From Roseovarius salinarum (GTDB taxonomy: Bacteria > Pseudomonadota > Alphaproteobacteria > Rhodobacterales > Rhodobacteraceae), in the NCBI RefSeq assembly GCF_002834145.1, contig NZ_PHNT01000007.1, positions 62,001-126,000 of the forward strand: DNA of 64,000 nucleotides. The letters run 5' to 3'. Under the pieces are notes generated by a model, which saw only the letters and a list, made by a program, of their open reading frames with translations, did not search any database and was not told where the DNA came from. The translations under genes were made by a program, and so were the position numbers. Shown one piece after another: positions 1 through 64,000 of this stretch. Numbering within the stretch: the stretch's first letter is position 1; every line of letters begins with the position of its first letter.

Positions 1-140
1 CGGCGATGCTGGCCGGGATCGCCGTGGCGCGGCGGCTGGGCCGCCGCTTCGACCGGCGCTTCCGCCCTGCCCTTCTGTCGGTCAGCGCCATTGCCGCCGT
101 CATCCTGATCCTGCGGGGCCTCGGGGGACTGGGCGTTTGA
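1..140 (+). CDS. C-terminal end of a TauE/SafE-like membrane exporter (partial)
   Basis: The frame is open from the window edge and ends at TGA 138-140, giving about 45 residues. It has a basic stretch (RRLGRRFDRRF) followed by a hydrophobic helix and a short tail ending LRGLGGLGV. This basic loop plus final helix is what the C-terminus of sulfite exporter TauE/SafE (DUF81) proteins looks like, but too little remains to be certain. The next gene starts at a TTG overlapping this stop, so the two are probably translationally coupled. Confidence 0.45.
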   Translation, partial: AMLAGIAVARRLGRRFDRRFRPALLSVSAIAAVILILRGLGGLGV

Positions 141-1072
141 GCCGCGCGCTCGCGCCATTCGTGCTGGCCGCGCGACACGCGCGCGGGCTGCTGGTCTGCG
201 GGCTTCTGGCGGGCGTCGCGCTGCCCGGGGCGGCACAGGCGATCAAGCCGTGGCTGGCCGAGCTGGTCGCGGCCTCTCTGTTCTTCGCCGCCCTGCGCAT
301 CGGCCCGCGCGAGGCACTGGGCGCGGCGCGGGACCTGCCGCGCACGCTCGGGCTGGTCGCGGCCCTGCAACTGGCGCTGCCGGTCGCGGTGCTGCTGGTC
401 TGCGCCGCGATGGGCTGGCGCGACACCCTGCCGGCGCTGGGGCTCGCGCTGATGCTCGCCGCACCGCCGATCGCCGGCAGCCCCAGCCTGACGGTGCTGG
501 TGGGGCACAACCCGGCCCCGGCATTGCGTCTTCTGGTGCTGGGCACCTTGCTGGTGCCGCTGACGGTTCTGCCCACGCTCTGGCTGATGCCGGTTCTGGG
601 CACGCCGGCCGCGGTGCTGGCGGCCGCGGCGCGCCTGCTGCTGGTGATCGGGATCGCGGTGGCCGCGGCCCTGGTTGTGCGCGGGTGGCTGATGCCGGCC
701 CCGGCGCCGCGCACCGTCGCCGCGCTGGACGGCATGGGCGTGCTTTTCCTGACGGCGGTGATCCTCGGGCTGATGTCGGCGCTGGGCCCGGCGCTGCGCG
801 AGGCACCCTTGACGCTGCTGGGGTGGCTGGCCGCCGCGATGACGGTCAACCTGGGGATGCAGGTGGCGGTGAAACTGCTGCACGCCCCAAGGCGCGGTGA
901 CCACGACGCAGCCGTGCCCCATGCCATCGCCGCGGGCAACCGCAACATCGCGCTGTTCCTTGTCGCCCTTCCGCCCGATGTGACGGGGCCTTTGCTGGTC
1001 TTCATCGGTTGCTACCAGGTGCCGATGTATCTGACACCGCTGCTGCTGGGACGGTTCTATGCGCCCCGCTGA
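137..1072 (+). CDS. Multi-pass membrane transporter, BASS/sodium-symporter-like
   Basis: A 311-residue protein made almost entirely of hydrophobic helices (roughly nine or ten segments) linked by short Pro/Gly/Arg loops. The start is TTG 137, overlapping the previous stop (TTGA). A central APPIAGSPSLTVLVGHNPAPA loop and a C-terminal AAGNRNIALF segment suggest the bile acid:sodium symporter/arsenite carrier fold, where a polar crossover between helices binds substrate. The substrate cannot be read from the sequence. Position after an exporter-like gene and before pxpBCA hints at organic-anion transport, but this is inference only. Confidence 0.6.
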   Translation: MSRALAPFVLAARHARGLLVCGLLAGVALPGAAQAIKPWLAELVAASLFFAALRIGPREALGAARDLPRTLGLVAALQLALPVAVLLVCAAMGWRDTLPALGLALMLAAPPIAGSPSLTVLVGHNPAPALRLLVLGTLLVPLTVLPTLWLMPVLGTPAAVLAAAARLLLVIGIAVAAALVVRGWLMPAPAPRTVAALDGMGVLFLTAVILGLMSALGPALREAPLTLLGWLAAAMTVNLGMQVAVKLLHAPRRGDHDAAVPHAIAAGNRNIALFLVALPPDVTGPLLVFIGCYQVPMYLTPLLLGRFYAPR

Positions 1073-1162
1073 AACCGTGCGCCGCATCCGCCTGCCGGAT
1101 GGCCATCGCCACGGCCGGTGTGTATCGTCCCCCCACGCCGAGACGACGAGGGCCCCTTGGCA

Positions 1163-1933
1163 ATGAGCGCGGCAACGGACGACACCGCCGAGGCCACCGG
1201 GACGCCCGGCTGGCCGCGCATCCGCACGGTCGGGGTGGACGGCATGCTGGTCAGCTTCGGCGACAGGCTGAGCGAGCCGGCCAACCGTGCCGCGCTGGCG
1301 TTCCGCGGCGCGCTGGACCGCGCGGGCTGGGACGGGGTCGAGGAAACCTCGACCTCGCTCGTCTCGGCCTACCTGCGGTTCGATCCGCTCTGGACGGATC
1401 ACGGCGCCATGCGCGCCGCGCTGGAGACACTTCTGGCCGAGCGTGACTGGTACGCCGCCCCGCTGCCGGAGGGCCGGCGCCTGTGGCGCATCCCGACCGT
1501 TTACGGCACCGACCTCGCCCCGCAGCTAGAGGCCGCGGCGCAGGCCGCCGGAATGACGCCGGAGGCGGCGGTCGAGTCCCTGTCGCGGACGCGCGTTCGC
1601 GTGCAGACCATCGGCTTCGCGCCCGGCCAGCCCTACCTTGGCGAGCTGGACGAGGCCTGGGACATCCCGCGCCAGAAGGAACTGACGCCGCGCGTGCCCG
1701 AGGCCGCGCTGACCGTGGCGATCCGCCAGCTCGTCCTGTTCTCGGTCAGCACGCCCACCGGCTGGCGCCACGTCGGGCAGACCGCCTTCCGCCTGTTCCG
1801 GCCGGACTCCGACACGCCCTTCGTGCTGCGCCCGGGCGACGAGGTGCTGTTCGACGCGGTCGGGCGCGAGACACTGGAGGCCATGCGCCGCGACGGCCCG
1901 GACGGCGGCGCCCGTCCGGAGGCCATCGCATGA
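1163..1933 (+). CDS. pxpB: 5-oxoprolinase subunit B (KipI family)
   Basis: A 256-residue cytoplasmic subunit of the ATP-dependent PxpABC 5-oxoprolinase, which opens 5-oxo-L-proline to glutamate. The family signature is the region TIGFAPGQPYLGELD followed by PRVPEAALTVA and later STPTGWRHVGQTA. An upstream in-frame start at 1118 would add 15 unconserved residues, so ATG 1163 is preferred. The stop overlaps the pxpC start (ATGA at 1930), and pxpA follows with the same overlap. The B-C-A order with coupled starts makes the assignment secure although each subunit alone is often annotated as an allophanate hydrolase part. Confidence 0.92.
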   Translation: MSAATDDTAEATGTPGWPRIRTVGVDGMLVSFGDRLSEPANRAALAFRGALDRAGWDGVEETSTSLVSAYLRFDPLWTDHGAMRAALETLLAERDWYAAPLPEGRRLWRIPTVYGTDLAPQLEAAAQAAGMTPEAAVESLSRTRVRVQTIGFAPGQPYLGELDEAWDIPRQKELTPRVPEAALTVAIRQLVLFSVSTPTGWRHVGQTAFRLFRPDSDTPFVLRPGDEVLFDAVGRETLEAMRRDGPDGGARPEAIA

Positions 1934-2958
1934 GCCGCGCCCTGATCGTCCACCGCGCGGGTCCCGGCGTGACCGTGCAGGACCTCGGGCGCCCCGGCTA
2001 CATGGCGTTCGGACTGTCGCGCGGCGGCGCCGCGGACCGGCTGGCCCTCGCCGAAGGCGCAGCGCTCCTGGGCCAGTCCGAGACATGCGCCGCGCTGGAA
2101 ATGGCGGGCATGGGCGGCGAGTTCGAGGCCGGTGCCGACCTGCGGATCGCGCTGACCGGCGCGCCGATGCACGCGGCGATCGACGGCACACGGGTGACCT
2201 GGAACGCCAGCCACGCGTTGCCCGCCGGATCGCGGCTGTCCATCGGCGGGGCCGAGGCGGGCAATTACGGCTACCTGCACCTTGGTGGCGGGCTGGCAAC
2301 GCCCGAGCGCCTCGGCTCGCGCGGGGCGCACCTGGCCAGCGGGCTGGGCAACGTGATCGAGGACGGCGCACATCTTCCCGTCGGCGACGACACGGCGCCC
2401 GGCGACACCGGGATGCGGCTGGACGCGGACACGCGCTTTGACGGTGGCGAGGTGCGCGTTGTTTCCAGCCTTCAGACGGATTTCTTCGGTTCCGAGGAGG
2501 TCGCACGCTTCGAGGCCACGACGTTCCGGCGCGACGCGCGCGGCAGCCGCATGGGCGTGCGCCTGACTTCCGACGCCGAGAGTTTCCACAGCGAGGCCGG
2601 GCTGAGCGTGATTTCCGAGGTCGTGGTGCCCGGCGACATCCAGATCACCGGCGACGGCACGCCCTTCGTCCTTCTCGCCGAATGCCAGACGACCGGAGGC
2701 TACCCGCGCATCGCCTCGGTCCTGCCCTGCGATTTGCCGCGGGTCGTGCAGGCCCGGCCCGGGGCGGCGCTGACGTTTCGCTTCGTCACGCTCGACGATG
2801 CGCTGGTCGCCGAACGAAAGGCGCACGATCACCGCGCCGGCCTGCGGGACGCGCGTCATCCGCTGGTGCGCGCACCGCATGACATCCGCGGGCTTCTGTC
2901 CTATCAACTGGTCAGCGGCGTGACCGCCGGCGACGACATCGAACGGGGGGAGACATGA
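1930..2958 (+). CDS. pxpC: 5-oxoprolinase subunit C (KipA/biotin-dependent carboxyltransferase-like)
   Basis: A 342-residue subunit starting at ATG 1930. The N-terminus (GPGVTVQDLGRPGYMAFGLSRGGAADR) and the later QTTGGYPRIASVLPCDLPRVVQ block are hallmarks of the KipA/urea-amidolyase-like fold; with PxpA and PxpB it forms 5-oxoprolinase. The start is coupled to the pxpB stop by a 4-base overlap, and the stop (2956-2958) overlaps the pxpA ATG. The same frame is open far upstream (from 1483) but that part lies wholly over pxpB and is not coding. Confidence 0.92.
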   Translation: MSRALIVHRAGPGVTVQDLGRPGYMAFGLSRGGAADRLALAEGAALLGQSETCAALEMAGMGGEFEAGADLRIALTGAPMHAAIDGTRVTWNASHALPAGSRLSIGGAEAGNYGYLHLGGGLATPERLGSRGAHLASGLGNVIEDGAHLPVGDDTAPGDTGMRLDADTRFDGGEVRVVSSLQTDFFGSEEVARFEATTFRRDARGSRMGVRLTSDAESFHSEAGLSVISEVVVPGDIQITGDGTPFVLLAECQTTGGYPRIASVLPCDLPRVVQARPGAALTFRFVTLDDALVAERKAHDHRAGLRDARHPLVRAPHDIRGLLSYQLVSGVTAGDDIERGET

Positions 2959-3728
2959 CAACCAGCGTGGACCTCAACGCCGACATGGGCGAAAGTTTCG
3001 GGCCGTGGAACATGGGCGACGACATGGCGCTTCTGGAGATCGTGACCTCGGCCAACATCGCCTGTGGCCACCACGCCGGCGACTGGGACGTGATGGCCCA
3101 GACGATGCGCGCGGCGATCGAGCGCGGCGTCGGCATCGGCGCGCATCCCGGTTTCACCGACCTGCAGGGCTTCGGCCGGCGGCGCATGCAGCTGCCGCTG
3201 GAAAGCCTTGGGAACCTCGTGCGCTATCAATTGGGCGCGGCACAGGCAATGGCGCGGGCCAACGGCGCCCGGGTGCGGCACCTCAAGCTGCACGGCGCGC
3301 TGGCGAACATGGCCTCGGAGGACGAGGAGATGGCCCACGCCTGCTACGCGGCCGCGCTGTCCGTGGATCCCGAGATCATCATCATGGTGCTGGCCGGCAC
3401 CGCCCAGCAGCAGGCCGTGGCCGAACTGGGCTGCAAGGCCGCCTGCGAGATCTTCGCCGACCGCGCCTACCGCGACGACGCCACGCTGGTCGACCGCAGC
3501 GAAGACGGCGCCGTGATCCACGACCCCGAAACCGCTGCCCGGCGCATGGTCGATATGGTGCAGGCCGGGGCGATCGTCACCGAAACCGGCAAGCATATCC
3601 CGACCCGCATCGACACGATCTGCCTGCACGGTGACACGCCCACGGCGGTGGAAATCGCCCGCAGCGTGCGCCGGTCGCTCAAGGACAGCGGGATCGAACT
3701 GAAACGGTTCGAGGGCACGCCCATCTGA
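2955..3728 (+). CDS. pxpA: 5-oxoprolinase subunit A (LamB/YcsF family)
   Basis: A 257-residue protein with the family opening VDLNADMGESFGPW (metal/carboxylate binding region), then SANIACGHHAGD, IGAHPGFTDLQGFGRR and VRHLKLHGALANM, ending with TICLHGDTPTAVEIA. Length and all conserved blocks match full-length PxpA. It is the last gene of the pxpBCA operon. No rho-independent terminator is obvious directly after it; the next plus-strand gene is about 1.5 kb downstream. Confidence 0.95.
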   Translation: MTTSVDLNADMGESFGPWNMGDDMALLEIVTSANIACGHHAGDWDVMAQTMRAAIERGVGIGAHPGFTDLQGFGRRRMQLPLESLGNLVRYQLGAAQAMARANGARVRHLKLHGALANMASEDEEMAHACYAAALSVDPEIIIMVLAGTAQQQAVAELGCKAACEIFADRAYRDDATLVDRSEDGAVIHDPETAARRMVDMVQAGAIVTETGKHIPTRIDTICLHGDTPTAVEIARSVRRSLKDSGIELKRFEGTPI

Positions 3729-4342
3729 ATGGCCATACCTTGGCGGGCGCCCCGTCAAACACCGTCGAGAAAGCTCACGACGTCCCTGTAACGCACTGGG
3801 TCAAGGCCCTTTCTCGGCCTGCTCCGTTCTGGGGCCTGCAACCACGACCAGGGACGTCAACCGCGGTTTCGTATCCTCCGAACGGCTCTTGAACGGAGAA
3901 ATCAGCGACGCAGATCAAACCGGCGCGGCAGGGGGCCGGCCCGGAACGCATGTCTGACGGGAACGGGGCGTGCCTGCGCTTGGACCGCAGCGGGCGCAAG
4001 GAATTCCGATGCAACCCGACGTGCAAGGCAGGAAGAAGTGGTTCACGCCCGGCATTGTGCCGGGCACTCCGAACCCCTACGCGCGCCGGGAAGCCAGCGG
4101 CGAGCAGGGATGCGAGGGCGCGACGAAATCGACCTTGCGGGGGTTTTGCGCGGATCCGGCGAATCCGACCTGCCGGTCGAGCAGGAATCGCTCGTGGATC
4201 AGGAAGTAGGGTCAGGCCATCCATCCTTCGCCCTCGACGCGGTGACCGTGTGGCAGCGGCGAAATGCACGGGGCGCGGTAAGTGTCGCGCATCGCGCGGG
4301 CCGAGAAGACCGCGGCGTGCGCGCCTCTGCGCCGCGGCGGGC
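3729..4342. other. 614-bp gap without a supported gene; contains a 10-bp inverted repeat
   Basis: Several long frames run through here because of GC richness, but none resembles a protein family or has a convincing start. A perfect 10-bp inverted repeat (GACGTCCCTG at 3779-3788, CAGGGACGTC at 3849-3858) encloses about 60 bases. A shorter hairpin (GCCCGGCA/TGCCGGGC, 4047-4065) lies further on without a T tract. The stretch may be degenerate coding DNA or a regulatory region. Confidence 0.4.
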
Positions 4343-5074
4343 TCAGCCCATTCTCAGGCCGCCGTTGACGGGCAGGGTCGCGCCGGTGATGAAGGCGGCG
4401 TCCTCGGAGGCGAGAAAGCGCACGCAGCGCCCGACCTCGCCGGGATCGGCCAACCGGCCCATCGGGACCTGCCCGATGATCCGGTCCATGATCTCGTCGG
4501 GCACCTGCGCGACCATGTCGGTGTCGGCATAGCCGGGGGCGATCGCGTTGACCGTTATGCCCTTCCCGGCGCTTTCGCGGGCAAGTGCGCGGGTAAAGCC
4601 CTCCACCCCCGCCTTGGCGGCACAATAGTTCGTCTGCCCGGCCTGCCCGCGCGCGGCGTTCACCGACGATATGTTGATGATCCGGCCGTAGCCGCGCGCG
4701 CGCATGCCCGGCATGACCGGCCGCGTCATGTTGAACACCCCGCCCAGGTCCACGTCGATCACCGCGTCCCAGTCCGCGTCCTCCATCTCGTGGAACATGA
4801 CGTCGCGGTTCACGCCCGCGTTGTTGACCAGCACGTCGATCGGGCCGAGGCGGTCCTCGATTCGCGCGATGCCGTCCCGGCAGGCCGCGCGGTTCGCCAC
4901 GTCCCATTCGAACACGGGCAGGCCGGTATCGCGGGCAAAGCGGTCGGCGCGGGCGCCCCCGCCAAGGTGGGTGACGGCAACGCGGAAGCCCGCGTCCTCC
5001 AGCGCTTTCGCCGCGGCGGCCCCGAGGCCCTGGATGCCGCCGGTGACCAGGGCGACGCGTTCGGTGTCGGTCAT
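4343..5074 (-). CDS. phaB: Acetoacetyl-CoA reductase (PhaB-type SDR)
   Basis: A 243-residue short-chain dehydrogenase that reduces acetoacetyl-CoA to 3-hydroxybutyryl-CoA with NADPH, the second step of polyhydroxyalkanoate synthesis. It shows the dinucleotide motif VTGGIQGLGAAAAKAL at the N-terminus, NNAGVNRDVMFHEM, the catalytic region ISSVNAARGQAGQTNYCAAKAG, and a C-terminal GATLPVNGGLRMG typical of PhaB. The start at 5074 follows a GAAAGGA ribosome site; the longer in-frame extension upstream has no family match. It is divergent from a PHA-synthase-like hydrolase, consistent with a PHA role, though SDR substrate assignment by sequence is never absolute. Confidence 0.8.
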   Translation of the reverse strand: MTDTERVALVTGGIQGLGAAAAKALEDAGFRVAVTHLGGGARADRFARDTGLPVFEWDVANRAACRDGIARIEDRLGPIDVLVNNAGVNRDVMFHEMEDADWDAVIDVDLGGVFNMTRPVMPGMRARGYGRIINISSVNAARGQAGQTNYCAAKAGVEGFTRALARESAGKGITVNAIAPGYADTDMVAQVPDEIMDRIIGQVPMGRLADPGEVGRCVRFLASEDAAFITGATLPVNGGLRMG

Positions 5075-5285
5075 GCGTGCTCCATTCCTTTCGTCCGTTG
5101 CACCTGGCGCAGGATGCACGCCGCCGGGCCGGCCGTCGTTGATCACGGGCAAACCGCGCCCGGACCCGCGCCATCGCGCGGTCCGCCATGAACGCTGTCC
5201 CGTGATCTTGGCCGCCGTTTCCTTTATACTCGGCGCCGACGAGTGGCCCGGCGCCACCGCGCCCCGAAGACAGGGAGGCAAGGGG
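5075..5285. promoter_or_regulatory. Divergent promoter region between phaB and the hydrolase
   Basis: A 211-bp region between two divergent starts. It contains TATACT at 5225-5230, a good -10 match on the plus strand, without a clear -35 at standard spacing, and a GGAGG ribosome site at 5274-5278 just before the hydrolase. The promoter assignment is tentative. Confidence 0.35.
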
Positions 5286-6347
5286 ATATTTACCATCGTC
5301 CAGGCGCTCACGCCGGTCTACCGGCCCGCTGACAGCCTGCGCCGGATGCAGGCCGCTTGGCTGGCTGCGCTCGGCTTCGGGTCCGACGAGGCGGCGCATG
5401 ACATGATCGCCTCCGGTCCGCTGTGGCGGCTGCGCCGCTACCGCGGCGACGGCACGGGGCCGGCTGTGCTTCTGGTTCCCGCCCCGATCAAGACCCACGG
5501 CGTCTGGGATCTTTCGCCCGACGCCAGCGTCGTGCGCCGCTGTCTGGAGGCGGGGTTTCGCGTGCACCTGCTCGAATGGCGCCCGCCGCGCGACGGCGAT
5601 GCGCCGTGCGGGCTCAAGGGTTATGCCGACACGGCGCTCTCGGGCGCGGTGGCCGCCGTTGCGGACGCGACAGACGGCGCGAAACCGGTCGTTGTCGGTC
5701 ATTCTCTCGGCGGCACGCTGGCGGCGATCCACGCCGGCCTGCGCGCCGACACGCTTTCCGGTCTCGTCCTGCTCAGCGCGCCGGTCTGCTTCGCGCATGA
5801 CGCCAGCGGGTTTTCCGGCGCGCTGTCAGCGACCGCCTCGCCGCTGCTGTCGGATGCCGATGTCATCCCCGGCGCGCTGCTGACACAGCTCAGCGCCGCG
5901 GCGTCCCCCGGCGCGTTCCTCTGGGGCCGGGTCAGGGACGCGGCCGCCACCGCCGGCGACCCCGCGGCCGCGCGCCTGCGCATGCAGATCGAGCGGTGGT
6001 CGTACGACGAGGTGCCGCTTTCGGGGAAACTCGTGCGCGAGGTGCTCTCGCGCCTCTACCACGACGACAGCCTGTGCCGCGGCACGCTGGACATCGACGG
6101 CCACCGGATCGATCCCGCGCGGCTGCGGCTTCCGATGCTCGCCGCCGTGAACACCGCAGACGACGTGGCCCCACCGCAGGCGGTTCGCCCGTTCTTCGAC
6201 GCGATGCCCGGCGCTGAAACCCGGGTGATCGCGTATCCCGGCGAAACCGGCATCGTGCTGCAGCACCTTGGCGTGCTACTGGGGCGCAAGGCCGGCTCGG
6301 GCCTCTGGCCGGAGATCATCGCCTGGATCCGCGCGTGGACGGACTGA
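5286..6347 (+). CDS. Alpha/beta hydrolase resembling class III PHA synthase (PhaC-like)
   Basis: About 353 residues with the order seen in PHA synthase/PHA depolymerase-like hydrolases: LVPAPIKTHGVWDLSP (oxyanion region), LEWRPPRDGD, a nucleophile elbow GHSLGGTLA, LPMLAAVNTADDVAPP (Asp of the triad) and a late LQHLGVLLG (His). PhaC polymerases carry Cys in the elbow (GxCxG); here it is Ser, so it is more likely a PHA-related hydrolase than a polymerase. The start is unresolved: a GGAGG site at 5274-5278 points to position 5286, where the codon is ATA. The alternatives are GTG 5202 and ATG 5346, neither with a good ribosome site. Divergent from phaB. Confidence 0.65.
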   Translation: MFTIVQALTPVYRPADSLRRMQAAWLAALGFGSDEAAHDMIASGPLWRLRRYRGDGTGPAVLLVPAPIKTHGVWDLSPDASVVRRCLEAGFRVHLLEWRPPRDGDAPCGLKGYADTALSGAVAAVADATDGAKPVVVGHSLGGTLAAIHAGLRADTLSGLVLLSAPVCFAHDASGFSGALSATASPLLSDADVIPGALLTQLSAAASPGAFLWGRVRDAAATAGDPAAARLRMQIERWSYDEVPLSGKLVREVLSRLYHDDSLCRGTLDIDGHRIDPARLRLPMLAAVNTADDVAPPQAVRPFFDAMPGAETRVIAYPGETGIVLQHLGVLLGRKAGSGLWPEIIAWIRAWTD

Positions 6348-6423
6348 TGCCGATGACGCCGTCGCGGGCACGGATGCCACTTTCCCGGGTCGCGGTGGCA
6401 TCAGACGAAGGTGGCCCGAGAAA

Positions 6424-9069
6424 TCACTTGCCGATCAGCTTGAGCGCCTGCCCCACGACAAGCGGGGCAAGGCTGCCCGCCGCGATCAGCGCCCAGCTTT
6501 CCGGCCCCGGTGGAACCGTGTCCAGAACCTGCGCGAGCCCGGGCATATAGGCGGCGGCCAGCAGCAAGGCAACACCGATGGCCAGCGCGCCCCAGACCCA
6601 TGGGTTCAGCGTCACCTCGTTGCGGACCAGACCCGCCGCCGCGTCGCGCATGTTGAACACGTGCCAAAGCCGCGCGAAGCCGAAGGTCAGGAACGAAACC
6701 GTCACGGCAGCTTCGGCGCCCATGCCCAACGCGAAGGCCGCCGCGAAGGCCGCCATCACCGAGGTGGCAAGCAGCACCCCGTACCCCCCGATCGTTCCCC
6801 AGAGCCGACGGGTCAGCAGGGGTTCACCCGGGTCGCGCGGCGGGCGGCGCATGACGGTGTCGCCCTTCTCGCCCAGCCCCAGCGCCAGGGCGGGGAAAAC
6901 ATCCGAGACGATGTTGATGAACAGGATCTGCAGGGGCAGCAGTGGCAGCGGCGCATTCACAAGTGCCAGTACCGAGACCGCAAGGATCTCGGCGATGTTG
7001 CCCGACAGCATGTAGACGACGAACTTGCGGATGTTGCCGAAGATCCGGCGCCCGCCGGCGATCGCGTTGACGATGCTGGCGAAGGAATCGTCGCGCAGGA
7101 CCATGTCGGCGGCCTCGCGCGCGACCTGCGTGCCGCGCTGGCCCATGGCGACGCCGATATCCGCCTTCTTGAGCGCCGGCGCGTCGTTCACGCCGTCGCC
7201 GGTCATGGCGACGACGAGTCCGGCGCGCTGGTAGAACTCGATCAGGTCGAGCTTCTGCTCCGGCGTGAAGCGGGCGAAGATCGCAACCCCGCGCAGGTCG
7301 TCGCGCGCCTCGAGGTTCTCCCGGTCGAGGTCCGCGAGGTCACGGCCGTGCACCACCCGCGCCGTCGCGGCATCATCGACGAGCCCCACCTCGGCAGCGA
7401 TGGCCCGGGCGGTGCTCGGCGCGTCGCCGGTGACCATCACCGCGTGGATGCCGGCGCGCCGGCAGTTCAGCACCGCCTCCCGCACCCCGGCGCGGGGCGG
7501 GTCGACAAGGCCGACGAGGCCGACGAGGGTCAGCTCGCGATACGGCGCGGTCGGCGCCTCCGGGGCCATCCTGCGTGCCACGGCCAGGGTCCGCAGCCCC
7601 GCCTCGGCGAGGCGCTCGGTCGCCGCGGCCCAGGCCTGCCGTGCCGACGCATCAAGCGGCTGCGTGTCCCCGTCGGGCGTCATCACCCGCGTCGCGGCGT
7701 CGAGCACCGCCTCCGGCGCCCCCTTGACGGCGACGACGACACCCGCCTCGTCGCGGTGGACCGTCGCCATCATCTTGGTGTCGGGATCGAAGGCCTCACG
7801 GGCGATCTCCGGCCGGCCTTCCACAAGCGCCGCGCGTTCGATCCCCGCCGCGCGCGCGGCCGCCAGCAGCGCGATCTCGGTCGGGTCGCCCGCCGGGTCG
7901 GCATCCGGCGTTCCCAGACGCGCGTCGTTGCACAGCGCCACGGCCTCCAGCAACGCGGCAAGCGTGGGCGCGTCATCCGGCGTGACCGGACTGCCCTCGC
8001 GCTCGGCCCCGTGCACGCCCATATCGACCGGACCGTCGGCCAGCACCAGGCGGCCGACACGCATCCTGTTCTCGGTCAGCGTACCCGTCTTGTCGGTGCA
8101 GATCACGTTCGTGGCCCCGAGCGTTTCCACCGCCGAGAGCCGCTCGACCAGGGCATCGCGGCGGGCCAGCCGCCACATGCCCCGGGCGAGCGCGACGCTG
8201 GCGACGATCGGCAGCCCCTCCGGCACCGCGGCAACGACCAGCGCCACGCCGGTCTCGACCATCAGGAGCGCGTCGCGCCCTGCCGCGATGCCGACCAGCG
8301 ACACCATCGCCGCGACGGCGAGGATCGCCAGGAGCAGGCGCCGACCGAGCGCGTCGAGGCGTTTCTCGAGGGGCGTGTGCGCCGCCTCGGCCGTCTGGGC
8401 CAGCGCCGCGACCCGCCCGATCTCGGTATCCATGCCCGTCGCCGTGACAAGGCCCAGGCCGCTGCCGTTGCTGACCGCCGTCCCCTTGTGGACCATGTTG
8501 GTGCGCTCGGCGAGCGGCGGCGCACCCGCGAGCGAACCGGTCTGCTTCGTCACCGGAACCGACTCGCCGGTCAGGGCGGATTCGTCGATGGCCAGCGCAT
8601 CGGCTTCGAGCAGCCGCAGGTCGGCCGGGACGACCTCGCCCGCCGCGAGATGGACGATGTCACCGGGCACGAGCGCCGCCGCGTCCACCTCGCGTGTCTT
8701 GCCGCCGCGGCGAACCCGGGCGGTGGCGCGGTCCAGCGCGCGCAGCGCCTCCATCGAGCGGGTGGCGCGAAGCTCGGTCACGAAGCCGATGGCGACGTTG
8801 ATCACGATGGCCACGGCGATGGCGATGGCCTGCACCCCCTCGCCGATCGCGACCGAAAGCAACGCGGCGAGAAACAGCAGGCCGAACACCACGCTCTTGG
8901 CCTGATCGACGAGAATGGCGAAGGTGCGCCGCCGCCGGGCGCGGCGCAACCGGTTCGCGCCATGCGCCTTGAGGCGCCGGCGTGCCTGCGCCTGCGTCAG
9001 CCCTTGGTCGCGATCGCTGTCGAGCGCATCGAGCAGTGCAGCGGCGCTCTGGCTCCAGGTTTCCGGCAT
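6424..9069 (-). CDS. P-type cation-transporting ATPase (P2A, Ca2+-ATPase-like)
   Basis: An 881-residue ATP-driven cation pump of the inner membrane. In order: an N-terminal cation-ATPase domain, a first helix pair, the actuator TGES loop (about residue 170), the ion-binding helix PEGLP, the phosphorylation motif DKTGT (about residue 325), the hinge GDGVND (about residue 625) and six C-terminal helices ending near LVVGQALKLIGK. PEGLP and overall length fit P2A calcium/manganese or related Na/K-type pumps; the ion is not determinable here. The start at 9069 (MPETWSQ) has a GGCGGA ribosome site; the further upstream extension is unlike the family. Confidence 0.88.
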   Translation of the reverse strand: MPETWSQSAAALLDALDSDRDQGLTQAQARRRLKAHGANRLRRARRRRTFAILVDQAKSVVFGLLFLAALLSVAIGEGVQAIAIAVAIVINVAIGFVTELRATRSMEALRALDRATARVRRGGKTREVDAAALVPGDIVHLAAGEVVPADLRLLEADALAIDESALTGESVPVTKQTGSLAGAPPLAERTNMVHKGTAVSNGSGLGLVTATGMDTEIGRVAALAQTAEAAHTPLEKRLDALGRRLLLAILAVAAMVSLVGIAAGRDALLMVETGVALVVAAVPEGLPIVASVALARGMWRLARRDALVERLSAVETLGATNVICTDKTGTLTENRMRVGRLVLADGPVDMGVHGAEREGSPVTPDDAPTLAALLEAVALCNDARLGTPDADPAGDPTEIALLAAARAAGIERAALVEGRPEIAREAFDPDTKMMATVHRDEAGVVVAVKGAPEAVLDAATRVMTPDGDTQPLDASARQAWAAATERLAEAGLRTLAVARRMAPEAPTAPYRELTLVGLVGLVDPPRAGVREAVLNCRRAGIHAVMVTGDAPSTARAIAAEVGLVDDAATARVVHGRDLADLDRENLEARDDLRGVAIFARFTPEQKLDLIEFYQRAGLVVAMTGDGVNDAPALKKADIGVAMGQRGTQVAREAADMVLRDDSFASIVNAIAGGRRIFGNIRKFVVYMLSGNIAEILAVSVLALVNAPLPLLPLQILFINIVSDVFPALALGLGEKGDTVMRRPPRDPGEPLLTRRLWGTIGGYGVLLATSVMAAFAAAFALGMGAEAAVTVSFLTFGFARLWHVFNMRDAAAGLVRNEVTLNPWVWGALAIGVALLLAAAYMPGLAQVLDTVPPGPESWALIAAGSLAPLVVGQALKLIGK

Positions 9070-9496
9070 CGTCGATCCGCCTGTGAAGAAAAGGGGGCGG
9101 GCACACGGCAGCGGCGCCAGAAACGGGAGGTTGCGGGTCGGCGCCGGGGAGTGAAGACCACGATTCGTCCGCGCACTCAAGCACGGGCCGGCTCCTCGAC
9201 AACATCTTCATCGAGTTGCAGTGGCGGAGCCCGGAGTGCGCATGCATATGCCTGCACGCTCGGGCGACCGGATCAAAAGAGACGGCGGGCATCGCCAAGG
9301 GCACCGACGACGACATTCCGGTCCTCTTGAGCCGTCTCCCAGCGAACCAGCGCGTGATCGACAAGTCCGCGGCAGAATTCGCCACTGGAAAGCCGCCCAT
9401 TGAGGCGGTTCACCCGTGAGAAAGCCGTGTGAGGGGCTCTCCCGCTTCTTCGGGCTTCCCTCCGGAAAACCAGCAGCTCATGAGGCGCTTGAGAAA
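9070..9496. other. Intergenic region left of the integrated element
   Basis: 427 bp between the ATPase start and the left attachment repeat. Short frames exist on both strands (for example 9216-9419 plus) but they lack a recognisable domain. On the minus strand this is the DNA that originally followed the tRNA-Ser gene before integration. A small CCCG/CGGG hairpin near 9440 could have served as that gene's terminator. No gene is supported. Confidence 0.4.
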
Positions 9497-9556
9497 TGGC
9501 GGAGACGATGGGATTCGAACCCACGAGACCCTTTCGGGCCTACTCCCTTAGCAGGG
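9497..9556. repeat. Left attachment-site copy (displaced tRNA-Ser 3' portion)
   Basis: These 60 bp are identical to 19069-19128 and correspond, on the minus strand, to the tRNA-Ser anticodon-arm-to-CCA segment. The left copy lacks the tRNA 5' portion: after 9556 the sequence diverges from the tRNA. It is therefore the displaced chromosomal end, and the functional tRNA is rebuilt at the right end. Confidence 0.93.
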
Positions 9557-9572
9557 CGGTTTCTTTCCTAGA

Positions 9573-9694
9573 TATGGCGCAGTTAGGCGCAAACGCCTTT
9601 ACGCTATCCCCTTGATTCCCTATGTTTTGGCTCAGTTCGGCGCAGACGGGCACCCACTAGACCTAGAGCGCCATTTTGAACCACGGTTGAACCA
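9573..9694. promoter_or_regulatory. Short repeats between the left att site and the integrase start
   Basis: Two imperfect copies of a CAGTTmGGCG motif lie at 9580-9589 and 9633-9642, and a third is at 11570-11579 before the AlpA-like gene. Nearer the integrase are two TTGAACCA boxes (9676-9683, 9687-9694) with an 11-bp period; the last base of the second box is the A of the integrase ATG. The same box pair occurs at the right end (18994-19012). These look like arm-type integrase or AlpA-binding sites and may also control integrase expression. The motifs are visible; the function is inferred. Confidence 0.5.
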
Positions 9695-10812
9695 TGCCCG
9701 ATCTGAGCAACAAGACCGCCCGCCGCAAGCTGAAGCCGCGCAGTTCCGCCTATACGCAGAAGCTGGCCGAGGGCCGCGCCCTGGGCTACCGCAAGCGCAC
9801 CGCCGGCGCGCCGGGCCGTTGGCTCCTGCGCACTGCCGAGGATGAAGGCGGCTACGCCTTCGAGGTGCTCGGCGCGGCCGACGATCATGCCGAGGCCGAC
9901 GGCCGCGAGGTGCTGTCCTATACGCAGGCGCTGGCCGCCGCGCTGGGCAAGCAGACGGCAGACCCGACGAAGATCACTGTCGCGCAGGCGCTGGACGAAT
10001 GGGCGCGCGCCAAGGTGGCGACGGCTTCGACCGAGAAGCGCAAGGCCGACATCGAGAGCACGGCCCGCCGGATCGCCGCCGCCTTCAAGCGCAAGACGCT
10101 CAAGACGATCACGGCGCGCGACATTGCGCGGTGGATGGACGGCTACATCGTGGAGGGCAAAGACCCGCGCGCCCGCCGTGCGACCGCAAACCGCGACCTC
10201 GCCACGCTCAAGGCCGCGCTGACCCGCGCCGCGAACGCCTACGACTACACCGGGCCGCGCGCATGGGAGGCCGCCAAGAAGTTCGCCAAGGCCGAGAGCT
10301 TCGGCGCCCGCATGGTGATCCTGACGCTCGAGCAGGAGGCGCAGTTGATCGCCGCCGCCCGCTCTGACTTCGCGGACGTGCTGACTGCATTGCAGATGAC
10401 CGGCGCGCGCTATGGCGAGATACGCCACGCCACGGCGGGCGATCTTCAAGGCAACCGCCTCACGCTGGAAGGCAAGACCGGGCGGCGCACGATCGCCCTG
10501 TCGCCTGACAAGGCCGCATGGTTCGCTGAGCGCGCCAAGGGCCGCCCGAAGGGCGCGCCGCTGCTGATCCGCCACGACGGCACCGGCTGGCCGGACGGCG
10601 GGCAGATGAAGCCCATGCGCGCGGCCGTCGCCGCCGCAGGACTGCCGGAGACCGTGACGACCTACGCCCTGCGGCATGGCTTCATATCGCGGGCTCTGTC
10701 GGCCGGCGTGCCGATCGCCGCGGTGGCGCAGCACGTCGGCAGTTCGCCCGAGATGATCGCGGCGAGCTACGCGAAGTTCACGCCGACGCAGATGCAGGAG
10801 TGGTTCGCGTGA
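9694..10812 (+). CDS. int: Tyrosine recombinase (phage integrase)
   Basis: A 372-residue site-specific recombinase that should integrate and excise the element at tRNA-Ser. An N-terminal arm-binding-like region (residues 1-95) precedes a SAM-like core-binding domain (about 95-200). The catalytic residues are R239 in TGARYGEI, Y324-R327-H328 in YALRHGF (Tyr replaces the usual first His), H347 and the nucleophile Y359. The gene starts 137 bp inside the left att copy, in the usual position for an integrase. Its ATG overlaps a TTGAACCA box, suggesting autoregulation. The next gene overlaps its stop. Confidence 0.93.
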   Translation: MPDLSNKTARRKLKPRSSAYTQKLAEGRALGYRKRTAGAPGRWLLRTAEDEGGYAFEVLGAADDHAEADGREVLSYTQALAAALGKQTADPTKITVAQALDEWARAKVATASTEKRKADIESTARRIAAAFKRKTLKTITARDIARWMDGYIVEGKDPRARRATANRDLATLKAALTRAANAYDYTGPRAWEAAKKFAKAESFGARMVILTLEQEAQLIAAARSDFADVLTALQMTGARYGEIRHATAGDLQGNRLTLEGKTGRRTIALSPDKAAWFAERAKGRPKGAPLLIRHDGTGWPDGGQMKPMRAAVAAAGLPETVTTYALRHGFISRALSAGVPIAAVAQHVGSSPEMIAASYAKFTPTQMQEWFA

Positions 10813-11543
10813 CGGAGGGGCGCAAAACGCACTACCAGATTTTTTGCATGATCTGCGATGAATGCGGCATCGAGTATCGTGGGCCGGATACGCCCGAACG
10901 GCTTCCTCGAAACTACAACCTGACGCGGGAGGCCTACCAACGTCTCAATGGGTGGATTGCCAAGATGCACGGGGCCGCCTCCGTTTGGGAGCGGCCGGGA
11001 GAGATCGAAACTCAGCTAGAGGACGCCCGAAAGAAACTGGCCGCCGCGATCGAGGCCATCGAAAAGCTAGATAACTACGCGAGGGTTCAGGCGCGACGCG
11101 AGGCTCTAAAGGAGCGGGATGCAGAGTTTGAGAGGCAACTTGCGGCAATCGCCGAGAGTGGAGCGCCGCGAGACGAACAGTTAGAGCGCATGAACAGGGT
11201 AATAGAGGCGTTCCAGACCGTCCCGCGAGAGGAGTGGATTGACTACGCCGCAATCGCCCAGATCAAGGCGCTGAGTGCGGCGTTGACCCGCCCGATCGAG
11301 CAGGCAATTCCTATGGTGCAGGAAGGCCGAGGGCGCCCGCGCAATCTGCGCGCATATGCGGTGGCCGAACATGCCTACGTGATTTTCGAGGAACTGACCG
11401 GGCAGAAACCGACCTTCTGGAACGCCAAGGAGACAACACCCTTCGGCCGGATAGTGCAACAACTGTTCAACGTCTATGGCATCAAGAGCAACGTCCGGAA
11501 GCCCATCGAGGCGGCTATGCACAAATTCAGTTCCGAGACCTGA
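10809..11543 (+). CDS. Unknown protein with N-terminal CxxC and central coiled coil
   Basis: A 244-residue protein of unknown function. GTG 10809 overlaps the integrase stop (GTGA) and has an AGGAG site at 10796-10800, so it is preferred to GTG 10800. The N-terminus has CMICDECGIEYRG, a possible zinc knuckle. Residues about 55-130 are rich in Glu/Lys/Arg/Ala and look coiled-coil, and the C-terminal third (GRPRNLRAYAVAEHAYVIFEELTG, then GRIVQQLFNVYGIKS) looks globular. It is visibly less GC-rich than its neighbours, which suggests a separate origin. Coupling to the integrase suggests a role in recombination control or host interaction, but no family is recognised. Confidence 0.7.
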   Translation: MTEGRKTHYQIFCMICDECGIEYRGPDTPERLPRNYNLTREAYQRLNGWIAKMHGAASVWERPGEIETQLEDARKKLAAAIEAIEKLDNYARVQARREALKERDAEFERQLAAIAESGAPRDEQLERMNRVIEAFQTVPREEWIDYAAIAQIKALSAALTRPIEQAIPMVQEGRGRPRNLRAYAVAEHAYVIFEELTGQKPTFWNAKETTPFGRIVQQLFNVYGIKSNVRKPIEAAMHKFSSET

Positions 11544-11615
11544 TTTTAGGCATTTAGCCATGCTAGGGGCAGTTAGGCGAGATTGAACGCACCTTCACAA
11601 CGAAAGGGCGTTCAA

Positions 11616-11858
11616 ATGGACACGAACCACACGCAGACCGCCGCAGGGCCGATCCCGCGCCTGCAACTCAGCCTGGCCGACGCCGCCGAGGCGCTGAACA
11701 TCCCGCAATCGACGCTCGAGCTTGAATGCCGACGCGGGCGCGGGCCGAAGTTCTACATCGTCGGCCGCCGGAAATACACGACCGTCGAACTGATCCGCGA
11801 ATGGCAGGCGCAGAAGATCGCCGAAGCCGAGGCCGAGGCGCGCGAGGTGGCGGCATGA
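11616..11858 (+). CDS. AlpA-like small helix-turn-helix protein (excisionase/activator candidate)
   Basis: An 80-residue protein with a MerR/AlpA-type winged helix: LSLADAAEALNIPQSTLELECRRGRGPKFYIVGRRKYTTVELIREWQAQK. Such proteins act as excisionases or as activators of satellite genes (AlpA family). ATG 11616 is preferred over TTG 11583. A copy of the CAGTTAGGCG motif lies about 40 bp upstream. The stop overlaps the next ATG. Position between integrase and replication genes is the usual place for a satellite's master regulator. Confidence 0.75.
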   Translation: MDTNHTQTAAGPIPRLQLSLADAAEALNIPQSTLELECRRGRGPKFYIVGRRKYTTVELIREWQAQKIAEAEAEAREVAA

Positions 11859-12109
11859 GCTTCCTCGAGGAACTTTCATACGACCTGATCCGCCTGCAAG
11901 GGCTGATCTGCGCGCTCGATGTGGTCGCGGATGCCGCGTCCATCACCCCGGATGGCGTCGAAGCCCCGCCGCACGTCAAGCGCGCGCGCGAATCGGAGCC
12001 GGTGCTGATCGAGACGATCGAACAGCACGGCGAGGCGCTGATTCAGAAGGTGGGGCGCGCGGCGCTTGAGGAGAACAGGGCCGCACGCGGCCGGGAGGGC
12101 GCGCAATGA
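11855..12109 (+). CDS. Small hypothetical protein
   Basis: An 84-residue protein starting MSFLEELSYDLIRLQGLI at ATG 11855, which overlaps the stop of the AlpA-like gene; its own stop overlaps the next ATG at 12106. The first half looks helical and the C-terminus is rich in Arg and Ala. No domain is recognised. The coupling on both sides supports it as a real gene. Confidence 0.65.
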   Translation: MSFLEELSYDLIRLQGLICALDVVADAASITPDGVEAPPHVKRARESEPVLIETIEQHGEALIQKVGRAALEENRAARGREGAQ

Positions 12110-12432
12110 CCGGCCGTCGCATCCAATGGCATCGCGGCATGGGCAAGCTGCCGGAAGGCGCTGCCTACGTCGGCCGGCCGAGCCGCTACGGCAACCCGTT
12201 CAAGGTCGGCGCGCCGCACCCGGACGATGGCGCGCCTATGAGCCGCGCCGACGCGGTGGCGCTTTTTCGGCTCTGGCTCACCCAGCCCGAGCAAGCCGAG
12301 TTGCGCGACCGCGCCCGGCGCGAACTGGCGGGCCGTGACTTGGCTTGCGCCTGTCCGCTCGACGGCGGGCCTTGCCACGCCGACGCGCTGCTCGCGCTGG
12401 TGAACGGGGCTACCGAGACCGCCAACGAATGA
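12106..12432 (+). CDS. DUF4326 domain protein
   Basis: A 108-residue protein with the full DUF4326 pattern: AYVGRPSRYGNPFKVG near residue 20, DAVALFRLWLT in the middle and LACACPLDGGPCHADALLALV near the end, where the spaced Cys and His residues may bind metal. DUF4326 proteins are common cargo of phages and mobile elements; their biochemical function is not known to me. Start and stop are coupled to neighbours on the left, and a hairpin begins at its stop codon, so it probably ends the first transcriptional block. Confidence 0.85.
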   Translation: MTGRRIQWHRGMGKLPEGAAYVGRPSRYGNPFKVGAPHPDDGAPMSRADAVALFRLWLTQPEQAELRDRARRELAGRDLACACPLDGGPCHADALLALVNGATETANE

Positions 12433-12552
12433 AGCCCGCACCGAGGGACGCGGCACGGGCTTCGAGACCTTGGGGAGCTTGGCGGCTTCGTGAGGTAATA
12501 TAGCACCGCCGCGCCCCTCGGGCAACGAAAACCCGAGTGAGGCACGGAGCCT
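12431..12552 (+). promoter_or_regulatory. Hairpins and possible promoter before the replication genes
   Basis: An 8-bp perfect inverted repeat (GAAGCCCG at 12431-12438, CGGGCTTC at 12456-12463) begins at the DUF4326 stop. A second hairpin (CTCGGG 12517-12522, CCCGAG 12532-12537) lies just before the next gene. TAATAT at 12496-12501 is -10-like, with TTGGGG 20 bp upstream. Neither hairpin has a T tract. The region separates the control genes from the replication genes and probably holds a terminator or attenuator and a promoter. Confidence 0.4.
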
Positions 12553-12996
12553 ATGAGACACATCACACGAGCGCAGCGCCGGCAACTGCGGCGCAACGCC
12601 GATACCGTCGCGCCGCTGCTGGCGCGCACGACCCTGCACCGCGTGGCCGACGGGCGGCTCGAACTCACGACCGATCCGATCGCGCTGGCCGCGCTCGAAC
12701 GCGGCTTCCGCGCCATGCTGCGCGGCAACTGCCGGCCGATCGTGCAGGAACTCACGCCCGAGGAAGGCGCGCGGCTGCGCGATCCGGGCAGCCTGCCGCC
12801 GCCGCCTCTGCCGGGCTTGCGGCACTGGGGCGCCTTCGGGGTGGACGTGGCCGGCTGCGGCACCTTCTCGACAACCTGGACGGTAATTCAGGGCCTGCCG
12901 GAGACCGAGGTGCGCGCCGAGGCCGAGCGGATAGTGCTCGAGCATCTGGCGAAGGCCGCGAACGTCGCGGGCCTGCCGATGGAGGCCGCGAAATGA
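12553..12996 (+). CDS. Hypothetical satellite protein
   Basis: A 147-residue protein with an Arg-rich N-terminus (MRHITRAQRRQLRRNA), a middle part ending in a proline run (LPPPPLPGLRHWG), and a helical C-terminus. No family is recognised. Its stop overlaps the start of a 31-residue frame at 12993, which in turn overlaps the primase start, so the three are expected to be co-translated. Confidence 0.6.
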   Translation: MRHITRAQRRQLRRNADTVAPLLARTTLHRVADGRLELTTDPIALAALERGFRAMLRGNCRPIVQELTPEEGARLRDPGSLPPPPLPGLRHWGAFGVDVAGCGTFSTTWTVIQGLPETEVRAEAERIVLEHLAKAANVAGLPMEAAK

Positions 12997-13088
12997 GACA
13001 GCTTCAAATCAGCTTCGTGATGCGCGCGCACGGGCTGACCGAGGCGCAGGCGCAGGCAATCGCAAACCTGATCTGGGGGATGGCATGA
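12993..13088 (+). CDS. 31-residue coupled small ORF before the primase
   Basis: It begins at ATG 12993 (overlapping the previous stop) and ends at TGA 13086-13088 (overlapping the primase ATG 13085). The peptide starts MRQLQISFVMRAHGLTEAQA and reads like a short helical peptide rather than random translation. It may simply couple translation of the primase, or be a functional microprotein. It is too short for family assignment. Confidence 0.5.
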   Translation: MRQLQISFVMRAHGLTEAQAQAIANLIWGMA

Positions 13089-15562
13089 ACACGCAAGACA
13101 ATGCCAACCGCGACCTCGCGCTTTCGCTCGCTCGCGCCGGGCTGCCGGTGATCCCTTGCCTCGAGGCCGACGGTCTCGCTTACGACAAGGACGGCAACCC
13201 GAAAAAGGCCAAGGCGCCTTACACGCCGCGAGGCCTTCACAATGCCACCACGGACGCCGAACAGATTGGCGCGTGGTGGACGCAATGGCCGGGCGCTCTT
13301 CCCGGCATTCCGACCGGCGAGGCCAGCGGGCTTTCGGTGATCGACGGCGACATCGACCGCGACACGGGCGAGGCCAAGGGCGAGGAGGAGATCGGCGCCC
13401 TGGGCCTCGACCACCCCGACGCGGTGCCCGTGCGCACGCAATCCGGCGGCGTGCAACTGATCTACCGCCATGCCGAGGGCGCCCGCACATCCTCGAAACA
13501 GGCCGCGCCGCACATCGACACGCGTGGGGCCGGCGGATACATCGTCGCGCCCGGCGCGCGGATGCAGGACGGCGCGCGCTACCGCTACGAGGGCCGCAGT
13601 CTGGCACAGGCGCTCCGCGCCGGCGATCTTCCGCCCTATCCCGTCGAGGCCGTCGAGGCCGCGATCGCCAAGGCCAAGGCCAGCAAGGCCGGCGACGGGG
13701 GCGGCACGGGCGAGCCCATCCGCATCGACACGGGCGAGGATCGCACCGAGGCCACGGATGCCGAGACCATCGAGGTTGTCCGCAAGCTACTTGCCGAGGC
13801 GCCGAACGATCTTGGCCGCGAGGAATGGGTGAAGCTGGCCGTCTCGCTGCGCGCCGCATATGGCGAGACGCTGCGCGACGACTTCATCAACTTCAGCCTG
13901 GGCTACCTCGGCGCCGCGTCCTGCACGCCGGAGGCCGCGCGCCACGTCTGGACCACGGCGAGCGAGGCGAAGGCCGTCACCGGCATCGGATCCGCGCTCT
14001 ACCTGCTGAAACAGGCCGTCGGGCCGGATCGCTTCACGACGATCTGGCGCGCGACCTTCGGCCGGACTCGAGGCGGCAATGCCGGATTCGGAAGATCAGG
14101 AGGATTAGGAGGGGAACACGTCGAGCCGACGCCGCTGATCCGCGAGATGCCGGAGGCGGGGCCGTATCCCGCCGAGGCGCTCGGCGCCCTGCGAGAGCCG
14201 GCCGAGGCGATCGCCACCGCGACCGAGGCACCCGTTGCTATGTGCGCGGCGTCCGTCCTGGCATCGGCGGCGCTCGCGGCGCAGGGGCACCGGGACGCCG
14301 AGACGCTGAACGGCACCGCGCCGGCGAGCCTCTTCTTGTTGACGGTGGCCGAGAGCGGCGAGCGCAAATCGACCGCCGACCGCCTCGCGATGCGTGGCGT
14401 GCGGGACTTCGAGGCCGACCTGCGCACCGACTACGAGATCGAGCGCGACGCGTGGAAGGATGCGCAGGAAGTCCGGAAGGCGGAGCGCGCGAAGATCGTG
14501 GGCGACAAGAAGGCCGACGCCGCGAGCAAGCGCGCGGACCTGGCGGCGCTCGGGCCGGAACCGCCGGCACCGCTGAAGCCGCATATCGTCGCCTCGGCGC
14601 CGACGGTGGAGGGCATCACGAAGCACCTGCCCGAACTGCGGGGCAGCCTCGGCATCATGACCGAGGAAGGCGGCGCGCTGATCGGCGGGCATAGCATGAA
14701 GGCCGAGAACAGGCTGGCGACCTGCGCGAGCCTCTCGGCAATGTGGGATGGCGCGCCGCTCGACCGCTGGCGGGCCGGCGATGGCGTGGAGGTTTACACC
14801 GGGCGGCGCTTCTCGGCGCATATCCTCGTGCAGCCGGTGGCCGCCGAGGCGCTCCTGGCCGATCCGATGGCGAACGGGCAGGGCCTCGTGGCGCGCTTCT
14901 TGACCTGCCGGCCGACCTCGAGGATCGGCGGGCGCCTGCGCATGGAGCGGGACGCGACCGCCGAGGCCGAGATCGCGCGCTTCGCCGCCCGCATCCGGGC
15001 GCTTCTCTCGCGGCCGTTGCCGGTGGCCGACGGCACCCGGAACGAACTCGCGCCGCCGATCCTGCCTCTCTCGAGCGAGGCGCGCGCGGTGCTGACGGAC
15101 TTCGCCCGCGAGGTGGAGAGCGCGCAGGCGCCGGGCGGACCTTTCGAGGATGCGCGGGCCTTCGCCTCGAAAACGGCCGAGCACGCCGCCCGCATCGCGG
15201 CGGTGCTGACGATCTTCGCGGACCCGGACGCCGCCGAGGTGACGGGCGAGACGATGGCCGGCGCAACGGCGATCGCCACCTTCTACGCGAACGAAGCCGC
15301 CCGCCTTGCCGACGCGGCCGTGATCCCGCCCGAGGTGGCCGAGGCCGAGCGGATGCGCAAATGGCTCCTGACCTCGTGGGGCGAGCTTTTCATATCCGCC
15401 GGCATCGCCGCGCAATTCGGGCCGTTCAAGCTGACCGACAAGGCACGGAAGGCGCTGCGGCGGCTTCAGGACCACGGCTGGCTGATCGAGGCCGACGGCG
15501 CCGAGGTGAGAGGCAAGGCGCGCAAGGAGGCGTGGCGCATCGTGCGGGAGGCGGCGCAATGA
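13085..15562 (+). CDS. Bifunctional primase-polymerase/DUF3987 replication protein
   Basis: An 825-residue replication protein. Residues 1-180 are a prim-pol domain with the acidic motif VIDGDID (85-91) and HIDTRGAGGYIVAPGA (143-158). After a primase C-terminal-like region (ETIEVVRKLLAEAPNDLGREEW, about 220) and a Gly-rich linker (about 332-342), a DUF3987 domain follows with a Walker-A-like ESGERKST (about residue 420) and the conserved IMTEEGGALIGGH. DUF3987 proteins are thought to act as helicase-like replication factors in phages and satellites. Three degenerate 9-bp iterons lie inside the linker codons. Functionally this is the likely equivalent of P4 alpha protein, though by a different fold combination. 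Confidence 0.87.
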   Translation: MNTQDNANRDLALSLARAGLPVIPCLEADGLAYDKDGNPKKAKAPYTPRGLHNATTDAEQIGAWWTQWPGALPGIPTGEASGLSVIDGDIDRDTGEAKGEEEIGALGLDHPDAVPVRTQSGGVQLIYRHAEGARTSSKQAAPHIDTRGAGGYIVAPGARMQDGARYRYEGRSLAQALRAGDLPPYPVEAVEAAIAKAKASKAGDGGGTGEPIRIDTGEDRTEATDAETIEVVRKLLAEAPNDLGREEWVKLAVSLRAAYGETLRDDFINFSLGYLGAASCTPEAARHVWTTASEAKAVTGIGSALYLLKQAVGPDRFTTIWRATFGRTRGGNAGFGRSGGLGGEHVEPTPLIREMPEAGPYPAEALGALREPAEAIATATEAPVAMCAASVLASAALAAQGHRDAETLNGTAPASLFLLTVAESGERKSTADRLAMRGVRDFEADLRTDYEIERDAWKDAQEVRKAERAKIVGDKKADAASKRADLAALGPEPPAPLKPHIVASAPTVEGITKHLPELRGSLGIMTEEGGALIGGHSMKAENRLATCASLSAMWDGAPLDRWRAGDGVEVYTGRRFSAHILVQPVAAEALLADPMANGQGLVARFLTCRPTSRIGGRLRMERDATAEAEIARFAARIRALLSRPLPVADGTRNELAPPILPLSSEARAVLTDFAREVESAQAPGGPFEDARAFASKTAEHAARIAAVLTIFADPDAAEVTGETMAGATAIATFYANEAARLADAAVIPPEVAEAERMRKWLLTSWGELFISAGIAAQFGPFKLTDKARKALRRLQDHGWLIEADGAEVRGKARKEAWRIVREAAQ
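14084..14110. repeat. Three tandem 9-bp iterons inside the primase gene
   Basis: GGATTCGGA, AGATCAGGA and GGATTAGGA occur head to tail with no spacer. The last is identical to the unit of the larger array at 15621-15693, about 1.5 kb away. They encode part of a Gly-rich linker (GFGRSGGLGG), so a coding explanation is possible, but the shared nucleotide unit suggests a replication-protein binding site. Confidence 0.5.
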
Positions 15563-15948
15563 CCGCCTTTCGCTTCGACGCCGAGGCCGCGCTGAAACGT
15601 GCGCGCGAAGGGCGGCCCCTTCCTAATCTTCCTAATCGTCCTAACCGGGGCGACGCCGACGGGGCAGGATTAGGAGGATTAGGAGGATTAGGACCGGAGC
15701 GCGATCTACCGCACGCATCCGCCCCGGACCTGCGCGCCCGCCTCGACGCCGCCCGCGCCCGCGTCGCGCGCCTCGTGGACGCCGACGGCATCGCCCGCAC
15801 CGACGCCGCGATCGAGGCCGTCTGGGACGAGGCCGAGGCGCTGGCGGCCGTGCGAGAGGCCGAGGGCCCATCTGTCACAAGTTGTGACAGATCGTTTTCG
15901 CTGGCGGCCGTGCGAGAGGCCGAGGGCACCCCGCATCGCAAAGTCTGA
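15559..15948 (+). CDS. Hypothetical protein containing the iteron array
   Basis: A 129-residue protein whose ATG overlaps the primase stop. The N-terminal part carries the iteron-encoded low-complexity segment (NLPNRPNRGDADGAGLGGLGG); the middle is an Ala/Arg/Asp-rich helix. Near the C-terminus a nine-residue unit (LAAVREAEG) is duplicated around a short palindrome-encoded insert. No family is recognised. It may be more important as a carrier of DNA sites than as a protein. Confidence 0.55.
   Translation: MTAFRFDAEAALKRAREGRPLPNLPNRPNRGDADGAGLGGLGGLGPERDLPHASAPDLRARLDAARARVARLVDADGIARTDAAIEAVWDEAEALAAVREAEGPSVTSCDRSFSLAAVREAEGTPHRKV
15621..15693. repeat. 3+3 inverted iteron array, candidate replication origin
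   Basis: Three minus-orientation units (TCCTAATCT, TCCTAATCG, TCCTAACCG; 15621-15647) face three plus-orientation GGATTAGGA units (15667-15693) across a 19-bp GC-rich spacer. The two 27-bp arms match at 23 positions, so a long cruciform or hairpin is possible. Direct 9-bp iterons beside a replication-protein gene are the usual layout of plasmid and satellite origins. Its role as an origin is inferred. Confidence 0.6.
15841..15927. repeat. 27-bp direct repeat flanking a perfect palindrome
   Basis: The 27-bp sequence at 15841-15867 recurs exactly at 15901-15927. Between them (15871-15891) is a palindrome with 10-bp perfect arms, TCTGTCACAA and TTGTGACAGA, around one G. The palindrome is less GC-rich than its surroundings and looks like an operator or a strong hairpin. 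It lies in frame within the 129-residue gene, so it could be an insertion formed with a target duplication. Confidence 0.6.
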
Positions 15949-16028
15949 GAAGCGCCGCGCGGAAATCGGCGGCGTCCCCCGAATTCCTGCGCGTGCAGAA
16001 CTGAGCCAAAAACCGGAGACCGAGACCC

Positions 16029-16295
16029 ATGACCGACGACACACGAGACGACGCCACGCGGATCGCCACGGACGGCATCTGCCGCCTGTTCGCGGAGGCG
16101 CGGCGCGAGGGCATCGAGGACGCCGAGACGGCCGTTGCCGCGATCAACGCCGCGCTCGCGTGTTACGAGGCCACGCACGCCCGCACGGGCGCACGCTACG
16201 CCGCCGAGGCGCGGCAGGCGCTGGCGCGGGCCGAGACGTTGCGGCTGATGGACCTCGACGCCAGGCTGATCGGAGACGCGGCGGGGCGCGCGTGA
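16029..16295 (+). CDS. Small hypothetical satellite protein
   Basis: An 88-residue, mostly helical protein (MTDDTRDDATRIATDGICRL) with many Ala, Glu and Arg residues. Its stop overlaps a GTG start at 16292. There is an 80-bp gap before it without a clear terminator. No domain is recognised. Confidence 0.55.
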   Translation: MTDDTRDDATRIATDGICRLFAEARREGIEDAETAVAAINAALACYEATHARTGARYAAEARQALARAETLRLMDLDARLIGDAAGRA

Positions 16296-16417
16296 CTGTG
16301 GACGAGGACTCGGTGATGGGGTATATTGATATCGCAAGCCATGAGGGACTCTGGCCTGCACCCGACACGCCGCATGATGGACTCTGCTGCGCGACGGAAA
16401 AACCCTTCCTGACATAG
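16292..16417 (+). CDS. 41-residue coupled ORF upstream of the capsid gene
   Basis: GTG 16292 overlaps the previous stop. The peptide contains MGYIDIASHEGLWPAPDTPH and ends KPFLT. A 13-bp direct repeat with one mismatch (ATGAkGGACTCTG at 16341-16353 and 16374-16386) lies within it. It may be a leader peptide or a fortuitous frame. Confidence 0.35.
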   Translation: MTVDEDSVMGYIDIASHEGLWPAPDTPHDGLCCATEKPFLT

Positions 16418-16430
16418 CGGTTTCGACCGC
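16417..16430 (+). terminator. TTCG-tetraloop hairpin between early genes and capsid gene
   Basis: GCGGT-TTCG-ACCGC forms a perfect 5-bp stem with the very stable TTCG loop, immediately after the 41-residue ORF and 24 bp before the capsid ATG. There is no T tract, so it is more likely an attenuator or processing site than a full terminator. Confidence 0.4.
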
Positions 16431-16453
16431 GCCTTAACGCATGGAGTCCCGAC

Positions 16454-17599
16454 ATGGACCAGCTTAACGAAATCCAAAACCTTGTGGAGCAAGGCAACGA
16501 CGCATTTTCGGCCAAAGCCGCCGAACTATCCGACCGCCTCGACCAGATCGAGACGCAGATGGGCCGCCCTGGCGCGCCCGGCGTGAAGGCCGAGGAAAGC
16601 GACCCGCATTCCGACGCCTTCTCGGCATGGCTGCGCGATCCGCGCAACGACACGAAGCGCCACGCGCTCGCGGACGTGGAGGCGAAGCAAGCCTCGGGCA
16701 CGTCCGACGCGGCGGGCGGCTTCATCGTGCCGGAACTGATCGCCCGCCCGCTGCTGATGCGCGCCCGGGACGCGAACACGCTGCGCCCGATCGTGCGCCG
16801 GATCGAGGTGGCAAGCGGCGACGTGATCCTTCCGCTGAGCAACGCCGACGCGACGAGCGGCTGGGCCGGCGAGACGGACACGCGGACGGGCACGACCGAG
16901 CCGACGCTGACCGGGCCGAAGCCCACCTTCGGCACGCTCTATGCGCTGGTCGAGGCGACCGAGGAACTCGTGACCGACGCCGCCTTCAACGTGGCGGACT
17001 GGTTCACGATGGAAGCCGGCGCGGCGCTGGGCGAGGCCGAGGCGATCGCAATGGTCTCGGGCAACGGCACGAACAAGCCGACCGGCATCCTGCACACGGC
17101 GCCGGAGGCGGGCGCAGACGGCAGCCGCACGGCGGGCGCGTTCAAGTATCTGCCGAGCGGCACGGCCGACACGCTGGGCGCCGATCCCTCGGCGGTGCAG
17201 GATCTTCTCGTCAACCTCGTCTATGACCTGAAGGCGCAGTATCGGCAGGCCGGCCGCTGGTTGATGAACTCGGCAACGGCCGGCGAGGTGCGCAAGCTGA
17301 AGGATGCAGACGGCCGGATGCTCTGGTCGGATGGTCTCGGCGCGAGCGAGCCGGCGCGGCTGCTGGGCTTCCCGGTGACGCTGAGCGAGGCCATGCCTTC
17401 GATCGGCGCCGACGCGCACCCCATCGCCTTCGGTGACTTCAGCCGGGGCTATGTGCTCGCGGATCGCGGCGGGCTTCGCGTGACGGTGGACGACAACGTG
17501 ACCCAGCCGGGCCGCGTGCGCTGGTATATCCGCCGGCGGATCGGCGGCATCGGCTACGACACGCACGCGGTGCGCTTCGCCAAGTGCGCCACGTCGTGA
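16454..17599 (+). CDS. HK97-fold phage major capsid protein
   Basis: A 381-residue shell protein. Residues 1-80 form a charged helical delta/scaffold-like region, followed by the conserved domain entry GGFIVPE (88-94), IARPLLMRARDANTLRP, a stretch containing SGWAGETDTRTGTTEPT, the spine-helix region LGEAEAIAMVSGNGTNKPTGILH, and C-terminal LLGFPVTLSEAMPSIG and FGDFSRGYVLADRGGLRVTVDD typical of HK97 family capsids. Length matches a full-length protein including its scaffold part. No portal or protease gene is next to it, as would be normal in a phage; a terminase small subunit follows instead. It probably assembles with helper components. Confidence 0.93.
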   Translation: MDQLNEIQNLVEQGNDAFSAKAAELSDRLDQIETQMGRPGAPGVKAEESDPHSDAFSAWLRDPRNDTKRHALADVEAKQASGTSDAAGGFIVPELIARPLLMRARDANTLRPIVRRIEVASGDVILPLSNADATSGWAGETDTRTGTTEPTLTGPKPTFGTLYALVEATEELVTDAAFNVADWFTMEAGAALGEAEAIAMVSGNGTNKPTGILHTAPEAGADGSRTAGAFKYLPSGTADTLGADPSAVQDLLVNLVYDLKAQYRQAGRWLMNSATAGEVRKLKDADGRMLWSDGLGASEPARLLGFPVTLSEAMPSIGADAHPIAFGDFSRGYVLADRGGLRVTVDDNVTQPGRVRWYIRRRIGGIGYDTHAVRFAKCATS

Positions 17600-17822
17600 T
17601 GTGAGATGCGCGGGGCTTTTTGATTGGCTTTCAACCCCGCGACAGGCCGCGCCCCTTATTCAGCCAAGGGGCAGGCCGACCGCCACCGCGCCCGCGTCGT
17701 GCTGGTTCGCCAGTTGGGCGCGGTGGCACCTAACCGGGGCCTTCGGTTCTTCACGAAGGCCAGAACGGGAACCGGCGGCCACACTCTTTTTCTCGCAGCG
17801 TCACATCGGAGGCAATTTTGAC
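17600..17822 (+). promoter_or_regulatory. 223-bp leader before the terminase small subunit
   Basis: The frame of the next gene is open through here but the translation is Trp/Arg/Ser-rich and unlike a conserved protein. It holds an 8-bp perfect hairpin (GGCCTTCG 17738-17745, CGAAGGCC 17754-17761), a CCTAACCGGGGC 12-mer (17729-17740) that also occurs at the inner edge of the iteron array (15640-15651), and a TCGGAGG ribosome site just before 17823. Likely a leader or promoter. Confidence 0.4.
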
Positions 17823-18287
17823 ATGGCCAAACGGAAACCGGACCGCTTGAAGATTGTTGCGGGCACTGCGCGCCCTGACCGGATGAACCCGGACGCGCCT
17901 TCTGCAAATCTTGGCACCGCTGAGCCGCCCGAATGGCTGAGCGAACGCGCAACCGAAATTTTCTCGCAACTTTCCGTGACCCTCCACGGCATGGGCATTG
18001 CCTCACCTGACGATCAAGCGGCTTTGGCGATGCTGGCGAGCCGTTTGGAGGAAATCGAGGTTTGCACGGCGGTGATCGAGGATGCGGGCCGCACCTACAC
18101 CACGACAGCGACCTCGGGCGACAAGCTGGTAAGGGCACGACCCGAGGTAGCCATGCGCAATGAGGCCATGCGGCACGCGCAATCGCTCTTGGCTGAGTTT
18201 GGGCTTTCCCCCGCCAGTAGATCGAAAGTGAGTGCGAGCGAGTCAGCCGATGAAAACCCGTTCAAGGCGCTGGATTATTTCACATGA
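17823..18287 (+). CDS. terS: P27-family terminase small subunit
   Basis: A 154-residue DNA-recognition subunit of a packaging terminase. The start MAKRKPDRLKIVAGTARPDRMNPDAP and later PPEWLSERATEIFSQLSVTLHGMGIASPDDQAALAMLASRLEEIE are typical of P27-type small subunits, with a helical middle and a variable acidic tail (ASESADENPFKALDYF). ATG 17823 has a GGAGG site. No large terminase follows; the downstream genes are two tiny overlapping ones. In satellites a private small subunit redirects the helper's large terminase to satellite DNA, which is the likely role here. Confidence 0.88.
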   Translation: MAKRKPDRLKIVAGTARPDRMNPDAPSANLGTAEPPEWLSERATEIFSQLSVTLHGMGIASPDDQAALAMLASRLEEIEVCTAVIEDAGRTYTTTATSGDKLVRARPEVAMRNEAMRHAQSLLAEFGLSPASRSKVSASESADENPFKALDYFT

Positions 18288-18526
18288 CAGGCGATGATCT
18301 GCCCCATGCCGCGCGGCTGGCACATGGCCGGATGCTGGACGCCTTCGACGCCTTCGCACGGGGGCTTGTGGAGCGCGAGCGCGCCGCAATGCGGGATCAC
18401 CTGCTGGAAACCGGAATGACGCCTGAGCGGGCCGCACAAGGCGCTGAGGCGCATGTCGCGCGGATCGAGCAGGCCATGCAGATCGAGCGCGCCCGGCTTG
18501 AAGCCGAGGGAGCGCGGACGCAATGA
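18284..18526 (+). CDS. Small helical protein downstream of terS
   Basis: An 80-residue protein, ATG 18284 overlapping the terS stop. It is a nearly continuous charged helix (AFARGLVERERAAMRDHLLETGM, then AEAHVARIEQAMQIERARLEAEG). The size and character would suit a scaffold or size-determination factor, but that is speculation. Its stop overlaps the next start. Confidence 0.55.
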   Translation: MTGDDLPHAARLAHGRMLDAFDAFARGLVERERAAMRDHLLETGMTPERAAQGAEAHVARIEQAMQIERARLEAEGARTQ

Positions 18527-18705
18527 GCGATTGCCCGGATCGCCGCTTGTGGTGCGCGGTGCTGGGGGCGGCGCTGCACGACGCAGCGCGGGGCAAGGAA
18601 AGCGGCTGGATCGGCTCACGCGACTTTCACACGGTTTGCGCCTTGGTCGGAATCGACCCCGACGCGGTGGCCGAGCGTCTTGCACCGCCGAGCAAGGCAA
18701 CCTGA
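18523..18705 (+). CDS. Small phage-type hypothetical protein
   Basis: A 60-residue protein, ATG 18523 overlapping the previous stop. The pattern DRRLWCAVLGAALHDA, then GWIGSRDFHTVCALVGIDPDAVAERL, is one I associate with small proteins near packaging genes in alphaproteobacterial phages and prophages; the function is unknown. It is the last supported gene of the element. Confidence 0.6.
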   Translation: MSDCPDRRLWCAVLGAALHDAARGKESGWIGSRDFHTVCALVGIDPDAVAERLAPPSKAT

Positions 18706-18807
18706 GCCTTGTAACGGTTTCCCGCAAGGAGGGGCCCCGCCCGCCGGCTCCCCGGTGCCTTCCTAAGCTTTGCCATGCCCCCGGCGTCCGTCGCGGAGGA
18801 AAATCCG

Positions 18808-18925
18808 AGGTTCGCCGCCGGTAACGCCGGAACGCAGGACGCCGGGCATAAAGGTTACGTCGCGGCGGCCGGGATAACCTTTTCTGTCTGGACCTCGAGG
18901 CGCGGCCGAGACCGGCGGCGAACCT
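18808..18925. ncRNA. Nested inverted repeats, candidate structured RNA or packaging site
   Basis: Outer arms are a perfect 14-bp inverted repeat (AGGTTCGCCGCCGG 18808-18821; CCGGCGGCGAACCT 18912-18925). Inside them is a second perfect 8-bp pair (AAAGGTTA 18850-18857; TAACCTTT 18875-18882). No gene is supported from 18706 to 19068. Position directly after terS and two small genes fits a pac/cos-like recognition site or a 3'-end RNA; an ordinary terminator would not need the nesting. The structure is visible; the role is inferred. Confidence 0.45.
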
Positions 18926-18971
18926 TTGCTTTCGCGCTGCGCGAGGCGATTCCGGTGGCCGGGCTGAACCG

Positions 18972-19012
18972 TGGTTCAAGAGCACGCGGGCGGTTGAACC
19001 ATTTTTGAACCA
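18972..19012. repeat. Right-end TTGAACCA box cluster
   Basis: One inverted box (TGGTTCAA 18972-18979) and two direct boxes (18994-19001 and 19005-19012). The direct pair has the same 11-bp period as the pair near the left end (9676-9694). It ends 56 bp from the right att repeat. Likely recombinase or excisionase arm sites. Confidence 0.55.
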
Positions 19013-19068
19013 CACGCCAAAATTGACCGGTTAGGGCGCCGCCGGTTGCCACCTAAGTCATTGAAAAG

Positions 19069-19128
19069 TGGCGGAGACGATGGGATTCGAACCCACGAGA
19101 CCCTTTCGGGCCTACTCCCTTAGCAGGG
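19069..19128. repeat. Right attachment-site copy within intact tRNA-Ser
   Basis: These 60 bp are identical to 9497-9556. Here the copy is joined to the tRNA 5' portion (19129-19158), so the tRNA gene remains functional after integration. The core crossover must lie inside these 60 bp. Confidence 0.93.
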
Positions 19129-19158
19129 GAGCGCCTTCGACCGCTCGGCCACGTCTCC
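19069..19158 (-). tRNA. tRNA-Ser (anticodon GCU)
   Basis: A 90-nt class II tRNA. The 5' GGAGACG pairs with CGTCTCC before the discriminator G and an encoded CCA. The anticodon loop sits in CTCCCCTGCTAAGGGAG, giving GCU. A long variable arm (GGCCCGAAAGGGTC) and the T-loop GGTTCGAATCC are present. It is the integration site of the adjacent element. Confidence 0.95.
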
Positions 19159-19165
19159 GACGATC

Positions 19166-19194
19166 CGTCTAACGGGGGTGCGTTCGGAAAACAA
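19166..19194 (-). promoter_or_regulatory. Candidate promoter of tRNA-Ser
   Basis: Reading the minus strand, TTGTTT (19194-19189) and TAGACG (19171-19166) are separated by 17 bp, and the tRNA 5' end follows 7 bp after the -10. Both hexamers are partial matches to the sigma-70 consensus. Confidence 0.4.
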
Positions 19195-19301
19195 GACGAA
19201 ATTCCGGGGCCGCGCGGGCCGCGTCGCCGGGGCGCGGCCGGCCCGCGGCACTGGCGGATGCCGGGCCGGGGCGGCCTTTTGCGCACCCCGGCCCGGAGGA
19301 G

Positions 19302-21683
19302 TCACGCCGCGGTGGCCGCGCTTGCGGTCTCCGTCCAGCCACGGCCCGGGCGGTAGCGCGCCGTGACGCGGCCCTGGTCGAGGGCGAACAGGTGCAGCCA
19401 GCCGTTGTCGACCAGCGCGCGCAGGTCCGGGTGCCGGTCGAGCACGCCCGAGATCGCGTCCTGCGGCGCCTCGATCATGACCGACAGGCGCAGCGGCTCG
19501 TGCGCCGGAGCCTCCCCGTCGTGCACGGCCTGCCAGGGCAGCCCGGGCCGCAGGATGCCGCCGTTGCCCTGCACCACGCCGATGCCGCCGGTGACGTTAT
19601 GGATCAGCTTGTTGCCGCCACCGAACGCCTCGGGCGCGACCAGCGAGCCGTAGTACTGCAGGCTGATCCAGCTGGCCACGACGACCGGGGCGGTCATGAT
19701 CAGTTCCAGCGTGGCGAAGTCGGTGTCGCTGCGCCAGTCGTAGTCGTGCAGGAAAACGCGCCCCCCGAGGTCGAGCCCGGACGTGGCCGCGCGCGGCGCC
19801 GCGATGAAGCCCGCGCACCCCGCCAGGCCCCACTCCGGGCGCAACTCGGCCCAGTTGGCAGCGCGTTGCGCGACCGTTCCGGCCTGCGCCCCCGGCAGAC
19901 GCCGCGCGCGTTCGGCCCGCGTCACCTCGCCCGCGCGATCCAGCCATTGCCGGGCCCGCGCCAGCGCATCGACGTGGTCGCGCGGCGGCGTGTCCTCGTA
20001 GAGCGTGACCGCATCGGTCGTGGTGTCGTGCAGCCCGGCAACGAAATGCGTGTCCGCCGGCAGGTCGATCCCGTGGCCGGGCAGGTGTTCGCGCGTCTCG
20101 GGATCGTTGAGCAACGCGGCCAGCAGCCGCGCGGAGGCCTCGCCGGTATACCCGCCGCAGGCACCGCAGTGATAGGCGCTTTCATGCGGGTTGTTCGTCA
20201 CCTGCGCGCCGTGGCCCAGGAGCAGAACCAGCGGCGCGTGCCCCCGTGTCAGGCTCATGGCCTTGAGCACGCTCGCCGCGGCCTCGGCCCTCTGCTCCGG
20301 GGCGAGTTCGTCCTGCAGCCGCGGCGCGGAACCGGCGCCGGCCGCGGCCTTGCCCCGCCCCAGCGCGTCACGCAGCAGCTTGGCGCCGTAGAACGGCCCC
20401 GCGGCCTCGACGAAGGCGAAGGACGAAACCGCCGCCTGCCGGAACCGGCCCCAGGCGCGCGCGGCGCGCGCGCGGATCCGCGTGGCCTGTTCGGCCGCCG
20501 GCCCGGCATGGCCCGACGATGTCAGTTCGGGCTGCAGGAGGACGGGAAGGTGCGGCTCGACCACGTCCGAGCCGTGCTCGCGGTGCGCGACCTTCAGCCC
20601 GAAGAACCCGGCGAACCCGATCGTCTCGATGCCCGGGTCGAGCGTTTCCAGCGCGCGGCGGAACACCTCGGAGCGCACGTCGATGCAGAAGGCCGCCTGC
20701 AGCGCCGGCCGCGCCGGCCGCGTCTCCGGCGCCCCGGTCATCGCGGTATCCAGCCGGGCCTGGTAGGCCCGCTCGGCCGCGTCCTGCAGGATGGCGTCGA
20801 TCACGTCGTCCTGGGTGGGCGCGACCGGCGCCGCGTGCGCCGCCACGGTCCGGGCCCAGGCGTCCGAGATCCCCGGCGCATGGGCGGCAAGCGCCTCGTC
20901 CCAGATCAGCCGGATCGCCAGAAGATCGGTCAGCGTGTGGTCGCTTTCCCCCTTGCGCTCGGCCTCCCAGAGCAGCCAGCGGGCGTGCTGCGACCAGCCG
21001 CCAAGGTCCATGAACAGGCGGTGAAAGGCCGTCTCGGCGGCAGCCTCGGTCAGCCCCAGGCTTTCCGAGGCGCGCAGGATCGCCCGTTCGGCGGTGTCCG
21101 GCGCCTCGGCCACGAAGGCACAGAAGCCCTCCAGCCCCGCGATTTCCGGGGTCAGGTCGTGCGTGGCCCATTCGCGCCACGCCGCGTAGGCCCCGCGCCC
21201 GGGCGCGGGCGTCCACAGCGCCTGACCCTGGTCGAAATGCCCCGCCGCCCACAGGCCCACGCTGCGCGCGATCACCGCCGGCCAGTCCGTGCCGGTTTCG
21301 CGCGTGGCCAGATGCGCCACCGTCGGAAACGCCTCGGGCGCCGGGCTTTCGCCGTGCAGCCTGGCCTTAAGATAAGCCAGATCCACGGGCTTGAGCGGCG
21401 AGGCGCTGGCGAAAAGCGCCGCGGCAAGGGCATCATCGCTGATCTCGCCGGCGGCGACCTGGGCCGCGTAGACATGCCGCGGCCGGGTCAGGCGCACACC
21501 GGCCACCCGCGCCATCCGCGCGGAGGCGGTCGCCAGGTCCTCGTCCGACTGGCCGAGGAAAGGGTTGACCGCCACCGTCGCCTCCAGCGGGAAGGCGGGC
21601 GGGATGGCCCGCGCCGCGGCTTCGGCGGATTGCAGGAGGTCGGTGATCCGCGCGGGCGCGATCTGCTCGTGCTTGAGGAACAT
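19302..21683 (-). CDS. dabA: DabA, inorganic-carbon transporter subunit (DUF2309)
   Basis: A 793-residue zinc-dependent subunit of the DAB inorganic-carbon accumulation complex, thought to hydrate CO2 vectorially on the cytoplasmic side using the ion gradient through DabB. The carbonic-anhydrase-like site is complete: C333 and D335 in AFCIDVRSE, H491 in LLLGHGAQ and C506 in AYHCGACGG. The start has an AAAGGA site 7 bp upstream. dabB lies 16 bp upstream on the same strand and a LysR regulator is divergent, so this is an operon with dedicated control. Confidence 0.92.
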   Translation of the reverse strand: MFLKHEQIAPARITDLLQSAEAAARAIPPAFPLEATVAVNPFLGQSDEDLATASARMARVAGVRLTRPRHVYAAQVAAGEISDDALAAALFASASPLKPVDLAYLKARLHGESPAPEAFPTVAHLATRETGTDWPAVIARSVGLWAAGHFDQGQALWTPAPGRGAYAAWREWATHDLTPEIAGLEGFCAFVAEAPDTAERAILRASESLGLTEAAAETAFHRLFMDLGGWSQHARWLLWEAERKGESDHTLTDLLAIRLIWDEALAAHAPGISDAWARTVAAHAAPVAPTQDDVIDAILQDAAERAYQARLDTAMTGAPETRPARPALQAAFCIDVRSEVFRRALETLDPGIETIGFAGFFGLKVAHREHGSDVVEPHLPVLLQPELTSSGHAGPAAEQATRIRARAARAWGRFRQAAVSSFAFVEAAGPFYGAKLLRDALGRGKAAAGAGSAPRLQDELAPEQRAEAAASVLKAMSLTRGHAPLVLLLGHGAQVTNNPHESAYHCGACGGYTGEASARLLAALLNDPETREHLPGHGIDLPADTHFVAGLHDTTTDAVTLYEDTPPRDHVDALARARQWLDRAGEVTRAERARRLPGAQAGTVAQRAANWAELRPEWGLAGCAGFIAAPRAATSGLDLGGRVFLHDYDWRSDTDFATLELIMTAPVVVASWISLQYYGSLVAPEAFGGGNKLIHNVTGGIGVVQGNGGILRPGLPWQAVHDGEAPAHEPLRLSVMIEAPQDAISGVLDRHPDLRALVDNGWLHLFALDQGRVTARYRPGRGWTETASAATAA

Positions 21684-21699
21684 GGCCGTATCCTTTCGG

Positions 21700-23262
21700 T
21701 CAGTGTTGCTTGGAGGCCCGGAGCCCGCCGATCAGGCGGTCGAGCAGGGTGTTGAGGTAAAGCCCGTTGGCGATGTGAACGCGCAGGCCGGCGGTCGACG
21801 GGTGGTGCGCCCAGAGCGGAAAGAGCGACTGCGCCACCGCGACCAGTGCAAAGGAGACAAGCGCCACGAGGATCAGCGCCCATTCCAGAGCCCCCGGCAC
21901 CGGCGGCACCGGCAGATGCGCGCCCCACAGGCCGTTGGCCACGAGCTGGAAGGTGAAATAGGCCAGCGCCGCGCCCAGCGCGGCCAGCGCCGTGCGCTGC
22001 GTCAGCGCCGCCGGCGCGGCATCGGCCAGTCCCTGCGCGACCAGGTAGGCCACCCCGAAGATCAGGATCGCGCCCAGCGCCAGCGCCTGCGCCGATTTCG
22101 GCCCGATCAGCGTGGCGAAGCCGCCCGCGACCACCGCGTAGAGCACGAGGGCAAGGCCGAATGCCTTCGCCACCGCCCCGAGCCGCGGCACCGCGACGGG
22201 CCCCGGGCGCCGGATGGCGGCCACGGCCCGGACGGCGTTGCCCGACCCCAGGAACGCGTGCGCCTTGTAGAGCGAATGCGCGACGATGTGCAGAAGCGCC
22301 AGCGCCCACAGGCCCAGGCCGCATTGCAGCAGCATGAAGCCCATCTGGCTGACGGTGGACCATGCCAGCGCCGTCTTGATCGCGCTTTGCGTGAGCATCA
22401 CGACGGCCCCGAACAGCGCGGTCAGCCCGCCTAGCATCACCAGCGCGGCCATGGCGCCGGGGCTGGCCTGAACGGCCTCGGCCATGCGGATCAGGATGAC
22501 CCCGCCAGAATTGATGATGCCCGCGTGCAGCAGGGCGGATACGGGCGTCGGCGCCTCCATCACCTCGGTCAGCCAGCCGTGCAGCGGGAAGGCCGCGGTC
22601 TTGAGCGCGGCGCCCAGCACCAGCACGGCGACGGCAGCGTGCCCCGCGACGGGCAGCCCCGCCTGCGCACCGGCGGCGATGCCGGCGTAATCGAGCGTGC
22701 CGAAGGCCAGCCAGAACAGCGACGCGGCAAGCACGAAGGCCAGGTCGCCCGCGCCCCAGACCAGCGTGAACTTGGTCGCGGCGCGGCGCGCTTCGGGACG
22801 GTCCGGATAGAACAGCAGCAGCCGCCGCAGCGCGAGCCCGATGGCGGCGAAAGCGGCGACGAGCACCACGAAACTGCCAGACAGGACGAGCACGAGAACA
22901 CCCGCGAGGGTGGCCAGCATCAGCGCGTGGAACATGCCCTCCCGGGGTTCTCCGTCGAGATAGGTCCTGGCGTACCGCATCACGACCCACCCCACGAATG
23001 CGACGAGCACGGACATCGTCGCGCTGACGGGATCAAGGCGCAGCGACAGCCACGCCGCCGCCCCGCCGGGAGAGACAACCGCGGGACCGCTGGCAATCAT
23101 GTACACGGCACCGGCCACCGCGAGCGCCAGGGCGGACAGGGCCGCCCCCTCGGCAAGGTAGGTCAGCGCACCATTGCGCCCGGTCGGGCGCAGGAAAAAG
23201 ACGCCCGCTGCCGCAAGCAGCAGAACCGGGGGCGTGAGCAACAAGAACAGATCGGGCGACAT
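21700..23262 (-). CDS. dabB: DabB, NuoL/MrpA-like membrane subunit of the DAB carbon transporter
   Basis: A 520-residue protein with about 13 or more membrane helices and the proton-conducting transporter domain of NADH dehydrogenase subunit L (FVGWVVMRYARTYLDGEPREGMF; LKTAAFPLHGWLTEVMEAPTPVSALLHAGIINSGG). It should couple cation flow to DabA. Genes of this type are often annotated as NuoL, but the immediate dabA partner and absence of other nuo genes decide the name. The start at 23262 opens into an AT-rich divergent regulatory region. Confidence 0.9.
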   Translation of the reverse strand: MSPDLFLLLTPPVLLLAAAGVFFLRPTGRNGALTYLAEGAALSALALAVAGAVYMIASGPAVVSPGGAAAWLSLRLDPVSATMSVLVAFVGWVVMRYARTYLDGEPREGMFHALMLATLAGVLVLVLSGSFVVLVAAFAAIGLALRRLLLFYPDRPEARRAATKFTLVWGAGDLAFVLAASLFWLAFGTLDYAGIAAGAQAGLPVAGHAAVAVLVLGAALKTAAFPLHGWLTEVMEAPTPVSALLHAGIINSGGVILIRMAEAVQASPGAMAALVMLGGLTALFGAVVMLTQSAIKTALAWSTVSQMGFMLLQCGLGLWALALLHIVAHSLYKAHAFLGSGNAVRAVAAIRRPGPVAVPRLGAVAKAFGLALVLYAVVAGGFATLIGPKSAQALALGAILIFGVAYLVAQGLADAAPAALTQRTALAALGAALAYFTFQLVANGLWGAHLPVPPVPGALEWALILVALVSFALVAVAQSLFPLWAHHPSTAGLRVHIANGLYLNTLLDRLIGGLRASKQH

Positions 23263-23366
23263 GGCGTATCTCCGGGTCGGTTTTCTGGACTGACCGCTGG
23301 AATACGCGTTGCAGGAGCATGATAAAATTATATCTTTTTATGATTTTCGTTCTATTATATGGAACT
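23263..23366. promoter_or_regulatory. AT-rich divergent operator/promoter between dabB and its LysR gene
   Basis: 104 bp containing a strikingly AT-rich core (about 23319-23365, with ATAAAATTATATC and CTATTATATGG) in an otherwise GC-rich region. Imperfect dyads here fit LysR-type T-N11-A boxes and overlapping -10 elements for both genes. Confidence 0.5.
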
Positions 23367-24251
23367 ATGTCCACTCTGAACCTTCACCATCTGCGCCTCT
23401 TCCGGGCCATCGCGCACGACGGCACGCTGACGGGTGCCGCCCGAACGCTGAACCTGTCGCAATCGGCGCTCTCGACGCAGATCAGGACGCTCGAGGAATC
23501 GCTGGGCCATGACCTTTTCGAACGGCGCGGCCGGCGGCTGGTGCTGACCGAGGCGGGCCGCATCGCGCTGGACCATGCCGAGGCGATCTTTCGCACCGCC
23601 GACGACCTTGCCGCCACGCTTCGCGAAAGCGGAGGGCCGCGGCGCGCGCTGCGGGTCGGCGCGCAGGCAACCCTGTCGCGCAACTTCCAGATCGAGTTCC
23701 TGCGCCCCCTGATCGGCCGGCCAGACGTCGAGGTCGTGCTGCGCTCGGGCTCGCAGGAAGAATTGCTGCGCGGGCTCGAGGCGATGGCGCTCGACGTCGT
23801 GCTGACCAACCTCGCGCCGGCCCGCGATGCCGCCAGCCCCTACCTGATCCAGCGGATCTCGGACCAGCCGGCCGGCCTGATCGGGACGCCCGCCCGGGCG
23901 GGGACACCGCCACGCCCGCTGGCCGAACTGCTGTCCGACGAGCCGTTGATCCTGCCCACGCCCGAAACCGCGTTGCGCGCCGGGTTCGACGCGCTGACGG
24001 TGCGGCTGGGTATCACGCCGCAGATCGCGGCCGAGGCCGACGACATGGCAATGCTGCGCCTTCTGACCCGGGCCGACGTGGGCCTCGCCGTGATCCCGCC
24101 CATCGTCGTGCGCGACGAACTCGCCACCGGAACGCTGATCGAGGCCGCGACGCTCGAGGGTATGGAAGAGACATTCTTTACCGTGACCCTGCAAAGGCGG
24201 TTTCCCAACCCGTTGCTGTCCGAATTGCTGGCGCACCCGCCAGCCCCTTGA
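23367..24251 (+). CDS. LysR-family regulator of dabBA
   Basis: A 294-residue LysR regulator. The winged helix occupies the first 60 residues (LHHLRLFRAIAHDGTLTGAARTLNLSQSALSTQIRTLE), followed by a periplasmic-binding-like effector domain. ATG 23367 starts the conserved region; an upstream ATG at 23319 would add 16 hydrophobic residues encoded by the AT-rich operator and is rejected. The divergent layout strongly suggests control of dabBA; the effector is unknown, plausibly linked to carbon or CO2 status. Confidence 0.88.
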   Translation: MSTLNLHHLRLFRAIAHDGTLTGAARTLNLSQSALSTQIRTLEESLGHDLFERRGRRLVLTEAGRIALDHAEAIFRTADDLAATLRESGGPRRALRVGAQATLSRNFQIEFLRPLIGRPDVEVVLRSGSQEELLRGLEAMALDVVLTNLAPARDAASPYLIQRISDQPAGLIGTPARAGTPPRPLAELLSDEPLILPTPETALRAGFDALTVRLGITPQIAAEADDMAMLRLLTRADVGLAVIPPIVVRDELATGTLIEAATLEGMEETFFTVTLQRRFPNPLLSELLAHPPAP

Positions 24252-24354
24252 CCCGCGAACGGGCGCGGCATGGGCGGTCATGCGCGCGGGGGTCACTTGA
24301 TCGGTTCACCATTTCCCGCCCGTGCGATAGCGTGAGTCGCAGGCGCAAAGGATC

Positions 24355-26160
24355 ATGTATTTGGCAGGCCACCTCATTCGCACGTCGGTCGTCGCGGTCG
24401 CCCTGGCCGTCCTGACGACGGTTGCACCACTCGGCGCAGCCGAGGTCACCCTGCTTGCGCCGGCCGCCGGTGATTCCTTGCGCCAAGCGCTCCGCGCCAG
24501 TTCCAGAACCATCACCGCTGCCGGGCGCGAAACGGCCTCCGCGCAGGATCTTCTGGCCGCGGCGCGCGCGGATTACGCGCGCCTCGTCAATACGTTGTAC
24601 GATGCGGGTTTCTACGGCGGCGTGGTCAACATCCGCGTGGACGGCCGCGAGGTCGCCGAAATCCCGCCGCTTGGCGGACCCGAACGCATCGGGCGCATCA
24701 CGATCGAGGTGAAAGCCGGCACGCCCTTCACCTTCTCGACCGCGCGGATCCGCCCACGCGCACCTGAAACCGAGCTGCCAGAGGCGTTCGCCCCCGGCCG
24801 GCGTGCCGATGCCACCGTGATCCGGGATGCCACGCGTGCGGGCATCGACGGCTGGCGCGCGCACGGCCACGCCAAGGCCGATGTCGCGTCACAGCGGATT
24901 ACCGCCGATCACTCGAACGACAGCCTCGCGGCCGAGATCATGCTGGCGCCGGGGCCGCGCCTGAGCTTCGGCACCCTCACCGTCGAAGGCGACAGCCGCG
25001 TGCGCCCCGAACGCATCCGCGAAATCGCGGGCCTGCCCACGGGGGAGGTGTATTCCCCGGAACAAATGCGGCGCGCGGCAGAGCGACTGCGGCGCACCGG
25101 CGTTTTCAGTTCCGTCGTCCTTACGGAGGCGGAAACGCCCACGGCGGACGCCCGCCTGGGCGTCACCGCCGAGGTTTCGGATGCCAAGCCCCGCCGCATC
25201 GGGTTCGGTGGTGAACTGGCCTCGCGCGAAGGGCTCGCCGTCTCGGGCTTCTGGCTGCACCGCAACCTGCTGGGCGGCGCGGAGCGGGTCCGCGTCGAGG
25301 GCGAGATCGGAGGCATCGGCGGCGACTCGGGGGGGACCGACTACAGCCTGTCGGCACGCATCTCGCGGCCGGCCACCTTTTCGCCCGACACCGGAGTCTT
25401 CGCCGAAGCCCGGCTGGAGGAGCGCGACGAGCCTGATTACCGCGACCGCAGCTTCCAGGTCGAAGGCGGGCTTTCGCGCATCTTTTCCGAGCGGCTTTCC
25501 GGCGAAGCGGCCGTCGCCTACCGGTTCTCCGACATCGACGACGCGCTGGGCTCGCGCAGCCTCGGCCACCTGCTGCTGCCCGCGGAAATCACGCGGGACA
25601 CGCGCGACTCGCCCCTCGACGCCGCCGCCGGGAACTTCCTCGAGGTGAGCGCGACACCGTTCGCGGCCGTGGGCGACGGCGATTCGGGCGCAAGGCTGCA
25701 CCTGGATGCGCGCGTCTACCGCGGGCTCGGGCAGGACGGCGGCACCGTGCTGGCGGCCCGGGCGCAGGCGGGCACGGTACTCGGCGCCGGCCTTGCCGGG
25801 GTGCCGCCGGAAATGCTGTTCTTTTCGGGCGGGGCCGGCACGGTGCGCGGCCAGCCCTATCAATCGCTGGGCGTCGATCTGGGTGGTGGCCGGCAAACCG
25901 GCGGGCGCTCGTTCCTGGCCGTCAGCCTCGAGACCCGCCTGCCGCTGCAGGGCGGTTTCGGAGCGGTGGCCTTCGCCGACACCGGATTCGTCGGCAGGGA
26001 CAGCTGGGGCGGCGGCAACGGCGAGTGGCACAGCGGCGCCGGCCTTGGCCTGCGCTACGATACCGGGGTCGGTCCGATCCGGCTCGACGTGGCCACGCCA
26101 CTGGACGGTGACGCGGGCGAAGACTTCGAACTCTACGTCGGCATAGGGCAGGCATTCTGA
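24355..26160 (+). CDS. tamA: TamA, outer-membrane Omp85 subunit of the translocation and assembly module
   Basis: A 601-residue protein with an N-terminal signal peptide (hydrophobic VVAVALAVLTTVAPLGAA), POTRA-like repeats to about residue 270 (FGTLTVEGDSRVRPERIREIAGLPTGEVYSPEQMRRA) and a C-terminal beta barrel with the Omp85 motif SGGAGTVRGQPYQSLG and a final aromatic residue (GIGQAF). AAAGGA precedes ATG 24355. The stop overlaps the tamB start (TGATG), the usual tamA-tamB pairing for insertion of outer-membrane proteins and lipid transport. Confidence 0.92.
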   Translation: MYLAGHLIRTSVVAVALAVLTTVAPLGAAEVTLLAPAAGDSLRQALRASSRTITAAGRETASAQDLLAAARADYARLVNTLYDAGFYGGVVNIRVDGREVAEIPPLGGPERIGRITIEVKAGTPFTFSTARIRPRAPETELPEAFAPGRRADATVIRDATRAGIDGWRAHGHAKADVASQRITADHSNDSLAAEIMLAPGPRLSFGTLTVEGDSRVRPERIREIAGLPTGEVYSPEQMRRAAERLRRTGVFSSVVLTEAETPTADARLGVTAEVSDAKPRRIGFGGELASREGLAVSGFWLHRNLLGGAERVRVEGEIGGIGGDSGGTDYSLSARISRPATFSPDTGVFAEARLEERDEPDYRDRSFQVEGGLSRIFSERLSGEAAVAYRFSDIDDALGSRSLGHLLLPAEITRDTRDSPLDAAAGNFLEVSATPFAAVGDGDSGARLHLDARVYRGLGQDGGTVLAARAQAGTVLGAGLAGVPPEMLFFSGGAGTVRGQPYQSLGVDLGGGRQTGGRSFLAVSLETRLPLQGGFGAVAFADTGFVGRDSWGGGNGEWHSGAGLGLRYDTGVGPIRLDVATPLDGDAGEDFELYVGIGQAF

Positions 26161-29100
26161 TGGCGCGTCTGGTTCATTTCATGATCGCACTGGCGACCGT
26201 CGCCCTGCCGGCACCGCTGGCCGCGCAGGACGACGGCGGCACCTTCCTCGAAGGGCTGATCGAGGACAGGCTGTCGACCGACGGCACGCAGGTGCGCGTC
26301 GAGGGGTTCGCCGGCGTGTTGAGTTCGGAGGCCACGCTCGAGAAGCTGACCATCGCCGACGCCCGCGGCGTCTGGTTCACCATGCGTGACGCCCGCCTGC
26401 AATGGACGCGCTCGGCGCTGCTGCAGGGCCGGCTCGAGGTCGCCGAGCTCTCGGCGGAGCGCATCGACATGCCCCGCCTTCCACGGGCCAAGGCGGGGCT
26501 CGCGCCCGAGGATTCGGCGGCGCGCGGGTTCTCCCTGCCCGACCTGCCGGTTTCGGTCGAGATCGGCAAACTGCGCGCCGGCCGGGTGACGCTGGGCGCG
26601 CCCGTACTTGGGCAGGCAGTCGCGTTGTCGGCCGACGGCAGCCTCACGCTGGCCGGCGGCGCGGGCGAGGCCGCGCTCACCGTCACCCGACGCGACGCCG
26701 AGGCACGGCTGGAGTTCGAGGGCAGCTATGCCGACGCAACCCGCCAGCTCGCCGTTGACCTGGAGGTCGAGGAAGCGGAAAACGGCCTTCTCGGCACGCT
26801 TCTGGCACTGCCCGGCACGCCGGCGTTGTCGTTTCGGGCCGAAGGCGCGGGGCCGCTGTCGGATTTCACCGCCGACGTCGCGCTCGCCACGGACGGGGCG
26901 CCCCGGCTGTCCGGACAGGTGCGGCTGTTCACCACCGGGGACGAAGGCCCCGCGCAGGCCTTCGCCGCCAACCTTACGGGCGACATGCGCCCGCTCTTTC
27001 CCGAAGAACTCCGGCCCTTCTTCGGGGGGCAGACGCGCCTCGCCGTCGATGGGCGCACCGGGGGCGAAACCGGGCTGCAACTGTCGCGCTTCGAGGCGCA
27101 GTCCGCCGCGATGGAGCTTTCGGGCACACTGGACCTCGGCCCCGCCGGCTGGCCGCGCGCCTTCGATGTCTCCGGGCAAATCGATGGAGAGGGGTCGGTC
27201 CGCCTGCCGCTGGCCGGCGCGGCAACGCGGGTCGACACGGCACGGCTGAGTGCCCGTTTCGATGCCGCCCGCGGCGAAGCATGGCAGGCCGACCTGACCG
27301 TGACGGGGCTGGAGCGCACCGGCACGCTGCAACTGGAAGAGATGCGGCTGACCGGCCGCGGCACGATGCGCCGCCGCGACGGCGGCACCGTCAACGGCAC
27401 CCTCTTGGCCAAGACGGCGGGGCTGGCGCTGACGGACGCCGCGTTGCAACGGGCCGTGGGCACCGCACCGTCCGGGCGGCTTACCTTCGGTTACCGTCCG
27501 CAGGCGCCGCTGCGCGTCGATACCCTGGTTGCAGAAAGCGCCGGCGCACGCCTGACCGCCGAGGGAGAGATCGGCGCATTGGCCGACGGGGTGCCCGTCT
27601 CGGGCTCGGCGCAGCTGCAAGCGGCCGACCTGTCACGCTTCGCGGCCCTCGCCGGGCGCGACCTTGCCGGACACGGCACCGCGCAGGTGGACGGGCGCGG
27701 CACGCTGCTGGGCGGGGATTTCGATGCACAGGTCTCGGCGCGGACCGAGGCGCTGCACACCGGCGCGCCCCGGCTCGACCCGCTGCTGGCGACGCCGACG
27801 GACGTGTCGCTTTCCGCGGCGCGCGACACCACGGGCACGCGCATCCGGTCCTTGACGCTGTCGAACCGCGACGTGACCGCGACGGCGTCGGGCCAGTTGA
27901 CGCCGAAGGAGGGCACGCTGGACCTTTCGGCGCGGATACGCGAGATCGCCCGTGCCGAGCCCCGGCTCGAGGGGACGGCCACCCTCGATGCCGGCATCGC
28001 CTGGACGGACGGCGGCCCCCTTCGCGCGCAGGACTTCACCGTGACGCTTGGCGCGGCACGGATGCGCGGCAGCGGGCAGATCACACCGGGCGACCCGGCG
28101 CTGCCCCTGGATGGCCGCGTGACAGTGGACATCCCGCGCCTGTCCACCTTCGCCCGGCTCGCGGACCGGCCACTGGCCGGGCGCCTCGAGCTGTCCGCGC
28201 AGGCGGCCGGTGCCCTGCGGAAAGGCGACCTGACGGTGACAGCGGATGTGACGGGCACCGAGCTGAGCACGGGCATCCCCACGCTTGACCCCGTGGTCGA
28301 CGGGCGCCTCATCATGTCCGGCGAAGTGGCGCGCCGCGACGGGGCGCTCGACATCCGCGAACTGGCGATGGAAACGCCACGGCTCGTCGCCAACGCCAAG
28401 GGGCAAGCGCCGGGCAAGCCCGTCCGCCTGTCGGCCCGGCTGGCCGACCTCGGGCTGATCGCGCCGGGCTTAAGCGGCCCGCTCACGGTCGACGGTGACC
28501 TGCGGCCGACCGACATCGCGCGTGGTCGCTGGGAGGTCTCCCTGCGCGCCGACGGCCCCGGTGGCGCGCGCGCGCGCGTTTCCGGCGATCTCGCGGACTA
28601 TGGCCGCGAGCTTGGGCTGGTTCTCCGCGGCTCGGCCCCGCTGGGGCTGGCGAACAACTTCATCGCGCCGCGCTCCCTGCAGGGCACGGCGGAGTTCGAC
28701 CTGCGCGTGAACGGGCGGCCGAGGCTGTCCTCGGTTTCGGGGCAGGCGCGGCTGCCCGGTGCGCGGGCGGCCCTGCCCGCGCTCAACACCGCCGTGACGG
28801 GGATCACCGGAACGGTCCGGCTGGGCGGCGGTCGGGCAGACGTCGATCTGAACGGTGCCGTCCGGGCCGGAGGGCGGCTTGGGCTGACAGGGTCGGTGGC
28901 GCTTGACCCGCCGTTCCGCGCCGATCTGCGCCTGCCGCTGACGGGCGTGACATTGCGCGACCCCGGCGTTTTCGGCACGCGGGCCAACGGGCGCGTGGCC
29001 GTCGAGGGACCATTGGCCGGGGGCGCCTTGATCTCAGGGCGCCTCGACCTGGTCGAGACGGAAATCCAGGTCGCACCGACCGGCGCGGGCACGGGCCTGG

Positions 29101-29897
29101 AGCCATCGCGCGTCGACCACCTCAACGCTCCGGCCGACGTGAGGGCCACGCGGCGCCGGGCCGGGCTGACCGGGCGCGGCGCAAGCGGCACGGGCGGCCC
29201 GAGCTATCCACTGGACCTGTTGGTGCGCGCGCCCAACCGTGTGTTCGTGCGCGGACGCGGGCTCGATGCCGAGCTGGGCGGCAATCTGCGGCTGGGCGGA
29301 ACGACAGCCAATGTCGCGCCCAGCGGCACCGTCGAGCTGATCCGCGGGCGCCTCGACATTCTTGGCCGGCGGCTCGACCTGACCGAGGGGCGCGTGACGA
29401 TGCGCGGCAGCTTTGACCCGGCGCTGCGCTTCGTGGCCGAAACCCGCGCCAACGACATCACCGCCCGCGTGATCGTCGAAGGACTGGCGAGCTCGCCTGA
29501 TATCACCTTCACGTCGCAGCCGGAACTTCCGCAGGAAGAGGTGCTGGCGCAAATGCTGTTCGGGCGCGACCTGGGGTCGATCTCGCCGTTCCAGGCAGCG
29601 CAGCTGGCCTCGGCGGTCGCCACGCTGTCCGGGCGCGGCGGCGCCGGGATCATCGGGAACCTGCGCCAGGCGACGGGATTGTCCGACCTGGACGTGACCA
29701 CGGGCGAAGCCGGCAACACGCAGCTGCGTTTCGGCAAGTACCTGACCGAGAACATCTATTCAGAGGTCACCACCGACAGCGGCGGAAAGCAGCAGATCGA
29801 GCTGAACCTCGACGTGTCCACGTCTGTCACGGTCAAGGGCCGCGCTGACACGGAAGGCGGCACCGGGCTGGGCGTCTTCTATGAACGCGATTACTGA
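26160..29897 (+). CDS. tamB: TamB, inner-membrane/periplasmic translocation module protein (DUF490)
   Basis: A 1245-residue protein starting with an uncleaved-anchor-like helix (VHFMIALATVALPAPLAAQ), then a very long beta-rich repetitive region as in AsmA/TamB proteins that bridge the periplasm, and a C-terminal DUF490 domain (GGNLRLGGTTANVAPSGTVELIRGRLDILGRRL; ITFTSQPELPQEEVLAQMLFGRDL). Start coupled to tamA. Full length for the family in this clade. Confidence 0.93.
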   Translation: MARLVHFMIALATVALPAPLAAQDDGGTFLEGLIEDRLSTDGTQVRVEGFAGVLSSEATLEKLTIADARGVWFTMRDARLQWTRSALLQGRLEVAELSAERIDMPRLPRAKAGLAPEDSAARGFSLPDLPVSVEIGKLRAGRVTLGAPVLGQAVALSADGSLTLAGGAGEAALTVTRRDAEARLEFEGSYADATRQLAVDLEVEEAENGLLGTLLALPGTPALSFRAEGAGPLSDFTADVALATDGAPRLSGQVRLFTTGDEGPAQAFAANLTGDMRPLFPEELRPFFGGQTRLAVDGRTGGETGLQLSRFEAQSAAMELSGTLDLGPAGWPRAFDVSGQIDGEGSVRLPLAGAATRVDTARLSARFDAARGEAWQADLTVTGLERTGTLQLEEMRLTGRGTMRRRDGGTVNGTLLAKTAGLALTDAALQRAVGTAPSGRLTFGYRPQAPLRVDTLVAESAGARLTAEGEIGALADGVPVSGSAQLQAADLSRFAALAGRDLAGHGTAQVDGRGTLLGGDFDAQVSARTEALHTGAPRLDPLLATPTDVSLSAARDTTGTRIRSLTLSNRDVTATASGQLTPKEGTLDLSARIREIARAEPRLEGTATLDAGIAWTDGGPLRAQDFTVTLGAARMRGSGQITPGDPALPLDGRVTVDIPRLSTFARLADRPLAGRLELSAQAAGALRKGDLTVTADVTGTELSTGIPTLDPVVDGRLIMSGEVARRDGALDIRELAMETPRLVANAKGQAPGKPVRLSARLADLGLIAPGLSGPLTVDGDLRPTDIARGRWEVSLRADGPGGARARVSGDLADYGRELGLVLRGSAPLGLANNFIAPRSLQGTAEFDLRVNGRPRLSSVSGQARLPGARAALPALNTAVTGITGTVRLGGGRADVDLNGAVRAGGRLGLTGSVALDPPFRADLRLPLTGVTLRDPGVFGTRANGRVAVEGPLAGGALISGRLDLVETEIQVAPTGAGTGLEPSRVDHLNAPADVRATRRRAGLTGRGASGTGGPSYPLDLLVRAPNRVFVRGRGLDAELGGNLRLGGTTANVAPSGTVELIRGRLDILGRRLDLTEGRVTMRGSFDPALRFVAETRANDITARVIVEGLASSPDITFTSQPELPQEEVLAQMLFGRDLGSISPFQAAQLASAVATLSGRGGAGIIGNLRQATGLSDLDVTTGEAGNTQLRFGKYLTENIYSEVTTDSGGKQQIELNLDVSTSVTVKGRADTEGGTGLGVFYERDY

Positions 29898-29906
29898 CGG
29901 CGTGCC

Positions 29907-29933
29907 GGCCCGCGCCTCCATGAAGCGCGGGCC
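29907..29933. terminator. Bidirectional hairpin between tamB and the convergent oxidoreductase
   Basis: A perfect 9-bp stem (GGCCCGCGC 29907-29915; GCGCGGGCC 29925-29933) with a 9-base loop sits in the 46-bp gap between convergent genes. T tracts are weak, but position suggests termination from both sides. Confidence 0.65.
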
Positions 29934-29943
29934 GCATTCGACA

Positions 29944-32511
29944 TCAGGATTTCGGGCGGGCGTTCTCGGGATCGTAGAGCGGCTTGTAGCCCACGGCCGC
30001 CACCTTCATCGGGTAGGTTTCGTGGAAATACTCCATCGTCAGGTCCCGTCCCTCTTCGCACCAGTCGTGCGGCAGGTAGGCCAGCGCGATGTTCTTGCCC
30101 ACTGACGGACCATAGGCGATGGAGGTGGTATAGGACCGCCGGCCCAGCTCGTCGACCAGCACCTCGCCCGTATTCGGATCCATGATCGGGCAGGCCCCCA
30201 TGGGGAAGCGGGCGACACCGTTGGAATCGGTGTTCCCTTCCATCGTGAGCGTGCACAGGTACGCCGGCTGGCGGTCGCGCGCGCGCTGTTCGAGGTAGAC
30301 CTCCTTGCCGAAGAAATCCGCATCCTTGACCTTGGGCCGCGCAAGGCCGGCCTCGACGAGGTTGTATTCCGTGAGAAGGTCGGCGTTCTGCAGGCGCAGG
30401 CTCTTTTCCAGCCGCCGGCTGTTGGCGTAGGTCTCGATGCCCACCGGCGTCACGCCCAGTTCGTACAGCATGTCCCACAACGGCAGGCCGTAGCTGAGCG
30501 GGAAGTGAAGCTCCCACCCCTGTTCGCCGACGTAGGAGATGCGGAAACCCGACACCGGCACCCCGCGCAGGGTGAAATCGCGCGAGGCGGCGAAGGGGAA
30601 GTTCTCGGGCGTCAGCACCTCGGGGTCATCGGCCAGCTTCTGCAGCGTCGCGCGGGCGTTGGGACCCCATACGCCGATGCAGCCCATGTGGTCCGTGCGC
30701 TCCTCGATGTGCACGGTCCAGCCCTTGTCCTCGGCCATGCGCTGCATCCAGACACGGTCGCGGTTGCCGGCATCGCCACCGTCGATCACGCGGAAGCGGT
30801 CCTCGGCAAGGCGCACGATGGTCAGGTCGGAGCGCACCCCGCCCGCGCTGTCGAGGAAGTTGGTGTAGACGCCCTTGCCGATTGGCGTGGTGCCACCGAC
30901 CTTCGAGACCGAGCAGTATTCCATCAGCGCCTCGGCGTCCGCGCCGGACACGTCGTAGAGCGCGAAATGCGACAGGTTCACCATGCCGACATTCTCGGAC
31001 ATCTCCAGATGCTCGGCGTTGGAGACGCGCCAGAAGTGGCGCGCGTCCCATTCGGCCTCGCGCTTCGGGACGTGGTCGGCCCATTTCTCCAGGAGCCTTT
31101 CCTCGTTGGCGGCGTAGCCGTGGGCGCGCTCCCAGCCCGCGGCCTCCATGAAATAGCCGCCCAGCTCACGCTCGCGAAGGTTGAAGGGCGGCATGCGCAA
31201 ATTGCGGCCCATGCTGTAGGGCTCGCGGTTGTGGACCGCCGGGTTGTAGATCTTGAAGGCGGTTTCGTAGCACCGGTCGTGAATGTAGGCGTTCGTCTTC
31301 TGGATCGGATAGTAACGCGTCACGTCGATGCCGTGGTGGTCGATCTCGGTGCGTCCGTCGGTCATCCAGTCGGCGATCACCTTGCCGGTGCCGGGGCCAT
31401 CCTTGATCCAGACGGATTCGCCGTACCACAGCCCGCGCACCTCGGGCGACTCGCCGATCGACGGGCCGCCGTCGGCGGTGACCTGCAAAAGCCCGTTGAA
31501 CGAATGCTTCTCGTCGAAGCCCAGCTCGCCCAGGATCGGGGTCAGCTCCATCGCCCGCTCCAGCGGCTCGATCACCTGCTCCATCTCCAGGTCGTTCTGC
31601 GAGGGCGACAGACGCGCCTGCGCCTTCTCCAGGATGTCGCGGGGGTGCACCATGCGGGGGTTCTTTTCCTCGTAATACCCCCACTCGATCTGGCCGCCCT
31701 CGGTGGTGGACGGATCGCCGGTGTCGCGCATGTAGGCCGAGTTGCCCTGGTCACGCAGCAGCGGGTATCCGATCTCCTTGCCGGTGCCGGCGAACTGGTC
31801 ATAGGGGCCGAACCACAGCAGCGGGTGCTCGACCGGCATGATCGGCAGGTCCTCGCCCGCCATGTCCGCGATCAGCCGCCCCCAGAGCCCGGCGCAGACC
31901 ACGACATGATCCGCCGCGATGTAGCCGCGGTGGGTTTCCACGCCGCGGATCCGCCCGTTCCGGATGTCCAGCCCCGTGGCCGGGGTGTTGGCGAAGGCCT
32001 GCAGCTTGCCGGTCTTTTCGGCCGCCTGCACCATCTCGCCGGTGACGGTCTGTGACCGCGGGATCACCAGGCCGGCGTCGGGATCCCAAAGCGCCCCCTG
32101 GATCATGTCCTCCTCGATCAGGGGAAACTTCTCCTTCACCTCCCTGGGTGACACCAGTGAAACGTTGTTGCCGAAGGCCTTGCCCGAGGCGACCTTGCGC
32201 TTGAGTTCCTCCATGCGCTCGTCGTCGCCGACCCGCGCGACCTCGAAACCGCCGATGCGGGAATAGCGGCCCAGCCGTTCATAGAAGTCCACGCTGTAGC
32301 GGGTGGTGTAGATCGTCATCTGGTCGTGCGCCGTCAGGAAACAGAAATCCGAGGCGTGCGAGGTCGACCCGATGTCGGTGGGGATAGCGGACTTGTCGAG
32401 CCCGACGATGTTGTCCCATCCCCGCTCGATGAGATGATGTGCGACCGAGGCGCCGACGATGCCGCCCTGGCCGATGATGACGACTTTAGCGCTGTTGGGG
32501 AAACTCGACAT
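29944..32511 (-). CDS. FAD-dependent oxidoreductase fused to GcvT (dimethylglycine/sarcosine dehydrogenase-like)
   Basis: An 855-residue two-part enzyme. The N-terminal half is a DAO-type flavin oxidase with the dinucleotide motif VVIIGQGGIVGASVAHHL near residue 10; the C-terminal half is a GcvT/tetrahydrofolate-binding aminomethyltransferase domain (GKGVYTNFLDSAGGVRSDLTI; ISYVGEQGWELHFP; EAGLARPKVKDADFFGKEVYL). This architecture oxidises N-methyl amines and passes the one-carbon unit to tetrahydrofolate. Start chosen at 32511 (MSSFPNS) with GGAG 9 bp upstream; in-frame starts further upstream precede unconserved sequence. Substrate unproven; dimethylglycine or sarcosine is most likely. Confidence 0.8.
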   Translation of the reverse strand: MSSFPNSAKVVIIGQGGIVGASVAHHLIERGWDNIVGLDKSAIPTDIGSTSHASDFCFLTAHDQMTIYTTRYSVDFYERLGRYSRIGGFEVARVGDDERMEELKRKVASGKAFGNNVSLVSPREVKEKFPLIEEDMIQGALWDPDAGLVIPRSQTVTGEMVQAAEKTGKLQAFANTPATGLDIRNGRIRGVETHRGYIAADHVVVCAGLWGRLIADMAGEDLPIMPVEHPLLWFGPYDQFAGTGKEIGYPLLRDQGNSAYMRDTGDPSTTEGGQIEWGYYEEKNPRMVHPRDILEKAQARLSPSQNDLEMEQVIEPLERAMELTPILGELGFDEKHSFNGLLQVTADGGPSIGESPEVRGLWYGESVWIKDGPGTGKVIADWMTDGRTEIDHHGIDVTRYYPIQKTNAYIHDRCYETAFKIYNPAVHNREPYSMGRNLRMPPFNLRERELGGYFMEAAGWERAHGYAANEERLLEKWADHVPKREAEWDARHFWRVSNAEHLEMSENVGMVNLSHFALYDVSGADAEALMEYCSVSKVGGTTPIGKGVYTNFLDSAGGVRSDLTIVRLAEDRFRVIDGGDAGNRDRVWMQRMAEDKGWTVHIEERTDHMGCIGVWGPNARATLQKLADDPEVLTPENFPFAASRDFTLRGVPVSGFRISYVGEQGWELHFPLSYGLPLWDMLYELGVTPVGIETYANSRRLEKSLRLQNADLLTEYNLVEAGLARPKVKDADFFGKEVYLEQRARDRQPAYLCTLTMEGNTDSNGVARFPMGACPIMDPNTGEVLVDELGRRSYTTSIAYGPSVGKNIALAYLPHDWCEEGRDLTMEYFHETYPMKVAAVGYKPLYDPENARPKS

Positions 32512-32932
32512 TCCTGGCGTCTCCGGTGAAAGGCTGTCTTGCGTGTTCCTGGGCATCTCGACGTTCCCCGCAGGCACGCCACGGTGCCGCGGGAGACGTT
32601 TTTGGCCCTTTGAAACGGGTGGCATCTCAAGGGTCTGGAAGGCTGTCGCGAAAACGACCGAGCGGGTTCCGTTGGCGACCGCACCGCGGACGCCGCCCGA
32701 GCCTGCCGGCAACTGCCTGGCATGACCGGCGTTTCACCGTCGCGGCAGAAAGCGGAAATGGCATCCGGCCCGTCGCCGCGCGCGAACGGCGAACGCAACG
32801 CACAGGCGCCCGTGCCCGGACGCGGCGAATCGATGTCCCGGCGCGGCACACGCGAATGTAACAATCACATGACAATGTGAACGGCGAATTAAGCAATTCC
32901 GGGTTATCCTCGTGCAGGAGGATGAAGAAACG
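32512..32932. promoter_or_regulatory. 421-bp divergent intergenic region
   Basis: No gene is supported between the oxidoreductase and the secreted protein. A small perfect dyad TCACAT-GACA-ATGTGA (32865-32880) lies 53 bp before the plus-strand start in a locally AT-richer patch, and an AGGAGG ribosome site follows at about 32917. The dyad may be an operator; its arms are in the opposite order to a CRP site. Confidence 0.4.
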
Positions 32933-33454
32933 ATGCAGTCAAGACCCGTGAAACCCCTCGCCGCACTGGCGCTTGTCATTGCCCTGTCCCCGCAGGCGGC
33001 GGCCGGCCACGACCGGCCGGATTTCGAGTGGACCAGGACCGACCCCGCCTTCGAACGCACATGCACCCACTACGAGAACCGCGCGCGGTTCCTGCCGCGC
33101 GTGCGCGGCACCGCATTCGAGGCCACCCTGGCCGACGCCTGCCGCGCCGCGCTGGACACGCTCGAAAGCGGCCGCGTTGCCTCGCCCTACGAAGGCAAGC
33201 GCGCCTGGCTTTTCCTGAAGCGCCTGACCGCGCTGAAACGGGCGGTGATCGAAATGAACATGGCGCGGATGTTCGGTCCGGACCCCGCGCCGTTCGACCA
33301 GATCAAACGGCCTGCCACGCGCCTGAACGCCCCGTCGGCGGTGAGACCGGTGAACCGGTTCAGCGAATATCTGATTGCGCGCGAGATGGGTGTCGTCCGG
33401 CGCCTGAACGACTGGGCGCGCGCATCCGACTTCCCGGTTCTCGCCCTGCGATGA
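32933..33454 (+). CDS. Secreted hypothetical protein
   Basis: A 173-residue protein with a signal peptide (KPLAALALVIALSPQAAAGH) cleaved near residue 25. The mature part has two Cys (ERTCTHYENR; LADACRAALDTLESG) that could form a disulfide, and a helical Arg-rich C-terminus. ATG 32933 is preferred over GTG 32912 because of the AGGAGG site between them. No family is recognised. It is convergent with ychF, 15 bp away. Confidence 0.65.
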   Translation: MQSRPVKPLAALALVIALSPQAAAGHDRPDFEWTRTDPAFERTCTHYENRARFLPRVRGTAFEATLADACRAALDTLESGRVASPYEGKRAWLFLKRLTALKRAVIEMNMARMFGPDPAPFDQIKRPATRLNAPSAVRPVNRFSEYLIAREMGVVRRLNDWARASDFPVLALR

Positions 33455-33469
33455 CGCGACCCCGACAGG

Positions 33470-34567
33470 TCAGGTGTTGAACAGGAAATGCATCACGTCG
33501 CCGTCGCGGACGACGTATTGCTTGCCCTCCGCGCGCATCTTCCCGGCGTCCTTGGCGGCCTGTTCGCCGCCCAGGGTGACGAAATCGTCGTAGGATATCG
33601 TCTCGGCGCGGATGAAGCCCTTCTCGAAGTCACCGTGGATGACGCCGGCGGCCTGCGGCGCGCGGGTGCCGGAGGGAATCGTCCAGGCGCGCGCCTCCTT
33701 GGGGCCCACGGTGAAGAAGGTCTCAAGATTCAAGAGCTCGTAACCGGCACGGATCAACCGGTCGAGACCGGCCTCCTCCAGCCCCATCTCCTCGAGGAAG
33801 ACGGCGGCCTCCTCCGGGTCGAGCTGGCTGATCTCCTCCTCGATGCGCGCGCTGATGACCACCGTGGCCGCGCCCTGCCGCGCGGCCATTTCCTGCACGG
33901 CGGCGGACTGCGCGTTGCCGGTGGCCGCGCTGGCCTCGTCGACGTTGCACACGAACAGGATCGGCTTGTTGGTGAGAAGCTGAAGATTCGCCCAGGCGCG
34001 ACGGTCTTCCTCGGCCACCTCGACAAGGCGGGCGGGCTTGCCGTCCTCCAGCATCCCCTGAGCGGCGGCGAGCAGACGGTCCTGCTGCTGGGCCTCGCGG
34101 TCATTGCCCTTGAGCTTGCGCACGAGGCCCGCGCGGCGTTTCTCGATGCTTTCGAGGTCGGCCAGCATCAACTCGGTCTCGATGGTCTCGGCATCGGCCA
34201 CAGGGTCAACCGTGCCGTCCACGTGGGTGACGTCGGCGTCCTCGAAGCAGCGCAGGACATGGGCGATGGCATCGACCTCGCGGATGTTGGCAAGGAACTG
34301 GTTGCCCAGCCCCTCGCCCTTGGAGGCGCCCTTCACCAGCCCGGCGATGTCCACGAAGGTCATGCGCGTCGGGATCACCTGCCGCGACCCTGCGATCCGC
34401 GCCAGTTCCTCGAGCCGCGAGTCCGGCACGGCAACCTCGCCCACATTCGGTTCTATCGTGCAGAAGGGGAAATTCTCGGCCTGCGCGGCGGCCGTGCGTG
34501 TGAGCGCGTTGAAAAGGGTGGACTTGCCCACGTTGGGCAGCCCGACGATTCCCATCTTGAAGCCCAT
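33470..34567 (-). CDS. ychF: YchF, redox-regulated Obg-like ATPase
   Basis: A 365-residue P-loop protein of the Obg/YchF family that binds ribosomes and prefers ATP. G1 is GLPNVGKS (residues 9-16), G3 is [20 protein letters not shown], the altered G4 region is NVDE, and the TGS domain ends [42 protein letters not shown] 34567 is used; the upstream in-frame extension is not conserved. Confidence 0.95.
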
Positions 34568-34648
34568 CGCGGCTCTCCCTTGGCTCGGATGCCGCGCTCT
34601 TAAGGGCACGGCCCGCGCATGACAAGGGGCCGCGCCGGTGCATCGCGT

Positions 34649-35068
34649 TCAGAGAATTTCCATCCCCTTCACGTGGCAGCGCCGCCGCGGCGCCGCGGTG
34701 GCGTTGTCCGCGCCACTCGCACGCGGCGGCCGGTATCCCGATATCACGACGCGCCGCGTCATCGCATCGCCCGGAACGCGACCGCCCGCGTCGGGGCCGG
34801 ACGCCCTTTGCGCGATCACGTGGTCGATGACCGCAGCCTGAACGGTGGCCAATGCCGTTGCGACCAGCCCCATCGCGGCCACCGCCGCCGCCCCCAGGCA
34901 CAGCGCCGCGGCCTGGACCAGATGTCCGGGTGTCACCACGGCGAACCCCAGGGCGAGGACGCCCGCGATGCCGCCGCCGGCGGCCAACCCGAGCCCGGCA
35001 CGCGCGACGATGTCCAGGCGTCTCGACACGCGCCGGCACGCACCCGATTGTTGCGGATCGTGTACCAT
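34649..35068 (-). CDS. Small membrane protein, unknown
   Basis: 139 residues with a basic N-terminus and two hydrophobic helices (LAAGGGIAGVLALGFAVVTPG; ALCLGAAAVAAMGLVATALA), then a polar Arg-rich tail. A GGAGG ribosome site lies just upstream of ATG 35068, supporting translation. It sits between ychF and trpA on the ychF strand. No family is recognised. Confidence 0.6.
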   Translation of the reverse strand: MVHDPQQSGACRRVSRRLDIVARAGLGLAAGGGIAGVLALGFAVVTPGHLVQAAALCLGAAAVAAMGLVATALATVQAAVIDHVIAQRASGPDAGGRVPGDAMTRRVVISGYRPPRASGADNATAAPRRRCHVKGMEIL

Positions 35069-35230
35069 TCAACCTCCACTCGTTTCCCGCACCGCCATAC
35101 ATGTTAGAGGACCGAGCGGTCACGGTTAACCCACATCCGTGGGGCACGATGCCGAACCCGCACGCCGGGCATTGATTTCCGTCCGCCTTTCGGCCAAACC
35201 CGATGCGATGACCCATGAATGAGGCTCCAT

Positions 35231-36022
35231 ATGACACGGATCGACGCGAGGTTCGCCGCGCTCAAGGCCGCCGGGAAGAAGGCTTTCGTTTCCTACGTGA
35301 TGGCCGGCGACCCGGACTACGACACCTCGCTGGAGATCGTGCGCGGCCTGCCGGGGGCGGGCGTGGACATCATCGAATTGGGGCTGCCCTTCACCGACCC
35401 GATGGCCGACGGCCCAACGATCCAGTTGGCCGGCCAGCGCGCGCTCGAGGCAGGACAGACGCTCGAGAAGACCCTGGAACTGGCGCGCACGTTCCGAGAG
35501 GGCGACGACGAGACGCCCATCGTCCTGATGGGATACTACAACCCGATCTACAGCCGCGGCGTTGAGCGGTTTCTCGAGGATGCGAAGGCCGCGGGGATCG
35601 ACGGGCTGATCGTGGTGGACCTGCCCCCCGAGGAGGACGAGGAACTGTGCATCCCCGCCGCGAAGGCCGGGCTGAATTTCATACGGCTGGCCACGCCCAC
35701 AACCGACGACAAACGCCTGCCCCGCGTGCTGGAGAACACCAGCGGCTTCGTCTACTACGTCTCGATCACCGGGATCACCGGGGCGGCCGCCGCGGACGCG
35801 TCGGAGGTCGCGCCCGATGTTGCACGCATCAAGGCACAGACCGAGTTGCCGGTCGTCGTGGGCTTTGGCGTGCGCACGCCCGAAACCAGCCGCGACATCG
35901 CCGCCGTGGCCGACGGCGCGGTGGTCGGATCGGCCATCGTGGGCAAGATCGGCGCGGGCGAGGCACCGGCGGCGGTACTCGACTTCGTCAAGGGACTGGC
36001 CGAGGGTGCGCATTCGGCGTGA
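35231..36022 (+). CDS. trpA: Tryptophan synthase alpha chain
   Basis: A 263-residue subunit that splits indole-3-glycerol phosphate to indole, which is channelled to TrpB. The catalytic pair falls at E49 (IIELGLPF) and D60 ([11 protein letters not shown]), the standard positions, followed by [20 protein letters not shown] and the phosphate loop [12 protein letters not shown] 35231 is preferred to ATG 35219 on alignment and GAGG spacing. It is separated from trpFB, about 8 kb away on the other strand. Confidence 0.95.
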
Positions 36023-36034
36023 CACCGCCAGCCC

Positions 36035-36063
36035 CTTGAAATCTTTGCAGCAATTTTCCATTT
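36035..36063 (+). promoter_or_regulatory. Candidate heat-shock (RpoH) promoter for the hsp20 gene
   Basis: CTTGAA at 36035-36040 preceded by CCC matches the RpoH -35, and TTCCATTT (36056-36063) 15 bp later resembles its -10. It lies just after the trpA stop and about 90 bp before the small heat-shock gene. Confidence 0.5.
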
Positions 36064-36123
36064 CACCGGTGAAAGGAAAGCGGCCCGAACCGGCGGGCCG
36101 TGCAAGGCTGTCTCGTGGAACGG

Positions 36124-36146
36124 CTTTTGTGAAAACGCAAAGGAGG
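36124..36146 (+). promoter_or_regulatory. Possible RNA thermometer at the hsp20 ribosome site
   Basis: CTTTTGTG (36124-36131) can pair with CGCAAAGG (36136-36143), partly covering the AGGAGG ribosome site (36141-36146). An upstream 7-bp hairpin (CGGCCCG/CGGGCCG) lies in the same leader. This recalls thermosensor leaders of small heat-shock genes; no exact ROSE motif is seen. Confidence 0.35.
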
Positions 36147-36152
36147 TTGACG

Positions 36153-36629
36153 ATGACACCCACTTTGACACCCTGGAAAACCGACATGACACCGATGGCA
36201 GACCGCTTCGCAAGCCGCGGCAACGATCCGTTCCTGGCGCTGCACGGCGGCATGAACCGGCTGTTCGACGAAGTCCTGCGCGACTTCGGGATGACGGGCA
36301 GCTGGCCACACGTCGACATCACCGACAAGGACGACGAAATCGTTGTCGAGGCGGAACTGCCCGGCATGGAAGAAAAGGATGTCGAGGTCATGCTCCGTGA
36401 CGGTGTCCTGACCCTGCGGGGCGAACGCAAGGACGAACGCAGCGATGAGGGGCATCGTGTCACCGAGCGGTTCCGTGGCCAGTTCGAGCGCCACATCCCG
36501 CTGGGCGCCGAGATCGACGAGGACAAGGTGTCGGCGCAATTCGCCAACGGGGAACTGCGCATCACCCTGCCCAAGGCCGAGAGCGAGGCGCCCGAGGCCA
36601 AGAAGATCGAGGTCAAGCGCGCCGCTTGA
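36153..36629 (+). CDS. Small heat-shock protein, Hsp20/alpha-crystallin family
   Basis: A 158-residue ATP-independent chaperone. The alpha-crystallin domain runs from about residue 50 (WPHVDITDKDDEIVVEAELPGMEEKDVEVML) through LTLRGERKDE to FANGELRITLPK, ending in KKIEVKRAA. ATG 36153 has a perfect AGGAGG site. It appears monocistronic: an RpoH-like promoter before it and a strong terminator after it. Confidence 0.93.
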   Translation: MTPTLTPWKTDMTPMADRFASRGNDPFLALHGGMNRLFDEVLRDFGMTGSWPHVDITDKDDEIVVEAELPGMEEKDVEVMLRDGVLTLRGERKDERSDEGHRVTERFRGQFERHIPLGAEIDEDKVSAQFANGELRITLPKAESEAPEAKKIEVKRAA

Positions 36630-36653
36630 CCCGCACGGAGTCCCGGCATCAGG

Positions 36654-36682
36654 GGGGCGCGCCCGCGCAGGCGCGCCCCTTT
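36654..36682. terminator. Rho-independent terminator after hsp20
   Basis: A perfect 10-bp stem (GGGGCGCGCC 36654-36663; GGCGCGCCCC 36670-36679) with a 6-base loop, followed by TTT. It lies between convergent genes and may serve both. Confidence 0.75.
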
Positions 36683-36694
36683 CATGCGTGACCG

Positions 36695-37468
36695 TCAGCC
36701 CAGGATCACGTCGAGCAGCATCATCACGACCAGCCCCACGACCAGACCCGTCGTCGCGGCGTTCTGATGACCGTGCCGGTGCGTTTCCGGGATGATCTCG
36801 TGGCTGATGATATAAAGCATGGCACCGGCGGCGAAGGTCAGTCCCGGCGCCAGCATCTGTTCGGAAAGCTGCACCGCGCTCACCCCCAGCAGCCCGCCCA
36901 CGGGCTCGATCAACCCCGTGGCCAGCGCGACCAGAACCGCGACGCCCGGGCGATACCCCTGCCCGCGCAGCGCCACCGCGACGGCAAGGCCCTCGGGCGC
37001 GTTCTGCAGCCCGATCCCGGTGGCCAGCGACAAACCGTTGGCCATGTCGCCACCGCCGAATCCGACACCGACGGCCATGCCTTCGGGAAAGTTGTGGATG
37101 GTGATGGCAAACACGAACAGCCAGATCCGCGACAGTGCGCCCGGGTCGGCGCCTTCCGGGCCGGTCACGAAGTGGCGATGGGGCAGGACCGCGTCGAGGA
37201 CGGCCACCAGCGCCGCCCCCGCGCCGATACCCAGAGCGGCCACGATGGCCGCAAGGGGCGTGGACCCATACACCGCCTCGCCCGCCTCGATCCCCGGCAG
37301 GATCAGCGAGAAGTAGGAGGCCGACAGCATCACGCCCGCCGCGAAACCCAGCATCGCGTCGGACGCCCGCTGTGACACGCTCCGTCCGAACAGCACGGGA
37401 ATCGCGCCAATGCCCGTCATCAGCCCCGCGACCAGGCTGGACAGGACGCCGACAAGGATCATGCTCAT
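36695..37468 (-). CDS. ZIP-family metal transporter
   Basis: A 257-residue inner-membrane divalent-metal (zinc/iron) transporter with about eight helices. Metal-binding helices show ITIHNFPEGMAVG and IGLQNAPEGLAVA (TM4/TM5 pair) and IISHEIIPETH near the end. A His-rich loop (LPHRHF) is seen. Start 37468 or the second Met at 37462 are both possible. Confidence 0.88.
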   Translation of the reverse strand: MSMILVGVLSSLVAGLMTGIGAIPVLFGRSVSQRASDAMLGFAAGVMLSASYFSLILPGIEAGEAVYGSTPLAAIVAALGIGAGAALVAVLDAVLPHRHFVTGPEGADPGALSRIWLFVFAITIHNFPEGMAVGVGFGGGDMANGLSLATGIGLQNAPEGLAVAVALRGQGYRPGVAVLVALATGLIEPVGGLLGVSAVQLSEQMLAPGLTFAAGAMLYIISHEIIPETHRHGHQNAATTGLVVGLVVMMLLDVILG

Positions 37469-37490
37469 GCGCCAATCCTCGTGCGGGCTG

Positions 37491-37928
37491 TCACGGGCGC
37501 CGACGCAGGATGTGCGTGGCCGTGTAGGTCATGACCACCGCATCCTCCTGGTTGAGGACCTCGTAGGCGATGACGGCGCGGCCGCGGTCGGGCCGCGAGC
37601 CCGAGAACCGCCGCGACACGACCCGCCCTGTCGCACGCAGCGTGTCGTCGGGGCGCACCGGCACCAGCCAGCGAATGTCGTCCATGCCGGGCGACCCCAT
37701 CGAGGCCTTGTTCCAGATCCCCGCTTCGAGCGTGAGGCGAAACGCCACAAGCATCGTGTGAAACCCGCTGGCAATGATCCCGCCATAGGGCGAGGCGGCG
37801 GCCGCCTCGGCATCGAGGTGAAAGGGTTGCGGATCCCACTGGCGGGCGAAGTCCACGATCTCTGCCTCGTCCAGCGTTCGGCTTTCGGTTTCGAAGGTGA
37901 ATCCTTCCTCCAGATCGTCGAGATACAT
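37491..37928 (-). CDS. MaoC-like (R)-hydratase/dehydratase
   Basis: A 145-residue hot-dog-fold protein. The hydratase-type core DPQPFHLDAEAAAASPYGGIIASGFHT contains the catalytic Asp and His, followed by GMDDIRWLVPVRPDDTLRATG. Such enzymes hydrate enoyl-CoA or mesaconyl-type CoA esters. GGAG lies close upstream of 37928; longer in-frame starts are unconserved. It is divergent from the lactate-dehydrogenase-like gene. Confidence 0.85.
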   Translation of the reverse strand: MYLDDLEEGFTFETESRTLDEAEIVDFARQWDPQPFHLDAEAAAASPYGGIIASGFHTMLVAFRLTLEAGIWNKASMGSPGMDDIRWLVPVRPDDTLRATGRVVSRRFSGSRPDRGRAVIAYEVLNQEDAVVMTYTATHILRRRP

Positions 37929-37980
37929 TCGCGCTCCTGCCCTTGGCACCGTCGTGCGCGATCCTGCCCCGGTCTTTCGG

Positions 37981-38014
37981 ATTGCGCAATGCATGGCGGA
38001 TTGGTAAGCCAAAT
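37981..38014. promoter_or_regulatory. Operator-like dyads upstream of the FMN dehydrogenase
   Basis: ATTGCGCAAT (37981-37990) is a perfect palindrome, and ATTGGTAAGCCAAAT (38000-38014) resembles the TTGGT-N-ACCAA operators of GntR/FadR-type LldR regulators. They lie 27 bp before the ATG at 38042. No matching regulator gene is in the window. Confidence 0.4.
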
Positions 38015-38041
38015 TAGCCAATTTCCGGGGGACTGTCGCCC

Positions 38042-39208
38042 ATGCCTGCCATCACCAATATCGAAGACCTCAGGCAACTCTACGAACGCCGCGTGCCGCG
38101 CATGTTCTACGACTACGCGGAAACAGGCAGCTGGACCGAGCAAACCTTTCGCGAGAACACGACCGATTTCCGCGACATCTACCTGCGCCAGCGCGTCGCC
38201 GTCGACATGGCCGGGCGCAGCACGAAAAGCACCATGGCGGGCCAGGAAGTCGCGATGCCCGTCGGGCTCGCGCCCGTGGGGCTGACGGGGATGCAGCACG
38301 CCGACGGCGAGATCAAGGCCGCCCGCGCGGCCGAGAAGTTCGGCGTGCCTTTCACCCTGTCCACCCTGTCGATCTGCTCGATCGAGGACGTGGCCGAGAA
38401 CACCGAAAAACCCTTCTGGTTCCAGGTCTATACCCTCCGCGACGAGGCGTTCATGAAGCGGCTGTTCGAGCGCGCGGCGGCTGCCAAGTGCTCGGCGCTG
38501 GTGATCACCGTGGACCTTCAGGTCATGGGCCAGCGCCACAAGGACATCAAGAACGGGCTGTCGGCACCGCCCAAGCTGACGCCGAAGTCGGTGGCCAACA
38601 TGATGACCAAGGTCCGCTGGGGTCTGGGCATGCTGGGCACCAAGCGGCGCGAGTTCCGCAACGTCGTGGGCCATGCCGAGGGCGTCAGCGACCCCGGCTC
38701 GCTCGCCCGCTGGACGGCCGAGGCATTCGACCCCTCGCTCGACTGGGAGAAGATCAGGCAGTTCCGCCGCATGTGGGATGGCCCCGTCATCATCAAGGGC
38801 ATCATGGACGCGCGCGACGCGCGCGAGGCGCTGAACGTCGGCGCCGATGCCATCGTCGTGTCCAACCACGGCGGCCGGCAGCTCGACGGTGCATTGAGCG
38901 CGATCCGCGCGCTGCCGTCCATCATGGACGCCGTGGGCGACAAGATCGAGGTGCACCTCGACGGCGGCATCCGCTCGGGCCAGGACGTGCTCAAGGCCGT
39001 CGCGATGGGGGCCAAGGGCACCTACATCGGGCGCGCCTTCACCTACGGGCTGGGCGCCATGGGCGAGGCGGGCGTGACGAAGGCGCTCGAGATCATCCAC
39101 AAGGAGCTCGACACATCGATGGCGCTGTGCGGGCGAACCGACGTGACCGGCCTCGACGAGGATATCCTGCTGGTGCCGGAGGATTTCGAGGGCCGCTGGA
39201 AAAGCTGA
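38042..39208 (+). CDS. lldD: FMN-dependent alpha-hydroxy acid (L-lactate) dehydrogenase
   Basis: A 388-residue flavoprotein that oxidises L-lactate or a related 2-hydroxy acid. It has the N-terminal MFYDYAETGSWTEQT, FMN-binding MPVGLAPVGLTGMQH, the catalytic H275 in SNHGGRQLDGA, and the phosphate loop VHLDGGIRSGQDVLKA. Length matches LldD. Glycolate or mandelate oxidase homologues share these motifs, so lactate is the most likely rather than proven substrate. Confidence 0.88.
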   Translation: MPAITNIEDLRQLYERRVPRMFYDYAETGSWTEQTFRENTTDFRDIYLRQRVAVDMAGRSTKSTMAGQEVAMPVGLAPVGLTGMQHADGEIKAARAAEKFGVPFTLSTLSICSIEDVAENTEKPFWFQVYTLRDEAFMKRLFERAAAAKCSALVITVDLQVMGQRHKDIKNGLSAPPKLTPKSVANMMTKVRWGLGMLGTKRREFRNVVGHAEGVSDPGSLARWTAEAFDPSLDWEKIRQFRRMWDGPVIIKGIMDARDAREALNVGADAIVVSNHGGRQLDGALSAIRALPSIMDAVGDKIEVHLDGGIRSGQDVLKAVAMGAKGTYIGRAFTYGLGAMGEAGVTKALEIIHKELDTSMALCGRTDVTGLDEDILLVPEDFEGRWKS

Positions 39209-39266
39209 TCTTTGACAGCCTGGCGCGCAGGCGGCATTACGGGGCGACCGTGACAGGGGTGCCCCG

Positions 39267-39896
39267 ATGCTGATCTTCGTCGATGCCAACATCGTGCTTT
39301 TCGCGACCCCCAAGACCGGCAGCACGGCCTATCATACCGCGCTGCGGCCGCAGGCCGACATCGCCTTCGTCGGACGGGCGTCGCTCAAGCACATGCCGGC
39401 GCGCAAGTATCACCGTCACCTTGCCCCCTACCTGCGCGAGGCGCACGGGCTTGCGCCGGAGCGGGTGGCCGTCATGCGCGACCCGCTGGATCACGCCCGC
39501 AGCTGGTACCGGTACCGCTGCCGCCCGGCGGCCCGCGACAAGGCAGCCTCGGCCGCCGGCGTTGGGTTCTCGGACTTCGTCGAGGCGCTGATCGCCCGCG
39601 ATCCGCCGGAATTCGCCAAGGTGGGCAACCAGTTCAACTTCCTGACCGACCGGGATGGAAACCTGCTTGTCGATCATCTTTTCGCCTACGAGCGCAAGGG
39701 CCTGTTCCACGACTGGCTCGAGGCCAGGCTCGACCGGCGGTTCACCACCAAGACCAAGAACGCCTCTCCGCCCGCCGATACCACGCTGGATCCGCAGGTG
39801 GAGACGAGGTTCCGCGCCGCCCGCACGCGCGAGTACGCGCTCTATGACCGGCTGCTCGCCGCCGGTGGGCATCTGGAGACGCCCGTGACGGCCTGA
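39267..39896 (+). CDS. Sulfotransferase-like protein
   Basis: A 209-residue protein with the PAPS 5'-phosphosulfate-binding loop FATPKTGSTAYH near the N-terminus and the 3'-phosphate region VAVMRDPLDHARSWYRYRCR, as in the Sulfotransfer_2-like group found in marine alphaproteobacteria. The acceptor is unknown. It starts 58 bp after lldD and could be co-transcribed. Confidence 0.75.
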   Translation: MLIFVDANIVLFATPKTGSTAYHTALRPQADIAFVGRASLKHMPARKYHRHLAPYLREAHGLAPERVAVMRDPLDHARSWYRYRCRPAARDKAASAAGVGFSDFVEALIARDPPEFAKVGNQFNFLTDRDGNLLVDHLFAYERKGLFHDWLEARLDRRFTTKTKNASPPADTTLDPQVETRFRAARTREYALYDRLLAAGGHLETPVTA

Positions 39897-40025
39897 CACG
39901 GCCCCGCCGGTGGCGCAAAAATCTCGCCAAGGGCCTTTCCAAGCTGCAATTGCTGGTCTATAGGGCGAGGCTTACCGCGGGGTTACAGCCTTGGAGGAGC
40001 CCCGCACCAACTTATGGAGACAATC

Positions 40026-40688
40026 ATGGCTGGAGAGATTCCTGATCTTCACGCCCAGGAACGCACGGGGACGGGCAAGGGCGCCGCCCGTGCTGCGCGC
40101 CGCGCGCACATGGTTCCGGGCATCGTGTTCGGCGGCGACACCGATCCGCTTCCGATCAACATCCCCTTCAACGAGCTGATGAAAAGGCTCACCGACGGCC
40201 GCTTCAAGTCGACGCTGTTCAACCTGAAAGTGCCGGGCCACGATGACGTGCGCGTGATCTGCCGCGACGTCCAGCGCGACGTGGTCAAGGACCTGCCCGT
40301 CCATTTCGACCTGCTGCGCCTGCGCCGCACGACGAAGATCAACCTGTTCATCCCCGTCGAGTTCGTGAACGAGGAAGAAGCCCCCGGCATCAAGCGCGGC
40401 GGCGTTCTGACCGTGGTCCGCAACGAGATCGAACTGATCGTGACCGCCGGCGACATCCCCGAGAAGGTCGTCGTCGATCTCGCGGGGCTCGACATCAACG
40501 ACAGCGTGTCGATCAGCCAGGTCGAACTTCCGAAAGGCAGCAAGCCCACGATCGACCGCGATTTCATGATCTGCTCGGTCTCCGCGCCGTCCGCACTGAA
40601 ATCCGACGACGAGGAAGCAGAGGAAGCGGACGCCGACGAGGTACCCACGGTTGGCGAGGAGGAAGCCCCCGGGGAGAGCGAGGCGTAA
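40026..40688 (+). CDS. rplY: 50S ribosomal protein L25/general stress protein Ctc
   Basis: A 220-residue 5S-rRNA-binding protein of the long Ctc type. The L25 domain is N-terminal ([25 protein letters not shown]), followed by the TL5-like C-terminal domain ([35 protein letters not shown]) and an acidic tail ([12 protein letters not shown]). ATG 40026 (MAGEIPDL) has GGAG 6 bp upstream. pth follows. Confidence 0.94.
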
Positions 40689-40715
40689 TACCGCCGCTTG
40701 AACGCCGGAACCCGG

Positions 40716-40743
40716 AACGCGGCCCCCTCGGGCCGCGTTTTGC
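40716..40743 (+). terminator. Rho-independent terminator between rplY and pth
   Basis: A perfect 10-bp stem (AACGCGGCCC 40716-40725; GGGCCGCGTT 40730-40739) with a 4-base loop and continuing TT. A typical strong terminator. Confidence 0.8.
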
Positions 40744-40817
40744 GTTCGCACCGGCGACGATTGATTCCGCGGCGCACACAGCGTAGATCGACCGTGACAC
40801 CGCAGGGAAACAGGGCG

Positions 40818-41510
40818 ATGCAACTCTTCGTGGGCCTCGGCAACCCCGGCGCCAAGTATGCGCGCAACCGTCACAACATCGGCTTCATGGCCGTCGACCG
40901 GATCGCGCAGGACCACGGCTTCGGCGCGTGGAAGGGCAAGTTCCACGGCGCGCTGACCGAGGGGCGGCTTGGCTCCGAGAAGGTGCTGCTTCTCAAGCCC
41001 GAGACCTTCATGAACCTCTCAGGCCAGTCGGTGGGCGAGGCGATGCGGTTCTACAAGCTGGAACCGGCGGACGTGACCGTGTTTCACGACGAACTGGACC
41101 TCGCGCCCGGCAAGGTGCGCGTAAAGACCGGTGGCGGGCACGCCGGCCACAACGGCCTGCGGTCGCTGCACCAGCACATCGGCGAGGCCTACCAGAGGGT
41201 GCGCCTGGGAATCGGCCACCCCGGCCGCAAGGACCTTGTCACCCACTACGTGCTGCAGGATTTCGCAAAGGCCGATGCCGACTGGCTCGACGACCTTCTG
41301 CGCGGCGTCAGCGACGGTGCCCCCGACCTGGCGGAAGGGCGCAACGACAGGTTTCTCAACGCCGTGGCACAGCGGCGCGCACCGGAGCCGAAACCGGCGC
41401 CAAGGAAGGCTGCGGAGGACACACCCGCCACCGGGGCGAAACGTGCAGAAAAGCCGGACGAGTCCGACACCCGCACACCGCTGCAGAAACTCGTCGACAA
41501 GTTCCGCTGA
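40818..41510 (+). CDS. pth: Peptidyl-tRNA hydrolase
   Basis: A 230-residue enzyme that frees tRNA from peptidyl-tRNA. It shows [20 protein letters not shown] with catalytic H19, [40 protein letters not shown] and LGIGHPG. A tail of about 45 residues rich in Pro, Ala and Lys extends beyond the E. coli length and is common in this clade. ATG 40818 aligns with the family. Confidence 0.95.
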
Positions 41511-41591
41511 TCGCGCGGCCGCGCCGCCGCGCCAGTCTTGCCCACGGCATCCGGCGGTGCTTTGCTGTCACGGGGCGACGCGGAGGCGAAG

Positions 41592-42746
41592 ATGCGCAAG
41601 TTCCTGGCGTGGGCGGGTCGGCTGACCCTTTTGCTGCTGCTCGCGGCGCTGGCCGTGGGGCTGTGGAACCGTGACGAGCTGCGTCGGCTGTGGACGGTCA
41701 ACACGCTTTTCGACGCGGGCCGCATCGTCGGCAATTTCTCGAACATGGACGCGGCGTTCCTGACCGCGCCGGTGCCCCGCGGCGACCGCCCGGTGGCCCC
41801 CTTGCCGGACGGCGCGGCCATGGCACTGCCCGAGGGTGCAAATGCCTGGATCGAGGCCCGCGCCGTCACCTCGCTTCTGGTGCTGCACGATGGGCGGATC
41901 GTGCACGAAAGCTACCACCGGGGGACCGGCCCTGACGACCTGCGCATCGGCTGGTCGGTGTCCAAGAGCTTTCTCTCGGCGCTGCTGGGCGTGCTGCACG
42001 AAGAGGGGGCGATCACGTCGCTCGACACCCGAGTGACGGCCCACGCCCCCGCGCTGGCCGGCAGTGCCTATGACGGCGCCAGCATCCGCAACGTGTTGCA
42101 GATGGCCAGCGGCGTGGCCTTCGACGAGGATTACCTGGACCACGATTCCGACATCAACCGGATGGGGCGCGTGCTGGCCCTCGGCGGCACGATGGACGGT
42201 TTCACCGCCCGGCTGACGGAAACGCGCGCCGCACCGGGCGCGGATTGGCATTACGTCTCGATCGACACCCACGCGCTGGCCATGGTGATCCGCGGCGCGA
42301 CGGGGCGCGGCCTGCCCGCGTTGATGGGCGAGAAGATCATCGCGCCGCTGGGCGTGGAACGCGCGCCCCTTTACCTGACCGACGGCGAGGGCGTGGCCTT
42401 TGCGCTCGGCGGGCTGAACATGACCACGCGCGACTACGCGCGCTTCGGCCAGATGATCCTTCAGGGCGGGCGCTGGCAGGGCCGGCAGGTCGTGCCGCGC
42501 GACTGGATCGCCCGTGCCACCCGGCCCAGCGCGCCGACCGCGCCGGACGATCCGGCCTACGGCCTGCACTGGTGGGTGCCCGGCGACGGCGAGGCGATGG
42601 CCCGCGGCGTTTACGGGCAGTACATCTGGATCGACCGCGCGCGCGACGTGGTCATCGTGACCACCGCCGCCGACCGCGCGTTCCGCGACGATGGGGTGCA
42701 CGCATCCAACCTCGCCATGTTCCGCCGTATCGCCGACGCGCTCTGA
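41592..42746 (+). CDS. Membrane-anchored serine hydrolase (beta-lactamase/class C family)
   Basis: A 384-residue protein with an N-terminal signal/anchor helix (FLAWAGRLTLLLLLAALAVGLW) and a penicillin-binding fold: SxxK at S122-K125 (GWSVSKSF), a YVS-type second motif, and LNMTTRDYARFGQM typical of 6-aminohexanoate-dimer hydrolase and esterase relatives. GGAGG precedes ATG 41592. The substrate is unknown; beta-lactam resistance should not be assumed. Confidence 0.82.
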   Translation: MRKFLAWAGRLTLLLLLAALAVGLWNRDELRRLWTVNTLFDAGRIVGNFSNMDAAFLTAPVPRGDRPVAPLPDGAAMALPEGANAWIEARAVTSLLVLHDGRIVHESYHRGTGPDDLRIGWSVSKSFLSALLGVLHEEGAITSLDTRVTAHAPALAGSAYDGASIRNVLQMASGVAFDEDYLDHDSDINRMGRVLALGGTMDGFTARLTETRAAPGADWHYVSIDTHALAMVIRGATGRGLPALMGEKIIAPLGVERAPLYLTDGEGVAFALGGLNMTTRDYARFGQMILQGGRWQGRQVVPRDWIARATRPSAPTAPDDPAYGLHWWVPGDGEAMARGVYGQYIWIDRARDVVIVTTAADRAFRDDGVHASNLAMFRRIADAL

Positions 42747-42817
42747 AGCCCTTGATCCGTCGCGATCAGGTGCGTTTACTCGCCCCACGGCGCTGGCCCA
42801 CGCAACAAGGAGAGAAC

Positions 42818-43138
42818 ATGAGCTTCATCGCGATGAACCGTTTCAAGGTACGCCAAGGCGCGGAGGCCGATTTCGAGGCGATGTGGAAAGCCCGGGAAAG
42901 CCGCCTGTCCGAGATGGAAGGCTTTCGCGAATTCCGCCTTCTCAAGGGGCCGGAGGGTGACGGGTACCGGCTGTATTCCAGCCATGTGATCTGGGACAGC
43001 CGCGCCGATTTCGAGGCCTGGACGAAGTCGGAACAGTTCCGCGACGCGCATCGCAACGCTGGCGCATCCGCGACACGGGACGCGCTGCTGGAGCCACCGC
43101 AGTTCGAAGGCTTCGAAACCGTTCTGCGCGAGGGTTGA
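42818..43138 (+). CDS. Antibiotic-biosynthesis-monooxygenase (ABM) domain protein
   Basis: A 106-residue ferredoxin-like-fold protein: MNRFKVRQGAEADFEAMWKARESRLSEMEGFREFRLLKG, then HVIWDSRADFEAWTKSEQF. Small ABM proteins include heme-degrading IsdG-type enzymes and quinol monooxygenases; the Trp-containing pattern recalls the former. AAGGAG lies 5 bp before the ATG. Confidence 0.8.
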   Translation: MSFIAMNRFKVRQGAEADFEAMWKARESRLSEMEGFREFRLLKGPEGDGYRLYSSHVIWDSRADFEAWTKSEQFRDAHRNAGASATRDALLEPPQFEGFETVLREG

Positions 43139-43206
43139 GTACAGCGTGCTTTGCGGTGCCCGCCAACCGGACTAGATTACACCGTGCAGCAAGCGGAGGG
43201 TGCGCC

Positions 43207-43587
43207 ATGATCTCGAAAGATCCCGCGATCAACGTCCTGGGGGAAACGCTCGCCCCCTGTTCCGAAGCCGACCCCATCACCGGCTTTTTCCGCGACGGCC
43301 ACTGCAACACCTGTGCCGAGGACCGGGGCAGCCACACGGTATGCGCGACGATGACGGCCGAGTTCCTGGCCTACTCCAAGTACGTGGGCAACGACCTGAG
43401 CACCCCGCGTCCCGAGTTCGGCTTCCCGGGGCTCAAGCCCGGAGATCACTGGTGCCTGTGTGCCAGCCGCTTCCTGCAGGCGCACGACGACGGCTGCGCG
43501 CCGCGGGTGCGACTCGACGCGACGCACCGACGGGCGCTCGACGTTGTGCCGATGCGCATTCTGGAGGAATACGCCGAACGCGCCTGA
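43207..43587 (+). CDS. DUF2237 protein
   Basis: A 126-residue protein matching DUF2237: NVLGETLAPCSEADPITGFFRDGHCNTCAEDRGSHTVCATMTAEFLAYSKYVGNDLSTPRPEFGFPGLKPGDHWCLC. Several invariant Cys and His may bind a metal or serve in redox chemistry. ATG 43207 has GGAGG upstream and starts the conserved region. Function unknown. Confidence 0.88.
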   Translation: MISKDPAINVLGETLAPCSEADPITGFFRDGHCNTCAEDRGSHTVCATMTAEFLAYSKYVGNDLSTPRPEFGFPGLKPGDHWCLCASRFLQAHDDGCAPRVRLDATHRRALDVVPMRILEEYAERA

Positions 43588-43596
43588 AACGCGCGC

Positions 43597-43941
43597 TCAG
43601 CGGCAGCGTTCATAGGTCATCGCAAAGCCCGCCTCGACCCGCACGAGCCCGTCGTCCGTGGGCATGAGCAGCACGCGCGATGCCCATTCCTGCCCCTCGC
43701 CCCGGCACACCATGTCATAAAGGACGGCGCCCGTCATATCGCGCACGGGCACCGGGTTGGTCAGCCGGCAGGTGCTTTCCCAGAACCGGATCGTGTCGCC
43801 CGCGATCCGCACCTTGCCGTCATCGAGGGCCTTCGCGCAATTGAGCGCGTAGGTGCCTTCGAGGTCGGCCGGGTACACCGCGCCGGCAAACAGGACCAGG
43901 GCAAGGGCCGGAGCGGCAAGTCGCAGCACGCCCCGCAGCAT
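43597..43941 (-). CDS. Secreted hypothetical protein
   Basis: A 114-residue protein with a signal peptide (LRLAAPALALVLFAGAVYPA) and three or four Cys in the mature part (LNCAKALDDG, WESTCRLTN, DMVCRGEGQEW, TYERCR), probably a small disulfide-bonded periplasmic beta-sheet protein. It ends 33 bp downstream of trpB on the same strand and is likely read through from it. Function unknown. Confidence 0.7.
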   Translation of the reverse strand: MLRGVLRLAAPALALVLFAGAVYPADLEGTYALNCAKALDDGKVRIAGDTIRFWESTCRLTNPVPVRDMTGAVLYDMVCRGEGQEWASRVLLMPTDDGLVRVEAGFAMTYERCR

Positions 43942-43974
43942 GGCATGCCTCCTGTCATCACGCGGGCCGACCGG

Positions 43975-45204
43975 TCAGTCGCCGCTTTCCATGTCGTACC
44001 CCAGGTGACGGCCGACGGTGAAGATGTCCTTGTCCCCGCGGCCGCACATGTTCATGCAGATAATGTGATCGCCGGGCAGGTCGGGGGCGATCTTGGTCAC
44101 ATGCGCCAGCGCATGGCTGGGCTCCAGCGCGGGAATGATCCCCTCCTTCGCGCAGCACAGCTGGAACGCCTCCAGTGCCTCGGCGTCGGTGATGCTGACA
44201 TACGCGGCACGTCCCGAATCGTGCAGCCAGGAATGTTCCGGCCCGATACCGGGATAATCCAGCCCCGCGGAGATCGAGTATCCTTCCAGGATCTGCCCGT
44301 CGTCGTCCTGCAGCAGGTATGTGCGGTTGCCGTGCAGCACGCCCGGCCGCCCCCCTGTCAGGGATGCGCAATGCTCCATGTCGTCGTTGACGCCCTTGCC
44401 GCCCGCCTCGACCCCGATGATGTTGACCTCGGCGTCGTCGAGAAACGGATAGAACAGCCCCATCGCATTGGACCCGCCGCCGATGGCGGCGATCACGGTG
44501 TCGGGCAACCGGCCTTCCGCGGCCTGCATTTGCTCGCGCACCTCCTTGCCGATGATCGACTGGAAGTCGCGGACCATCGCCGGGTATGGATGCGGGCCGG
44601 CCACGGTGCCGATGCAGTAGAAAGTGTCGCGCACGTTGGTCACCCAGTCCCGCAACGCGTCGTTCATCGCGTCCTTGAGCGTGCCGCGCCCCGAGGTCAC
44701 GGGCACGACCTCGGCCCCCAGCAGCTTCATGCGGAACACGTTGGGGCGCTGCCGTTCCACGTCGTGCGCGCCCATGTAGACCACGCATTGCAGCCCGAAC
44801 TTGGCGCAGACCGTGGCCGTGGCGACACCGTGCTGGCCGGCGCCCGTCTCGGCGATGATGCGGGTCTTGCCCATTCGCTTGGCCAGGATGATCTGGCCCA
44901 GCACGTTGTTGATCTTGTGCGCGCCGGTGTGGTTGAGTTCGTCGCGCTTCATGTAGACCTTGGCACCGCCAAGATGCTCGGTCAGGCGCTCTGCGAAATA
45001 AAGCGGGCTGGGACGGCCGACGTAGTGCGTCCAGAGATGCTGCATCTCGGCCCAGAAGCTGTCGTCGGTCTTGGCGTGCTGGTACTGCTCGTCGAGTTCG
45101 AGGATCAGCGGCATCAGCGTCTCGGACACGAACCGGCCGCCGAAATCGCCGAAGCGGCCGCGTTCGTCCGGGCCGGTCATGAAGCTGTTGACAAGGTCGT
45201 TCAT
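43975..45204 (-). CDS. trpB: Tryptophan synthase beta chain
   Basis: A 409-residue PLP enzyme joining indole and serine. K97 in [12 protein letters not shown] binds [16 protein letters not shown] and [14 protein letters not shown] are the substrate and phosphate sites; HALAHV and the C-terminal GRGDKD are present. It follows trpF on the minus strand, about 100 bp apart. trpA is elsewhere in the window. Confidence 0.96.
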
Positions 45205-45310
45205 CGCAAGTGCCTTCCGGTCTGTGCCGCCTCGGGGTGAATATGATGCGCGGCGAGAATTTTCCAGCCCAATCCGCCCGGCCGGGCCACGCGTGGCGGC
45301 GGATCCATCT

Positions 45311-45967
45311 TCAGGCCCTCAGCCGGCCCGTTGCGGCATCGACGAAGCGGCGCATGAGCTCCGCGTCCTTCTCGCCCCTCCGGCTTTCGACGCCCGACGA
45401 AACGTCGACCTGCCGCGCCCCGGTGAGCCGGATCGCGTCGCCGACGTTGTCCGGCGTCAGCCCGCCCGCCAGCATCCACGGCACGGTCCACTTCCGTCCC
45501 GCGATCAGCCGCCAGTCGAAGGCCAGGGCGTTACCGCCGGGCCGCGTGGCCCCCTCGGGCGGCTTGGCATCCACCAGAAGCTGGTCGGCCACGCGGGCAT
45601 AGAAATCAAGCTGCGTGAGGTCGGTTTCCGTGGCCACGCCAACCGCTTTCATAACCGGCAGGCCGGTGCGCTGTTTCACCTCGGTCACGCGGGCCGGGCT
45701 TTCGTTCCCGTGCAATTGCAGCATGTCGATGGGCACCGCGCCGGTCAGGACGTCCAGCATCGCGTCATCGGCATCGACGGTCAGCGCGACGCGCGTGATC
45801 CCTTCGGGCACGGACTGCGCCATGAAGGCGGCCCGGTCCAACTCGAGGTGGCGCGGCGACGGCTCATAAAACACGAAACCGACATAGGACGCCCCCGCCA
45901 GCAACGCCGCGGGAATGTCGGCGGGGTCGGTCAGCCCGCAGATCTTCACCCGGATATCCTGGGCCAT
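45311..45967 (-). CDS. trpF: Phosphoribosylanthranilate isomerase
   Basis: A 218-residue TIM-barrel enzyme for the third step of tryptophan synthesis. It shows [35 protein letters not shown] (catalytic Cys), [11 protein letters not shown] and the end [13 protein letters not shown]-like [18 protein letters not shown]. It lies between lapA (5 bp upstream) and trpB. Confidence 0.95.
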
Positions 45968-45972
45968 TCGGG

Positions 45973-46323
45973 TCAGCTCGCCTCGTCGAGTATGGCGAGC
46001 ACCTCGTCCTTGCCCTCGTTGCGCTCACCCTTGAGGCGCTTGACCTCCGCGCGCAATGCGCGCATCTCGCGCGCCTGCCGCGCTGCGGCGGCGCGTTCCT
46101 TCGCCTCCCGGATCCATTCCCAGATGAAACCGATCACCAGCCCGGCCACGACCCCGCCGAAGATCACCACGAAAAGCGGCACTTCCATGCGCGGGTTCAG
46201 CGCGGCAAGACCGGCCAGTTCGTCGGGCAGGACCTGCACCGACACCATCTGCCGGTTGGCAAGCGCCAGCAGGACCAGGGCGATGGCGAATACCCCGATG
46301 GAGGCGTAGCGAACATACCGCAT
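45973..46323 (-). CDS. LapA-domain inner-membrane protein
   Basis: A 116-residue protein with two transmembrane helices (YASIGVFAIALVLLALANR; LFVVIFGGVVAGLVIGFIWEW) followed by a charged cytoplasmic coiled coil (REAKERAAAARQAREMRALRAEVKRLKGE), matching the LapA/DUF1049 family. Placed between ihfB (4-bp gap) and trpF, a common alphaproteobacterial order. Confidence 0.88.
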   Translation of the reverse strand: MRYVRYASIGVFAIALVLLALANRQMVSVQVLPDELAGLAALNPRMEVPLFVVIFGGVVAGLVIGFIWEWIREAKERAAAARQAREMRALRAEVKRLKGERNEGKDEVLAILDEAS

Positions 46324-46327
46324 GCTT

Positions 46328-46609
46328 TCACTTCCCGTTCAGACGGTCGCGCAGAAGCTTACCCGTCTTGAAGAACGGCACGCACTTCTCCTCCACGTGC
46401 ACCGATTCGCCCGTCCGGGGGTTGCGTGCCGTACGCGCGTCACGCTTCTTCACCGAGAATGCCCCGAAGCCGCGCAATTCCACTCGGTTGCCCTGCGCCA
46501 GCGCATCCGTGATCTCGTTGAATATCGTGCTCACGATCCGCTCGACATCCCTTTGGTAAAGATGCGGGTTCTCGTCGGCGATCTTCTGAATCAATTCCGA
46601 TCGGATCAT
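46328..46609 (-). CDS. ihfB: Integration host factor beta subunit
   Basis: A 93-residue DNA-bending protein. [37 protein letters not shown] leads into the beta-arm region [34 protein letters not shown] with the intercalating Pro. ATG 46609 fits family length; the long upstream extension is not coding. IHF could assist recombination of the integrated element. Confidence 0.95.
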
Positions 46610-46823
46610 CGGCCTGGTCCCCCCGGACATTCCACGGTCGTGACGAACATACCACGGCCTAACTGTAGACAGAAGCGGAAGAATCCGAAACAGAAAGCCT
46701 GTGCCGCCATGGAGGAAATTCCCCGCCACCACGGGCGTGCGCGAAAAACTGCCGGGCAGACCGGCGCGGCGCGCGCCGAATTCGGCGGGCCTCATCATCC
46801 CGGCAGGGGCTGATTCGCCCGCA

Positions 46824-46855
46824 ACGAAAACGGCCCCGCCGACGCCGGCGGGGCC
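46824..46855 (-). terminator. Terminator of rpsA
   Basis: On the minus strand a perfect 9-bp stem (GGCCCCGCC/GGCGGGGCC, 46855-46832) with a 6-base loop is followed by GTTTTCGTT (46831-46824). It lies between rpsA and ihfB. Confidence 0.75.
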
Positions 46856-46887
46856 ATCCGATGTGTCGCGGCGGCGTGCGGCCGGCG

Positions 46888-48573
46888 TTACTTTTCGTCC
46901 TCGCCCTTCAGCGCCGCGCCGAGGATATCGCCCAGGGATGCACCGGAATCGGAACTGCCGTACTGTTCCACGGCTTCCTTTTCCTCGGCGATCTCGCGCG
47001 CCTTGATCGACAGGCCGAGACGGCGCGACTTCGTGTCGACGTTGGTCACACGGACGTCCACCTTGTCACCGACGCTGAAGCGGTCGGGGCGCTGCTCGGA
47101 GCGATCGCGGCTCAGGTCGGAGCGACGGATGAAGCTCTTGAGCCCGTCGTATTCCACCTCGATGCCACCGTCCTCGATCGCGGTCACCTCGACGGTGATG
47201 ATCGAGCCACGCTTCACGCCACCGATGGCCTCCGCGAAGGGGTCGCCCTCGAGCGCCTTGATGGACAGCGAGATACGCTCCTTCTCGACGTCGACTTCCG
47301 AGACGACCGCCTTGACCACGTCGCCCTTCTTGTAGTTCTGGATCGCCTCCTCGCCGCGCTCGTCCCAGGAAAGATCCGACAGGTGCACCATGCCGTCGAT
47401 GTCGCCGGGCAGGCCGATGAACAGGCCGAACTCGGTTATGTTCTTGACCTCGCCCTCGACCTCGGTGCCCACGGGGTGGGTTTCGGCGAAGACCTCCCAC
47501 GGGTTGCGCTGGGTCTGCTTGAGCCCGAGGCTGACGCGGCGCTTGGCCTGGTCGATCTCGAGCACCATCACGTCGACCTCCTGGCTGGTCGAGACGATCT
47601 TGCCGGGGTGCACGTTCTTCTTGGTCCAGCTCATCTCGGAGACGTGGACAAGGCCCTCGACCCCCGGCTCCAGCTCCACGAAGGCGCCGTAGTCGGTGAT
47701 GTTGGTCACGCGGCCGGTATGGACCGATCCGATCGGGTACTTGGCGGCGACCATGTCCCACGGATCCTCCTGCAGCTGCTTCATGCCGAGGCTGATGCGG
47801 TGGGTTTCCTTGTTGATCTTGATGACCTGAACCTTGACGGTCTCGCCGATCGACAGGATCTCGGAGGGGTGGTTGACCCGGCGCCACGCCATGTCGGTGA
47901 CGTGCAGCAGGCCGTCCACGCCGCCCAGGTCGACGAAGGCGCCGTATTCGGTGATGTTCTTCACCACGCCTTCCACGGTGTCGCCCTCGCTGAGCTTGGC
48001 GATGACCTCGGCGCGCTGTTCGGCGCGGCTTTCCTCGAGGATGGCGCGACGGCTGACCACGATGTTGCCGCGGCGACGGTCCATCTTGAGGATCTGGAAG
48101 GGCTGCTTGAGACCCATCAGCGGGCCGGCGTCGCGCACGGGGCGCACGTCGACCTGGCTGCCGGGCAGGAACGCCACGGCGCCGCCCAGATCCACGGTGA
48201 AGCCACCCTTGACGCGGCCGAAGATGGCGCCCTCGACGCGTTCGTCGTTCGCATAGGCCTTTTCCAGCCGGTCCCAGGCTTCCTCGCGGCGGGCCATCTC
48301 GCGGCTGATGACGGCCTCGCCCTTTGCGTTCTCGGCGGCGCGAAGGTAAACCTCGACCTCGTCGCCGACTTCGAGTTCCGCGTTCTCGCCCGGGTTCGCG
48401 AATTCCTTGAGATCGACCCGGCCTTCCATCTTGTAGCCGACATCGATGATGGCCTGGCCCGCCTCGATGGCGATGACCTTGCCCTTGACGACCGTGCCCT
48501 CCTGGGGCGTGTCCATTTCGAAGCTTTCTTCGAGGAGGGCTTCGAATTCCTCCATGGATGCGTTCTGAGCCAT
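46888..48573 (-). CDS. rpsA: 30S ribosomal protein S1
   Basis: A 561-residue mRNA-binding ribosomal protein with six S1 repeats, each with the [25 protein letters not shown] type of sequence; the last repeats carry [21 protein letters not shown]. The start [17 protein letters not shown] at 48573 follows GAAGGAAAA. In this order (aroA, cmk, an extra secreted gene, rpsA) it is a recognisable alphaproteobacterial neighbourhood. Confidence 0.96.
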
Positions 48574-48664
48574 GTGGCAGTGTTTTCCTTCGTCTGGTCG
48601 ATTTTTCCGGCCGCGCGGTTGTCTCCGCCGGTCTTGATGGGGATCGTTGGTCAGGCAGCCCACA

Positions 48665-48692
48665 AAACAAAGAGGGCCGGTTGGCCGGCCCT
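48665..48692 (-). terminator. Terminator upstream of rpsA
   Basis: On the minus strand AGGGCCGG-CCAA-CCGGCCCT (48692-48673) is followed by a T-rich CTTTGTTTT run. It ends transcription of the secreted-protein gene before the rpsA promoter region. Confidence 0.65.
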
Positions 48693-48817
48693 GCTCGATC
48701 TCTTGGCCTTGTGGCGGTGTCCGCCGTGTCGACACGCGCGCTATAGCCTGCGCGCGCGCGGCAATCAAGCCCCCGGTGCGTGGCGGCCCGCGGACGAACG
48801 ACCCGCGGGCGCGCGGG

Positions 48818-49207
48818 TCACTCGGCCGAGCCGCGCATTTCCTTGACGCGTGCCGTGATGCGATCGGCAAGCGCCTTGTCCTGGCCCGCCGCTTCCGAGA
48901 TGCTGACGTATTCGTCCACGGTGATGTTGTCGGCGTCCTTGATCGCCTGCGCCATGGCGCCGTTGGCCTCCTTGACCAGCGCGGCCTTCTCGTCGTCCGA
49001 GCCGGCGGCCTTCACCTTGGGGATGTAGTCCCGGCGCACGGTCTCGACGTCCATCATCGCCGTGGTGAACGCCTCGATCTTGGCATCGGAATAGGCCTGC
49101 GTGTCCTGGGCCGCGGCGCTCTGCGCCGTCAGCGCCGTGATGGGTGCGGATGCCAGCGCGAGCGCGAGGGCCGTGGTCGTTGCCGTCAGTGTCCGGTTGA
49201 GGGACAT
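48818..49207 (-). CDS. DUF4168-like secreted protein
   Basis: A 129-residue protein with a signal peptide (TATTTALALALASAPITALTAQSAAAQ) and a helical mature part, including YSDAKIEAFTTAMMDVETVRRDYIPKVKAAGSDDEKAALV and ITVDEYVSISEAAGQDKAL. This matches the DUF4168 pattern of small periplasmic proteins. AGGAGG precedes ATG 49207. Function unknown. Confidence 0.78.
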   Translation of the reverse strand: MSLNRTLTATTTALALALASAPITALTAQSAAAQDTQAYSDAKIEAFTTAMMDVETVRRDYIPKVKAAGSDDEKAALVKEANGAMAQAIKDADNITVDEYVSISEAAGQDKALADRITARVKEMRGSAE

Positions 49208-49325
49208 GAAACCTCCTGAAAATTGGTGTGACGGGCCAACAGGCATGTCCCGCGGCCCCGGCACCAATACGTATGCGGTCTTGGGCGACACGCAACCGGT
49301 GCGCAGGAAATCAGTGGCCGGACAC

Positions 49326-49949
49326 TCAGGCGCGCGCGCGATCGGCCCGGGCCGCGTTCACGATCTCGATCGCGGCCGCGACAGCCTCGTCGATGGTCAT
49401 CCGGGTCGTGTCGAGCGTGACGGCATCCTCGGCGGGCCTGAGCGGGGCGGCGGCGCGGGCGCTGTCGCGCGCGTCGCGGGCCCGCAGGTCGGCCAGAACC
49501 TCGTCGAAACCGGCGCCGTGCCCCTTCTCGCGCAGTTCCTTCTGCCGGCGCTCCGCGCGGGTCTCGTCGCTGGCGGTGACGAAAAGCTTCACGTCGGCCT
49601 CGGGGCAGATGACCGTGCCGATGTCGCGCCCGTCGAGCACCGCGCCGCCCGCCCGGCTGGCGAAGGCGCGCTGAAAATCCACGAGGGCCTGCCGCACCTC
49701 GGGCAGCGCGGCGACATGGCTGGCGGCCTGCGCCACGTCGGGCGTGCGCAGGTCGCCGGCCTCCAGGTCGGCGGGCTCCAGCGCCCGGGCGGCGTCCAGC
49801 GGGTCGGTGCCGTCCAGAGTGCGCCGTCCGGTGGCGCGGTAGAGCAGCCCGGTGTCCAGATGCGCGTATCCGAAATGTGCCGCCAACGCCTTGGCCACGG
49901 TGCCCTTGCCCGCCGCCGCCGGCCCGTCGATCGCGATGGTGAACGCCAT
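49326..49949 (-). CDS. cmk: Cytidylate kinase
   Basis: A 207-residue kinase phosphorylating CMP/dCMP. It shows the P-loop [17 protein letters not shown] at the N-terminus, [35 protein letters not shown] and [11 protein letters not shown] near the end. Located between aroA and rpsA as in many Proteobacteria. Confidence 0.95.
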
Positions 49950-50009
49950 GCGAAGCCCTTTCTGCCGTCTTTTCGGGGACCCAAGCGTTACGCGACGCGC
50001 GCGCGGCTC

Positions 50010-51362
50010 TCAAGCCCCGTCGCGGCGGATATCCGCGCCCAGCCCCGCCATCAGCGGTTCGAACACCGGAAAGGAGGTGGCAATCGGCCCGCCATCATCC
50101 ACGCCCACGGGCCGCCACGCGGCCAGTCCGAGCACCAGGAAAGACATGGCAATGCGGTGGTCCAGGTGGCTTGCGCAGGTCGCCCCGCCCGGCACGCCGC
50201 CCGCGCCGCGGCCGTGGACGATCCACCAGTCCTCGCCTTCCTCGACCTCGACACCGTTCGCGCGCAGCCCGGCGGCCATGGCGGCGATGCGGTCGCTTTC
50301 CTTCACGCGCAACTCGCCCACGCCGCGCATCACGGTCGGCCCCTCGGCGCAGGCGGCCACGACGGACAGGACGGGATATTCGTCGATCATGCTGGCGGCG
50401 CGCGCGGGGGGCACCTCGATCCCCGTCAGACCGGGCGAGAAGCGCGCGCGCAGGTCCGCCACCGGCTCGCCGCCTTCCTCGCGCGTGTTCTCGTAGTCAA
50501 GGTTCGCCCCCATGTCGCGCAACGTGGTGAACAGCCCCGCGCGGGTGGGGTTCAACCCGATGTTGGGCACCAGGACGTCCGAGCCCTCGACGATCAGCGC
50601 CGCGCAGACGGGAAACGCCGCGCTCGACGGGTCGCGCGGCACCGCGATCTGCTGCGGTGTCAGCTCGGGCTGGCCTGTCAGCGTTATGACGCAACCGCCA
50701 TCCCTCTCCTCCGTCTCGATCCGCGCACCGAAGCCCGCGAGCATGCGTTCGGTGTGGTCGCGGGTGGGCTCGGCCTCGGTCACCACGGTCTGGCCCGGCG
50801 CGTTCAGCCCGGCCAGCAGCACTGCCGATTTCACCTGCGCCGAGGGCACGGGCACGGTGTAATCCACCGGCACCGGCGCCGCGGCCCCGCGCAGCGTCAT
50901 CGGTAGCCGCCCCCCCGCACGGCCCAGCACCTGCGCGCCGAACAGCGCCAGCGGGTCTGTCACCCGCGCCATCGGACGCGCGTTCAGGCTGGCATCTCCG
51001 GTGAAGGTCGCGGTCACGGGCGATGTCGCCATCGCCCCCATGATGAGCCGCACCCCTGTGCCGGAGTTGCCGCAGTCGATCACCCGGTCGGGCTCGGCGA
51101 AACCGCCCACGCCCACGCCGTGAACCGACCACGCGCCGCCGCCCATGTCGGTGACTTCGGCGCCGAAGGCACGCATGGCCCGCGCGGTATCCAGCACGTC
51201 CTGCCCTTCCAGCAAACCGGTGATCCGGGTCTCGCCCACGCTGAGCGCGCCCAGGATCAGCGCGCGATGGCTGATCGACTTGTCTCCGGGCACCTGCGCC
51301 GTGCCGGTCAGCGGGCCGCCGCTGCGGGCGGTCATGCGGGTCGCGGGGCCGTGGCCGGACAT
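50010..51362 (-). CDS. aroA: 3-phosphoshikimate 1-carboxyvinyltransferase (EPSP synthase, class II)
   Basis: A 450-residue shikimate-pathway enzyme. It shows [87 protein letters not shown] and [15 protein letters not shown]. Overall closest to class II (CP4-like) enzymes, but the residue equivalent to the glyphosate-tolerance Ala of CP4 is Gly in GNSGTG. GAGGAAAGG precedes the start. It is followed downstream by cmk. Confidence 0.95.
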
Positions 51363-51443
51363 GGGCGTGCCTTTCCTCGGACGGGGTCTGCCCGGCCTGA
51401 TAGCCCAAGCGCCCGGCGGCGTCCATCGCCCCGGTCGCGCGGC

Positions 51444-51791
51444 TCAGGCCGCGGCGACCACGATCACCTCGACCTTCAGGTCGGGCAGGGCGAGCTTCGC
51501 CTCGCCGCAGGCGCGCGCCGGCGCATGCCCCGCAGGCACCCATGCATCCCAGACGGCATTCATCTCGGCGAAATCGGCCATGTCCGCCACCCAGATCGTC
51601 GCCTGCAGGATCCGCGTGGTGTCCGAGCCGGCCTGGGCCAGAAGCGCCTCGACCTTTTCCAGGCAAGCGCGGGTTTGCGCGGTCACGCTGTCGCCAGGCG
51701 TGCCGACCTGCCCGGCAAGCCAGACGGTGCCATTGTGGATGACCATCTGGCTCATCCGGTCGCCGACGTGGTGGCGAGTGATCTCAGTCAT
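51444..51791 (-). CDS. RidA-family protein (Rid/YjgF)
   Basis: A 115-residue enamine/imine deaminase-like protein ([79 protein letters not shown]). The conserved Arg of the active RidA site is seen in the APARA segment. It is the last gene of the amine-catabolic cluster, 16 bp after the FAD oxidase, and fits clearing reactive imines made by that oxidase. Confidence 0.88.
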
Positions 51792-51807
51792 GTCCTTGGT
51801 CCTTTCG

Positions 51808-52911
51808 TCAGTGTTCCGCGAAACGGTCAGGCGACAGCGCGGCGACGGTGCCCGCATCGAGCGCCGGCCGCGCGCCGGCCAGCAGCGCCGCGGCCAGACC
51901 GGCCAGCGCCGGGGCGGTCTGGACACCATATCCGCCCTGCCCGGCCAGCCAGAAGAAGCCGGGCGCGCCGGGGGCGAAGCCCACCACCGGCGTGCGGTCG
52001 GGCGCGAAACTGCGCAGTCCGGCCCAGTTGTGCTCCACCCGCGTCACCTCCATCGTGACCGCCTGTTCGAACCGGTGCAGCCCCTCGGCCAGCACCATGT
52101 CGTCGGCCCAGGCATCGTGCGGGTCGACCGGGTCCTCGTCGGCCGGCGAGACCATCAGCTTGCCGGCATCCGGTTTGGCATACCACGTTTCGGCGGCCGA
52201 ACCGAAGAGCGGCCAGCCGTCCAGCGCGTGCCCCGCGGGCGCGGGCAGGATCGCGGCCGAACGGCGCAGCGGCCGGATGCCGAGCGGGGCAATCCCCGCC
52301 ATCCCGGCGACCTCGTCGGCCCAGGCACCCGCGGCGTTGACGACGACAGGCGCGGTGAACGTCCCGGCGCCGGTCTGCACTTTCCAGTCGGGGCCGCTCC
52401 GGCCGATGCCGCGCACCTCGCCCCCGGTCGCCACGCGGCCGCCGCGCGCCTTCAGCCGCCGCGCATACCCCTGAAGCAGGCGATCCACGTCGATGTCCTG
52501 CGCGTCGCGCTCGATCAGCGCGCCGGCGATTCGCTCGGGCCGCAGGATGGGGACAAGCGCGACGGCCTGCTGCGGGGTCAGTTCCTCGACGCCCTCGGCA
52601 CCCTCGGCATAGGCGTCGAGCGCGCCCAGTTCGTCCTCGGTGGCGATCAGCATTTCGCCGCGGGGCTTGAGCAGCGGGCCGTCGGACAGCTCGCCGGGGG
52701 CGTCGAACACCGCCGCCGCCGCCCTGTTCAGCGCGCGCAGCGTGGCGTTGCCGTAGTTGCGGATGAAGATCGCGGCCGAACGCCCGGTGGCGTGGTAGCC
52801 CAGCCGCGCCTCGGCCTCCAGCACGACGACCCGGGCCGAGCCGGCGATCTCGGCCGCCGCGCTGACACCGGCGATGCCGCCGCCGATGACGATGACATCC
52901 GCCGTGGTCAT
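51808..52911 (-). CDS. FAD-dependent amine/amino-acid oxidase (DAO family)
   Basis: A 367-residue flavoenzyme. It has the dinucleotide motif [19 protein letters not shown] at the start, [28 protein letters not shown], and a C-terminal [18 protein letters not shown]. This pattern is found in glycine/D-amino-acid oxidase-like dehydrogenases. Its start overlaps the stop of the deacetylase-like gene (ATGA), indicating tight co-expression. An imine product would be a natural substrate for the adjacent RidA. Confidence 0.87.
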
Positions 52912-53930
52912 GCCCCTTCGAACCCCGTCAGAACGCTGGCGAGGTTGTCGCCCAGCTCGTCGCACAGGTAGCCGCCCTCCTGCACGAAGAGCGTGGGCAG
53001 CCCCAGGCCGGCAATGGCCGCGCCGATGCGCCCGAAACCGGGCGTCGTGATGGCGAAGCCCTGGAACGGGTCGCCCTCGAACGCATCCAGCCCCAGCGCC
53101 ACCACCAGTGCATCCGCGCCGAAGGCCGCGATGCGGTCAAGCGCGGGGTCGAGCGCGGCGAGGTAGGCCGCGTCGTCCGTTCCGCGCGGCAGCGGCACGT
53201 TCAGGTTGCAGCCCCGGCCGCGCCCCTTGCCGCGTTCCTGCGCATGCCCCCAGAAGAACGGGTAAAAGCGCACCGGGTCGGCGTGCAGCGACACGGTCAG
53301 CACGTCGTCGCGATCATAGAAGATGCCCTGCGTCCCGTTGCCGTGGTGCACGTCCACGTCGAGGATCGCCGGACGATATCCACGACCACGCAACCGTTGA
53401 GCTGCCACAGCCGAATTGTTGACGAAACAGAAACCGCCGGCCAGGTCGGCGAAGGCGTGGTGGCCCGGCGGACGGGACAGGGCATAGGCCACGCCCGCGC
53501 CGCCGGCGACCGCGTCCGCGCCCGTCACCGCCGTCTGTGCCGACCAATAGGCCGAGGCCCAGGTGTGTTCGGCGATCGGGCAGGCCGTGTCGGCCTGGTG
53601 ATAACCAGCCTGCCCCACGGCCGAGCGCGGGTAGCTGTCGGTCCGGTCGGCGGGGTGGATGTTGGGGATCACCTCGTCGCCCGCGCCGTCGATCCGCCGC
53701 CACCGGGTATGGATCGTTTGCAGGAACACCAGGTATTCCGGCGTGTGAACCGCGGCGATCGGGCCCATGCCCGCGTCGCCGGGTGCTTCGAAAGCGCAGC
53801 CGGCCGCTTCGGCGCCCCGCGTCAGCTTCTCGATGCGCGCGGGCTGTTCCGGGCTGGGCCGGATCACGCCGTTGGCCATGAAATGCTTGGGATCGTGGTG
53901 CCACTGGCGTTCGTCGAAGATGGCCTTCAT
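52908..53930 (-). CDS. Histone-deacetylase-family amidohydrolase (acetylpolyamine deacetylase-like)
   Basis: A 340-residue zinc amidohydrolase. Key parts are SRPPGHHAFADLAGGFCFVNNSAVAAQ (catalytic His pair), ILDVDVHHGNGTQGIFYDRDDV (zinc Asp and His), ALGLDAFEGDPFQGF (zinc Asp) and LFVQEGGY (transition-state Tyr). The N-terminal loop (WHHDPKHFMANG) is like bacterial acetylpolyamine amidohydrolases. Its start overlaps a GNAT gene and its stop overlaps the FAD oxidase start. With the polyamine-type ABC importer in the same cluster, an N-acetylated amine substrate is likely. Confidence 0.87.
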   Translation of the reverse strand: MKAIFDERQWHHDPKHFMANGVIRPSPEQPARIEKLTRGAEAAGCAFEAPGDAGMGPIAAVHTPEYLVFLQTIHTRWRRIDGAGDEVIPNIHPADRTDSYPRSAVGQAGYHQADTACPIAEHTWASAYWSAQTAVTGADAVAGGAGVAYALSRPPGHHAFADLAGGFCFVNNSAVAAQRLRGRGYRPAILDVDVHHGNGTQGIFYDRDDVLTVSLHADPVRFYPFFWGHAQERGKGRGRGCNLNVPLPRGTDDAAYLAALDPALDRIAAFGADALVVALGLDAFEGDPFQGFAITTPGFGRIGAAIAGLGLPTLFVQEGGYLCDELGDNLASVLTGFEGA

Positions 53931-54433
53931 GTCGTCTCCTCCGTCAATCGCGCGAACCCGGCGCGGTCCAGCTGCATCATCACCGCCCCGTTCTGCGGCC
54001 GCATGCCCAGCCGCTCGTAGAACCGCCGTGCCGCCGGCTGACCGTCGTAGACGGCCAGCGCCAGCCATTCGGCTTGCCACAGTGTCCGCGCCCGCCGCGC
54101 CGCCTCCGCCAGCAGTCGCTGCCCCAGGCCATACCCGCGCGCCGACCGGGCCACCCAGAGGTCGGAGACGAACGCCCCGGCCGCACCCCGCTTGGTCGAC
54201 ACCTGTGGAGAGACCATCGCGGCGCCCAGGGTTTCCGGCCCCGCCCGGGCCAGCACGCCACGCGCCGCGGGCGGCGCCCCGAGCAACGCGCGTGCCAGTG
54301 CCTCGGCCGGCATCGCGTAGCCGTCACCCAGATCGCGGGCAAGGGCGCGCATGGCAGCCTCGAAGGCCGGCAGGTCGTCCGCCCCGGCCACGTCGCGGAA
54401 CGTCACCGGGGGAATCTCAGATCGCGGTTGCAT
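53927..54433 (-). CDS. GNAT-family N-acetyltransferase
   Basis: A 168-residue acetyltransferase with the acetyl-CoA loop VARSARGYGLGQRLLAEAARRA and C-terminal YDGQPAARRFYERLGMRPQNGAVMM. It overlaps BKACE upstream by 17 bp and the deacetylase downstream by 4 bp, so it belongs to the same transcript. The substrate is unknown; an amine intermediate of this pathway is the obvious guess. Confidence 0.85.
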   Translation of the reverse strand: MQPRSEIPPVTFRDVAGADDLPAFEAAMRALARDLGDGYAMPAEALARALLGAPPAARGVLARAGPETLGAAMVSPQVSTKRGAAGAFVSDLWVARSARGYGLGQRLLAEAARRARTLWQAEWLALAVYDGQPAARRFYERLGMRPQNGAVMMQLDRAGFARLTEETT

Positions 54434-55343
54434 CGGCACCCTTCAGCCCGAGCATCTCGCGCGCCTCGTCTGGCGTCATGACGCGGCGGCCCAGTTCCTC
54501 GACGATGCGGCGAACCTTGGCGACCTGCTGGGCATTGCTTTCCGCCAGCTGCCCGCGCGCGATGGTCAGGCTGTCCTCGAGACCGACGCGCACGTGCCCG
54601 CCCATCGACGCGGCCATGGTCACCAGCGGCATCTGGTGACGCCCGGCGGCCAGGACCGAGAATTCGAAATCGTGCCCGAACAGCTTGTCGGCCATGCGCA
54701 CCATGTGTGTCAGGTTCTCGGGGTCCGGCCCCATGCCGCCCAGCACCCCGAACACGAACTGGATGAAGTAGGGCGGCCTGACCAGCCCGCGGTCGGCGAA
54801 GTGCCGCAGCATGTAGAGATGGCCGAGATCGTAGCATTCGAATTCGAAGCGTGCGCCGCGCTCCTGGCCCAGGTCGGCCAGGATGCGCGCGATGTCGCGC
54901 GGCGTGTTCTTGAAAACCAGGTCGTCGGTGCCTTCCAGGAACGGCTTTTCCCAGTCGTGTCGCCACGTCTCGATCCGCTCGGCCGCCGGATAGAGCGCGA
55001 AATTCATCGATCCCATGTTGAGCGACGCCATCTCGGGCGCCGCCAGCCGCGGCGCGGCCAGGCGTTCGTCCAGTGACATGATCGCGCTGCCGCCCGTGCT
55101 GAGGTTCAGCACCGCGTCGCAGCCCGCCCGGATACGCGGCAGGAAGGCCATGAAATGGTCCGGGTCGGCCGAGGGGCGCCCCGTCCGCGGGTCGCGCGCG
55201 TGCAGGTGCAGGACCGCCGCGCCCGCCTCGGCCGCCCCGAGCGCCTGACCCGCGATCTCGTCGGCCGTCACCGGCAGATACGGCGACATCGACGGCGTGT
55301 GGATCGAGCCGGTGACGGCACAGGTGATGAGAATGCCCGACAT
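54417..55343 (-). CDS. BKACE family beta-keto acid cleavage enzyme (Kce-like)
   Basis: A 308-residue zinc enzyme of the DUF849/BKACE family, which swaps the acyl group of a beta-keto acid with acetyl-CoA. It shows LITCAVTGSIHTPSMSPYLP, AAVLHLHARDPRTGRPSADPDHF (HxH zinc ligands), LNLSTGG, MGSMNFAL and GHVRVGLEDSLTIARGQLAESN. BKACE substrates vary widely (3-keto-5-aminohexanoate, dehydrocarnitine and others), so the neighbours are the best clue to its keto acid. Confidence 0.88.
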   Translation of the reverse strand: MSGILITCAVTGSIHTPSMSPYLPVTADEIAGQALGAAEAGAAVLHLHARDPRTGRPSADPDHFMAFLPRIRAGCDAVLNLSTGGSAIMSLDERLAAPRLAAPEMASLNMGSMNFALYPAAERIETWRHDWEKPFLEGTDDLVFKNTPRDIARILADLGQERGARFEFECYDLGHLYMLRHFADRGLVRPPYFIQFVFGVLGGMGPDPENLTHMVRMADKLFGHDFEFSVLAAGRHQMPLVTMAASMGGHVRVGLEDSLTIARGQLAESNAQQVAKVRRIVEELGRRVMTPDEAREMLGLKGADATAI

Positions 55344-55353
55344 CGGCGCCCCG

Positions 55354-56712
55354 TCAGGCCGTTCGGTCGAGCGCGGGGCGCGCCTCGTCCATGAACTCGG
55401 CCAGCGACTCGTCAAGCAGCGACTCGATCTCGTCGAGATGCGTGTCGTTCACGATCATCGGCGGGCAGACGAGGATGTGGTCGCCCGCAACCCCGCCGCG
55501 GCTGCGCCGCGAATAGACGATCAACCCCTTGGCATAGGCGATTTCCACGAAACGTTCGAAAGCGCGCAGGTCGGGCGGCAGCGGTGCCTTGCTCTGGCGG
55601 CCGGCCATGAACTCGAAGGCCAGCAACAGGCCCTGGCCGCGCACGTCGCCGATGACCTCGTATTTGTCCATCAGACCTTCGAGGCGGGCCTTGAGCCTGG
55701 CGCCCATCGCCTCGGCATTGGCGATCAGGCCCTGGCGCTCGATCTCGTCGATCACGGCCAGTCCGGCAGCGCAGGCCAGCGGGTTGCCGGCATAGGTGAA
55801 ACCGTGCGCGAAACCACCCGCGTCCAGCACGGCATCGACAAGGGCGGAGTCGGCCACCACCGCGCCGAGCGGGACGTAGCCCGCGGCGTAGCCCTTGGAC
55901 ATCACGACGATGTCGGGCCGCGCGTTCCAGTGCTCGGCGGCAAGGAACCGGCCCGTGCGGCCCGCGCCGGTCATCACCTCGTCGAAGATCAAGAGCACGC
56001 CGTGGCGCGCGCAGATCTCGGCCACGCGTTCCATGTAGCCCGCCGGCGGCACCAGCGCGCCGGTGGAGGCACCGCCCACCGGTTCGACCATGAAGGCCAG
56101 AACCGTTTCCGGGCCCTCCTCGATGATCCGCGCCTCGAGCATGTCGGCGTAGTGACGCCCCGTCGCCGGGTCGTCCGGGTCCAGCCCGTCGAGATAGGCC
56201 CGTGGCGCGGGCACCTTGGGCATGGGCCGCATCATCGGGTCGAAGGGTTCGGTCAACGGCGCGTAGCTGGTCACCGACAGCGCACCGAGGGTGCAGCCGT
56301 GATAGCCGGGCGCGCGCGAAATGACCTTCCAGCGCTGTGCCTGCCCGATGGCGAGCGCGTATTGACGCGCGAGCTTCATCGCGCTTTCCACGGCCTCCGA
56401 CCCGCCGGAGACGAAAAAGACCTTGTCGAGCCCCTCGGGCGTCAACGTGGCGGTCTTGGCGGCCAGCTTCTCGGACGCCTCGGTTTCGAAATGAAGCCGG
56501 TAGCCGAAGGTGGATTTCTCCATCTGCCGGCGCATGGCATCGAGCACGTTCTCGTTGGAATGGCCGATGTTGCAGACCATCGCGCCGGACGAGCCGTCGA
56601 GGTAGCGCTTGCCGTCCACGTCCCACATGTAGACGCCACGCGCCTGGTCCAGCACGGGCCTGCGCCCGCGGCCCTGGTAGAAAAGGTGGTGGCTGCGGTT
56701 CGTTTGGGTCAT
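55354..56712 (-). CDS. Class III PLP aminotransferase (omega-amine:pyruvate type)
   Basis: A 452-residue aminotransferase with FVSGGSEAVESAMKLARQY, GYHGCTLGALSVTSY, LLIFDEVMTGAGRTG and the PLP lysine in VVMSKGYAAGYVPLGAV, then TYAGNPLACAAGLAV. Such enzymes convert omega-amines or beta-amino acids to aldehydes or keto acids. It starts 3 bp after potA-like and ends 10 bp before BKACE, suggesting it makes the keto acid that BKACE cleaves. Confidence 0.88.
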   Translation of the reverse strand: MTQTNRSHHLFYQGRGRRPVLDQARGVYMWDVDGKRYLDGSSGAMVCNIGHSNENVLDAMRRQMEKSTFGYRLHFETEASEKLAAKTATLTPEGLDKVFFVSGGSEAVESAMKLARQYALAIGQAQRWKVISRAPGYHGCTLGALSVTSYAPLTEPFDPMMRPMPKVPAPRAYLDGLDPDDPATGRHYADMLEARIIEEGPETVLAFMVEPVGGASTGALVPPAGYMERVAEICARHGVLLIFDEVMTGAGRTGRFLAAEHWNARPDIVVMSKGYAAGYVPLGAVVADSALVDAVLDAGGFAHGFTYAGNPLACAAGLAVIDEIERQGLIANAEAMGARLKARLEGLMDKYEVIGDVRGQGLLLAFEFMAGRQSKAPLPPDLRAFERFVEIAYAKGLIVYSRRSRGGVAGDHILVCPPMIVNDTHLDEIESLLDESLAEFMDEARPALDRTA

Positions 56713-56715
56713 GGC

Positions 56716-57789
56716 CTACCCCGGCAACGCCGCGCAGTCCTGCGGGCGCAGGTGCAGGTGAACCTGCGCGCCGGCGGCGAACGGGTGTTCGTCGATCATG
56801 TTGATTGCCTGAAGCTGGGTTTCACCCGCGCGAACGAAGTAGCGAACCGCCTGTCCCTGGTAATCGACCGTTTCGACCGTCGCGGGCACGGAAACCGTCC
56901 CCTCGGGGGCCGGCGTGGCCGACAGCACCAGCTTCTCGGCGCGGATCACCAGCTTGGCCCTGCCCGCCCCGCCCAGGTTCGGCGCCTTCTCGGCCGGGAT
57001 CGACAGGTCACCGAAGATCGGTGCGTCGAGTGAAAGCTTGCCGCCGGTGCGCCCGCTGCACTCGGCGTCGAGGATGTTCGACGCGCCGAGGAAATTGGCG
57101 ACGAATTCGCTGGCCGGCGTGTTGTAGACCTCTTCGGGTTCGCCCACCTGCTCGACGCGGCCGTCGCTCATCACGACGATCTGGTCGGACATCGCCAATG
57201 CCTCGGACTGGTCGTGGGTGACGAAGATGGTTGTCACGCCGATGCGTTCCTGGATGCGCTTGAGTTCCACGCGCATGTCCTCGCGCAGGTTGGCGTCGAG
57301 TGCCGAAAGCGGCTCGTCCAGCAACAGCACGTCGGGTTCGATCACGATCGCGCGGGCCAGGGCGATACGCTGCTGCTGGCCGCCGGACAACGCCTTCGGA
57401 TAGCGTTCACCGACGTCCGGAAGCTGCACGAGGTCCAGCGCGTCCTGCACCCGCCCCGGAATCTCGGAGGCGGGGACATCGCGGTACTTCAGGCCGAAGG
57501 CCACGTTCTCGGCCACGGTCTTGTGCGGGAACAGCGCGTAGTTCTGGAACACCAGACCGAGGTTGCGCTTGTGGATCGGCACGTCGTTCACGCGCCGCCC
57601 GCCGATCAGGATCTCGCCCTCGGTGGGGTCGAGCAGACCGGCAATCATGCGCAGGTTCGTCGTCTTGCCACAGCCCGACGGCCCGAGCAGCGTGACGAAG
57701 GCGCCCTCGGCGATCTCCAGCGAACTGCGGTGCACGGCGGTGAAATCGCCGAACCGCTTGACGATGTTGTTGAGGGTGACGGCGCTCAT
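56716..57789 (-). CDS. ABC transporter ATP-binding protein (PotA-like)
   Basis: A 357-residue ATPase. It contains Walker A LLGPSGCGKTTNLRMIAG, the Q-loop QNYALFPHKTVAENV, the signature ALSGGQQQRIALARAI, Walker B LLLDEPLSALD and HDQSEAL, followed by a TOBE-like regulatory domain (VPATVETVDYQGQAVRYFVRAGETQLQA). It energises the PotB/PotC-like permease encoded next to it. Importers of this type take up polyamines or similar cationic amines. Confidence 0.9.
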   Translation of the reverse strand: MSAVTLNNIVKRFGDFTAVHRSSLEIAEGAFVTLLGPSGCGKTTNLRMIAGLLDPTEGEILIGGRRVNDVPIHKRNLGLVFQNYALFPHKTVAENVAFGLKYRDVPASEIPGRVQDALDLVQLPDVGERYPKALSGGQQQRIALARAIVIEPDVLLLDEPLSALDANLREDMRVELKRIQERIGVTTIFVTHDQSEALAMSDQIVVMSDGRVEQVGEPEEVYNTPASEFVANFLGASNILDAECSGRTGGKLSLDAPIFGDLSIPAEKAPNLGGAGRAKLVIRAEKLVLSATPAPEGTVSVPATVETVDYQGQAVRYFVRAGETQLQAINMIDEHPFAAGAQVHLHLRPQDCAALPG

Positions 57790-57824
57790 CGGCGGTCTCC
57801 TGGCACGGGGATGCAGGCGTGGGG

Positions 57825-57851
57825 CCGCCCCGGCGCAGCCGGCCGGGGCGG
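57825..57851 (-). terminator. Stem-loop between the binding-protein and ATPase genes
   Basis: CCGCCCCGG (57825-57833) and CCGGGGCGG (57843-57851) form a perfect 9-bp stem in the 76-bp gap. There is no T tract. It may stabilise the binding-protein mRNA or attenuate downstream expression. Confidence 0.5.
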
Positions 57852-57865
57852 TGTCCGGGGCCGGG

Positions 57866-59020
57866 TCAATAACCCTTCTGGATGCGGCCGAACTTCTTCG
57901 ACCATTCTCCTTCGTTGCCGTTCCAGTAGGCCGGGTCGGCGAAGGTCAGCCCGTCCAGCTTGCCGGTGGGGTCGAATGCCGGCAGCTTGGGGATCTTGTC
58001 GCCGAGGTCGACCTTGTTGGGGTCGAGTGCCGGCGGATAGTTCTGCCCCTCGGCCACGGCGATCGCCGTCTGAGGCTCCAGCATGAAGTTCAGCAGCTCC
58101 TCGCAGGCCTCCATCGGGCTGCCCTTGATGACGAACATGCATTCCTGCCAGCCGTAGCCGTTGGGCGGATCCATGTAACCGATGTCGTGGCCCTGCTCCT
58201 GCAGCGCGTAGATGCGGCCCGACCAGCCTTCGGTGACATATATCTCTTCCTCGGCCAGAAGGCTCATCAGCTCGGCGCCCGAGCCCCAGTACTTCAGCGC
58301 GAGGTCGCGGTGGGTACGGATCGCGTCCCAGATCGCCTCCATGTCGGTGGCGTTGTTCGGGTCCTGCCCGGTCTGCAATGCCGCGTACCAGATGCGCGTG
58401 CGCCAGTCGCCCCAGCCGCCGATCTTGCCCTCGAGGTTCTCGTCGATCAGGATCCGGGCGCCCTTTTCCTTCATCTCCTCGTCGGAGACGTGCTTGCGGT
58501 TGTAGGCCAGACCGGTCGTGCCGTAGTCGTAGGGCACGCACGACAGCTTGCCGTCCGTCACGTTGCGGAACACGTCGACCAGCTTGGGGATGACGTATTG
58601 CAGGTTGGGGATGTTGTCCTCGTTGAGCGTCGTCGTCAGCCCGAGGTTGTGGTAGCGCGCGTAGTCGAAGACACCAGACAGATGGGCAATGTTGTACTCG
58701 CCCGGCTGGCTGGCCTTGACGCGGCTGAGGTATTCGTCGCCACCGCCGAAGGTGCCATCGACCACCTCGATGCCGGTTTCCTTCTCGAAGGGCTCGAAGG
58801 CGTTCTCGCGCAGCGCCTCGGACACGACACCGCCCCAGCCGTCGAACCGCACTTCGGAGACGTTGGCGGCGTGTGCGAACTTGGCGAAGGGCGTCTGCAC
58901 CCCGTAGGCGAGGCCCGCAGCGCCCAGCAGCCCGAGGAAGCTGCGCCGCTCGAGGTCGCCGTTCATGTAGCGCTCGCGCAACCGCTCGTAGCGTGTGGTG
59001 TTGTCCATTTTCCGGGTCAT
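57866..59020 (-). CDS. Polyamine-type ABC transporter substrate-binding protein (PotD/PotF-like)
   Basis: A 384-residue periplasmic protein. The N-terminus has ERRSFLGLLGAAGLAYG, a twin-arginine-type signal, ending near AHAANVSE. The mature part has the solute-binding fold (VRFDGWGGVVSEALRENAFEPFEKETGIEVV; VPYDYGTTGLAYN; MEACEELLNFMLEPQTA). It starts 42 bp after the permease gene with AAGGAG upstream. Ligand unknown; spermidine/putrescine-like or acetylated amine is likely. Confidence 0.88.
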   Translation of the reverse strand: MTRKMDNTTRYERLRERYMNGDLERRSFLGLLGAAGLAYGVQTPFAKFAHAANVSEVRFDGWGGVVSEALRENAFEPFEKETGIEVVDGTFGGGDEYLSRVKASQPGEYNIAHLSGVFDYARYHNLGLTTTLNEDNIPNLQYVIPKLVDVFRNVTDGKLSCVPYDYGTTGLAYNRKHVSDEEMKEKGARILIDENLEGKIGGWGDWRTRIWYAALQTGQDPNNATDMEAIWDAIRTHRDLALKYWGSGAELMSLLAEEEIYVTEGWSGRIYALQEQGHDIGYMDPPNGYGWQECMFVIKGSPMEACEELLNFMLEPQTAIAVAEGQNYPPALDPNKVDLGDKIPKLPAFDPTGKLDGLTFADPAYWNGNEGEWSKKFGRIQKGY

Positions 59021-59062
59021 GTCATTTCTCCTTGTTGGATGGCTTGGATGGTTCGAGCGGTT

Positions 59063-59866
59063 CTATCCGCCGCTCTTGGTTGCAAGCCGCCGGGCGATCG
59101 CGACCCCGAGAAGGGGCAGCCCGACGGTCATGATGATCATTACCGTGCCCAGCGCGTTGATCTCGGGGCTGATCGAGTTGCGCAGCATCGCGAAGATCTG
59201 CGTCGGCACCGTCTCGACACCGCCGGGTTTCCAGAACAGCGTGCCGGTGATGTCGTCGAAGCTGATGGTGAAGGCGAACAGAGCCCCCGCCAGAACCGCC
59301 GGCAGCATCAGCGGCAGCGTGATCTGGAAGAAGGTCTGCACCGGGCTGGCGCCGAGGCTCATCGCCGCTTCCTCGACATCGCGCTTGATACCCACGAGCC
59401 GCGCCTGCACCACGAGGATGACGAAGGGCAGCGTGAAGATGACGTGGCCGAACAGAAGCAGCGTGAAGCTCTTGTTGATGCCCAGGAAATTGAGAAACAG
59501 CAGCAGCGCCACGGCCAGCACCACCTCGGGCACCAGGATCGGCGCAATGAGGAAGGTGGAAATCATGTTCGACCCCGGCACGCGGTAGCGCACCAGCGCG
59601 AGGCTCGCCAGAACGCCCAACGTGGTCGAGATCGCCGAGGTCAGCAGGCCCAGCACGATCGAGGTGCGAAAGGCGCGCAGGATCGCCTCGTTCTGGGCCA
59701 GCTCGATGAACCAGCGGAAGGAAAACCCGGTCATCGGGAAACTGCCGAACTGGCTGGCGTTGAAGCTCAGCAGCACGACCACCGCGACCGGCATGAACAT
59801 GAACAGGTAGACGAACAGCGTCCACAGCCGCACCAGGTTCCAGCCCATTCGCCCGCCCCCGCGCAT
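59063..59866 (-). CDS. ABC transporter permease (PotC-like)
   Basis: A 267-residue inner-membrane permease with about six helices and the EAA loop VEEAAMSLGASPVQTFFQITLPLMLPAV that contacts the ATPase. The start at 59866 overlaps the stop of the first permease (TGATG); a second Met 18 bp downstream is possible. Confidence 0.9.
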   Translation of the reverse strand: MRGGGRMGWNLVRLWTLFVYLFMFMPVAVVVLLSFNASQFGSFPMTGFSFRWFIELAQNEAILRAFRTSIVLGLLTSAISTTLGVLASLALVRYRVPGSNMISTFLIAPILVPEVVLAVALLLFLNFLGINKSFTLLLFGHVIFTLPFVILVVQARLVGIKRDVEEAAMSLGASPVQTFFQITLPLMLPAVLAGALFAFTISFDDITGTLFWKPGGVETVPTQIFAMLRNSISPEINALGTVMIIMTVGLPLLGVAIARRLATKSGG

Positions 59867-60732
59867 CAGCCCAGCCCCTTGGCCAACTGGGACATGCCCA
59901 GGTAGTGGTTGTAGATCAGCACCAGACCGCCCAGCACGGCCAGCAGCATGAGGCTCAGCGCGCTGCCCAGCGGCCAGTTGAGCTGCGTGATGATCGCCTC
60001 GAACACCAGGTTGGCGAACATCGCGTCGGTGGGCCCGCCCAGGATCAGCGGGGTGATATAGGTGCCTGCGCCCAGCACGAAGCACAGCAGCCCCCCGGCG
60101 GCCAGCCCCGGCAGGGACAGCGGCAGCGTGACCTGCACGAAGGCCTGCCAGCGCGTTGCGCCCAGAGAGTTCGCCGCGTCCTCGAGATTGGTATCGATGC
60201 CGTCCACGCTGACAAAGACGTTCAGGATCATGAAGGGCAGCAGGAAATGCACCAGCCCGAGGATGACGGTGGTTTCGTTGTAAAGCATCTGGATCGGCTC
60301 ATCGATCAGCCCGATCCAGATCATGGCGCTGTTGAAGGCCCCCGAGACGCCCAGGATGTTGATCCAGCTCATCGTGCGGATGATGTAGCTGATCCAGAAC
60401 GGCAGCATCAGAAGCAGCAGCAGGATGGCCTTGTTGCCCCGCGCACGGGCGATGAAATAGGCCGCCGGATACCCCATCAGCGCGCAGACGACGGTGGTGA
60501 TCGCCGCGATCTTGAGGGTGTTGAGAAGGATGTCGCGATAGAACCGGTCGCTGAGCACCTCGCGCCAGTTGTCCAGGTAGAATCCCACCTGCTCGGCGCC
60601 GGTCGCGGTGCGCAGCCAGAACGAATAGATCACGATGAAAATCAGCGGGATGAACAGCAGAAGCGTCACCGCGGTCAGCGCGGGTGAAAGCAGGATCCAC
60701 GGCTGGCGCGCCTCGCGGGCTTCGACCGACAT
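59866..60732 (-). CDS. ABC transporter permease (PotB-like)
   Basis: A 288-residue permease with about six helices and the EAA loop LEDAANSLGATRWQAFVQVTLPLSLPGL. It is the first gene of the ten-gene minus-strand cluster and is divergent from a LysR gene 111 bp away. Confidence 0.9.
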   Translation of the reverse strand: MSVEAREARQPWILLSPALTAVTLLLFIPLIFIVIYSFWLRTATGAEQVGFYLDNWREVLSDRFYRDILLNTLKIAAITTVVCALMGYPAAYFIARARGNKAILLLLLMLPFWISYIIRTMSWINILGVSGAFNSAMIWIGLIDEPIQMLYNETTVILGLVHFLLPFMILNVFVSVDGIDTNLEDAANSLGATRWQAFVQVTLPLSLPGLAAGGLLCFVLGAGTYITPLILGGPTDAMFANLVFEAIITQLNWPLGSALSLMLLAVLGGLVLIYNHYLGMSQLAKGLG

Positions 60733-60805
60733 GCGTTCCCCCTGTTGAGCCGCCCGGTCGTGACGCCGGGCTTGCTTTCACGATGCAAAGGGGTCATGCA
60801 TATAT

Positions 60806-60819
60806 CAAATAGATATTTG
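60806..60819. promoter_or_regulatory. Operator-like palindrome between the LysR gene and the amine cluster
   Basis: CAAATA-GA-TATTTG is a perfect 6-bp-arm dyad within an AT-rich patch (about 60798-60822) of the divergent intergenic region, the expected position for the LysR binding site. Confidence 0.5.
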
Positions 60820-60843
60820 GAATTCTGACAATAGACAGGGCTT

Positions 60844-61812
60844 ATGACCGCAGAGAGCCGCCGTGACACCCCCGAACGCCTCATGCGCGACCTCGACTGG
60901 AACCTGTTGCGCACCTTCGTGGTGCTGGCGCAGTCGGACTCCATCACCGGTGCGGCACGGCGCCTGCGGCTGACCCAGCCGTCGGTCTCCACCGCGCTCA
61001 AGCGGCTGGAGGACCGCGTCGGCCGGCGGCTGATCGACCGGGCGCCCGGCCATTTCCAGCTGACCGACGCGGGGCACATGCTCTACCGGGAAGCCGTGGA
61101 TATCCAGGGCGCGATCCTGCGGCTTTCCACCCTGATGCGCGAGACCACGGACGAGGTCACCGGCCACGTCCGGCTGTCCCTGGCCAGCCACGTGATCTGC
61201 CCGCTGTTCGACGAGGTGCTGACCGAATTCCACGCCGAGCACCCGCGCGCGACGCTGTCGATCGACGTGCTCTCATCGTCCGAGGCGGTGGATTCGGTGA
61301 CGGCGCGGGCGGCCTCCTTCGCGATCTGCCTTGTTCACAAGCGCAACCCGAAGCTGGAATACCGGCGGCTTTACCGCGAATTCTTCGGCCTGTTCTGCGG
61401 CCCGCCGCACCCCTTGTTCGGACGGCGCCACCTGACCCGCGCGGATCTGGCGGGCCATCCGTCCGTCAGCTTCGATACCGACCGGCTGCAGGACGTGCTC
61501 AAACCCGTGACGCTGATGCGCGCGGCCGCCGACCTGGGCGAGATGGTGGTCGGCACTTCCAGCCACCTCGAGGAGGTCCGGCGCATGATCGTCGCCGGCC
61601 TCGGCGTGGGACCGCTGCCGCTGCACGTGGCGGCACGCGACGTGCGCGACGGGCTGATGTGGCAATTGCCGCCCTATGACGAAACGCCGCCCATCGACGT
61701 GCACGTCGTCTGGAACCCGCGCGCGAACCTCAACCGCGCCGAGCAATCCCTGCGCGACCGGCTGCTGGCCCGCATCGAGTCCACGCCGATGCAGGACCGC
61801 ACGTATCGCTAG
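60844..61812 (+). CDS. LysR-family regulator of the amine-catabolic cluster
   Basis: A 322-residue LysR protein. Its winged helix is LDWNLLRTFVVLAQSDSITGAARRLRLTQPSVSTALKRLEDRVG, followed by an effector domain. It is divergent from the potB-like gene with an AT-rich dyad between them, so it is the probable regulator of the ten-gene cluster. Confidence 0.9.
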   Translation: MTAESRRDTPERLMRDLDWNLLRTFVVLAQSDSITGAARRLRLTQPSVSTALKRLEDRVGRRLIDRAPGHFQLTDAGHMLYREAVDIQGAILRLSTLMRETTDEVTGHVRLSLASHVICPLFDEVLTEFHAEHPRATLSIDVLSSSEAVDSVTARAASFAICLVHKRNPKLEYRRLYREFFGLFCGPPHPLFGRRHLTRADLAGHPSVSFDTDRLQDVLKPVTLMRAAADLGEMVVGTSSHLEEVRRMIVAGLGVGPLPLHVAARDVRDGLMWQLPPYDETPPIDVHVVWNPRANLNRAEQSLRDRLLARIESTPMQDRTYR

Positions 61813-61821
61813 GCAGCCCGT

Positions 61822-62499
61822 TCACCCCCGGGCGAATCGAACGATCTCGTCAACCAGGCAGTCCATGCTGTCGAGCCAAGGCACATGCGCCGGCAGCGCA
61901 TCGGTGAGCAGCGAAAGCTCGGTGCAGGCGACCAGCAGGTGATCGGCCCCCAGATCGTGCAGGCACGCGGAAAGCTCTGCCAGTGCCGGGGCGAGCCCGT
62001 CGGCCCCACCGGCCTTCACGCCGCGGATGATCTCCAAAACCCGCGCCTCGTCGGGCAGCGTGACCCGGGTGAGGCCCCGCGCGGCAAAGGCCGCATCGAA
62101 CACGCCCGCCCGCCGCGTCGCGGGCGAGGCCAGCATGCCGACGCGCCGTGCACCGGACCCGGCCAGCGTCCGCGCGGTTGCCCCGACCATGTCCAGGAAC
62201 GGCAGCGCCGTGGCCTGCGCGATCGCCGGGGCATAGTGATGCGCGGTGTTGCAGGGCATAGCGAGCGCCTTCGCGCCCGCCCTTTCCAGGCTGCGTGCCA
62301 TCGCGGCCAGCACCGGCGCCGGATCCGGCCCCGTGCCCTCGACCAGAGCGTCGATCCGGCTGGGCACCTGCGGGTTCTGGTGGACGATGAGCGGCACGTG
62401 GTCGGCGTCGTCGCGCGCGGGCACCGCCGCCAGCACCCTTTGCATCAGCAGCACCGTTGCCTCCGGCCCCATGCCGCCCAGGATGCCGACCGCCCTCAT
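61822..62499 (-). CDS. Aspartate/glutamate racemase family protein
   Basis: A 225-residue protein with [19 protein letters not shown], the first catalytic Cys in [15 protein letters not shown] and the second in [15 protein letters not shown]. Both Cys of a two-base racemase are present. It overlaps the stop of the PLP enzyme gene by 4 bp, so both are co-translated; substrate could be aspartate or a sulfonated analogue such as cysteate. Confidence 0.87.
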
Positions 62500-63500
62500 C
62501 CGGGCACGTCGAAGCAATGCGCATAGCCGGCAAGCCCGAAAGCGCCACCGGTGTGCAGGAAAACCACCCTGTCGCCCTTGCCGAACCGCCCCTTGCGGAT
62601 CAGGTCGATCAGCCCGGCCGCGCCCTTGGCGGAATAGACGGGGTCGAGCAGGATCGCCTCGGTTTTCGCGAAAAGGTCGATTGCCTCCAGCGTGTCCTCG
62701 GCCGGTATTCCGTAGCCCGGCCCGACGTAGTCGCAGTTGGCGACAACGTCGGCACGCGCCACCACGCCGGGGCAGCCCAGCCTCTCGGCGGTGGCCTGCG
62801 CGAGCGCGAAGACGTTGGCTTCCTGCTTCGCCCTCGGCGCGCGCACGCCGATGCCAAGCAACGGTATCCCGGCGTTCATCGCCTTCAGGCCCGTGACGAG
62901 GCCTGCCTGCGTGCCGGCACTGCCGGTTGCATGCACGATGTGATCCACGGCCAGGCCCGCCGCCGCGAACTGCCCCATCATCTCGAGCGCGCAGTTGACA
63001 TAGCCCAGCGCGCCGGTGGGATTGGACCCCCCGCCGGGAATGGCATACGCACGCCGGCCTTCGGCCCGCTCGCGTTCCGCCGCCGCCTCCAGCTCCGCGT
63101 TCATGTCGAGGCCCGGGCCGTGATGCTCCATCGTCGCACCGTGCAGGTGATCGAGCAGCACGTTCCCGTTGCGGCGATAATCGTCGTGCGCGTAGCCCGT
63201 GCGATCCTCCAGCAGGATGTGGCACCCCATGCCCATCCGCGCCGCCGCGGCTGCTGTCTGGCGGGCATGGTTGGATTGCGTGGCGCCCTGGGTCAGCACC
63301 ACCTCGGCGTCCTGCCGCTGCGCCTCGGCCATGAGGAACTCGAGCTTCCGGGTCTTGTTGCCGCCGGTCGAAAGGCCCGTGCAGTCGTCCCGCTTGATCC
63401 AGATCTCCGGCCCGCCCAGCGCCTCGGAGAGCCGCGGCAGCGGCTCCAGCGGCGTGGGCAGATGCGCAAGGCGGACGCGGGGGAAAAGGGCCAGGTTCAT
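62496..63500 (-). CDS. PLP-dependent D-cysteine desulfhydrase family enzyme, L-cysteate sulfo-lyase (CuyA)-like
   Basis: A 334-residue fold-type II PLP enzyme. Key parts are [22 protein letters not shown] (PLP lysine), [19 protein letters not shown] and the phosphate-binding region [14 protein letters not shown]. The D-cysteine desulfhydrase/ACC deaminase family shares these, but [14 protein letters not shown] and LLEDRTGY are what I expect in L-cysteate sulfo-lyases of marine Roseobacters. This would release sulfite and ammonia from cysteate. Exact substrate unproven. The racemase overlaps its end. Confidence 0.78.
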
Positions 63501-63524
63501 CGGGTCATCCTTTCGCGTTGGTTG

Positions 63525-63767
63525 TCAGCCTGTCTGCGCCGTCATCGACCGGTGCAAGGCGAATCTCGGTGCCCAGCAGATGACCCCCATGCCCTCGGCG
63601 CGGCCGCGAACCGATGTTGCCCGCGCAAGCGCGGGCCGGGCATAGTCCAGCGCCACCTGCCCGCCACCCGACCGCAGCCGGGCTGGCATGACCGACACCG
63701 TGTCGCGAATGTCGGTCGCGGCGTCCGTCGACCGGCCTGTCGCAGCCTTGAAAACGGTCAGGGCCAT
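63525..63767 (-). CDS. Small hypothetical protein
   Basis: 80 residues starting MALTVFKAATGRSTDAATDI, with an AGGAGG ribosome site 7-8 bp before the ATG. No domain is recognised and composition is Arg/Ala-rich, so it could still be fortuitous. It ends 24 bp before the PLP enzyme start and could be its leader gene. Confidence 0.4.
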   Translation of the reverse strand: MALTVFKAATGRSTDAATDIRDTVSVMPARLRSGGGQVALDYARPALARATSVRGRAEGMGVICWAPRFALHRSMTAQTG

Positions 63768-63898
63768 GGTGTCACCTCCTGCACTGCCCCAGTTGGTCGC
63801 AAATGACAGGACGCGACAAGCGGTTTGGACGCCGCCTGCCTGTGTTTTTCGCGGCCTGAAAGCGGATTTCGAAATAACCGAACCCCTCCAGGGGCGGT
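63768..63898. terminator. Gap with terminator-like hairpin after the phosphatase gene
   Basis: An imperfect stem (AACCGAACCCC with GGGGCGGTT, about 63876-63898) lies immediately after the phosphatase stop on the minus strand. No gene is supported in this gap. Confidence 0.45.
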
Positions 63899-64000
63899 TC
63901 AGAAATGGTCGCGCAGGCCCAGCGCCGCCGACTCGATCAGGTCGAGCACACTGTCGAAATCGCTGGTGAAATAAGGATCGGGAACGTGATCGAAGCCAAG
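63899..64000 (-). CDS. C-terminal end of a low-molecular-weight protein-tyrosine phosphatase (partial)
   Basis: 33 residues enter from the window edge and end at the stop complementary to 63899-63901. The sequence VPDPYFTSDFDSVLDLIESAALGL matches the DPY general-acid loop and the last helix of LMW-PTP enzymes, which dephosphorylate tyrosine on proteins or small molecules. The P-loop half lies outside the window. Confidence 0.85.
   Translation of the reverse strand, partial: LGFDHVPDPYFTSDFDSVLDLIESAALGLRDHF

Follow-up and report, generated by a model that had tools for sequence, protein, structure and literature searches.

Gene organization and boundaries of the island

The window, the whole 64-kb stretch of DNA that was analysed, contains an island delimited by perfect 60-bp direct repeats of the 3′ end of a tRNA-Ser gene, spaced 9,572 bp apart. 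The direct repeat as a whole (9489-9556 and 19061-19128) covers 68 nt with 97% identity, the perfect 60 nt beginning at 9497 and 19069. All the genes of the element are on the + strand. The features of the locus are given below.

9497-9556, no strand: attL, incomplete copy of the tRNA-Ser 3′ end (60 nt identical to 19069-19128)
9694-10812, +: tyrosine integrase, 372 aa (PF00589, 8.3e-7; phrog_1, 3.6e-38)
10800-11543, +: 247-aa protein following the integrase, no Pfam family above cut-off
11583-11858, +: probable AlpA-like HTH regulator/excisionase, 91 aa (HTH_17, 9.8e-5; phrog_66, 1.9e-5)
11855-12109, +: small 84-aa protein, ATGA overlap, no Pfam family (phrog_5463, of unknown function, 0.0013)
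12106-12432, +: DUF4326 protein, 108 aa (PF14216, 5.8e-19)
12553-12996, +: 147-aa protein, no Pfam or PHROG family; matched by profile in L225 and L226 and weakly in L053
12978-13100, +: conserved block preceding the replication gene, containing a 31-codon ORF (12993-13088)
13085-15562, +: replication protein, PrimPol plus DUF3987 (helicase-like), 825 aa (PF09250, 4e-28; PF13148, 8.5e-87)
15559-15948, +: small 129-aa protein, ATGA overlap, no PHROG family
16029-16295, +: small ORF, 88 aa, from sequence only
16454-17599, +: HK97-fold major capsid protein, 381 aa (PF05065 Phage_capsid, 3.9e-62; domain from residue 88)
17717-17818, +: cos-like block upstream of TerS (profile E 3.4e-7)
17823-18287, +: P27-type terminase small subunit (TerS), 154 aa (PF05119 Terminase_4, 4.1e-18; phrog_83, 6.8e-27)
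18284-18526, +: conserved 80-aa protein, predicted two-helix hairpin (AlphaFold2 pLDDT 91)
18523-18705, +: conserved 60-aa protein, no PHROG family
19069-19128, no strand: attR, inside the intact tRNA-Ser gene (repeat and tRNA call)
19069-19158, -: tRNA-Ser(GCT), integration target, the right repeat copy being its 3′ end

The original prediction of a 9.6-kb island in which an integrase, an AlpA-like HTH protein, a PrimPol/DUF3987 protein, an HK97 capsid and a P27-type TerS lie co-oriented between a perfect 60-bp tRNA-Ser repeat was confirmed by the family matches and the repeat. The AlpA-like assignment is a moderate call, since HTH_17 scored 23.0 bits against a Pfam cut-off of 27; phrog_66 is an excisionase/regulator family. 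The gene overlaps noted earlier are also present, eight adjoining pairs overlapping by 4-13 nt when the 31-codon ORF is counted and six without it. The replication protein in addition matches a DNA helicase family (phrog_2373, 5.2e-49). TerS most likely starts at 17823 rather than at the upstream ORF start at 17601, judging from the relatives, which start at the equivalent ATG.

Several of the unassigned genes are conserved elsewhere. The 247-aa protein has a homologue in L212 (6812-7540, by profile), with 75% DNA identity over 261 nt. The block preceding the replication gene is retained with 73-90% DNA identity in L209 and L211-L214, and is found in further relatives of the genus. Homologues of the hairpin protein are encoded in L209, L213, L216 and L270, and those of the 60-aa protein in L209, L213, L215, L216, L225 and L226. 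A stretch at 17674-17730 of the window is shared with L214.

Profiles of portal, large terminase subunit (TerL) and protease gave no match in the element, which has no unlabelled sense ORF above 247 aa. Family and profile searches of the island turned up no leftover portal, TerL or tail sequences, and no Sid/Psu-type family was among the family matches of the scanned window proteins. The profile searches bear out the description of the element as satellite-like, in that it has genes for capsid and TerS and none for portal, TerL or tail.

Related islands at tRNA genes

Islands of the same plan with att boundaries number 12, are 8.8-10.5 kb long and all lie at tRNA genes. In eleven relatives a similar gene set is flanked by perfect repeats of 44-57 nt at tRNA genes, and the repeat in the window is therefore not a matter of chance. 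In the search for an empty attachment site, tRNA-Ser and the adjoining host gene matched at separate places in the listed relatives of the genus. Integrase and capsid are present in 12/12 att-bounded islands and TerS in 10/12; it is not detectable in L051 and L052, and several of the calls (L049, L217) were made from profiles in the absence of a Pfam match. An obvious primase is absent from L214 and L217. Portal or TerL was detected by profile search in none of the 12, and no unlabelled ORF above 300 aa was found among the non-overlapping ORFs picked. Two findings had been named in advance as speaking against the original prediction, namely relatives retaining portal, TerL and tail genes at the site, or an absence of homologous islands elsewhere. 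Neither was observed: homologous islands do occur, and in none of the 12 was portal or TerL detected.

Related islands are harboured by several genera, and one metagenomic relative is a circular contig of 8,767 bp. The length of the 13 elements including this contig is 9,377 on average (SD 530, range 8,767-10,547). The window TerS is 81-82% identical to TerS of islands with unlike capsids; on this sequence evidence, the islands carry TerS and capsid types in varying combinations. A tail tape-measure protein is encoded in two att-bounded relatives (L214, L217) and also in L053, L103, L111 and L115, which are not att-bounded here. A 723-aa protein of L101 resembles a tape measure by eye, has no PHROG match and was left uncounted. 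L107, with protease, capsid, HNH and tail fibre, is probably a phage piece and was likewise left out of the islands.

A cos-like block upstream of TerS

A single-word motif test for cos gave weak and mostly non-significant results, in part because its anchor points were ORF starts rather than those of the genes, and an alignment profile on gene starts took its place. For the window, the profile was built from 12 other islands, two of which (L211 and L212) are close to the window at this block. With this leave-one-out profile, a single site with E<0.01 was found in the 64-kb window (E 3.4e-7), and it lies between capsid and TerS. The leave-one-out profile missed the block in 2/9 tests (L050, L101).

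The block is common to the islands, and five full-phage loci have matching DNA next to HNH/TerS. Among phage-type loci having both TerS and TerL, 4/25 matched and 21/25 did not. Matches outside the islands are seven in all; those of L264 and L265 lie within a small gene just before TerS and were counted as weak, being inside a gene and in two related loci without detected TerL. The block is absent from the 11 GTA-type loci scanned, and the joined ends of Pantoea phage AH07 gave no match to the profile despite a likeness by eye. Together, the profile results lend moderate support to 17717-17818 as a cos-like site.

The capsid protein

In the capsid tree, from which L226 (domain match too short, 231 aa), L120 and L122 were left out, the window capsid belongs to a 13-member clade (support 0.98) in which every capsid comes from a locus without portal. 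When 394 genomes of the family were searched, the six best matches other than its own were from portal-less loci, and the next four from loci with portal and TerL. The AlphaFold2 model of the capsid has a pLDDT of 78.5, the N-terminal 50 residues being low. Among solved structures in the PDB, the capsids of RcGTA and of the capsid-forming PICI (cf-PICI) EcCI2 (9gyi) are the closest. HK97 has a 39.7 kb genome in a T=7 shell. Simple scaling from HK97 puts the capacity of a T=3 shell at about 11 kb and that of a T=4 shell at 17 kb, and a T=3 head is hence predicted for the element.

A probable cos-type satellite and the alternatives

The att repeats, the gene set, the conserved cos-like block and the homologous islands, all seen at the sequence level, are probably best explained by a cos-type phage satellite at tRNA-Ser, one that would supply cos, TerS and a shell protein and borrow portal, TerL, protease and tail. 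Upon infection or induction of an HK97/P27-type helper, the satellite would be switched on via the AlpA-like regulator, excised by its integrase and replicated by PrimPol-DUF3987. Its TerS, acting at its own cos, would steer the helper TerL onto satellite DNA. The satellite capsid protein, alone or mixed with that of the helper, would form a shell holding roughly 9.5 kb. The helper would contribute portal, large terminase, maturation protease, HNH nuclease, connectors, tail and lysis functions. Mobilisation and the small shell are what we infer from these parts. A search of this genome revealed no helper prophage: it has a single portal, in a GTA-like locus, and no PF03354 TerL.

More tentatively, the islands may form a modular class of satellites encoding the rulers of the virion: the shell protein for head size, cos with TerS for the choice of DNA and, in a subset, the tape measure for tail length. 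As the modules are exchanged among islands, each island could in this reading use helper parts to build a chimeric particle with dimensions of its own, perhaps including a head of T=3 size for about 9.5 kb and a tail whose length the island sets.

Within the satellite reading, it is conceivable, though somewhat doubtful, that the capsid protein acts as a size switch like Ccm of SaPIbov5, filling some positions (e.g., pentamers) of a mixed shell made mostly of helper protein. There is experimental precedent for an HK97-fold satellite protein working without a satellite portal or protease, and Ccm alone is described as forming no shell (PMC8569155, PMC5052747). The window element likewise lacks a protease. 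Protease and capsid are, however, both present in the relatives L051, L052, L105, L106 and L111, as would be predicted for a self-sufficient shell protein, and the window capsid at 381 aa is about as long as the RcGTA and cf-PICI capsids (385-386 aa), whereas Ccm has 355 aa; neither point is decisive.

The remaining explanations fare less well. Satellite multimers might be packaged in full-size helper heads with the capsid gene as an accessory, as PICMI DNA is packaged as concatemers without capsid remodelling (PMC10803314). This is unlikely given the capsid gene in every one of the 12 islands and their narrow length range, which together suggest that the shell protein sets the size. It is just as improbable that capsid and TerS serve only to poison phage assembly in an anti-phage island with little transfer of its own. 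SaPIbov5 Ccm does cut helper titre by orders of magnitude (PMC5052747), but the integrase, replication gene, TerS and cos-like block point to packaging of the element itself, and related islands are spread over several genera.

The GTA-like locus of the same genome could be the helper, lending portal, TerL, protease and tail, and it is the sole portal-bearing locus found there; the RcGTA capsid is also the one most like the satellite capsid among solved structures. GTA terminases are generally known to package DNA regardless of its sequence. This and the lack of the cos-like block in the 11 GTA-type loci scanned argue against such a helper, as does the tree, in which the satellite capsid clade is not sister to GTA capsids, and we regard a GTA helper as quite improbable. 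The least probable reading, decay of a complete prophage through loss of portal, TerL and tail, draws on capsid and TerS being phage genes and on phage remnants that do exist (a second, shorter TerS outside the island of L048; TerS without detected TerL in L264 and L265), but was rejected because the same reduced plan recurs in 12 att-bounded islands of similar length with perfect repeats in several genera, where TerS is exchanged between capsid types and independent decay to an identical gene set is unlikely.

Novelty and implications

The analysis adds three points to the original prediction: the cos-like block before TerS, the swapping of TerS and capsid types among islands, and the relatives bearing a tape measure. 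The literature search, which did not extend to key satellite papers and thus gives weak evidence of novelty, returned no description of alphaproteobacterial islands with capsid and TerS but without portal, and none of a satellite with a tape-measure gene. On this weak evidence, and as measured against the systems compared below, the set may be new for Alphaproteobacteria. The main gap in that claim concerns tycheposons and VEIMEs, mobile elements that occur in marine bacteria, have been proposed to be packaged by phages and are mentioned in PMC10803314; some of them may carry capsid plus TerS.

The element suggests that satellites and helpers repeatedly share out their tasks in one way, the parasite bringing the parts that set particle size and select DNA. 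If true, head-size control, tail-length control and terminase specificity would be separable and testable in a natural system. The rules for satellite searches are also widened, as such islands would escape any rule that requires a capsid gene to be absent or a head module to be complete.

Comparison with known systems

The premise of the original prediction that PICIs carry no major capsid gene was too strong, in view of SaPIbov5 Ccm (PMC8569155) and the integrase-plus-capsid islands of Mycobacterium (PMC10654092). Ccm is a capsid-protein homologue shown experimentally to shrink helper capsids (PMC8569155), and it occupies the pentamers of a mixed T=4 shell (PMC8569155, PMC5052747). Like the window element, SaPIbov5 and other cos-type SaPIs with Ccm have a single HK97-fold capsid homologue and neither portal nor TerL, the other virion parts coming from the helper, as known there and presumed here; their cos site has a candidate counterpart here in the cos-like block. 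They differ in their Gram-positive host, in a mixed shell that has been seen, the window element being known from its genes, and in a cos region described as having taken the place of operon I, of which only the 3′ part of terS is left (PMC5052747), whereas the window has a full-length TerS after the cos-like block.

The Mycobacterium candidate PICIs, defined by integrase plus capsid (PMC10654092), include the integrated elements phiRv1 (9.3 kb) and phiRv2 (10.8 kb) (PMC10654092, PMC3986857). Like the window element they are small, have an integrase and a major capsid protein, in some cases with terminase or helicase genes, and use tRNA targets for tyrosine integrases. They belong to another phylum and the descriptions compared mention no cos site or tape measure; the likeness is one of plan.

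The cf-PICIs and MulchRoom/MiniFlayer (PMC10690885) also have their own capsid gene, and the EcCI2 capsid is among the closest structures. As described, they encode the whole head and packaging machinery, with capsid, portal, both terminase subunits and further parts, in contrast to capsid and TerS in the window, where profiles found no portal, TerL or protease in the island.

Phage-dependent induction and packaging in phage-like particles are features of PICIs (PMC6092414). Of the traits of Gram-negative PICIs, the element has the integrase with specific att sites and an AlpA-type regulator with a primase/replication module, the HTH match being moderate and that of PrimPol-DUF3987 strong. Pac-type SaPIs and PICIs with terS (PMC6092414, PMC5052747) have an integrase, a regulator, pri-rep and their own TerS, which diverts the helper TerL there and would do so here. 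According to the same sources, these elements alter head size by CpmA/B and not by a capsid protein, and use pac, whereas the window element has a capsid protein of its own and a cos-like block.

Boundaries and gene content of the element

The candidate satellite is 9,572 bp long and is flanked by a perfect 60-nt repeat. On the right this repeat forms the 3′ end of an intact tRNA-Ser(GCT) gene, confirming the original prediction of an element between perfect tRNA-Ser repeats. The genes run on the + strand, with ATGA-type overlaps at several junctions. Family searches named a tyrosine integrase, DUF4326, a PrimPol-DUF3987 replication protein, an HK97 capsid and a P27-type small terminase subunit (TerS). 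An AlpA-like HTH was also matched, at moderate scores, and the gene set first read from the DNA was recovered. The remaining sense genes encode at most 247 aa, less than a portal or large terminase (TerL) needs; the long unlabelled ORFs picked (300 and 246 aa) lie on the antisense strand. Family and profile searches of the element gave no tape-measure match.

Features of the element (window coordinates)
9497-19128, genes on +, candidate satellite with its flanking repeats
12978-13100, block of ~100 nt ahead of the replication gene, containing a 31-codon ORF
16454-17599, +, HK97 capsid
17717-17818, cos-like block
17823-18287, +, TerS
18284-18705, two small genes 3′ of TerS, conserved in several islands

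The block at 12978-13100 is present in many genus relatives (73-90% identity), including some regions without a detected capsid gene.

Homologous islands in relatives

The capsid was matched at E<=1e-20 in 319 of 394 family genomes (393 genera). For the ten best non-own matches, surroundings of up to 20 kb were checked with profile detectors (portal, TerL, protease, capsid) whose seeds came from a GTA-like locus and a phage locus. Neither portal nor TerL was matched by these profiles at the six best loci (44-58% capsid identity), of which L053 ends at a contig end 4.2 kb past the capsid. Both genes are present at the four loci ranked next (39-41%), of which three are GTA-type and one is phage-type. 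Portals were detected in 8/8 control loci from genome contigs and in 38/40 drawn from matches of a class-wide search (385 genomes); the detectors therefore pick up portals where expected. Of the two exceptions, L165 lies close to the end of its contig, and L175 carries an integrase and resembles a further island.

In a survey of 84 genus genomes, 20 regions were picked by eye from the matches. Eight have a capsid but neither portal nor TerL (L209, L211, L212, L213, L214, L217, L225, L226), and in 11 no capsid was found within the stretch taken. Portal-less capsid islands occur in at least 9 of the 84 genomes, the window's included. The last region, L218 (G807 contig 22), is an att-bounded island of 11.4 kb with TerL, protease and a divergent capsid, perhaps a relative akin to capsid-forming PICIs (cf-PICIs). 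The related regions L207, L208, L210 and L219-L224 have an integrase, mostly with replication genes, and no detected capsid; some lie near tRNA-Ser. These are possibly satellites of another plan.

Two alternatives had been raised with the original prediction, that homologous loci in relatives keep portal, TerL and tail genes at this site and that no conserved homologous island exists. Twelve portal-less capsid islands, each at a tRNA gene (Ser, Thr, Cys, Asn, Leu, His or Arg), were found to lie between direct repeats that are perfect over 44-60 nt: the window's, L048, L049, L051, L052, L209, L211, L212, L213, L214, L217 and L226. By profile detection none of the 12 has a portal or TerL. All carry integrase and capsid, 10 carry TerS, two a protease (L051, L052) and two a tape measure (L214, L217). 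Unlabelled ORFs reach at most 300 aa in the non-overlapping set (>=150 aa) picked from these islands. No enclosing repeats were found for L050, L053 and L225. The ends of L106, an IMG/VR metagenomic contig with integrase, helicase-like ATPase, protease and capsid genes, repeat over 141 nt, giving 8,767 bp as a circle. Together with L106 the islands average 9,377 bp (n=13, SD 530, range 8,767-10,547). A second, shorter TerS lies past the att site of L048 (16362-17808), and L049 (1079-15612) has three att copies and a neighbour of 5 kb; in both, tandem or remnant elements lie at one tRNA.

A cos-like block before TerS

Most islands have in common, 5′ of TerS, a G-rich stretch, a GGGACCGGCG-like core and a T-rich stretch. 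A profile built on 13 islands was run against 66 loci, of which 14 were training or near-identical. Of the 52 others, 32 have TerS and 25 have both TerS and TerL (24 distinct sequences). Seven of the 52 were matched at E<1e-3, five being full-phage loci. In L186, L189 and Caulobacter phage Kronos (genes annotated) the match lies between HNH and TerS. In prophages L261 and L262, both from G822, the genome that also hosts island L211, it lies directly 3′ of HNH. The matches in the related loci L264 and L265 (TerS present, TerL not detected) fall inside a small gene directly before TerS and are weak evidence. Counter-evidence at the same threshold is the lack of a match in 21 of the 25 TerS-TerL loci, in 11 GTA-type loci and across the Pantoea phage AH07 ends once joined. 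The AH07 record begins and ends between its HNH and TerS genes (TerS starts at base 51), as a cos layout would predict, on the assumption that these are the physical ends of the phage DNA.

When the window was left out of the profile, 17717-17818 was the one site in its 64 kb to reach E<0.01 (E 3.4e-7), a test not fully independent because L211 and L212 have TerS-region DNA in common with the window. The best match was correctly placed in 7/9 leave-one-out tests (E 6.9e-10 to 0.039) and misplaced for L050 and L101. A weak match (E 0.0055) lies 3′ of the capsid in L051 (11383-11484), an island in which TerS was not detected.

Histories of capsid and TerS

In a FastTree phylogeny (115 capsid domains, three left out as short), the window's capsid belongs to a clade made up of 13 portal-less capsids (support 0.98). 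A further six make up a second group (L111, L214, L175, L211, L213, L209), L212 and L225 a third, and those of L107 and L115 are placed among phages. Given these separate groups, capsids were probably acquired several times by islands. The capsids nearest to the window's are those of L101, L049, L048 and L058 (55-57%). TerS does not track this grouping: L211 and L212 have capsids of other groups, yet their TerS proteins match the window's at 81-82% identity. DNA comparison of the islands is likewise a patchwork. Head and DNA-choice modules are thus swapped separately, as expected if they function separately.

Capsid structure and tail genes

The AlphaFold2 model of the capsid (pLDDT 78.5, low over the first 50 residues) has an N-terminal helix followed by the HK97 domain. 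Four PDB sequences match at E<=0.001: the RcGTA capsid (6tb9), 6tba, a second HK97-family capsid that we take to be a GTA entry, cf-PICI EcCI2 and Mycofy1. Structure search ranked RcGTA and EcCI2 first (Z 22.4 and 21.8), with HK97 entries at 16.5 or below. Both top capsids come from small particles; this fits a small shell for the element, and is no proof of one.

Two islands carry tail tape-measure genes within the att repeats, 3′ of TerS:
L214 6566-8341, −, 591 aa, best PHROG tape-measure match 5.5e-83
L217 11240-13024, +, 594 aa, best PHROG tape-measure match 2.9e-75

L115, L111 and L053 also gave family matches to tape measure, and L103 a profile match plus a connector protein; none of the four is att-bounded in this analysis, and three come from metagenomic contig fragments. 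Measured between stop codons, tape-measure ORFs span 621-1,058 aa in portal-bearing loci and 572-616 aa in L214, L217 and L115. This hints at a tail shorter than a phage's in such islands, and stays only a hint because the L111 ORF has 788 aa.

Helper and proposed mechanism

The element's own genome has two capsid matches, the element and a GTA-like locus, and the latter holds its one portal. That cluster lies on contig 11 (L009 8255-13189), with TerL, portal, protease and capsid. No PF03354 TerL was found in this genome. The element must draw on a helper from beyond this genome, or else it is stranded. The best pointer to a helper, a hint, is G822, where island L211 resides with two TerS-TerL-portal prophages bearing the cos-like block; the island and prophage TerS are 32-36% identical. 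The element would act as a cos-type satellite contributing cos, TerS and a shell protein, and a helper would lend portal, TerL, protease, HNH, connectors, tail and lysis.

Comparison with known satellites

The closest tested precedent in the literature consulted is Ccm of SaPIbov5, a satellite capsid-protein homologue described there as placed in pentamers of a smaller shell (PMC8569155, PMC5052747). Closest in plan are the integrase-plus-capsid islands of Mycobacterium (PMC10654092). Primary work on tycheposons, VEIMEs, SatelliteFinder and cf-PICIs could already include such a plan. Unlike the element, the cf-PICIs of PMC10690885 carry a full head module.
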